From positions 1-26,607 of the IMG/VR virus record IMGVR_UViG_3300037427_003989: DNA of 26,607 nucleotides; one strand, written 5' to 3'. The DNA comes from a virus. The translations under genes were made by a program, and so were the position numbers. Under the pieces are notes generated by a model. It made no database searches. It was given only the letters and a program-made list of their open reading frames with translations, and was not told the DNA's origin. This document shows positions 1 to 26,607 of this stretch, piece after piece (position 1 is the stretch's first letter; each line of letters opens with the position of its first letter).

Positions 1-112
1 TACAATGTAACACACAAACAAGGAAAATGCAAGCAAAATCGTAAAAAGTTATTCACAATTACATAAGTTGTTGAGTAGCATAGGCTTACGAGCGCAGGGG
101 CGGCCTCCGTAA

Positions 113-400
113 CTAGTTGGCCTTCAGCAGCTTAGCGCTTACTATCTTGGTGCATTGCCATACCCAATTATCGCGCTTCTTGCTTGGGTAATTAGTGAAA
201 CCCTTGTAATAGCGAAGACCCGCTTGAAAAACATTCTTTCCGTATTGGTGAACAGTAAAGGCGTGATTCATTGACTTATTCTGTACAGTCAAGGCATAGA
301 GGTTGCCCGTGCAATGAGCCTTCCACCTGCGTTGATTACCATGCCATTTGGGGTCAAACGGAACATTCTTCCTGCCACTCCAATCGTATGTATCTGCCAT
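113..400 (-). CDS. Hypothetical basic 95-residue protein
   Basis: I do not recognise this protein. From the ATG at 400 it is 95 residues, rich in Lys, Trp, Tyr and Asn, with two cysteines and no membrane segment. I chose this start because AAGAGGA sits about seven bases upstream, overlapping the end of the preceding minus-strand ORF, whose stop lies 4 bases away. The frame also stays open up to an ATG at 544. That longer 143-residue form would begin with a signal-peptide-like stretch (hydrophobic VIGLACLLFLS followed by SASSA), so an exported precursor is possible. The two readings compete with the 63-residue ORF at 405-596. It is the last gene of a small leftward cluster facing away from the structural genes, and may be an early or host-interaction gene (inference). 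Confidence 0.55.
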   Translation of the reverse strand: MADTYDWSGRKNVPFDPKWHGNQRRWKAHCTGNLYALTVQNKSMNHAFTVHQYGKNVFQAGLRYYKGFTNYPSKKRDNWVWQCTKIVSAKLLKAN

Positions 401-404
401 TATT

Positions 405-596
405 TTATCCTCTTGAGTTGAGCCAAGCTCCCGCCATGCAGAAGAAGCAGACGAAAGGAAAAGCAAACAGGCAAGACCAATTACTTTGGTAAGTGAAGAA
501 AGGCACAAAGAAAAAGAATGCCGAGATGTAGCCAAGGCATACAAAGGTAAGGCAGGCGATTGAATCGTGAAGAGTGTTGAGTATTGTTTTAATCAT
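405..596 (-). CDS. Small hydrophobic membrane protein, 63 residues
   Basis: This short ORF starts at ATG 596 and encodes two hydrophobic stretches, roughly residues 14-34 (containing a Phe run) and 41-55, so it would be an inner-membrane protein with two passes. Its stop codon is 4 bases before the next minus-strand start, and the SD of that gene lies in its last codons, as in tight translational coupling. A sigma70-like promoter (TTGACT, 17 bases, TACTAT) ends only a few bases before its ATG, so a transcript from it would be almost leaderless. Function is unknown; a holin-like or superinfection-exclusion role would be guesswork. Because the overlapping frame is also hydrophobic, I cannot exclude that this is a shadow of a longer 113-544 gene. 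Confidence 0.45.
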   Translation of the reverse strand: MIKTILNTLHDSIACLTFVCLGYISAFFFFVPFFTYQSNWSCLFAFPFVCFFCMAGAWLNSRG

Positions 597-602
597 ATTA
601 TT

Positions 603-631
603 ATAGTAGTATATTAGAGAGAGAAAGTCAA
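603..631 (-). promoter_or_regulatory. Sigma70-type promoter upstream of the 63-residue ORF
   Basis: On the minus strand TTGACT (626-631) is followed after 17 bases by TACTAT (603-608). The predicted transcription start falls at about 595-597, on the ATG at 596. It lies just downstream of the stop of the 59-residue gene. Confidence 0.5.
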
Positions 632-638
632 GCTTTTT

Positions 639-818
639 TTACTTGTCTGACATTAATTCTGTTTGCCGATTAACGAAAGCAACGAATTGCTCTTGTGAAT
701 CACGATTAGGCTTTTTTGATAAGCCTCCGAAAGTGTTTTGCTCGAAGCCACCTAAGAGCATGACCCAAAATCTTTGGGTATAGTTGAAGCGAATTGTGAG
801 ATCTTTTTTTGTGAACAT
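639..818 (-). CDS. Hypothetical 59-residue protein
   Basis: An intact ORF starts at ATG 818 and stops with TAA at 639; it is just below 60 residues and easily missed. It begins MFTKKDLTIRFNYTQRFWVM and ends in a hydrophilic tail rich in Gln, Asn and Lys. Composition looks like a real soluble protein, with no low-complexity run and no cysteine. A purine-rich AAGAAAGA about ten bases before the ATG is a weak SD candidate. A well-formed promoter (TTGACA, 17 bases, TATCTT) lies 35-63 bases upstream on the same strand. It is the first gene of the leftward cluster. I see no family resemblance; small phage early proteins of this kind often bind host proteins (inference). Confidence 0.6.
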   Translation of the reverse strand: MFTKKDLTIRFNYTQRFWVMLLGGFEQNTFGGLSKKPNRDSQEQFVAFVNRQTELMSDK

Positions 819-852
819 AATTTTCTTTCTTTTTTAATTTAACTTATACTAT

Positions 853-881
853 AAGATACCACAGAAAAGGGCTTTTGTCAA
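853..881 (-). promoter_or_regulatory. Sigma70-type promoter of the leftward gene cluster
   Basis: The minus strand reads a consensus -35 TTGACA (876-881), a 17-base spacer and TATCTT (853-858). Predicted transcription start is near 846, giving a leader of about 28 bases before ATG 818. It is the best host-type promoter I see in the window and suggests early leftward transcription by host RNA polymerase. Confidence 0.65.
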
Positions 882-1089
882 GCGATTTGCAAAGTTTTTT
901 ACATTCGTAAGGTGCTTATTATTAACTGGTTATAGAAGCGGGCGAAAAAAAAGTAATGTTTTTTACTAAGACCCCCCCCTTTTTTCAAATTCATTTAAAA
1001 AAGCGTTTCTGAGATTTGGGTGGGGGGTGGTGTTCTTAAATATCCCAAATTATTTTAAAAACAATAAATTGTCGTTTCGGGGGCCTGGA
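882..1089. other. Non-coding control region with opposed C-run and G-run
   Basis: I find no convincing ORF between the leftward promoter and the 54-residue gene at 1110. The stretch holds a run of eight C followed by six T (972-985) and, about 30 bases later, a G-rich stretch (GGGTGGGGGGTGG, 1018-1030). CAAAT and ATTTG segments flank the gap between them. The two runs could pair as an imperfect hairpin, or the G-rich strand could form other structure. It separates leftward genes from rightward genes, so it is a plausible regulatory or origin-like segment, but no iterons or sigma70 promoter for the plus strand are evident. Confidence 0.4.
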
Positions 1090-1099
1090 GTGTAATTAA
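1090..1099 (+). promoter_or_regulatory. GTGTAWAWA-type element before the 1110 gene
   Basis: GTGTAATTAA begins 20 bases before ATG 1110. It is a weaker match to the element repeated upstream of about ten genes in this window. Its activity is inferred from position only. Confidence 0.35.
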
Positions 1100-1109
1100 C
1101 AATAGCGAA

Positions 1110-1274
1110 ATGAAAGAAGTCCAAGTAAAACACATTATCACACCAGAACTTATTAAATCATTATACGAAAAAGCAAGAACACTACCACCAGCAGAAGCTA
1201 AGAAATTAATAGATCAATGTAAGCTCTTCTCTGCTCATATAGGAGAGTACCTTGTAAAAAAGATTGACGAATAG
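1110..1274 (+). CDS. Hypothetical 54-residue protein
   Basis: This short intact ORF runs from ATG 1110 to TAG 1272-1274. It encodes a 54-residue, mostly helical, charged protein with a PPAEAKKLIDQCK segment in the middle. There is no membrane segment and one cysteine. No SD is obvious (AATAGCGAA precedes the ATG), in line with many genes here, while a GTGTA element lies 20 bases upstream. It is the first plus-strand gene after the control region and stands alone, with 65 bases before the next start. I do not recognise a family. Support comes from the clean frame, balanced composition and position, not from homology. Confidence 0.55.
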   Translation: MKEVQVKHIITPELIKSLYEKARTLPPAEAKKLIDQCKLFSAHIGEYLVKKIDE

Positions 1275-1325
1275 GATGCTTAAAGCACAACGCCCCGAAA
1301 TATTATTCTGTAGTTGGTTTTTCCC

Positions 1326-1335
1326 GTGTACTAGT
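1326..1335 (+). promoter_or_regulatory. GTGTA element before the 1340 gene
   Basis: GTGTACTAGT starts 14 bases before ATG 1340. Only the GTGTA core matches the recurrent element, so this is one of the weaker sites. Confidence 0.3.
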
Positions 1336-1339
1336 TTGC

Positions 1340-1576
1340 ATGGAGTATAATGAATTCGTACTATTGGGGATTGGTACAGCTATTTCAGTATTAGGCTTCT
1401 TTCTGAAAAAAGAAAGCGTTAGATTAAAGGACCTGGAGGCAAAAGTATCTGAGTTGGAAATCACCTTAGCTAAAAATGGAGTCAGAGACTCCGAAAGGTG
1501 GACTCAAACATGCAAGAGGCTCGAAGATAGAAGAATGGATGTTAGGAAGCTGTACGATTTGGTGCAGAAGAAATAA
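1340..1576 (+). CDS. Small membrane-anchored coiled-coil protein, 78 residues
   Basis: The protein starts with a short polar N terminus, then one hydrophobic segment (about residues 6-22, containing LLGIGTAISVLGFF). A heptad-like charged helix follows (about 24-45, LKDLEAKVSELEITL), with a basic tail ending in QKK. This is a one-pass membrane anchor with a coiled coil, a shape shared by several phage small proteins such as XhlA-like or spanin-related factors. I cannot assign it to any of these. No SD is seen; a GTGTA core is 14 bases upstream. The gene converges on phoH: the stops are 8 bases apart and lie inside the two arms of a perfect palindrome. Confidence 0.65.
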   Translation: MEYNEFVLLGIGTAISVLGFFLKKESVRLKDLEAKVSELEITLAKNGVRDSERWTQTCKRLEDRRMDVRKLYDLVQKK

Positions 1577-1593
1577 GTTTTATATTATTTCTT
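1568..1593. terminator. AT-rich bidirectional stem-loop between convergent genes
   Basis: AAGAAATAA (1568-1576) and TTATTTCTT (1585-1593) are perfect 9-base complements around an 8-base loop. Each arm contains the stop codon of one of the two convergent genes. The stem is weak (AT-only apart from one G-C pair) with no long T-run, so terminator activity is possible but uncertain. Confidence 0.4.
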
Positions 1594-2304
1594 TTGTATT
1601 TTCTCTATAATGAATTTTAGGATTTTACTCCTAAAGATATCGTCTGTCGTAAAGTTAAATACATGAATTCCGTTTTCCTTGCAATCTTCTCCCGAGAAAA
1701 CATTTACCATATCTTCGAATCCGCTTTTTCCGTTAATATCGCTTTGCATATAGTCCCCGCATATAAATAGCTTGGTTCCCTCTCCTATTCTTGTTACTAA
1801 GGTAGTTAGCTCTTTAAATGTAAAATTCTGGGCCTCATCCGCAATAACTACTTTATTTCTCCATGAGGCTCCTCTTAGGTAGTTTATCGGCACAGCCGTT
1901 ATTCTTTGGGCTTTCATAAGATCATGGATCTCGGAATGCGGCACCATTTCCTCTAATTTATCTAAAAGTGGACTCATGTAGGGATTAAACTTTTCATCTA
2001 TGTCCCCAGGAAGAGCCCCTAATCCTTTATCGGCGCTTTCGATGACGGTTCGCACATACAGAAGATCGAGGTCTTTATTTTTAGCTAGAAGAGACATTGC
2101 GGAGTAGACGGATAGGTAGGTTTTCGCGCTACCTGCTGGGCCTCCAACAAATACAATAGTATTTTTTGGCGAAGTGTTTAATTTGAACAGTTCCCTTTGT
2201 TTTGCAGAAAATCTTTTGCCTTTTAGGTTTATCTTAGTTGACTCTGCCCAAGCTTCTTCGATTTCTTTTGTGGATATTTCTGTTGGTTTCTTTTTTCTTG
2301 GCAT
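1585..2304 (-). CDS. phoH: PhoH-like P-loop ATPase
   Basis: This is a 239-residue PhoH-family NTPase. The P-loop reads GPAGSAKT (residues 55-62; usual form GPAGTGKT, so Ala replaces the penultimate Gly). The family signature LGALPGDIDEK follows (about 95-105), then a Walker B VVIADEAQN (152-160) and a sensor-like LFICGDYMQSD (about 179-189). PhoH proteins are cytoplasmic ATPases, linked to phosphate starvation in bacteria and widespread in phages, especially marine ones; their exact phage role is unsettled, with RNA-related functions proposed. It is the only large minus-strand gene. It diverges from the 2361 gene across 56 bases and converges on the 1340 gene. A GTGTAAATAA element lies 24 bases before its ATG. 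Confidence 0.95.
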   Translation of the reverse strand: MPRKKKPTEISTKEIEEAWAESTKINLKGKRFSAKQRELFKLNTSPKNTIVFVGGPAGSAKTYLSVYSAMSLLAKNKDLDLLYVRTVIESADKGLGALPGDIDEKFNPYMSPLLDKLEEMVPHSEIHDLMKAQRITAVPINYLRGASWRNKVVIADEAQNFTFKELTTLVTRIGEGTKLFICGDYMQSDINGKSGFEDMVNVFSGEDCKENGIHVFNFTTDDIFRSKILKFIIEKIQKK

Positions 2305-2318
2305 TGTATAATATATTA

Positions 2319-2328
2319 TTATTTACAC
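2319..2328 (-). promoter_or_regulatory. GTGTAWAWA element, phoH side of the divergent promoter region
   Basis: On the minus strand GTGTAAATAA begins 24 bases before the phoH ATG. It mirrors the plus-strand element at 2343-2352; TACACT and AGTGTA form an inverted pair across the 56-base divergent region. Confidence 0.5.
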
Positions 2329-2342
2329 TAGAGAGCTTAAAA

Positions 2343-2352
2343 GTGTATATAT
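2343..2352 (+). promoter_or_regulatory. GTGTAWAWA element before the 2361 gene
   Basis: GTGTATATAT starts 18 bases before ATG 2361, with TATAAT overlapping its end. There is no SD between it and the ATG, so transcription from it would give a very short leader. Confidence 0.5.
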
Positions 2353-2360
2353 AATTGCAT

Positions 2361-2738
2361 ATGAACCTTGAAAATATAATTTATGCGGCGATTGCTGCAA
2401 TCATAGGGGCGGGGGCAACCATCGTTACCACCTTAATTAAGCAAAAAAAATCCGAAGGTAGGGTTAATGAAGAAAAGATAAAATTAAACATAGAAAAAAT
2501 TGTTAATGAGTTAAATGTTGATAATGTTCACTTTTATATACTAAATGAAAACAAGAATTTCTCAACAGAAAAAGATATGAAATTTAAATTTAAGTCCAAG
2601 GGGGCTGGTATGGGCTCCCATATCTTAAACTCAGTTTATAAGATTACGGGTAAATCGGGGGCTATTGGTGTTTTAATTATCGCTGGAAGGAGGGATTGTC
2701 CGAGCGAGTATATAGAAAGCCTTTCGACACATTTTTGA
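2361..2738 (+). CDS. Membrane-anchored hypothetical protein, 125 residues
   Basis: The N terminus is one hydrophobic helix (about residues 6-25, IIYAAIAAIIGAGATIVTTL). It is followed by KQKK as a positive-inside flank and a soluble domain of about 95 residues. That domain contains a predicted alternating strand/helix pattern and a closing hydrophobic segment (GAIGVLIIAGRRDCP). I take ATG 2361 as the start; a TTG two codons upstream is also in frame but less likely. It stands alone between phoH and the zinc-ribbon gene and has a GTGTATATAT element 18 bases upstream. I do not recognise the family. A membrane-tethered regulator or lysis-related factor are possibilities without direct support. 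Confidence 0.7.
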   Translation: MNLENIIYAAIAAIIGAGATIVTTLIKQKKSEGRVNEEKIKLNIEKIVNELNVDNVHFYILNENKNFSTEKDMKFKFKSKGAGMGSHILNSVYKITGKSGAIGVLIIAGRRDCPSEYIESLSTHF

Positions 2739-2770
2739 TTTTTTTTTAATTTTAAGTAAAATAAATTATT

Positions 2771-3106
2771 ATGGCAGTTATGTATTGTAGCGAGTGTGGG
2801 GCGAAGCTTTCTTATCAGGTTTCAAAGCCTAAGTTTTGTTCTGAATGTGGTGTAACCATATCTGGAGTCAAGTCTACCTTAGTCGAGGCTAAAGCGGAAG
2901 ATATTTCGGAGGATGACGTTCCGATTATCAAGGGTCTTGATTACGAGATTTCTGCAAGCCAGTCGGGCCAAATTAAGCTTGGGTCGGTTATAGGCACAAA
3001 TGAAGGGGGGGGAATTGAGAGGCGGGGGCCTTCTGGTAAAAAAAGCGAAGATCCACTTGGAGACTCTATAGCTGATTGCGCCCCCAGGAGGGACAGGGGT
3101 AAATGA
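2771..3106 (+). CDS. N-terminal zinc-ribbon protein, 111 residues
   Basis: Residues 5-28 form a zinc ribbon: YCSECGAKL (Cys6, Cys9), then after 13 residues FCSECGVTI (Cys23, Cys26). The rest is polar and low in hydrophobic content. It includes an acidic stretch (about 37-48) and a glycine/arginine-rich C-terminal tail, which suggests an extended, partly disordered protein. Zinc ribbons of this two-knuckle type occur in many proteins that touch nucleic acids or RNA polymerase, so a regulatory role next to the sigma-like gene is plausible but not shown. Its TGA overlaps the ATG of the sigma-like gene as ATGA. It is the first gene of a chain of nine overlapping genes. Confidence 0.75.
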   Translation: MAVMYCSECGAKLSYQVSKPKFCSECGVTISGVKSTLVEAKAEDISEDDVPIIKGLDYEISASQSGQIKLGSVIGTNEGGGIERRGPSGKKSEDPLGDSIADCAPRRDRGK

Positions 3107-3798
3107 GCAAAAAGCTTACTTATGAAGATAAGCAAGATGTAATTGATTCCCTAATTAAAAAAAGAAAAAATCGATGGAACCTCGGTGCGTTAAGTTGGTT
3201 TGACTTTGATGATGTAGAACAAATTATTCGCGCGCATATTTTTAAAAAATGGAGTCAATGGGACCAAAAAAGACCCATTGAGCCTTGGGTAAACAGGATA
3301 ATAACGAATCAAATAAAAAACATTCTTCGGAACAATTACTCCAACTTCCTTAAACCCTGTCACGGCTGCCCTTTTAACCAAGAGGACTATGGGGTAGAAG
3401 AGGGGTGTTCTTTTACTAAGAGCGGGGATCAGTCCTGCGAGTGCCCCTTATTCAGTAAGTGGACGAAAACCAAAAAAAATGCGTATAATATAAAAATGGC
3501 TTCAAGCTTAGAGGGCTACGAGTACTCTCAGGCGTCCTCTGAATCTGCCTTTATGGATTGGGGGAAAGCCCAGGAGAATTTAAATATTGAACTCAAGAAG
3601 GTTTTAAGCGAAAAGCAGTGGAAGATATATAAAATGCTATTTATCGAAAATAAAAGCGAAGAGCATGTTGCTCTCGAAATGGGATACAAAACTTCCGAGA
3701 AAAATAGAACGGCTGGATACAGGCAAATAAAAAATTTAAAAAAAATATACAAGAAGAAGGCAGAAGAAATATTAAAAAATAAAGATATTTTTATATGA
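3103..3798 (+). CDS. Sigma-factor-like protein with cysteine-rich insert
   Basis: The 231-residue protein has a sigma region 2-like segment at about residues 31-82 (DFDDVEQIIRAHIFKKW, then RPIEPWVNRIITNQIKNILR). A sigma region 4-like helix-turn-helix follows at about 160-225 (LSEKQWKIYKMLF through the ALEMGYKTSEKNRTAGYRQ helix pair). Between them is an unusual insert with CHGC (86, 89) and Cys102, Cys112 and Cys114, a likely metal-binding knuckle where other sigma factors have a linker. It most likely directs RNA polymerase to phage promoters, perhaps the GTGTAWAWA elements. AGGAGG lies in the preceding gene, 14 bases before the ATG. It is linked by ATGA overlaps to both neighbours. Alternative: a sigma-fold DNA-binding regulator that does not replace the host sigma factor. 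Confidence 0.72.
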   Translation: MSKKLTYEDKQDVIDSLIKKRKNRWNLGALSWFDFDDVEQIIRAHIFKKWSQWDQKRPIEPWVNRIITNQIKNILRNNYSNFLKPCHGCPFNQEDYGVEEGCSFTKSGDQSCECPLFSKWTKTKKNAYNIKMASSLEGYEYSQASSESAFMDWGKAQENLNIELKKVLSEKQWKIYKMLFIENKSEEHVALEMGYKTSEKNRTAGYRQIKNLKKIYKKKAEEILKNKDIFI

Positions 3799-4847
3799 AA
3801 CTTACAAAAGAGCAGGAGAACTTCATAAGGGAAAATTATTCAAGCACGCAGGATCTAATCGAGCTAACTAGGGCTACATTTGGCGAGGAATCTTTAGATG
3901 GAAGAAGTAAGGAGGGTAGGGCGGTTAGGAACTTCCTGATAGAAAATGGCCTAGAGTACAATACCACTAAAAGAGATAAGGTGCCAGACGTTAAGCTTTC
4001 CAAGGATCAAGAAAGTTTCATAAAGCAGTATTCTTCCGAGGGAATGAACTCGCTTGAAATTGCCAAGCTTATTTTTCCTCCAGAGGTAGAAATTAAAAAA
4101 CTAGGGAAAGAGCAGCGGGCAGTAATCGATTTCCTGGAAGAGAATGCGCCTGAACTGGTGAATGCGTCAGAGGACGCCCTATCTTTATCATGGGCTCCAC
4201 CCAGAATCATAGATAAAATTGTAGACAAGGTAAATCGATATTGCGCAGAAAAGATAGACTTAAAAAAGGCCGCAAAAGCAGAAGTTGAGTGCCTGGAGAA
4301 ATTAATAACATATCTTGCGTCCCCCAGGCTTATATGGACAATCAATAACTACACAAGCCAGGCAGACAGAGATTTATTTGAGGCAGAATTCATAAGGGCA
4401 ACATGGGACAAGCCAGACTTAACTACGGATGAGATAAATTTGTATATCAATGTTTGTATCGATTACATAAACTTAAAAAACATAAATAAGCATATCGAAA
4501 AGCTAAATAAAATGTTTGACGATCTTGAGGAAGAAAATGAAATGACCGTGCGGCTCGCAGAGGTCCTTAAGGCAAAAAGCACCGAGTACGATCAGTGCGA
4601 GAAAAGGCAGCAACAGCTAATTTCTAGTCTAAATGGAGATCGAGTTAAAAGAATCGCCACCAAGATAGACAAGAACGCATCGATACTTGCCCTCGTTCAG
4701 GCCTTTCAGAACGAGGAGGAGCGGCGCTTTATGGTGCAAATGGCAGAAAAGCAAAAAATGGATGTTGAGGCCGAAGCAAACAGAATAGAGGGAATGGAGT
4801 CGTGGAAGGCTAGGGTGCTTGGAATAGACAAAAGCGATGTTGTATGA
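3795..4847 (+). CDS. Tandem-module DNA-binding-like protein (candidate small terminase)
   Basis: The 350-residue protein opens with two copies of a module of about 50 residues. The first (2-53) begins LTKEQENFI and ends RAVRNFLIENG; the second (67-115) begins LSKDQESFI and ends RAVIDFLEENA. Each looks like a small helical, helix-turn-helix-type unit. After a linker comes a long helical region (about 130-350) with coiled-coil stretches rich in Glu, Lys and Gln (LNKMFDDLEEENEMTVRL, EEERRFMVQMAEKQK). DNA-binding N terminus plus oligomerising coiled coil is the architecture of small terminase subunits, and no other candidate small terminase is visible near the large subunit. The size is larger than usual, so this is inference. 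It is joined by ATGA overlaps to genes on both sides. Confidence 0.5.
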   Translation: MKLTKEQENFIRENYSSTQDLIELTRATFGEESLDGRSKEGRAVRNFLIENGLEYNTTKRDKVPDVKLSKDQESFIKQYSSEGMNSLEIAKLIFPPEVEIKKLGKEQRAVIDFLEENAPELVNASEDALSLSWAPPRIIDKIVDKVNRYCAEKIDLKKAAKAEVECLEKLITYLASPRLIWTINNYTSQADRDLFEAEFIRATWDKPDLTTDEINLYINVCIDYINLKNINKHIEKLNKMFDDLEEENEMTVRLAEVLKAKSTEYDQCEKRQQQLISSLNGDRVKRIATKIDKNASILALVQAFQNEEERRFMVQMAEKQKMDVEAEANRIEGMESWKARVLGIDKSDVV

Positions 4848-5638
4848 TTTCTAGTGAAAAAAAATTTTTATTTGTTAGGATTCCGAAAACCGCAGGAACA
4901 ACTATACAAACGGCAATTTCGAGAGGCCAGTTTATTGACTTAGATTCTTTTGGGGCGCAAATTCAATTTTGTAAAGAGGGGGATGCTTCATGGGCCAGAG
5001 ACGCAAAGACGGTAAAAAACAAAAGTAAATATATTAATTTTTTCGATTTTGCTGTTAGGCCAGATTCTTTCATTCATGCTTGCTACCAAGACTGGGAGGA
5101 GGCGTATGATCTAAATGGATATTTTTCATTTTCTTTTGTCAGGAATCCATGGGAGTGGGTCGTTTCACAATATTTGTTTTTAAGGAGGGTGTATTTACGA
5201 AGATTAAATAACGAAAGAAGGGGGAGGCCGTCAAGGAAGAGGTATTTTGCGAATCGAAGGGAGGATTTTTCGAAAAAATTAAGCAATTTCGGATTGTCAT
5301 ACGAAGAGTTTAGGTTAAATCAGGAGTTATTGAGCTTCGAGAGTTATGTGGAGGCATATTTTTCGGAAGATTCGTTCAATAAAACACAGAGCTCTTTTCT
5401 GAAAAACAAGGAAGGGGAGATTGCGGTAGATTTTATTGGTAAATTTGAAAATCTTCAATCGGATTGGGAGTTTATCGCTAAAAAAATAAATTCCGAGCAA
5501 ATACCCCTCAAGGACACAAACTCTTCTGGGGACAGATCGTCATACGACTCTTACTATGAGTCTGCGGAAATAAAAAAAATTGTAACAAATGGTCTTGCGG
5601 AAGACATTGAGCGCTTTGGGTATGAATTTGGAGACTAA
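4844..5638 (+). CDS. PAPS-dependent sulfotransferase
   Basis: This 264-residue protein has the two phosphosulfate-donor motifs of the carbohydrate sulfotransferase family. The 5'-phosphosulfate loop RIPKTAGTT is at residues 12-20, and the 3'-phosphate motif FVRNPWEWVVSQY is at 98-110, with Arg100 and Ser108 as the expected contacts. IGKFENLQSDW (about 198-208) is also typical of this family. It would transfer sulfate from PAPS to a sugar hydroxyl, in the cytoplasm as there is no signal peptide or membrane anchor (related eukaryotic enzymes are Golgi membrane proteins). The acceptor is unknown; nearby epimerases and a glycosyltransferase suggest a phage-directed glycan. It starts in an ATGA overlap with the upstream gene. 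Confidence 0.88.
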   Translation: MISSEKKFLFVRIPKTAGTTIQTAISRGQFIDLDSFGAQIQFCKEGDASWARDAKTVKNKSKYINFFDFAVRPDSFIHACYQDWEEAYDLNGYFSFSFVRNPWEWVVSQYLFLRRVYLRRLNNERRGRPSRKRYFANRREDFSKKLSNFGLSYEEFRLNQELLSFESYVEAYFSEDSFNKTQSSFLKNKEGEIAVDFIGKFENLQSDWEFIAKKINSEQIPLKDTNSSGDRSSYDSYYESAEIKKIVTNGLAEDIERFGYEFGD

Positions 5639-6557
5639 GAAATGTAAGGTCTGCGATGCGGATTTTGATTCGCAGCGTGCTCTGCACGCACACATAAAGA
5701 GCCATAATTTATTCTTAGCGGAATATTACTGTAAATACTATCCAAGGTACAACCTTTTGACTGGAGAGCAATTACCCTTCAAGAAAAGAGAGGATTATTT
5801 TGTCAAAAGCTTTTCTACGATAAAAGAGCTAAATCAGTGGGCTGGCACGGCAAATGAAAAGGATGTGGCGGACTACATCCTCTTGCAGCTTAAAAATAGG
5901 ATAGAGGGTAAAAAGCTTACTCGCGGGCCGAGCCATTTAGAGCTAGAGCTTTATAGCCTGCCTTCTATTGAGCTCTATAAAAGGTTTTTCGGAAGTTATT
6001 CGAAAGCATGCCTAACTGCAGGCGTAAAGCCTTTATTTTACAAAAATATAACTGAAGGTTTTTTTCAGGACGACCCAAGCATTTCTCAGGTTGAGGTTGT
6101 AGTCGATACCCGAGAGCAAAAGCCCCTAGATTTTGTTAACCCCAAGGTTATGAAGCTAGATTTTGGAGATTATACTACAACTGGAGAAAATTATACAAAA
6201 ACTTTTGTTGACAGAAAAAGCGAGTCTGACTTTAAGTCTACAATGTCTACGGGGTTTGATCGATTCACGAAGGAATTAGAAAGAGCAAAGCAATTTAACT
6301 CCTATTTATACATTGTTACCGAAAGTAGTATAGAAAAAATTAAAAGAAACAATAACTATAGCACGCACAAATCTAAGCTAGACTATATTTGGCACAATAT
6401 GAGGGTTTTGAGTCACGAATTTGCAGATACTTGTCAGTTTATATTTGCTGGAGATAGAACCGCCTCAAAGAAAATTATTTTAAAACTTTTAACAAGTGGG
6501 GATAATCTATGGAATACTGATGTGCAATATTTTATAGACAAACAAAATGAACTCTAA
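5622..6557 (+). CDS. C2H2 zinc-finger / ERCC4-type nuclease
   Basis: From ATG 5622 the protein is 311 residues. A classical C2H2 finger is at residues 8-28 (Cys8, Cys11, His24, His28). The middle (about 60-145) is helical and contains FGSYSKACLTAGVKP, like small DNA-binding modules found in phage homing or repair proteins. The C-terminal half carries an ERCC4/XPF-type nuclease core: VVDTREQKP (about 160-168), LDFGDYTT (179-186) and FVDRKSESD (195-203), matching the GD-x(n)-ERK-x3-D pattern with Asp in place of Glu. It probably cuts branched DNA in recombination or before packaging. An ATG at 5589 is also in frame but would overlap the sulfotransferase by 50 bases; I prefer 5622, which overlaps by 17. 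Confidence 0.85.
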   Translation: MNLETKKCKVCDADFDSQRALHAHIKSHNLFLAEYYCKYYPRYNLLTGEQLPFKKREDYFVKSFSTIKELNQWAGTANEKDVADYILLQLKNRIEGKKLTRGPSHLELELYSLPSIELYKRFFGSYSKACLTAGVKPLFYKNITEGFFQDDPSISQVEVVVDTREQKPLDFVNPKVMKLDFGDYTTTGENYTKTFVDRKSESDFKSTMSTGFDRFTKELERAKQFNSYLYIVTESSIEKIKRNNNYSTHKSKLDYIWHNMRVLSHEFADTCQFIFAGDRTASKKIILKLLTSGDNLWNTDVQYFIDKQNEL

Positions 6558-7038
6558 TAAAAAAGGCAAATCCTGGGAGCTGGAGGCTTCCCACCTATTA
6601 CAGGAATATTTCGGGGGCACTTTCAATAGAGTGCCTAGATCTGGAGCAATGTTTGGCGGGAAGAATATTAAATATGCAAAGGGGCAAAGAAAAGACGTAA
6701 AGGAAATAATGTCTGGAGATATAATTTGTCCAGAAGATTTCCCTTTTTCGGTAGAAGCAAAAAGTTATGGTTCTTTTAATTTTTCTAAACTGTATGACGG
6801 AAAGTCTAAGGTTCTGGATGAATGGATTGAGCAGGCTGACTCAGATGCCGTTCTTTCGGACAGGGAGCCCTTGATTTTGATGAAATTCAACTACAAGGGG
6901 GCATACGCAGTCTTTAGGAGATATGGGTATAAAAACGAAGGAGATAGAATTATTTTATTTGACGACTATACTCTATATAAGAATGAATATATCATTACAT
7001 CAATCAAAAACTTCCTCAACGAAGTAAGGTCTTTATGA
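6547..7038 (+). CDS. PD-(D/E)XK nuclease, Holliday-junction-resolvase-like
   Basis: The 163-residue protein has the order of catalytic residues expected for a PD-(D/E)XK nuclease. Glu13 lies in the first helix (GKSWELEASHLL), Asp58 in MSGDIIC, and Glu70-x-Lys72 in FSVEAKSY. The arginine-containing RVPRSGA stretch between them is typical of archaeal Hjc-like and phage resolvase-like enzymes. It probably resolves branched DNA, or otherwise trims replicated phage DNA before packaging. It overlaps the upstream ERCC4 nuclease gene by 11 bases and the methyltransferase gene by ATGA, so two structurally distinct nucleases are made in tandem. Alternative: a restriction-type endonuclease domain. Confidence 0.78.
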   Translation: MNSNKKGKSWELEASHLLQEYFGGTFNRVPRSGAMFGGKNIKYAKGQRKDVKEIMSGDIICPEDFPFSVEAKSYGSFNFSKLYDGKSKVLDEWIEQADSDAVLSDREPLILMKFNYKGAYAVFRRYGYKNEGDRIILFDDYTLYKNEYIITSIKNFLNEVRSL

Positions 7039-7607
7039 ATGCTAAGCAAAAAAAGATCCATCCGAGGGGTTTTTGGCAGGCCGAAACAATAAATCACCAC
7101 TATGATGATTCTTTTTGTTTAAAATTAAAAGATATATGTCGTGATTTCAGGTCTGTAGTTGATTTTGGTTGCGGTAACGCTGGTTACGCTAAAAGCATCA
7201 AGAAAGAAAATCCAGATATTGTTGTGGACGCTTTTGATGGAAACCCAAATGTTGGAAAAATAACCAATGGCTTTGGTGAAAATTTAGATCTTTCCAGGGA
7301 GTTTAATCTTCATAGAAAATATGACGTCGTTATTTCTCTTGAGGTTGCGGAACATATACCAAAGGAGCATGAGGCCACATATATAAACAATATAAGCTCT
7401 CATTGCAATAGGCTGTTGGTATTTAGTTGGGCTAAAGTTGGGCAAGGGGGAAAGGGGCATATTAACGAACAGAATAAGGATTATGTTTTGAAAATTTTGA
7501 GAGAAAAAGGGTTTGTCTTGAATCGCGCCCTTTCGGAAGAGCTTCAATCCTCTGCAACTGTTTGTTATTGGTTCAAGGAAACGTCTTTAGTTTTTGATAG
7601 AAAATGA
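7035..7607 (+). CDS. Class I SAM-dependent methyltransferase
   Basis: The Rossmann-type methyltransferase core is clear in this 190-residue protein: motif I VVDFGCGNAGY (41-51), the acidic end of strand 2 (DAFDGNP, 65-71), and motif IV YDVVISLEVAEHIP (96-109), followed by a GQGGKGHIN loop. EVAEHIP is typical of Methyltransf_11/23-type enzymes acting on small molecules or sugars rather than DNA; no DPPY or NPPY motif is present. The substrate is unknown. Glycan methylation fits the neighbouring epimerase and sulfotransferase (inference). It is preceded by TAAGG at a plausible SD distance and joined by ATGA overlaps to both neighbours. Confidence 0.85.
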   Translation: MNAKQKKIHPRGFWQAETINHHYDDSFCLKLKDICRDFRSVVDFGCGNAGYAKSIKKENPDIVVDAFDGNPNVGKITNGFGENLDLSREFNLHRKYDVVISLEVAEHIPKEHEATYINNISSHCNRLLVFSWAKVGQGGKGHINEQNKDYVLKILREKGFVLNRALSEELQSSATVCYWFKETSLVFDRK

Positions 7608-8146
7608 AATGCACAAGATATCATTATATGAAAGAGGTTATTAGCTTCCTTTCTGACCAGAAATATTCGAGCGAATCTGTTTTGGAAATTAGAGGCAAAA
7701 CAAAAGAGTGGCTGTCTTTTTTTAAGAGGCATACTTTTGCTGCTTTCCCCGAAGTGGACGCACATAATTTGCCGTATAGTGATGATAGTTTTGATGCGGT
7801 TTTTTGCAATCAGGTATTAGAGCACGTAAGTAAGCCCTGGGTGTGTGTTGATGAGTTTCATAGGGTTCTTAAAAGCGGGGGGATTTTAATACTTTCTTCC
7901 CCTTTTATCTATCAAGAACATAATCATCCTGTTGACAATTGGAGGTTTACTCCATCTGGGCTAGGGGTTTTGTGCGAGAATTTTTCCGAAATTTTATTGT
8001 CCCATAAAGGGGGCAACTCTAAGATGGTTGAGCATATGATAAAAAATCCGAGCGACAGGCACAGTAGGAGGTTTAGATCCCTATTAGCTCACGAGGATGA
8101 AAATAAAATTTATTATACTATAAGCACTATTATCGCAAAGAAATGA
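7604..8146 (+). CDS. Methyltransferase-like protein with degenerate SAM motif I
   Basis: This 180-residue protein has a normal second half of a Methyltransf_11 domain: LPYSDDSFDAVFCNQVLEHV (56-75), FHRVLKSGGILILSSPF (85-101) and the HPVDNWRFTPSGL segment (108-120) common in polysaccharide-locus methyltransferases. Where motif I should read VLEIGCGxG it reads SVLEIRGKTKEWLSFF (25-40), so the glycine-rich SAM loop is missing. The protein also lacks the usual 20-30 residues between motif I and the acidic motif. It may be inactive, a structural partner of the preceding methyltransferase, or an atypical enzyme. It is sandwiched by ATGA overlaps between that methyltransferase and an epimerase. Confidence 0.75.
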   Translation: MKCTRYHYMKEVISFLSDQKYSSESVLEIRGKTKEWLSFFKRHTFAAFPEVDAHNLPYSDDSFDAVFCNQVLEHVSKPWVCVDEFHRVLKSGGILILSSPFIYQEHNHPVDNWRFTPSGLGVLCENFSEILLSHKGGNSKMVEHMIKNPSDRHSRRFRSLLAHEDENKIYYTISTIIAKK

Positions 8147-9078
8147 AAAAATATATAGTAACGGGAGGCGCTGGATTTATTGGAAGTAATTTGACTGATT
8201 ATTTAATTGATCGGGGAGACAAGGTAGTTGTTCTTGATTCTTTGTTTTGCGGAAAGAGAGAAAACGTTAATCCTAAGGCTAAATTTATTAACGCAGATTT
8301 GTGTGGTTGCAAGCAGGGTTCTGCGTCCATGTCCTCTTACTTGAAGTTGGTTCAACAAGAAATAGACGGGGCAAGCGGTATTTTTCATATGGCTGCAATG
8401 GCGAGAGTTCAGCCATCTATAAAAGACCCATGCAAATCTAACGATATTAACGTGGGGGGAACTTTGAATGTTTTAAATATCGCAAGAAATTTAGGAATAA
8501 AGAGGGTTGTCTATAGCGCCTCTTCTTCCGCTTATGGAAACGCTTCGGTATATCCTACGCCAGAGGACGCTCCTACTGACCCACTCAGTCCATATGGACT
8601 ACAAAAGCAAATTGGAGAACAGTACTGTAGAGTATTCTATCACTGCTATGGCCTGGAATCAGTTTCTCTTAGGTACTTTAATGTTTTTGGGGAAAGGCAG
8701 TCTCTAGATGGGGCGTATCAATTAGTTATGGGTATTTTCGCAAAACAATTACTGGAAGGCAAGCCAATGACTATAACTGGGGACGGAGAGCAAAGAAGAG
8801 ATTTTACATATGTTGGAGACGTGGTTAAAGCTAATGTTTTAGCTATGGAGTCTCCTAATGTTGGAAAAGGAGAGGTAATTAATATAGGTAATGGAGAAAG
8901 CAGATCAGTTAATCAATTGGCAGATCTTATGGGCGGCCCTAGGGTTTATATAGATCCAGTGATCGAGCCAAGGGAGACGCTTGCGGACAATACTAAGGCG
9001 AAGAAGCTTTTGGGCTGGGAGCCAGAAACAACAATAGAGGATTGGATTCCTAAATATAAAAAAGCTTTGGGGCTTTAA
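8143..9078 (+). CDS. NAD-dependent sugar-nucleotide epimerase (UDP-hexose 4-epimerase-like)
   Basis: This is an extended short-chain dehydrogenase/reductase of 311 residues. The nucleotide-binding motif TGGAGFIGS is at 7-15; the catalytic Ser is in SASSSAYG (about 125-132); Tyr151-x3-Lys155 is in SPYGLQK. RYFNVFGERQ and GDGEQRRDFTYVGDVV follow, as in UDP-glucose or UDP-GlcNAc 4-epimerases and close relatives. Length and motif order are complete, so it should be active, converting a UDP-hexose at C4 in the cytoplasm. The exact sugar cannot be read from sequence, and a dehydratase is less likely. It ends a chain of overlapping genes, six bases before the large terminase gene. Confidence 0.88.
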   Translation: MKKYIVTGGAGFIGSNLTDYLIDRGDKVVVLDSLFCGKRENVNPKAKFINADLCGCKQGSASMSSYLKLVQQEIDGASGIFHMAAMARVQPSIKDPCKSNDINVGGTLNVLNIARNLGIKRVVYSASSSAYGNASVYPTPEDAPTDPLSPYGLQKQIGEQYCRVFYHCYGLESVSLRYFNVFGERQSLDGAYQLVMGIFAKQLLEGKPMTITGDGEQRRDFTYVGDVVKANVLAMESPNVGKGEVINIGNGESRSVNQLADLMGGPRVYIDPVIEPRETLADNTKAKKLLGWEPETTIEDWIPKYKKALGL

Positions 9079-9084
9079 ATAATT

Positions 9085-10956
9085 ATGACATGGGAACAAG
9101 GTAAGCAAATCTCAACCAAACAAGATAAGGATATAAATCAACAAATCCTCGATCTCGAAGGAAGTTTAGAAGAGAATGATGCAAAGTATTATCTTTATAA
9201 GTTTCTAAAGGAAAACACTACATTCGGAACTCAGTTATTAACTGGTGTCGAATTATTTCCTTTTCAACATCTAGCTATTAAAACAATGTTTGAAACCGAT
9301 TACTTCTTGGGAGTATGGGGTAGAGGAATGAGTAAATCTTTCACTACTGGTTTATATGCTTTAATGGACGCTATCTTTAATCAGGGGGTTGAGATAGGTA
9401 TTTTATCTAAATCTTTTAGACAGGCAAAAATGATTTTTAGAAAAATGGAAGACATTGCCTCTAAACCTGATGCCAAATACCTTAATCAATGCATTACTAA
9501 AATTACTAAAAGTAATGATGAGTGGTTGATGCAAATCGGGGATAGCAATATTCGGGCGCTACCATTAGGAGACGGAAGTAAGCTTCGGGGCTTTAGGTTT
9601 CATAGAATTATCATTGATGAGTTCTTGCTTATGCCAGAAAGAATATATAATGAGGTTATTGTTCCATTCCTGTCTGTTGTCGAGAATCCGCAGCAGCGTC
9701 AAAAGATATTCGACCTAGAAAGCAGATTGATAGACCAAGGAAAAATGACAGAAGAAGATAGGTACATATGGCCAAACAATAAGTTAATCATGCTGAGTTC
9801 TGCCTCGTATAAGTTTGAGTATCTGTATAAATTATACGAAACCTTTCAGGATTTGATTCTTGATGAAAGAATGAAGCGCAGCCCATTTGATGCAAAAAGA
9901 GCTATTATGCATTTTAGTTTTGATCAGGCCCCAGAAAAACTATATGATCAAAATCTAGTTGCTCAAGCAAAGGCCACGATGAGTCATAGCCAATTCGCTA
10001 GAGAGTTTGAGAGTGTTTTTACAGATGATAGCAGTGGATACTTTAAGACTTCTAAGATGGCAGAATGCACTGTTCCAGATGGAGACGCTCCAACGGTGGA
10101 AGTTGCTGGGGAGAAGGGGGCCAAGTACATTCTCTCTTTTGACCCTAGTTGGTCGGAGAGTGAAGGTAGTGATGACTTTGCGATGCAAATATTGAAAATC
10201 AACGAAGAAACCAATAAGAATACACTTGTTCATAGCTATGCAATGGCAGGAACAAGACTAAAAGACCATATAAATTATTTTCATTATTTAATTAAGTCCT
10301 TTAACATAGTCCTAATTGTTGGAGATTACAATGGAGGGGTGCAGTTCATTAATGCCGCAAATGAAAGCAAAATATTCAAAGATAAAAAAATCAAAATAAA
10401 ACTTCTTGAACAGTCTTTTGACAAGGCGGAGGACTACCAGAAGGACTTAATCCAAACAAAGAGAATATATGACCCTAAAGATTACAGTTACTGCATCTTA
10501 AGGAAGCCTACTTCCGACTGGATAAGAAAAGCTAACGAGTTGCTTCAGTCCAGTATTGACCATAAGAAAATTTGGTTTGCTGCAAGGGCTGTGGATGATG
10601 CATATCTTGAACAGAAATCTAAGAAAATACCGATTAAGGAGTTGAAGTTTATTAGAGGGCTCGACCAGGAGGAGAGAAATCCTGGGGCAAAAATGATTGA
10701 CCTTGTTGAGCATTTATCTGATAATGTAAACTCCACAAAGGGCCAATGCGCTCTCATTCAGGTGTATACCTCCCCTCAGGGGCACCAAACCTTCGACCTT
10801 CCTCCAGAGCTAAGAAAATCCACAGGACCAAATAAAGCAAGGAAGGATAGTTATTCTGCTATAGTATTGGGGAACTGGGGCTGTAAGATATATAAGGATA
10901 TGATGTCCGCAGAATCCGTGGGCAAAGCAACTTTTACCCCAATGTTTATAAGATAA
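9085..10956 (+). CDS. terL: Terminase large subunit
   Basis: The 623-residue packaging motor has an adenine-binding FPFQHLAIKTMF (58-69), a Walker A-type loop GVWGRGMSKS (76-85), Walker B RIIIDEF (174-180) and coupling motif LSSAS (237-241). The C-terminal RNase H-fold nuclease follows: LSFDPS (Asp353), IVGDYNGG (Asp414) and MIDLVEHLSDNV (538-549, with further acidic residues). This is the T4 gp17-like layout: ATP-driven translocation plus headful or site-specific cleavage at the portal. The P-loop has Ser-Lys-Ser where many terminases have Gly-Lys-Thr/Ser. No SD is seen before the ATG at 9085. It is flanked on both sides by sugar epimerase genes, which is unusual. Confidence 0.95.
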   Translation: MTWEQGKQISTKQDKDINQQILDLEGSLEENDAKYYLYKFLKENTTFGTQLLTGVELFPFQHLAIKTMFETDYFLGVWGRGMSKSFTTGLYALMDAIFNQGVEIGILSKSFRQAKMIFRKMEDIASKPDAKYLNQCITKITKSNDEWLMQIGDSNIRALPLGDGSKLRGFRFHRIIIDEFLLMPERIYNEVIVPFLSVVENPQQRQKIFDLESRLIDQGKMTEEDRYIWPNNKLIMLSSASYKFEYLYKLYETFQDLILDERMKRSPFDAKRAIMHFSFDQAPEKLYDQNLVAQAKATMSHSQFAREFESVFTDDSSGYFKTSKMAECTVPDGDAPTVEVAGEKGAKYILSFDPSWSESEGSDDFAMQILKINEETNKNTLVHSYAMAGTRLKDHINYFHYLIKSFNIVLIVGDYNGGVQFINAANESKIFKDKKIKIKLLEQSFDKAEDYQKDLIQTKRIYDPKDYSYCILRKPTSDWIRKANELLQSSIDHKKIWFAARAVDDAYLEQKSKKIPIKELKFIRGLDQEERNPGAKMIDLVEHLSDNVNSTKGQCALIQVYTSPQGHQTFDLPPELRKSTGPNKARKDSYSAIVLGNWGCKIYKDMMSAESVGKATFTPMFIR

Positions 10957-10974
10957 TTGAATTAGCTCCTTTGA

Positions 10975-10984
10975 GCGTATAATA
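10975..10984 (+). promoter_or_regulatory. GYGTATAWWA element before the GDP-mannose epimerase gene
   Basis: GCGTATAATA starts 17 bases before ATG 10992 and contains TATAAT. There is no SD; TTGAAT lies 15 bases before TATAAT. It could be a promoter for the 10992-12822 gene pair, giving a nearly leaderless transcript. Confidence 0.5.
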
Positions 10985-10991
10985 TATACAT

Positions 10992-12050
10992 ATGTCTAAT
11001 AAAAAATTAAATATACTTGTGTGTGGCGCAGGGGGGTTTATTGCTGGTTATTTAGTGAAAGATCTTCTAAGTAAGGGCCATAGGGTAATCGCTGCAGATA
11101 TTAAGCCAGTAGGTGGGTGGTACCAGGTATGGAGTGGCGCAAAAAACCACTATAGCTGCGATTTAAGAACAAAAGAGAAATGTGAAATTCTATCCGAAGG
11201 AGTGGATAGGGTTTATAATCTGGCATGCAACATGGGAGGAATGGGGTTTATTCAGAACAATCATGCTTTATGTATGGAGAGCGTCCTCATACAAACCCAC
11301 CTGCTAATGGCTTGTAGAAAAAACAACGTAAAAGATATTTTGTATAGTTCCTCTGCTTGTATATATCCATTGGAAGCCCAAACTGAAATTAAAGATGCTG
11401 AGGCACAAGGACTAAAAGAGTCTGACGCATATCCAGCAAACCCCGAAGATGGATATGGATGGGAGAAACTTTTTAGCGAAATCATTACAGATTACTTTGG
11501 AAAAGACTTTGGAATAAATCCAAGGGTATGCAGATTTCACAATGTCTACGGCCCGAATGGAACTTGGGACGGAGGAAGAGAGAAAGCTCCTGCTGCGATA
11601 TGCAGAAAGGTAATTAACGCAAAGTTAAACGGAGAAAAAGAAATAGAAATTTGGGGGGATGGAGAGCAAACTAGATCCTTTATGTACGTTGATGATTGTA
11701 TTACTGGTATGGACTTACTCTGGAATAGCAACTTTATTAAGCCAATTAATTTAGGTAGTGATGAAATGGTCAGCATTAACCAACTTGTTGATATTGTTGA
11801 AGAAATAGCTGGAATAAAACTTAAGCGGAAATATTTACTCGATAAGCCTCAAGGCGTAAGGGGGAGAAACAGCGACAACACTTTAATTAAAAAGGTTTTG
11901 GATTGGTCTCCATCTGTAAAACTCAGAGACGGAATGGAAAAAACCTATAGGTGGATATTGGAGCAGATAAATAGTGGAGGTAAGGTAGGTAGCGGCAAAG
12001 AACATCAAGATGCGAATAGAGGGGGATGGACGATAAATGGGGGCCTTTAA
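10992..12050 (+). CDS. GDP-mannose 3,5-epimerase-like enzyme
   Basis: This 352-residue extended SDR closely follows plant and bacterial GDP-mannose 3,5-epimerase. It has CGAGGFIAGYL (11-21), NLACNMGGMGFIQNNHA (76-92), SSACIYP with Cys123, YGWEK with Tyr155 and Lys159, RFHNVYGPNGTW (181-192) and GGREKAPAAICRK with Lys198. GSDEMVSINQL (255-265) and QGVRGRNSDN with Arg290 complete the set. The Cys/Lys acid-base pair used for C3 and C5 inversion is therefore present, and GDP-L-galactose or GDP-L-gulose would be the product. The last 25 residues are a Gly-rich tail beyond the usual end. It overlaps the following glycosyltransferase by 14 bases. A closely related GDP-sugar epimerase is the main alternative. 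Confidence 0.88.
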   Translation: MSNKKLNILVCGAGGFIAGYLVKDLLSKGHRVIAADIKPVGGWYQVWSGAKNHYSCDLRTKEKCEILSEGVDRVYNLACNMGGMGFIQNNHALCMESVLIQTHLLMACRKNNVKDILYSSSACIYPLEAQTEIKDAEAQGLKESDAYPANPEDGYGWEKLFSEIITDYFGKDFGINPRVCRFHNVYGPNGTWDGGREKAPAAICRKVINAKLNGEKEIEIWGDGEQTRSFMYVDDCITGMDLLWNSNFIKPINLGSDEMVSINQLVDIVEEIAGIKLKRKYLLDKPQGVRGRNSDNTLIKKVLDWSPSVKLRDGMEKTYRWILEQINSGGKVGSGKEHQDANRGGWTINGGL

Positions 12051-12822
12051 TTCTGACATAACTATAGTTCTTTCTACGAGCCCGATGCCTAGCCACCCCT
12101 CTACTGCGTTTGTGGACGAGGTAGTCGACTCGATCTACAGGTTTTTATTCCGATATGAAAAGACCAAGATAATTATTACTTGTGATGGAACTAATGAGTG
12201 CAACGAAGACTACGAGTCATTCATTGTTAATCTTGAGGATAAATATAAAGGTAATGAGGATATTACAATTATCAAAAAGCCAGAGTTTGGGCACCTCACT
12301 GGCAATTTAAGGTTTGCCATAGAGTATGTTGAGACGGAATTTGTTTTTCTTGTTCAGCATGATATTTCTTTCTTGAGGTATGTTGATATAGCTAAGGTTT
12401 TAGAGGATATGCGCAATAACCCAGAACTTAAGCATGTTAGGTTTAATAAAAGATTAAATACCAGAAAGCGAGGGGATTACAATTTAGGAAGGAAGCGTGT
12501 GGACGCGAATTACAAATACATATCTACCCCGCAGTGGTCAGACCAAAATCATATTTGTACCGTAGACTATTTTAAAAATGAAATCTTGACTAGAGTCAAT
12601 AAAGGGTTTATGGAGCACACAATGAGAAAAAAGGCTCGTCGGAAGCACGACGTCTTTGGAACTTTTCTTTTTGGAGATCACAAGGATCCTGTAGCGACTT
12701 GCCACTTGCAGGGTAGGCACGAAAAAGAATTAATCATTCCAGAGTTTTGCTGTGTTGGACATATAAACCTTGAGGGCATAGAAAATTTCGACGACTACTA
12801 CAAAGACAAAGTTAACTTTTAA
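12037..12822 (+). CDS. GT-A-like glycosyltransferase
   Basis: The 261-residue protein begins with the strand DITIVLSTSPMP and has the layout of a family-2-type or related GT-A glycosyltransferase. IIITCDGTNE (45-54) corresponds to the nucleotide-binding strand, TIIKKPEFGHLTGNLRFAIEYV (77-98) to the usual helix, and FVFLVQHDISFL (102-113) to the DxD position. Here DxD is replaced by QHD. A late WSDQNHICTVDYF segment and a charged, His-rich C-terminal half follow. It probably transfers a sugar made by the upstream GDP-sugar epimerase, whose gene it overlaps by 14 bases. Metal dependence is uncertain because of the altered DxD. No membrane segment is present. Confidence 0.68.
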   Translation: MGAFNSDITIVLSTSPMPSHPSTAFVDEVVDSIYRFLFRYEKTKIIITCDGTNECNEDYESFIVNLEDKYKGNEDITIIKKPEFGHLTGNLRFAIEYVETEFVFLVQHDISFLRYVDIAKVLEDMRNNPELKHVRFNKRLNTRKRGDYNLGRKRVDANYKYISTPQWSDQNHICTVDYFKNEILTRVNKGFMEHTMRKKARRKHDVFGTFLFGDHKDPVATCHLQGRHEKELIIPEFCCVGHINLEGIENFDDYYKDKVNF

Positions 12823-12860
12823 CTTTTTTAACTTTTGATTAGACTTTTGATAGACTTTGG
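12812..12860 (+). repeat. Iterated ACTTT repeats upstream of the portal gene
   Basis: ACTTT starts at 12815, 12822, 12831, 12843 and 12854, with extended copies CTTTTGATTAGA and CTTTTGATAGA. The array begins over the last codons of the glycosyltransferase and runs into the element before the portal gene. It could be an operator, or just A/T-biased sequence. Confidence 0.35.
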
Positions 12861-12869
12861 TGTATAATA
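12860..12869 (+). promoter_or_regulatory. GTGTAWAWA element before the portal gene
   Basis: GTGTATAATA starts 16 bases before ATG 12876. TATAAT is eight bases from the ATG, with TAGACT 17 bases upstream as a weak -35. A transcript from here would be leaderless or nearly so. Confidence 0.55.
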
Positions 12870-12875
12870 TGCCAA

Positions 12876-14909
12876 ATGGCCAAAAGAAAATATACAAAGA
12901 AGTCTGAATACTGGAGCAAGTTCGATAAAGCCGACAAATCCAAGCCTCTGTCAGAAATGCCAAGTCATTATTCCCAAGGGGAACCTGGATGGCAGCCAAT
13001 GGGCTGTGGAGAAAATTATTATGTCTCAACTAGTGATGCTGCAGATTGTAGATACAGCTCTTCCACGACAGACTTGTCTTCCCATGAAAGAGACAGGTAT
13101 ATAACTAAAGGCGCAAAGCCTGGAAGGTTCTCTAATATAAGCCAAGGTCTTTTGCCGTTTGAGCATTCTAAGGACGGAATAAGTGTCAAAAACTCAATAG
13201 AACTATGCCAGAAGGCTTACGCTAATGTAGCTATATTTAGAAACTCAATAGATATAATGTCTGAGTTTGCGAATTCTGATTTGTACCTAGAGGGAGGTAC
13301 CGCCTCCTCCAGGTCTTTTGTGGAAAAGTGGTTTGAGAAAATTAATATGTGGAACTTAAAAGACCAGTACTTCAGGGAATACTACAGGTCTGGAAATATA
13401 TTCCTATATCGAGTTGACGGAAAGTTTAAAAGTTCTGACTTTAAGCAGCTTAAGACAGTATATGGAAGCGATGCCTTGAAGCCTGGAGATATGCCTGTAA
13501 AATACATTTTACTTAATCCTTACGATATAGTGCATGAGCGAAGCGCAACCTTTGATCAAGGCAAATATAGAAAAATTCTTTCCGATTATGATTTGGAAAG
13601 ATTGAAAAACCCAAAGACAGATAGGGACAAAGAGATATTCAAGGCTTTAGACCCAGAGGTAAAAAACAAAATTAAAGAAGGGAGATACCTTCCTGACGGG
13701 CTTTCTGTAAAACTTAATTCCAGTAAGTTGTGCTATTCTTTTTATAAGAAACAGGACTACGAGGCATTTGCTGTTCCTTTTGGTTACTCCGTGCTTGAGG
13801 ACATAAATTGGAAGCTAGAGCTTAAAAAAATTGATCAGGCGATAAGTAGAACAATAGAAAATGTTATCTTGCTTATCACTATGGGAGCGAAGGAAGAGGA
13901 TGGCGGAGTTAACCCTCAGAACATTAATGCAATGCAACAGCTGTTTGCTAATGAAAGCGTTGGGCGGGTGCTGGTCGCAGATTACACCACGAAAGCTGAT
14001 TTTGTTATTCCAGACTTAAAGAAGGTTATTGGGCCTGAAAAATATGAAGTCGTTAATCGGGACATTAAGGAGGGCTTGCAAAACATTATTGTCGGAGACG
14101 AAAGATATAGCAACACTCAAGTAAAAACCGAAATGTTCCTAGAAAGACTGAAGGAAGCTAGAAACGCATTTCTAAATGATTTCCTGCAGCCGCAAATAAA
14201 AATGGTTTGTAAAAATTTAGGGTTCAGGAAGTTTCCTACTGCCAAGTTTCAAGAGATCGATATTAAGGACGAGGTGCAACTACAGAGGGTTGCCACTAGA
14301 CTGCTTGAGCTGGGCATACTTACCCCAGAGCAGGGAATAAATGCAATTAAAACTGGAGTCTATCCGAATCCAGAAGAGCTTGCTCCAGATCAAGAAGGAT
14401 ATTCCGAGGAAAGAGAGAAGGGTTTCTGGAATCCCTTGGTTGGTGGAGTTCCCTCAATTGAGGCTCCTGGCGCAGAGAAAGATCGAGCGCTAGAGAAGAA
14501 AAAGGAAAACCAGCAACAAAAAGACGTTCCAAAAGAAGTTGGCAGGCCTAGCGGGACAAGCGACATTCCTCAGGAAAACCAGCGTCAAGCAGCCTCCTAC
14601 AGCAAGGCGGATATCAAGGAGACAGTTTATAGTTCTGAGAAATTAAGGACTTTCGTTGTTAAGGAGGTTAAGGCGAAAAATAATATCAAGAGACTGAACA
14701 AGCAACATAATAAGTTAATTGATGCTTTATGCGAAAATGTAATTCTTTCTTGCGATAAGGATAAGTGGGAGGATTGCGCGAGGTCCTGCATAGGCGATTT
14801 TGATAAAATCGAAAAGCTTTCTGTATTGCCAGAGGTTCATGATATTTCCGTCTCACACGATCTAGCTTTATACCCTTCTGCGATACTATATCACAGCGAA
14901 AAAAAATAA
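12876..14909 (+). CDS. Portal protein
   Basis: The 677-residue protein sits directly upstream of the prohead protease and downstream of the terminase block, the standard position of the portal. Residues about 75-140 (SIELCQKAYANVAIFRNSID, then FADS-like and FVEKWFEKINMWNLKDQYFREYYR) and a central PVKYILLNPYDIV (about 209-221) match the portal core. YTTKADFVIPDLKKVIGP (about 371-388) and the stem helix around FLNDFLQPQIKMVCKNLGF follow. The C-terminal 170 residues are polar and Glu/Lys/Gln-rich, a likely flexible extension beyond the usual portal barrel. It would form the dodecameric DNA gate at the capsid vertex. No SD is visible; transcription probably starts close to the ATG. Confidence 0.85.
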   Translation: MAKRKYTKKSEYWSKFDKADKSKPLSEMPSHYSQGEPGWQPMGCGENYYVSTSDAADCRYSSSTTDLSSHERDRYITKGAKPGRFSNISQGLLPFEHSKDGISVKNSIELCQKAYANVAIFRNSIDIMSEFANSDLYLEGGTASSRSFVEKWFEKINMWNLKDQYFREYYRSGNIFLYRVDGKFKSSDFKQLKTVYGSDALKPGDMPVKYILLNPYDIVHERSATFDQGKYRKILSDYDLERLKNPKTDRDKEIFKALDPEVKNKIKEGRYLPDGLSVKLNSSKLCYSFYKKQDYEAFAVPFGYSVLEDINWKLELKKIDQAISRTIENVILLITMGAKEEDGGVNPQNINAMQQLFANESVGRVLVADYTTKADFVIPDLKKVIGPEKYEVVNRDIKEGLQNIIVGDERYSNTQVKTEMFLERLKEARNAFLNDFLQPQIKMVCKNLGFRKFPTAKFQEIDIKDEVQLQRVATRLLELGILTPEQGINAIKTGVYPNPEELAPDQEGYSEEREKGFWNPLVGGVPSIEAPGAEKDRALEKKKENQQQKDVPKEVGRPSGTSDIPQENQRQAASYSKADIKETVYSSEKLRTFVVKEVKAKNNIKRLNKQHNKLIDALCENVILSCDKDKWEDCARSCIGDFDKIEKLSVLPEVHDISVSHDLALYPSAILYHSEKK

Positions 14910-14938
14910 TTTTATTTTCTACTTCTTGCGCGAAATAC

Positions 14939-14948
14939 GTGTAAGTTG
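14939..14948 (+). promoter_or_regulatory. GTGTA element before the histone-like gene
   Basis: GTGTAAGTTG starts 37 bases before ATG 14976. Only the GTGTA core matches. The leader ends in ATATTTATTATG, very like the TATATTTATCATG before the gene at 18849. Confidence 0.3.
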
Positions 14949-14975
14949 TGTTTGAACCCTTAAAATATATTTATT

Positions 14976-15149
14976 ATGAATTTAAATGAAGAAATTAAAA
15001 AGGAATTTGCCCAGTACGAAGAAGACATTTCTCTTTTCAATGAAAAAGGAAACAAGTCTGCAGGGACAAGAGCGCGAAAAGCCTTAATGACAATCTCTAA
15101 GCTCTGCAAGGAGATAAGAAAAGAGATTCAAGATAAAAAGAACTCGTAA
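14976..15149 (+). CDS. Histone H1/Hc1-like small basic protein, 57 residues
   Basis: This 57-residue ORF encodes a lysine-rich helical protein. Residues 24-33 read KGNKSAGTRA, followed by RKALMTISKLCKEIRKEI. This combination of KGNK(A/S)AGTRARKA with a second basic helix is characteristic of small bacterial histone-H1-like (Hc1-type) proteins, notably those of Bacteroidota; I infer homology from this pattern only. It probably binds DNA or another polyanion. Placed between portal and protease, it could be a capsid internal protein that helps condense DNA, or a host-derived nucleoid protein. The stop TAA overlaps the next start as TAATG. No SD is seen. Confidence 0.65.
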   Translation: MNLNEEIKKEFAQYEEDISLFNEKGNKSAGTRARKALMTISKLCKEIRKEIQDKKNS

Positions 15150-16789
15150 TGGACTTTAAGTATACTACGGGATTTAATTCTCAGATCTCCGCCTCAACCG
15201 TTGGTGGGGAAGGTAGTGTATCTAAGGCAAGCTTGAAGAAACTCGCCCCTTTAGTTCCTACGGAGGTAGACCTAGAGCAAAACGTTGACCTGCTTGGTGT
15301 TGCATTTAATGCAGCTGTCGCAAACACCTTCAATAAAAACGGAGATGGAATTGACTCTATTACCGCAGTTGCTATAAAAGATAATTTTATCCACAAGCCA
15401 ACTAATATTGAGCACAATAAAACTAGAGTGGTTGGGCATATACTTAAAGCTGGATTAACCTCTAGGCTTGATAATTCTTTTGTTTCGCCCGAAGAGGCTA
15501 TAGAGAGTATTAATCCGATCAATATATCGCTAGGCGCGGTTGTTTATAGAACTGTTGATCCTAACTTTGCAAACATGATAGAAGAGAGCGTAGATCCTCA
15601 AAGCGATCTATTTGAAGTTGTTTCTGCGAGTTGGGAAATAGGTTTTAATGATTACTATATCGCCCTTGGCAGCAAAAACCTAAAGGAAGCCGAAATAGTT
15701 TCTGACCCTCAACAGATAAAAGAGCTAAGTAAATACTTGAAAGCTAATGATGGCCAAGGGGAGATGGACGACGGAACTCTTGTTCATCGACTTGTCGTAG
15801 GGAATATATTTCCTTTGGGCATTGGCTTCACTGCTAATCCAGCCGCAGATGTTAAAGGGGTGTATCTAGGCGAAGATAAAAAAAAAGAAGTGATGGCAGA
15901 GACTAGCGAACAGCCAATTCAAGACAGTAAAATAGAGATAGACAACACAAGCTTTTTAAGAAAAAATAAAAAAATACAAAAAAACATTTCACAAACCGAA
16001 CAAACCGCTGTAACTTTCAACAACGAACAAAATATCATTATGGAACAAAACCAAAATTTATTCGAAGACATCAAGGAGCTTCTTGCGAACAAGCTTCCTG
16101 AAAAGAATTATTCCGAAGAATCCGTAGCAAACATTGCCAAAGTTGTTGGCGAAGCTATCAAGGAAAAAAGCGAACAATTCGAGCAGGAGAAGCAAGAGAT
16201 TCTTGAGAAGCAAGCAGAGGCAGCGCAAAACGCCGAGACTAAAGAAGCGGAAATGGAAGAACTCAAGAAAGAATTGAGCGAAACCAGCGAAAAGCTTAAA
16301 GAGGTCGAAGCAGCCCAAAAGGCGCAAGCTGACGAAGCTAGATTTAACTTGAGAATGGAAAATATCGATAGCGAATACGATCTCGCTGAAGATGACCGCA
16401 AGGCTCTCGCCTCTGAGGTTTCCGATCTTGACGAAACCGATGAGTCCTTTGAGGGATACAAGGAAAAGCTTTCCGTAATGTGGGCGCACAAGAATAAAGA
16501 AAAGATTGCTGAGAACGAAGCAGCTTTTCAGGCAAGACTTGAAGAGGAGCTTCAAAAGAAGCTTGAAGGTCTTGATGTCTCACAAGCTTCAGAAACAACC
16601 GAAGCCGAAGAAACGGCAAAGGTTGAAGAAACCGAAGAAGCCAAGACAGAAGAAGAAGTTCTTGAAACTGTCGAGGCCGAACAGGTTGACATCACTAACA
16701 ATAACGGCGAAACGGCTACTGAAGAAGAAAGCCTTCGCGATCAATTCAAAAAAACTTTCTCTAAAGAAAACGTAACAATTAACTACTAA
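15149..16789 (+). CDS. Prohead protease fused to scaffold
   Basis: Residues 1 to about 245 form a prohead-protease-type domain. HKPTNIEHNKTRVVGHI (82-98) holds the probable catalytic His (His82 or His89), and EVVSASWEIGF (156-166) the probable Ser (159 or 161). NPAADVKGVY (230-239) is the conserved end of the domain. A lysine-rich linker follows, then from Met298 a 249-residue, extremely Glu/Lys/Ala-rich coiled coil typical of internal scaffolds. The protease would cut the scaffold and itself during capsid maturation. Codon use changes at Met298: 12 of 25 Ile codons before it are ATA, none of 8 after it, counted by eye. Its start overlaps the preceding stop as TAATG. Confidence 0.85.
   Translation: MDFKYTTGFNSQISASTVGGEGSVSKASLKKLAPLVPTEVDLEQNVDLLGVAFNAAVANTFNKNGDGIDSITAVAIKDNFIHKPTNIEHNKTRVVGHILKAGLTSRLDNSFVSPEEAIESINPINISLGAVVYRTVDPNFANMIEESVDPQSDLFEVVSASWEIGFNDYYIALGSKNLKEAEIVSDPQQIKELSKYLKANDGQGEMDDGTLVHRLVVGNIFPLGIGFTANPAADVKGVYLGEDKKKEVMAETSEQPIQDSKIEIDNTSFLRKNKKIQKNISQTEQTAVTFNNEQNIIMEQNQNLFEDIKELLANKLPEKNYSEESVANIAKVVGEAIKEKSEQFEQEKQEILEKQAEAAQNAETKEAEMEELKKELSETSEKLKEVEAAQKAQADEARFNLRMENIDSEYDLAEDDRKALASEVSDLDETDESFEGYKEKLSVMWAHKNKEKIAENEAAFQARLEEELQKKLEGLDVSQASETTEAEETAKVEETEEAKTEEEVLETVEAEQVDITNNNGETATEEESLRDQFKKTFSKENVTINY
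16040..16789 (+). CDS. Probable internally initiated scaffold protein
   Basis: An in-frame ATG at 16040 (codon 298 of the protease-scaffold gene) would give a separate 249-residue scaffold, as with lambda C/Nu3 and many phage protease-scaffold pairs. The upstream bases AATATCATTATG resemble the leaders ATATTTATTATG and TATATTTATCATG of other genes here; no SD is present there either. The protein begins MEQNQNLFEDIKELLANKLP and is predicted to be almost wholly helical coiled coil, ending in an acidic and then basic tail (SLRDQFKKTFSKENV). The abrupt switch to high-expression codon usage exactly at this ATG supports independent, abundant synthesis. It remains an inference until the start is mapped. 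Confidence 0.6.
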   Translation: MEQNQNLFEDIKELLANKLPEKNYSEESVANIAKVVGEAIKEKSEQFEQEKQEILEKQAEAAQNAETKEAEMEELKKELSETSEKLKEVEAAQKAQADEARFNLRMENIDSEYDLAEDDRKALASEVSDLDETDESFEGYKEKLSVMWAHKNKEKIAENEAAFQARLEEELQKKLEGLDVSQASETTEAEETAKVEETEEAKTEEEVLETVEAEQVDITNNNGETATEEESLRDQFKKTFSKENVTINY

Positions 16790-16794
16790 TTACC

Positions 16795-17523
16795 ATGGCT
16801 TCTACATTAAAACCTTTTAGACAATACAGCGAACATGAAGTTCTCAACATGTTCTCGCTTAAACCAGATACCAACGACGCTCACGGCGACAATTGTGTGA
16901 AGATGATCGCCGATGGAGGCGAACATACATGGGACGCAGGCCGACTTCTCGTTTCCAACGAAGTTGCAATGAAAGCAAGTGGCGGAGACTGGGATCCCGT
17001 TACAATGAACGACGGCGGCTTGAAAGGCGATACTGCCGCTACCGCTTGGTCAACCGCGCTCAAGGGTTACCTTGGAGCCAATTACAATGCAGGAAGGTCT
17101 GGCTACGCAAACGTTAGCCCAGATGGTTCGCACGTTGGCCTTTTCGGTAACACGAACGCTACGCTTACGGCTACAGCAGACAGCTTAGCTGCCGCAACTG
17201 ATGCTGCAGTCGGAATTGCCCTTCGTTCAACTCTAGGATACGACGAGAACAACGAAAAGCTTCTTTATTACACCAACAAGCAGGACGAGCTTCAGGCCGT
17301 TCTTCCTGGCGACGCTGTTCCTTGTTTGAGGCGCGGATTGATCGCAATGGTCGTTGATGGGTCAATTGCTGCGGCTTCCGCTGGATTACCCGTTCACGGT
17401 CTCGACGCAGCCACGACAAAGGGAGGCCTAGTCTCCATCACCGTCAACGAAACCGCAATCGGTGAGATTGTTGCCGTGATGGACGTAGATCAAAAAATCT
17501 GCCTCGTACAAATCGACGTTTAA
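16795..17523 (+). CDS. Probable capsid decoration protein
   Basis: The 242-residue protein lies between scaffold and major capsid genes, the usual slot for a head decoration or stabilising protein. It is rich in Ala, Gly, Thr and Asp. The N-terminal part looks extended, followed by a Gly/Asn/Ser-rich middle (about 85-125). The C-terminal half has short beta-strand-like pieces (LQAVLPGDAVPCLRRGLIAMVVDGS, split by turns; SITVNETAIGEIVAVMDV) that resemble the small beta-barrel of many decoration proteins. None of its 9 Ile codons is ATA, so it belongs with the highly expressed virion genes. Start ATG 16795 follows the scaffold stop by five bases, without an SD. A minor head protein is the alternative. 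Confidence 0.65.
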   Translation: MASTLKPFRQYSEHEVLNMFSLKPDTNDAHGDNCVKMIADGGEHTWDAGRLLVSNEVAMKASGGDWDPVTMNDGGLKGDTAATAWSTALKGYLGANYNAGRSGYANVSPDGSHVGLFGNTNATLTATADSLAAATDAAVGIALRSTLGYDENNEKLLYYTNKQDELQAVLPGDAVPCLRRGLIAMVVDGSIAAASAGLPVHGLDAATTKGGLVSITVNETAIGEIVAVMDVDQKICLVQIDV

Positions 17524-17562
17524 TTTTTCAATAACATTTAACATAGTAAACTAATACGCACC

Positions 17563-18741
17563 ATGAATATTACTCTAAAAAGAACTGACGAGCAAGTAGC
17601 CTTAGTTAAGGCCATGGCTTCCAAGAATCGCGAAACCGCATACGAAGCGCAAGCTGCCGTTGCCGAATTCATGGGACCAATCTTAGCTGAAGTTGTAAAC
17701 AACGCGCCTGGCTTATCAGGCCTGTTCACATCCTTGAGCTTCGATCACGAAGACAATCCTTCGATCCCCTTGGATCTCTATTACGATGTTACCGACGAGG
17801 ATTACATCACAATCTGGAGTCAAAATGTTCCTGGCGGCCTTCCAACCAACACGGTTCAGCCCACGCAAAGCGAGCTGAAGTTCACAACTTACAGGCTTGA
17901 CAGTGCTGTTGAGTTCGACAAGAAGTACGCTCAGCGTTCGAGGCTCGATGTTGTTTCCAAGAGCATGACTCGTTTGGCTCAAGAGGTTCTCCTTAAACAG
18001 GAGCGCACCTCCGCCAACTTGATCATGGGATCTCTTGCCAAGGCTAAGACCAACAGCAAGTCGCACATCTTGTCTAGCGCCGCTGATGGTGAGCTTGGTC
18101 TCGCTGACTTCAATAACCTTCTTGCTCATGCAAAGCGCATTCACGCTTCGTGGGCTGGCGGAACACCTACTAGCCGCAGCAGAGGCGTAACAGATATTAT
18201 CTGTTCTCCTGAGGTTGTTGCTGGCCTTCGCGCTCTTGCGTTTAATCCTGTTTATAAAAACAATAAAACTGGAGAAGCGACAGCCTATCCCGCTACCGAC
18301 GAAATGCGTAGCGAGTTCTATAACGCCGCTGGTGTTCCTGACATCTACGGAATTTCGATTACGGAGCTTAATGAGATGGGCGTAGGCCAACGTTACAACA
18401 ACGTGTTTGGGGCAATCCAAGGTCGGGACTCTCGCTTCGACGAAGCTAAGGACGAAATCGTTCTTGGTATTGATCGTGGCTCCGAGTCTTTGATTCGCGG
18501 AGTTGCCGTTGACGCAGATTACGGTTCCGAGTTCCAACTTCTTGTTGACGATCAGTATAGCGTTCGTCAGTCCAAGATCGGATACTATGGAGCAATCGAA
18601 GAGGGCCGTATGGTTCTTGATGATCGCGCTCTTACAGGATTCGTTCTTTGTGGCGGAGCAACAGGCGTCACCGAATGGGACGGAAGCTGCGCGACTACCG
18701 TGGGCGAAAGTGGAAGTGCCGTGCCCACTCCGACGTATTGA
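17563..18741 (+). CDS. Major capsid protein, HK97 fold
   Basis: The position after scaffold and decoration genes, the 392-residue length, the strong codon bias (no ATA among 19 Ile codons, counted by eye) and a terminator right behind the gene identify the major capsid protein. Sequence features fit an HK97-like coat: an N-terminal helical arm (about 5-40), PSIPLDLYYDVTDEDYITIW (67-86), and an E-loop/spine region with LRLDSAVEFDKKY-like strands (TTYRLDSAVEFDKKY, about 107-121). A P-domain helix LARLAQEVLLKQER-like stretch (TRLAQEVLLKQERTSANLI) and an A-domain around DIICSPEVVAGLRALAFNPVY follow. The Gly/Ser/Thr-rich C terminus may be surface exposed. About 415 copies would be expected for a T=7 shell if that geometry applies. 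Confidence 0.85.
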   Translation: MNITLKRTDEQVALVKAMASKNRETAYEAQAAVAEFMGPILAEVVNNAPGLSGLFTSLSFDHEDNPSIPLDLYYDVTDEDYITIWSQNVPGGLPTNTVQPTQSELKFTTYRLDSAVEFDKKYAQRSRLDVVSKSMTRLAQEVLLKQERTSANLIMGSLAKAKTNSKSHILSSAADGELGLADFNNLLAHAKRIHASWAGGTPTSRSRGVTDIICSPEVVAGLRALAFNPVYKNNKTGEATAYPATDEMRSEFYNAAGVPDIYGISITELNEMGVGQRYNNVFGAIQGRDSRFDEAKDEIVLGIDRGSESLIRGVAVDADYGSEFQLLVDDQYSVRQSKIGYYGAIEEGRMVLDDRALTGFVLCGGATGVTEWDGSCATTVGESGSAVPTPTY

Positions 18742-18763
18742 TTTTAATTTTCAACCTTCAACC

Positions 18764-18796
18764 AAAAAAATCCACTCATTCGAGTGGATTTTTTTT
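18764..18796 (+). terminator. Rho-independent terminator after the capsid gene
   Basis: AAAAAAATCCACTC (18764-18777), loop ATTC, and GAGTGGATT followed by a T-run (to 18796) form a strong hairpin with A-tract and T-tract. It lies 22 bases after the capsid stop and may act in both directions. Confidence 0.92.
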
Positions 18797-18815
18797 GTCA
18801 CATATGTATTATATG

Positions 18816-18825
18816 GTGTATAAAG
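18816..18825 (+). promoter_or_regulatory. GTGTAWAWA element between the capsid terminator and the neck genes
   Basis: GTGTATAAAG starts 33 bases before ATG 18849 and 19 bases after the terminator, so it probably restarts transcription for the connector/tail genes. The leader ends TATATTTATCATG. Confidence 0.55.
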
Positions 18826-18848
18826 TGTTAACTTAAACTATATTTATC

Positions 18849-19223
18849 ATGAGCAAAAAAGACCTTTCATTTAAACATGTAATCGACGGTAAGGCAGATT
18901 ATGCTGATGGATTAGACAAAGACAAGCAGGACGCGAGGGATCTCGAGCAAATTCTGGGAGTAAGGGAGTTGAATCCATTTAAAACCGCAAACGCAGAGGA
19001 TTTCGACAGAGAACTATCGGAGATGGGACTTAACGATTTAAGAACTCTAGCGGTAAAGAGCGGGGTCTTCCCTTCTGGAAACAAGGCTACCCTTAAAAAC
19101 AAGCTTCGCAGGGAGTTTAAGATAAGGGCTATGGGCGGAGTCAATAGGGCTCCGTATGATAGGGAAGATGTTTTCGGAGAAGACGCAAGGCAGAGATTAG
19201 AAGACTTAAATAAGGGCAAGTAA
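18849..19223 (+). CDS. SAP-domain head-completion-region protein
   Basis: This 124-residue protein contains a SAP-like helix-extended-helix motif at about residues 55-90: ELSEMGLNDLRTLAVKSG, then FPSGNKATLKNKLRREF. SAP domains bind DNA or nucleoprotein. The N terminus is charged (DGKADYADGLDKDKQDARD) and the tail is hydrophilic. It is the first gene after the capsid terminator, a position usually held by head-completion or connector factors, so it might sit near DNA at the portal (inference). The TAA stop overlaps the next start as TAATG. ATA codons are absent or rare in this short gene, so expression class cannot be judged. Confidence 0.65.
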   Translation: MSKKDLSFKHVIDGKADYADGLDKDKQDARDLEQILGVRELNPFKTANAEDFDRELSEMGLNDLRTLAVKSGVFPSGNKATLKNKLRREFKIRAMGGVNRAPYDREDVFGEDARQRLEDLNKGK

Positions 19224-19789
19224 TGTATCTCGGCCAGATAGCCGATTATATTTGGGATAATGAAGTTAGCGAGGGCGCAATTTCTACTCCAGAGCTTATC
19301 GCAACAGAAAAGCAAAAAATTGCAGACTATCTAGAGTTGAACGTCGGTACGCTTAATATGCTGATTAACTCTGAGTTTTGCGTGGCAACCGAAGAAACTA
19401 CCATATCCCCTGGCGCAGGAGGCTGGAAAAACGGAGGAAAAACCAAATTAGTTTCTCCTGCATTAGATAAAGAAGAGAGCTCTATATTAATACAACTTTA
19501 CCTTAGGGACTATTACAAGAAAAAAGCCAGAACCGTTCTTCAGGATTCGTCTTCCTCTGCTGAAAGTGAGGGAGCCCCTGGGCAAGTGTCCGATTGGACC
19601 GAATTGAGAGAGGGGGACTCTGTTATTAAAAGGGTTGCAACAGTTGCCTCTCCTGCGCAAAAAACAACTCAATCAAAATCCTTCCAAAGTCTTTCGGTGG
19701 ACGCGGGAAATGAGCTAGCTTCTCTTGTTCAAAGATATAATTTATACCTTTCCAAACCAAGACAAATAATCTCCAAAGACGGAGGCTAG
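19223..19789 (+). CDS. Probable head-tail connector (adaptor) protein
   Basis: I assign this 188-residue protein from its place as second gene after the capsid, its size and its helical N terminus (QIADYIWDNEVSEGAISTPEL, split by a turn; LIATEKQKIADYLELNVGTLNMLIN). These resemble gp6/gp15-type connector proteins that bind under the portal. A helix with LIQLYLRDYYKKKARTVLQ (about 92-110) and a Ser-rich linker follow. A C-terminal helix NELASLVQRYNLYL precedes a short tail. No catalytic motif is visible. It overlaps the SAP gene by one base (TAATG) and stops four bases before the next start. Confidence 0.55.
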   Translation: MYLGQIADYIWDNEVSEGAISTPELIATEKQKIADYLELNVGTLNMLINSEFCVATEETTISPGAGGWKNGGKTKLVSPALDKEESSILIQLYLRDYYKKKARTVLQDSSSSAESEGAPGQVSDWTELREGDSVIKRVATVASPAQKTTQSKSFQSLSVDAGNELASLVQRYNLYLSKPRQIISKDGG

Positions 19790-19793
19790 TATT

Positions 19794-20264
19794 ATGGCAG
19801 ACTTAATTCCAGCCGCAGATAAAGCAAAATATGATGCGGTTTTTGATGATATCCACGACACTTTCGCTCGAACGATCTTCGTGTACAAGATATTTAATTC
19901 TAGGTTTATCGGAATAAATATGAATCAAAATTACAACGGGCTTTATGATCAAGCGCTAGACAAGAATGAACTTGGCACTGCAAGCAGCATAAACGAGCAA
20001 GTTAGAAGGATAGAGACTAAAGCTAGAGTTCACTATATATCAAAACAAGGTGATTTCGAGGAAACAGCGACAGGACAACAAACCGCATTAAAGTTTCCAG
20101 TAGGCTCAATAAGGCTAAAGCTCAAGGCAGACGCCTTTCAATTAATTAAAGACGCCAAGGAGGTGGAGGTTGATGGAGAACTTTTTAACTTGGATACAGA
20201 CTCGTCTAAGTCTGGATTGTTTGTAGTTAAGCATCATATTGTTTACTTAAAGAAGATCCAATGA
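19794..20264 (+). CDS. Probable head-closure / neck protein
   Basis: This 156-residue protein has a mixed beta-rich composition with a long loop (about 48-75) and a beta-strand-rich C-terminal part: ALKFPVGSIRLKLKADAF, EVEVDGELFNLDTD and LFVVKHHIVYLKKIQ. Such small beta-barrel proteins following the adaptor are typical head-closure (stopper) proteins, so the call rests mainly on gene order and fold impression. It starts 4 bases after the adaptor stop. Its stop overlaps the following start as ATGA. Confidence 0.5.
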   Translation: MADLIPAADKAKYDAVFDDIHDTFARTIFVYKIFNSRFIGINMNQNYNGLYDQALDKNELGTASSINEQVRRIETKARVHYISKQGDFEETATGQQTALKFPVGSIRLKLKADAFQLIKDAKEVEVDGELFNLDTDSSKSGLFVVKHHIVYLKKIQ

Positions 20265-20857
20265 AAATAAATAAAAAAGGATTGGACGCTGAGCTTGGAG
20301 TGCAGTTTGCTCCCATTCTAAGAAGGAGAGTGCAGGCAAAGTTGATCAGGGCGGCAAGAGAGGTTGAGTCGATATTAATGAAGGAATTCGACGCACATCC
20401 AGTAACCAGGGAAATTAAAGAAGGTGCTGGCGCAAGTAATATAAGCGGAACTTTAGGCGGGTACGGCAATCTTTTTACATATATAGGCTTCAGCGATTCC
20501 GATAACCCAATAGAAATCGTTAGGGCCCTACTGTCTAATTCCCTTAATGTGAAAATGCTTCCTCCGAGGGGCAAGCAAATGATTCAAGAGGCGATTATAT
20601 CTCTTCCTACAAAAGCTGAAATAGAGGCTTCTACGCCCCTTCCTTGGGCTGCAGGAAGAAGCTGGGCTAAAGGTATAGAGGAGGGCATTTCTGGGTTGGG
20701 GCAATATTTAAACAAGCAGTCTGGAGATCACGGAAGATCTGGCGGTGGAGTTCAATCTGATGAAAAGATTAGGTCATCTGGGTTTAGAAGTGTAGATTAT
20801 TTATCTGGAATACTTGGAAACCTATCAAAAAACATACAAACTTCTTTTAAAAAATGA
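20261..20857 (+). CDS. Probable tail-completion / neck protein
   Basis: The 198-residue protein begins with a basic helix (FAPILRRRVQAKLIRAAREV, about 16-35), then an EFDAHPVTREI segment and a GNLFTYIGFSDSDNP strand-turn. A polar, Gly/Ser-rich C-terminal part follows. HxVT-E type segments after an N-terminal helix are seen in HK97 gp10-like neck proteins, which matches its place between head-closure and tail-tube genes. It has no transmembrane segment and no enzyme motif. It is joined by ATGA overlaps to both neighbours, including the serine protease gene downstream. Confidence 0.55.
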   Translation: MKINKKGLDAELGVQFAPILRRRVQAKLIRAAREVESILMKEFDAHPVTREIKEGAGASNISGTLGGYGNLFTYIGFSDSDNPIEIVRALLSNSLNVKMLPPRGKQMIQEAIISLPTKAEIEASTPLPWAAGRSWAKGIEEGISGLGQYLNKQSGDHGRSGGGVQSDEKIRSSGFRSVDYLSGILGNLSKNIQTSFKK

Positions 20858-22179
20858 ATCAAGACCAAGAGAAAGAAATCATTGAGAGGTCTGGCATTAA
20901 GGATGGCATATTCGATCTAAAGAATGTGCAAAGCTTTTATCCTGGAACAAAAATAAAGAATGGGGTAGATACTGGGGAGCCCTGCATGGTTATAGGCGTA
21001 ACAAAAAAAGAAAATATAGAAAATTTAGAAGGCAAAGATTTAATTCCAGGTGTTCTGGGTGGCAGCGTCAAGACAGACATCGTAGAGGAAAGTGAAATTT
21101 CAAGATATGGAGGGTGCGCGGGGAGCGAGACTATCGGGACAAATTCCGTTCCATCTGGGCCGTGCGATGGGCATAATTATAAAAAATCTGGAGATCCCTT
21201 TATTAACGCACACGGAGGAATATCAATTGGCCCTAGCGACTCCCTTAGGTTATGGAGTGGAACGCTGGGCTTTATAGCTAGAGACAAGATAGACAAAAAA
21301 CTAGTTGGAGTTTCAAATAATCATGTTCTTGGAGATTATGTTGATACTTTCTATTCTCCTCTTGGTTGCTATTTAGACGGAGAAGATGTTCTAGAGGCAT
21401 TTAAGGTGGACAAAAACTTTAAGCCAATTATTGAAAACATAATTCAAACTCCCAGCATTCCTGATGCGACTGGGGGCTCAGTGGTCTTGGGAAAAGTAAA
21501 AAGATCTATTCCTACGAAATGGGGAAGCGGCTGGCTTCCAGATAATACCGTTGATGCTGGAATAGTAGAGTTGAACGAATCAATACAACCAATGGTTGAT
21601 TTAGCGGGACTCTCTGAGGACGCTCTTACTATAGGGGAGGCGAAAATAGGGGCAAGAGTGAGTAAGAGCGGGAGAACTACTGGAGTGACGGGAGTGTCCG
21701 ACGAGGTTTCCAATCCTACGACAATCGTGAGCACAAATTATACTGTTGCAATTGGCTCAGGCTGCGGTGACGGGTTGAAAACTAAGTTTTCGAATTGTAT
21801 AAAATTCAATTGGAACGCGGAAATGGGCAATAATTGGGAGTTTTTCTCGTACGCTGGAGATTCTGGCTCGGCAATAATGATGGATGATTCTGGGCAAAAA
21901 AAATTAATTGGGCTGCTTTTTGCGGGAACGCACTTCTCTAACTCCAACAATATGCCGAATCCGCCTTACGGAACTGGAGTTGCCTGCAAGATAGACAGCG
22001 TCTTCAATGCTCTCAATATAGAGCCTTGGAACGGAAGGGTTGTTTGTGCAAATGATTCTAATTTCATAAAGATTAATGGATCATGTTACAAGAGCTCTAG
22101 GGCCGAAAAGCCAATCCAGCAAGTGACCCATACGGAGCACGCTGGCCACGCCACCGAGGAGCAATGCCTAAATAATTAA
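20854..22179 (+). CDS. Trypsin-like (chymotrypsin-fold) serine protease in the neck-tail module
   Basis: The 441-residue protein carries a full trypsin-like triad: His157 in VGVSNNHVLG, Asp234 in VDAGIVEL, and Ser338 in YAGDSGSAIM. KSGRTTGVTG (271-280) and LIGLLFAG (351-358) are in the places expected for the bacterial trypsin-like family. Residues 1 to about 130 form an extra N-terminal domain that could be a prodomain or virion-targeting part. The last 40 residues include CYKSS and several His/Glu residues. There is no signal peptide, so it acts in the cell or in the virion. ATA codons are common, so it is probably made at low level. It overlaps the tail-completion gene by ATGA and precedes the tail tube. 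Confidence 0.88.
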   Translation: MNQDQEKEIIERSGIKDGIFDLKNVQSFYPGTKIKNGVDTGEPCMVIGVTKKENIENLEGKDLIPGVLGGSVKTDIVEESEISRYGGCAGSETIGTNSVPSGPCDGHNYKKSGDPFINAHGGISIGPSDSLRLWSGTLGFIARDKIDKKLVGVSNNHVLGDYVDTFYSPLGCYLDGEDVLEAFKVDKNFKPIIENIIQTPSIPDATGGSVVLGKVKRSIPTKWGSGWLPDNTVDAGIVELNESIQPMVDLAGLSEDALTIGEAKIGARVSKSGRTTGVTGVSDEVSNPTTIVSTNYTVAIGSGCGDGLKTKFSNCIKFNWNAEMGNNWEFFSYAGDSGSAIMMDDSGQKKLIGLLFAGTHFSNSNNMPNPPYGTGVACKIDSVFNALNIEPWNGRVVCANDSNFIKINGSCYKSSRAEKPIQQVTHTEHAGHATEEQCLNN

Positions 22180-22252
22180 AAAACATTTCACATTTTTTGA
22201 TTTGTGCTGTATTAACTATTAACCTTGACTATAAACCTAAATTTAAAATACC

Positions 22253-23584
22253 ATGGCTAGAAACAGAATTATATATCAATCACAGGCACTTTACGTTGGA
22301 GACCTCACCACTACTTCCACGGCGACAAACAACGACGAGCTTCACAGAGTGCAGGACATCAGTTTTAACGTTGACATTCCTCGCGTAGACATTACTGAGT
22401 TCGGTCAGTTGTCTTCTATTGGTCGAGAAATCACCGAGCCGCCTACAGTGTCTCTTGATTTCAGTTATTATTTACATAATGGCTTGAACGAAAGCAACCT
22501 TGGTTTTAAGATTAACGGAACCAAGTCTAACGCAAGACAAGCCGCTGCCGAGACGACGCTCGAATCAGCAATCAAAGATATTATCGATACGAGCCAAAAC
22601 AAGGATGAGTTTAATTACTATATTCTTACCAAGCCAGAAGGCCAGGACGCTCACGAAGATACTAATGCCAATGACGACGGGCTTGTCGCTATTGGCAACG
22701 GCTTTATCACCTCTTTAAGTATCGAAGGCGCAGTTGGAGATTATCCTACCGCTTCCGTTTCTGTAGAAGCGGCTAACATCACGTTTGGTGACGCGGTTTC
22801 TGGGGGTACTGGAACTCAAGTAAAGAATCCTGCTATTGTTCCTAGCACAGGCCTCAAGGTAAACGCTAACGCTATCGCCCTTCCGAAATCCACTAGCGGA
22901 CTTGGAACAGGTGCCGATTCCACCGAAGATCTTATTGGAATCACCGCTCTTCGCGCTGGCGACGTTTCGGTTCAATTCTTCTCGCCCGATGAGCTCACGG
23001 ACGTTCTACAAACTGCTGGAGAGCACAGTGCCGACAAGAAGCTCAAGATGGGTGGAGCAGCCCTTCCTTCGAATGAAACCGATGGCAGCGGAGAGTTGAC
23101 ATCCATGCACATTCAGAATTTCTCTGTTGAGCTTCCGTTGTCGAGAACACCCCTCAACAGGGTGGGAAGCTTCTTCCCGTTCTCTCGTGAAATCGACTTT
23201 CCGATTACTGGATCGTTTTCTATCAGCGCTAATGTAGCAGATTTCCAAGCTGGAGATCTTTACGACATTGTTTGTGGAGACGACAAGAAGTACGCCGTTA
23301 TCACCATGAAGAACAAGTGTTCTACCAATCTTGGCGATGGCGCAGTTGAATATCAAATTGTAATCAAAGGCGCAACTCTTGATAGTCAAAACTTTAGTCA
23401 CGGAATTGGAGATCAACAAAGCGTTGATTTGACGTTCTCGGTTCCTTTGGGAGCAAACCAATCGAGCGGAGACGGAATTTTCCTTCTTGGATCCACCAGC
23501 GGCGACGTTTCTAGTGTCGATACAGGAGCTGTTGCTGATCCTGTTCCAACCTCGACTGGTACTACCGCTAACCAAGAGTGGTAA
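22253..23584 (+). CDS. Major tail tube protein
   Basis: This 443-residue protein combines beta-rich composition, high-expression codon usage and position before the chaperone and tape measure genes, all expected of a tail tube. The opening part (LYVGDLTTTSTATN, then QDISFNVDIPRVDITEFGQLSSI) is followed by EPPTVSLDFSYYLHNG. A later part (IQNFSVELPLSRTPLNRVGS) is followed by FPITGSFSISANVADFQ. These look like two related halves, a duplicated tube domain, which would explain a length above that of single-domain tubes. Only one Ile codon near the N terminus is ATA. It is preceded by an A/T-rich leader without an SD and followed by a strong terminator. No sheath gene accompanies it. Confidence 0.78.
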   Translation: MARNRIIYQSQALYVGDLTTTSTATNNDELHRVQDISFNVDIPRVDITEFGQLSSIGREITEPPTVSLDFSYYLHNGLNESNLGFKINGTKSNARQAAAETTLESAIKDIIDTSQNKDEFNYYILTKPEGQDAHEDTNANDDGLVAIGNGFITSLSIEGAVGDYPTASVSVEAANITFGDAVSGGTGTQVKNPAIVPSTGLKVNANAIALPKSTSGLGTGADSTEDLIGITALRAGDVSVQFFSPDELTDVLQTAGEHSADKKLKMGGAALPSNETDGSGELTSMHIQNFSVELPLSRTPLNRVGSFFPFSREIDFPITGSFSISANVADFQAGDLYDIVCGDDKKYAVITMKNKCSTNLGDGAVEYQIVIKGATLDSQNFSHGIGDQQSVDLTFSVPLGANQSSGDGIFLLGSTSGDVSSVDTGAVADPVPTSTGTTANQEW

Positions 23585-23612
23585 TTTAAACCTTTCACCC
23601 CGAGCAAAACCC

Positions 23613-23649
23613 CGCAAGACCCTCCGATGTTTCACATCGGGGGGTTTTT
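23613..23649 (+). terminator. Rho-independent terminator after the tail tube gene
   Basis: CCTCCGATGT (23621-23630), loop TTC and ACATCGGGGGG followed by TTTTTG form a GC-rich hairpin with a T-run. It separates the highly expressed tail tube from the less expressed tail-assembly genes. Confidence 0.9.
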
Positions 23650-23659
23650 GTGTATATAC
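23650..23659 (+). promoter_or_regulatory. GTGTATATAC element after the tail tube terminator
   Basis: GTGTATATAC is identical to the ten bases at 25982-25991 before the tape measure gene. It begins directly after the terminator T-run, 34 bases before ATG 23684. Confidence 0.55.
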
Positions 23660-23663
23660 ATAT

Positions 23664-23679
23664 AAGGTACAAGGTAAAA
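23664..23679 (+). promoter_or_regulatory. Double-SD leader, copy 1
   Basis: AAGGTACAAGGTAAAA precedes ATG 23684 and contains AAGG twice. The same 16 bases recur at 23994-24009. It is a rare case of a clear SD among genes that mostly lack one. Confidence 0.6.
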
Positions 23680-23683
23680 AATT

Positions 23684-23992
23684 ATGTCTAAAGGTTTAAA
23701 TGCAAATGATTTATTGCGCTTTCAAGTGCGCAGAAACGTAACTGGTTTATACAAGTCTTTCTTGATATTAATAGAAGACTTAGAAAGAGACCAAGAGCTA
23801 CAATTCTCTAAACTCAAGGAGTCCATGCCCGAATACAAGGCTTTGTTGGATCAGGCCGAATTTCTAGATTCTGGCAAAAGCAATTACATTAGAAAAAAAA
23901 TTCTTGATGCTGGAAATGGGGCGATACGCGAGATTATTTCAGAATTAGAAAATTATGATGTAAATTTTTCGGAAAATGGATATAATCAGTAA
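23684..23992 (+). CDS. Small helical tail-assembly-region protein, 102 residues
   Basis: I do not recognise a family. The 102-residue protein is predicted to be nearly all helical: LLRFQVRRNVTGLYKSFLIL (about 9-28), EDLERDQELQFSKLKESM (30-47), then KSNYIRKKILDAGNGAIREI (64-83) and an acidic, Asn-rich end. Sitting between the tail tube and two larger genes just before the tape measure, it occupies the usual place of a tail-assembly chaperone. The SD is strong: two AAGGT repeats, the nearer about 8 bases before the ATG. A terminator and a GTGTATATAC element lie upstream. Confidence 0.6.
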   Translation: MSKGLNANDLLRFQVRRNVTGLYKSFLILIEDLERDQELQFSKLKESMPEYKALLDQAEFLDSGKSNYIRKKILDAGNGAIREIISELENYDVNFSENGYNQ

Positions 23993-23993
23993 C

Positions 23994-24009
23994 AAGGTAC
24001 AAGGTAAAA
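23994..24009 (+). promoter_or_regulatory. Double-SD leader, copy 2
   Basis: This is an exact repeat of AAGGTACAAGGTAAAA from 23664-23679, placed two bases after the stop of the 102-residue gene and four bases before ATG 24013. Confidence 0.6.
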
Positions 24010-24012
24010 GCT

Positions 24013-24984
24013 ATGAGTAAAAAAACAAAAGATACTGAAGTTGACGCTTCAACAAAAACTAATACAAATAAAGAGAAGGTAGAGAAGAAGATGCTTTATT
24101 GCTTCGATGCTACAGTGGCTTCCACTTCTGAAAAAGAGGTTGAGGTAGAGAAGGAGGTTGAGGTAGAAAAAGACGTAGAGGTTAAGCGGCGAAGAAAGAA
24201 CAAGGAAACTGGCAAAATGGAAAACGTTGCGGTAATTGAGAAGCGTAAGGTTAAAGAAAAGAAGCTAGTGAAAGAGACGAGAGAGGTGACGGAAGAAACG
24301 CCCTACAGAATTTTAATTAAAAAGCCCACTCGAACTCAGCTAGAGGACGGAGACATGTTTTACAGCTTGCAGCTTAACAACTTCATAAAGAAGGGTTTAA
24401 TGACTAAGGCTATGCTCTCCAAGCAGTACAGCGATCTGGGCGGAACGTTTTCAAAAGAGCAACAGGATTATTACGGGGAAATATACTCAAAGTATTATCA
24501 GAAGCTAACTCAGGTTCAAAGGTTTTCTGTAAAAACCGAAGATGAAATGTCTGATGAACAGAAGGCGAGATTGGAGTCTTCTATGGGAGAGCTCGCGATT
24601 TTAAGAAAACAAATTACAGAATACGAATCTTCTCAGAGCATGCTTTTTGAGCATACTGCAGACGTTAAGGCAAGAAACAAAACCATAATGTGGTACATCG
24701 TTAATCTTTGTCATTTTGTTGCGGGGGATAGCGACGAATTCGAGGTCGAGCCTTTTTTCGATGGAGCTAACTACGAACAAAAGTACGACTCGTATCGAGT
24801 TCTAGAGGAGGACGAAGATCCTTTGTATATTAAGGTTATAGATAAAATAAGTTCTATCATAACAATATGGTATATGAGCGGCGTCCAGAACGCAAAAGAC
24901 ATAGACGAATACCTGGAAGATATTGATGGCGATTTGGCTGCCGAAGAGAATATCGAAGGGGAGGCCCTGCTTGAGGAAGCTTGA
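24013..24984 (+). CDS. Probable tail-assembly chaperone-like protein, 323 residues
   Basis: The first 95 residues are an extremely charged Lys/Glu/Val segment. It includes an imperfect repeat EKEVEVEKEVEVEKDVEV (40-57), then RRRKNKETGK and more Lys/Glu pairs, likely disordered or solvent-exposed helix. From about residue 96 (PYRILIKKPTRTQLEDGDMFYSLQLNNFI, divided by turns) a folded domain begins, with KGLMTKAML (residues 127-135) and a long helical middle (QVQRFSVKTEDEM on). The C-terminal third holds IMWYIVNLCHFVAG and an acidic end. The segment from residue 96 (limb of strands plus KGL-type helix) resembles tail-assembly chaperones of long-tailed phages, and gene order agrees. No frameshift site linking it to the next gene is visible. 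Confidence 0.5.
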   Translation: MSKKTKDTEVDASTKTNTNKEKVEKKMLYCFDATVASTSEKEVEVEKEVEVEKDVEVKRRRKNKETGKMENVAVIEKRKVKEKKLVKETREVTEETPYRILIKKPTRTQLEDGDMFYSLQLNNFIKKGLMTKAMLSKQYSDLGGTFSKEQQDYYGEIYSKYYQKLTQVQRFSVKTEDEMSDEQKARLESSMGELAILRKQITEYESSQSMLFEHTADVKARNKTIMWYIVNLCHFVAGDSDEFEVEPFFDGANYEQKYDSYRVLEEDEDPLYIKVIDKISSIITIWYMSGVQNAKDIDEYLEDIDGDLAAEENIEGEALLEEA

Positions 24985-24991
24985 TTAAACT

Positions 24992-25975
24992 ATGTCTCAG
25001 TTTGCCAGGGATAAGGAGTTATCCGAGGCTTACTTGGATATACTAAACGGGTATACCAAATGCTTTTACGGCAATAAAAAAGTATACATTCGACATTTTG
25101 GGGTATTCGACCAAGCCTTGGTTGACGAAAATTACCAAGAAGTTTTTGACTATGCCAGGGGGCAGGGGCTCCCGACAGAAGAAGACAGGTTAAGGGTTTT
25201 GGACGAAGATGGTTTTTGGACTAAGGGGGACGAAAGAAAAATAGAGTTTAAAAAAGCAGAAATAAAAGAGCAAGAAATAAGGCTATCCAAGACAATAATT
25301 AAAAAACAGAAAGAAAAAATACTAAAAAACCTTTCTGGGTTAAGGGACGAGATTCGCGAAATAGAATTAAAGAGGGTAGAATTGCTTCATGACACTTGCG
25401 AAAGCTTTGCTAATGGAAAGTCTATGAACTATATGATTTGGCTAAGTTTTTATAAAGACAAAAAACTAAAAAAGAGAGCCTGGCTTAAGGAGGAGTTTGA
25501 TGAACTTTCAAAGGCAGAATTAAATGAATTGGTGGGGGCGTACAACGGCGCGATTGGATCTCTTTCTGACTCTAGGTTGAAAAAAATTTCAGTTATGTCT
25601 TCGTTTACTAACTATTTTTACCTTGCATCTGATAATGTTTCTGAATTTTTTGGAAAAAAAATATTAGATTTAACTTTTTACCAAACAATACTGGCTTCGT
25701 ACGGAAAGCTATTTAAAAATATACAAGAAAACAATTCAGACATCCCAGATTCTGTTATGGGAGACCCAGACGCAATGATTGATTTCGCAAAATCAAAATC
25801 CGAAAGTGGCAGCTCAAAGGCAATAGATACCGAGGGGGGTTATAGCAGGGTAGGGGCAACAAAGGAAGATATGATTGATGCGGGAGTAAGCTCTTCGTCC
25901 GCAAAAGATTTGCACGACATTGCTAAAGACAAGGGTGGAAACCTAGGTTGGGAAGATTTTGCGACGATGCGTTGA
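24992..25975 (+). CDS. Tail-assembly-region protein, 327 residues
   Basis: I do not recognise a family. Residues 1-75 look mixed (VYIRHFGVFDQALVDENYQEVFDYARGQG, divided by turns). Residues 78-130 form a long, highly charged coiled coil rich in Lys, Glu and Ile (KKAEIKEQEIRLSKTI, KKQKEKILKNL). A helical middle (MNYMIWLSFYKDKKLKKRAW) and a Ser/Gly/Asp-rich C-terminal linker follow. The gene lies seven bases after the previous stop and 32 bases before the tape measure. This fits a second tail-assembly chaperone or hub-related factor. There are no cysteine motifs or enzyme signatures apart from one Cys pair far apart. ATA codons are common, consistent with low copy number. Confidence 0.55.
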   Translation: MSQFARDKELSEAYLDILNGYTKCFYGNKKVYIRHFGVFDQALVDENYQEVFDYARGQGLPTEEDRLRVLDEDGFWTKGDERKIEFKKAEIKEQEIRLSKTIIKKQKEKILKNLSGLRDEIREIELKRVELLHDTCESFANGKSMNYMIWLSFYKDKKLKKRAWLKEEFDELSKAELNELVGAYNGAIGSLSDSRLKKISVMSSFTNYFYLASDNVSEFFGKKILDLTFYQTILASYGKLFKNIQENNSDIPDSVMGDPDAMIDFAKSKSESGSSKAIDTEGGYSRVGATKEDMIDAGVSSSSAKDLHDIAKDKGGNLGWEDFATMR

Positions 25976-25981
25976 TTTTGT

Positions 25982-25991
25982 GTGTATATAC
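25982..25991 (+). promoter_or_regulatory. GTGTATATAC element before the tape measure gene
   Basis: The ten bases GTGTATATAC are identical to 23650-23659 and start 26 bases before ATG 26008. They are followed by GAGGT and AAGG, a normal SD region (25996-26005). Confidence 0.5.
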
Positions 25992-26007
25992 CATTGAGGT
26001 ATAAGGC

Positions 26008-26607
26008 ATGGTACAAGAAAACTTACAAGTAAGAGTTGGGGCGACTGGGCTTGCTGCGAGCATAAAGCGGGAAGCACAGCGTGCGGAGGCGCAATTGGCT
26101 AGCAAGCCGATAAAAATGAACCTAGATACTAAGGGCTTTAGGCAGCCTTTAGGCCGAATAACTCACGATGTAAGCGAGTTCAATAAATCTATGGATGCTT
26201 CTGTAGCTCGGGTCTTGGCTTTTGGGGCAGCTATGGCAGTTATGAATTCTGTTAGTAATTCAATAAAGGCTATGGTACAGGGGGCGGTTAAGTTAGAAAA
26301 AGCCCTTAAAGATGTAAATGTAATATTAAATTTAAACAACAGTCAGCTGTCTCAATTTGGAGATAGTCTTTTTGATGTTGCAAGAAAAACTTCCCAGTCC
26401 TTTGATACCGTTTCTGAAGCTGCTATAGAATTTGCCAGACAGGGTCTTGGCGCAGAAGAGACCCTTAAGAGAATTAATGATGCAATGGTTTTATCTAGGC
26501 TTTCTGGCCTAAAGGCCGCAGAATCAGTATCTTCTTTAACTGCCGCGGTGAATAGTTATGCAAAAGTTGGGATTTCTACTACTCAAGTAATAAACAGGCT
26601 GGCTAAT
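26008..26607 (+). CDS. Tail tape measure protein, 5' part only
   Basis: The frame is open from ATG 26008 to the window edge (200 codons), so the gene continues beyond. After a polar, basic N terminus of about 50 residues comes a hydrophobic helix (VARVLAFGAAMAVMNSV, about 65-81). The TP901-type tape measure start follows: KALKDVNVILNLN, then FDVARKTSQSFDTVSEAAIEF and ARQGLGAEETLKRIND. A long helical segment, SRLSGLKAAESVSSLTAAV, comes after that. Proteins of this family set tail length and are ejected with the DNA. SD GAGGT is nine to eight bases upstream. Gene order (tube, assembly genes, tape measure) confirms the call. Confidence 0.88.
   Translation, partial: MVQENLQVRVGATGLAASIKREAQRAEAQLASKPIKMNLDTKGFRQPLGRITHDVSEFNKSMDASVARVLAFGAAMAVMNSVSNSIKAMVQGAVKLEKALKDVNVILNLNNSQLSQFGDSLFDVARKTSQSFDTVSEAAIEFARQGLGAEETLKRINDAMVLSRLSGLKAAESVSSLTAAVNSYAKVGISTTQVINRLAN

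Follow-up and report, generated by a model that had tools for sequence, protein, structure and literature searches.

A GDP-mannose 3,5-epimerase and sulfotransferase gene set inserted around the terminase gene of an uncultivated aquatic tailed phage suggests a sulfated glycan

The closest described counterparts of the gene set analyzed here lie in cyanophages (Kyanoviridae), where the clusters of S-SSM7 and P-TIM68 combine GDP-mannose 3,5-epimerase (GME) homologues, matching the GME of our locus at 44% and 46%, respectively, with a UDP-glucose dehydrogenase and glycosyltransferases, and where the S-SSM7 cluster holds further epimerases and a methyltransferase. Virion glycosylation in mycobacteriophages, set beside our locus by description, is a likeness in working only, and we know of no sulfation or GME in it. 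Its glycans are carried by capsid and tail-tube proteins, according to Freeman 2023 as cited in PMC12619734. A GME has also been annotated in S-SCSM1 (PMC9602691). What sulfotransferases do in phages is described as unclear (PMC10580990). Among them, PHROG 3347 is matched by the sulfotransferase of our locus, and OM43 phages carry another sulfotransferase family, PF13469; linkage to a GME is not described for either. Furthermore, when compiling its AMG catalogue, a global-ocean survey left out contigs with 'lipopolysaccharide island' genes (PMC11360552) and, given the unclear role of the sulfotransferases, such genes can be passed over.

We analyzed the 26,607-nucleotide IMG/VR record IMGVR_UViG_3300037427_003989 (hereafter, the window), in which all genes of positions 4844-12822 are continuous open reading frames on the plus strand; all features discussed below lie on that strand as well. 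The gene inventory originally predicted for this stretch was borne out by ORF calls and family models: a PF03567 sulfotransferase (ST), two methyltransferases (MT1 and MT2), an NAD-dependent sugar epimerase (EPI1), a GME (EPI2) and a weakly supported GT-A-like protein (GT) surround an ERCC4-type nuclease, a PDDEXK nuclease and the large terminase (TerL). With its weak GT, the window shares the cyanophage pattern of GME, epimerase, glycosyltransferase and methyltransferase. In contrast with the window, the cyanophage clusters belong to a different virus family, do not lie between terminase and portal, and encode GMEs placed elsewhere in the tree; unlike in the window, a sulfotransferase is absent from the annotated stretches of S-SSM7 and P-TIM68 and from the S-SCSM1 paper (PMC9602691). 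The claim that no phage system with this exact set has been described thus holds for the sulfotransferase combination and its placement, but not for the sets of GME, epimerase, glycosyltransferase and methyltransferase, which have similar cyanophage precedents (PMC9602691).

Comparison with relatives reveals a backbone block kept across 84 of them. It is composed of genes encoding a sigma-factor-like protein (3103..3798; PF04542 at 23.3 bits, just under the cut-off of 24), a conserved protein with nothing above cut-off in Pfam (g3795, 3795..4847), the ERCC4-type nuclease (5622..6557; PF02732, 27.6 bits, cut-off 24), TerL (9085..10956; PF03237 [Terminase_6N], 39 bits, cut-off 22; phrog_2) and the portal protein (12876..14909). 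The ERCC4 start was inferred from relatives, the longest ORF beginning at 5589, and this gene sits beside TerL in nearly all loci reaching far enough upstream. The portal gene, for which the family search gave no match, was assigned by position and conservation, and comes after TerL wherever the contig of a relative extends that far. Between these genes lie three slots, mostly empty in relatives (slot A in 56/67, slot B in 59/72 and slot C in 61/73), which in the window contain ST (A), PDDEXK, MT1, MT2 and EPI1 (B), and EPI2 and GT (C). The apparent interleaving is therefore insertion, with the ERCC4 nuclease and TerL as the constant backbone around which the remaining genes were placed. The view of a glycan gene set broken up by nucleases and terminase describes the arrangement correctly, but ERCC4 and TerL are backbone and the PDDEXK gene (6547..7038; PF24608 [PDDEXK_15], 84 bits, cut-off 27, E=1.5e-23) is itself an insert, confined within the TerL relatives to the closest clade (L001-L006). 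Likewise, the reported 4-nt ATGA overlaps occur at the starts of ST, MT1, MT2 and EPI1, but GT overlaps EPI2 by 14 nt and EPI2 follows TerL after a 35-nt gap. No flanking repeat marking a mobile element was found at the slots. EPI1, EPI2 and GT are conserved about as well as backbone genes, and all reading frames are intact in relatives, indicating that the gene set is not there by chance.

EPI2 (10992..12050) scores 131 bits against the Epimerase family (cut-off 21) and 325 bits against plant GME structures, compared to about 100 for the next family. It is 48% identical to plant GME, with which its N-terminal glycine-rich Rossmann motif (GAGGFIA) aligns, and the catalytic motifs SSACIYP (Cys), YGWEK (YxxxK) and GGREKAPAA (Lys) are all present in the window and in its relatives L002, L003, L006 and L020. 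Structure matches, motifs and tree make the identification as GME firm on sequence grounds, and the enzyme is predicted to turn GDP-mannose into GDP-L-galactose or GDP-L-gulose. A GME scan gave at least 48 records. In the GME tree, the window's enzyme falls, among the matches listed, inside a 100/100-supported clade of 10 viral GMEs that encompasses those of the sulfotransferase-bearing L116, L149, L184, L185 and L193. All nine scorable members of this clade (9/9, among the matches listed) come from viruses with sulfotransferases, L020 being left out of the count since its contig stops short of slot A; the more distant viral GMEs listed are mostly without them. The cyanophage GMEs lie on the other side of a 100/99 branch. 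A shuffle test on this tree counts related sequences and is supportive only.

ST (4844..5638) is a predicted PAPS-dependent carbohydrate-type sulfotransferase matching PF03567 with 48.2 bits (cut-off 22, E=2e-12). Its PAPS-site motifs read PKTAGTT (5'-phosphosulfate loop) and RNPWEWVVSQY (3'-phosphate motif RNP...S.Y), with P14, R100, N101, P102, S108 and Y110 invariant in 7 homologues, and its profile weakly matches heparan sulfate 2-O-sulfotransferase (E=0.002). The structural model (pLDDT 63) is poor in the N-terminal part, found no match in a PDB fold search and is of too low quality to assign a fold. PF00685, also considered for ST, is the wrong sulfotransferase family.

The remaining glycan-type genes are of uneven strength. 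EPI1 (8143..9078) is an NAD-dependent nucleotide-sugar epimerase/dehydratase (PF01370, 187 bits, cut-off 21), 74-92% identical in close relatives; the solved structures nearest to it are those of UDP-glucose 4-epimerase (4zrm), a capsule epimerase (10ke) and WbpP. MT1 (7035..7607) matches the SAM-dependent methyltransferase family PF13489 (Methyltransf_23; 32.5 bits, cut-off 27) and has a homologue within a glycan cluster of the unrelated virus L088. MT2 (7604..8146) matches PF08241 (Methyltransf_11; 56 bits, cut-off 21) only over profile positions 45-95, the C-terminal part of the domain, and its motif I is degenerate (VLEIRGKTKEW). GT (12037..12822) is a probable glycosyltransferase on weak evidence: PF00535 scores 17.5 bits, under the cut-off of 23.3, and its model (pLDDT 46), of too low quality to assign a fold, has GtrB and PcManGT among its matches with probability 1.00 but E>0.001. 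Distant homologues of GT occur on two sulfotransferase-bearing loci, L158 and L170.

A cluster search, which could have returned scattered and unlinked homologues, instead found ST, EPI1 and EPI2 linked, kept in place in the closest clade wherever the contig reaches, with ST in every virus whose contig covers slot A. The methyltransferases and GT are swapped there for other genes. Replacements found in the slots keep to the glycan theme: L002 carries a second sulfotransferase, L006 an APS-kinase/nucleotidyltransferase and a UDP-sugar dehydrogenase, and L007 an MptE/Maf-like protein. Proteins resembling APS kinase are also known from other sugar-phosphate pathways. For this reason, and because the annotations of its homologues in Stenotrophomonas and Xanthomonas phages go no further than kinase, riboflavin-biosynthesis or hypothetical protein, the L006 fusion was not taken to prove a supply of PAPS. 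Nor was the L007 protein, with a score barely above cut-off and no match in the PDB, taken as proof of protein O-glycosylation.

Larger viruses carry fuller versions of the set. L116, L149, L184, L185, L193 and L265 resemble the window in having the nearest GMEs (68-75%, among the matches listed), sulfotransferases of PF03567 and, in most cases, a methyltransferase. Where the contig includes TerL or MCP, the virus belongs to the same family as the window; L116, L185 and L170 are placed there on this basis. Operons in the window's GME clade encode GT2, GT61 and GT47-like proteins, sub-threshold galactosyltransferase and GT25 matches, a methyltransferase and sulfotransferases. Whereas the window's genes are split over three slots, these operons are contiguous, hold several extra glycosyltransferases and adjoin replication genes (RNR, UvsX, DnaB, primase) or, in L265 (G068), lie directly upstream of the sigma/ERCC4/TerL block. 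The occurrence of these larger versions in related viruses suggests that the pathway is probably real. The best explanation is that the window holds, in reduced and rearranged form, a glycan module that recurs within a single uncultivated family of aquatic tailed phages. The GME-sulfotransferase module and the slots around TerL appear to be new; GME clusters in cyanophages and sulfotransferases in other phages are already known.

Judging from these gene identities, the window probably encodes the making of a sulfated glycan containing L-galactose or L-gulose. Alongside the GME product, EPI1 would supply a second epimerized NDP-sugar, GT and/or host transferases would build a short glycan, and MT1/MT2 and ST would cap it with O-methyl and sulfate groups from host SAM and PAPS. 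No GDP-mannose or PAPS supply genes are present within the window's set, so donor availability is assumed. A virion protein would be the likeliest acceptor, because the six enzymes look soluble and sit inside the packaging/head block; the particles would then bear a sulfated coat with negative charge. A hydropathy scan of all six found no strong transmembrane segment, the single EPI2 peak (1.64) being its N-terminal Rossmann segment. Since the module of larger relatives lies beside replication genes, the position among head genes is no family rule and argues weakly for the virion as target. The whole statement, with the virion as acceptor, is put forward tentatively, as one that may well fail.

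It is somewhat unlikely that the enzymes instead remodel a surface glycan of the infected cell (LPS, capsule or lipid-linked sugar), for instance against superinfection or particles sticking to debris. Similar cyanophage clusters have been published as cell-wall or LPS modification (PMC9602691), and a glycosyltransferase of the L116 module weakly matches GtrB-like O-antigen conversion families, but the set lacks a flippase, a polyprenyl-phosphate glycosyltransferase, an anchor and any strong transmembrane segment, and genes of the packaging/head block are presumably expressed late, when a surface change helps least. A joint pathway might also be lacking altogether, the slots then being hotspots for insertion in general and every gene an independent auxiliary one that serves its own purpose. 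The coherent sulfated rare-sugar function originally predicted is supported, but the six genes are not conserved as a single unit: of the close relatives found, none besides this virus has MT1 or MT2, GT is present in 3/5 close-clade viruses whose contigs cover its slot, and in other relatives the slots are also occupied by a SET-domain protein, a nuclease and lone methyltransferases. Yet ST, EPI1 and EPI2 stay together over a large divergence, and in separate large viruses members of the same GME clade are linked to sulfotransferases under another gene order, making independent genes clearly unlikely. Glycosylation of phage DNA is known. Nevertheless, transfer of the sugar to viral DNA as a hypermodified, nuclease-resistant base is very unlikely: PMC10829341, citing Iyer et al. 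2013, mentions reports of glycosyl- and sulfotransferase-based nucleotide modification systems in phages and the module adjoins replication genes in larger relatives, but no known base-modifying partner was seen in the parts read, and a thymidylate-synthase homologue is absent from the close-clade contigs and a 136-kb relative and present in 1/26 viral records, a weak point as contigs are incomplete.

Returning to the sulfated glycan reading, the tie of a sulfotransferase to one defined sugar-nucleotide enzyme yields a concrete prediction, sulfated L-galactose or L-gulose, and a sulfated phage coat, should the virion carry the sugar, could affect adsorption, the stability of particles, losses to grazing or host recognition. 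Furthermore, this phage family reuses three fixed sites around the terminase gene for swapping decoration genes. A bolder and doubtful extension is that the family builds a sulfated, methylated L-galactose/L-gulose oligosaccharide displayed on particles, and that in the window's clade the module was split and its parts inserted into the packaging operon, tying its expression to head assembly. The enzyme make-up of the phage family (GT47 exostosin-like, galactosyltransferase-like, PF03567 sulfotransferases) would be comparable to that of glycosaminoglycan synthesis.

As for the host, four TerL matches in genome contigs fell in bins assigned to dissimilar taxa (uncultured bacterium, Halobacteriovorax, Flavobacteriaceae and Verrucomicrobiales) and were treated as binning artefacts, and no tRNA genes were found in the window or in the 28 loci scanned. 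A promoter scan returned sites no more frequent than chance. A conserved promoter-like element between slot C and the portal gene (12840..12875), composed of an ACTTT-rich stretch followed by GTGTATAAT, is also found upstream of the portal gene in L002, L003, L006, L007, L011 and L020.

The window is a 26.6-kb fragment of a tailed phage in which phoH, a zinc-ribbon protein, a sigma-like protein and a conserved backbone protein (g3795, 3795..4847) precede the block under study, followed by the portal, head and tail genes; a protease-like protein (phrog_20754) lies among the latter (window:20854-22179). Its large terminase (TerL) has 291 relatives in IMG/VR. The INPHARED copy held no phage record with a TerL match spanning most of the protein (best, ~24% identity over 64%), and the partially covered literature yielded no description of this phage family. 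Re-derived ORFs and family matches bore out the ORFs, overlaps and family assignments of the original prediction, which had described glycan-modification genes interleaved with packaging genes; the GT-A-like protein (GT) is the sole weak assignment of the set.

Synteny was compared across the best 80 of the 291 TerL relatives and four genome-bin copies. Wherever contigs permit, the sigma, g3795, ERCC4 nuclease, TerL and portal genes keep a constant order around three slots: slot A (g3795 to ERCC4), empty in 56 of 67 measurable cases and holding a PF03567 sulfotransferase (ST) in the window; slot B (ERCC4 to TerL), empty in 59 of 72, with the PDDEXK nuclease, two methyltransferases (MT1, MT2) and an epimerase (EPI1); and slot C (TerL to portal), empty in 61 of 73, with a second epimerase (EPI2) and GT. 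The constant order and mostly empty slots indicate that the ERCC4 nuclease and TerL are fixed parts; the INTERLEAVING of sugar and packaging genes results from insertion, and the operon's close gene-to-gene overlaps are preserved in the inserts. No report of these slots was found in the papers, partially covered. In-frame insertions resembling inteins, with C...HN|S junctions, also interrupt the TerL genes of two relatives, twice at the Walker A motif in one (L026:3918-8324) and once at a different site in the other (L101:8162-11230).

By sequence, EPI2 is predicted to be a GDP-mannose 3,5-epimerase (GME): plant GME structures are its top matches by >200 bits, and it is 48% identical to the Arabidopsis sequence. 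Its catalytic Cys, YxxxK and GGREK motifs, whose roles we take to be those of the plant enzyme, are retained in the close clade and, slightly altered, in cyanophage homologues. EPI1 is a predicted NAD-dependent sugar epimerase (best structural relatives, UDP-glucose/UDP-GlcNAc 4-epimerases), and ST a predicted member of the carbohydrate sulfotransferase family. Viral loci L158 and L170, both of which carry sulfotransferases, contain distant GT homologues.

Within the close clade, L001 and L032 represent the window's own virus (100%) and L004 resembles L003; L002, L003, L005, L006 and L020 were scored as independent relatives. Each of the four whose contigs span slots A and B has ST, EPI1 and PDDEXK, and each of the four spanning slot C has EPI2. 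MT1 and MT2 are absent from the five as far as covered, and L003 carries another, distinct methyltransferase. GT is retained in L003 and L020, and is replaced by a PF17784 sulfotransferase in L002 and by an APS-kinase/CTP-transferase-like fusion in L006, whose slot B additionally holds a UDP-sugar dehydrogenase and a dTDP-glucose-dehydratase-like protein. Homologues of this fusion (67-82%) occur in four ST-array loci (L119, L122, L125, L132) and a GME/ST locus (L184). A short GWTIN/GWSIN motif is found at the EPI2 C-terminus in three viruses (window:11990-12050, L003, L020) and at both ends of the fusion (L006:13281-14183).

The ST scan returned at least 208 viral relatives, and viral sulfotransferases are therefore common. 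A separate GME scan provided, among the matches listed, at least 48 records that were checked for ST: all three with a GME >70% identical to EPI2 carry four or five sulfotransferases, as against any sulfotransferase in 5 of the remaining 45. In the converse check, starting from ST, a close GME is present in 6 of 45 records. In a tree of 55 GMEs, the window falls inside a clade of ten (support 100/100) that splits into the slot clade and a clade of L116, L149, L184, L185 and L193, with two cyanophage GMEs placed elsewhere; ST is known for nine of the ten, L020 not being scorable. In the sister clade, GME is the last gene of a glycan operon encoding, as a composite from which individual viruses lack some genes, GT2, GT61, sub-threshold galactosyltransferase and GT25 matches, a GT47-exostosin-like protein, Methyltransf_24 and one to three sulfotransferases. 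TerL of the window's family occurs in L116 and L170, and an MCP of that family in L185 and L116. In the L170 virus (L265), a 68% identical GME, whose reading contains one internal TAA, and two sulfotransferases lie directly upstream of the zinc-ribbon/sigma/ERCC4/TerL block, with a Maf-like protein in slot C. Elsewhere, one contig arrays eight sulfotransferase-like ORFs within ~10 kb (L132:5360-15249), as if each sulfated a different position. A 136-kb relative (L036) has a nonulosonic-acid-type cluster close to phoH (L095:3517-15200; two NeuB-like proteins, PseF-like, RmlB, B12/radical SAM, MptE/Maf-like, sulfotransferase) and a second sulfotransferase elsewhere.

EPI1, EPI2 and GT change at rates near those of TerL, portal and ERCC4. 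Non-synonymous change in ST is at least twice as fast (window versus L003, pN 0.26 against 0.06 to 0.14 for neighbours), in a comparison where synonymous sites are saturated. This would fit selection on acceptor choice; relaxed constraint is a possible alternative, and constraint on ST persists, strongest at the PAPS motifs.

In the proposed pathway, EPI2 would turn GDP-mannose into GDP-L-galactose or GDP-L-gulose, EPI1 would supply a second NDP-sugar, GT or host enzymes would transfer the sugar, and MT1/MT2 and ST would add O-methyl and sulfate caps. The virion is the likeliest of the possible acceptors, given apparently soluble enzymes, the head-block position and the absence of an export or anchoring gene from the set; the position is weak evidence, since the sister operon adjoins RNR, UvsX, DnaB and primase genes. 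The host surface and DNA are possible rival acceptors. Clusters that combine GME, epimerases, GT and methyltransferase have been described in cyanophages (PMC9602691) and resemble the window's set, and phage sulfotransferases are known, with unclear function (PMC10580990); a GME-sulfotransferase module was not found in the papers, partially covered.

Shine-Dalgarno sequences precede few of the window's genes, a possible sign of leaderless or otherwise unusual translation initiation. A conserved ACTTT-rich stretch plus GTGTATAAT lies ~8-13 nt upstream of the portal ATG in the window (window:12840-12875) and several relatives. The tape-measure ORF of the L003 virus is at least 4125 aa long (L091:5305-17679), and a very long tail is therefore predicted for this virus.
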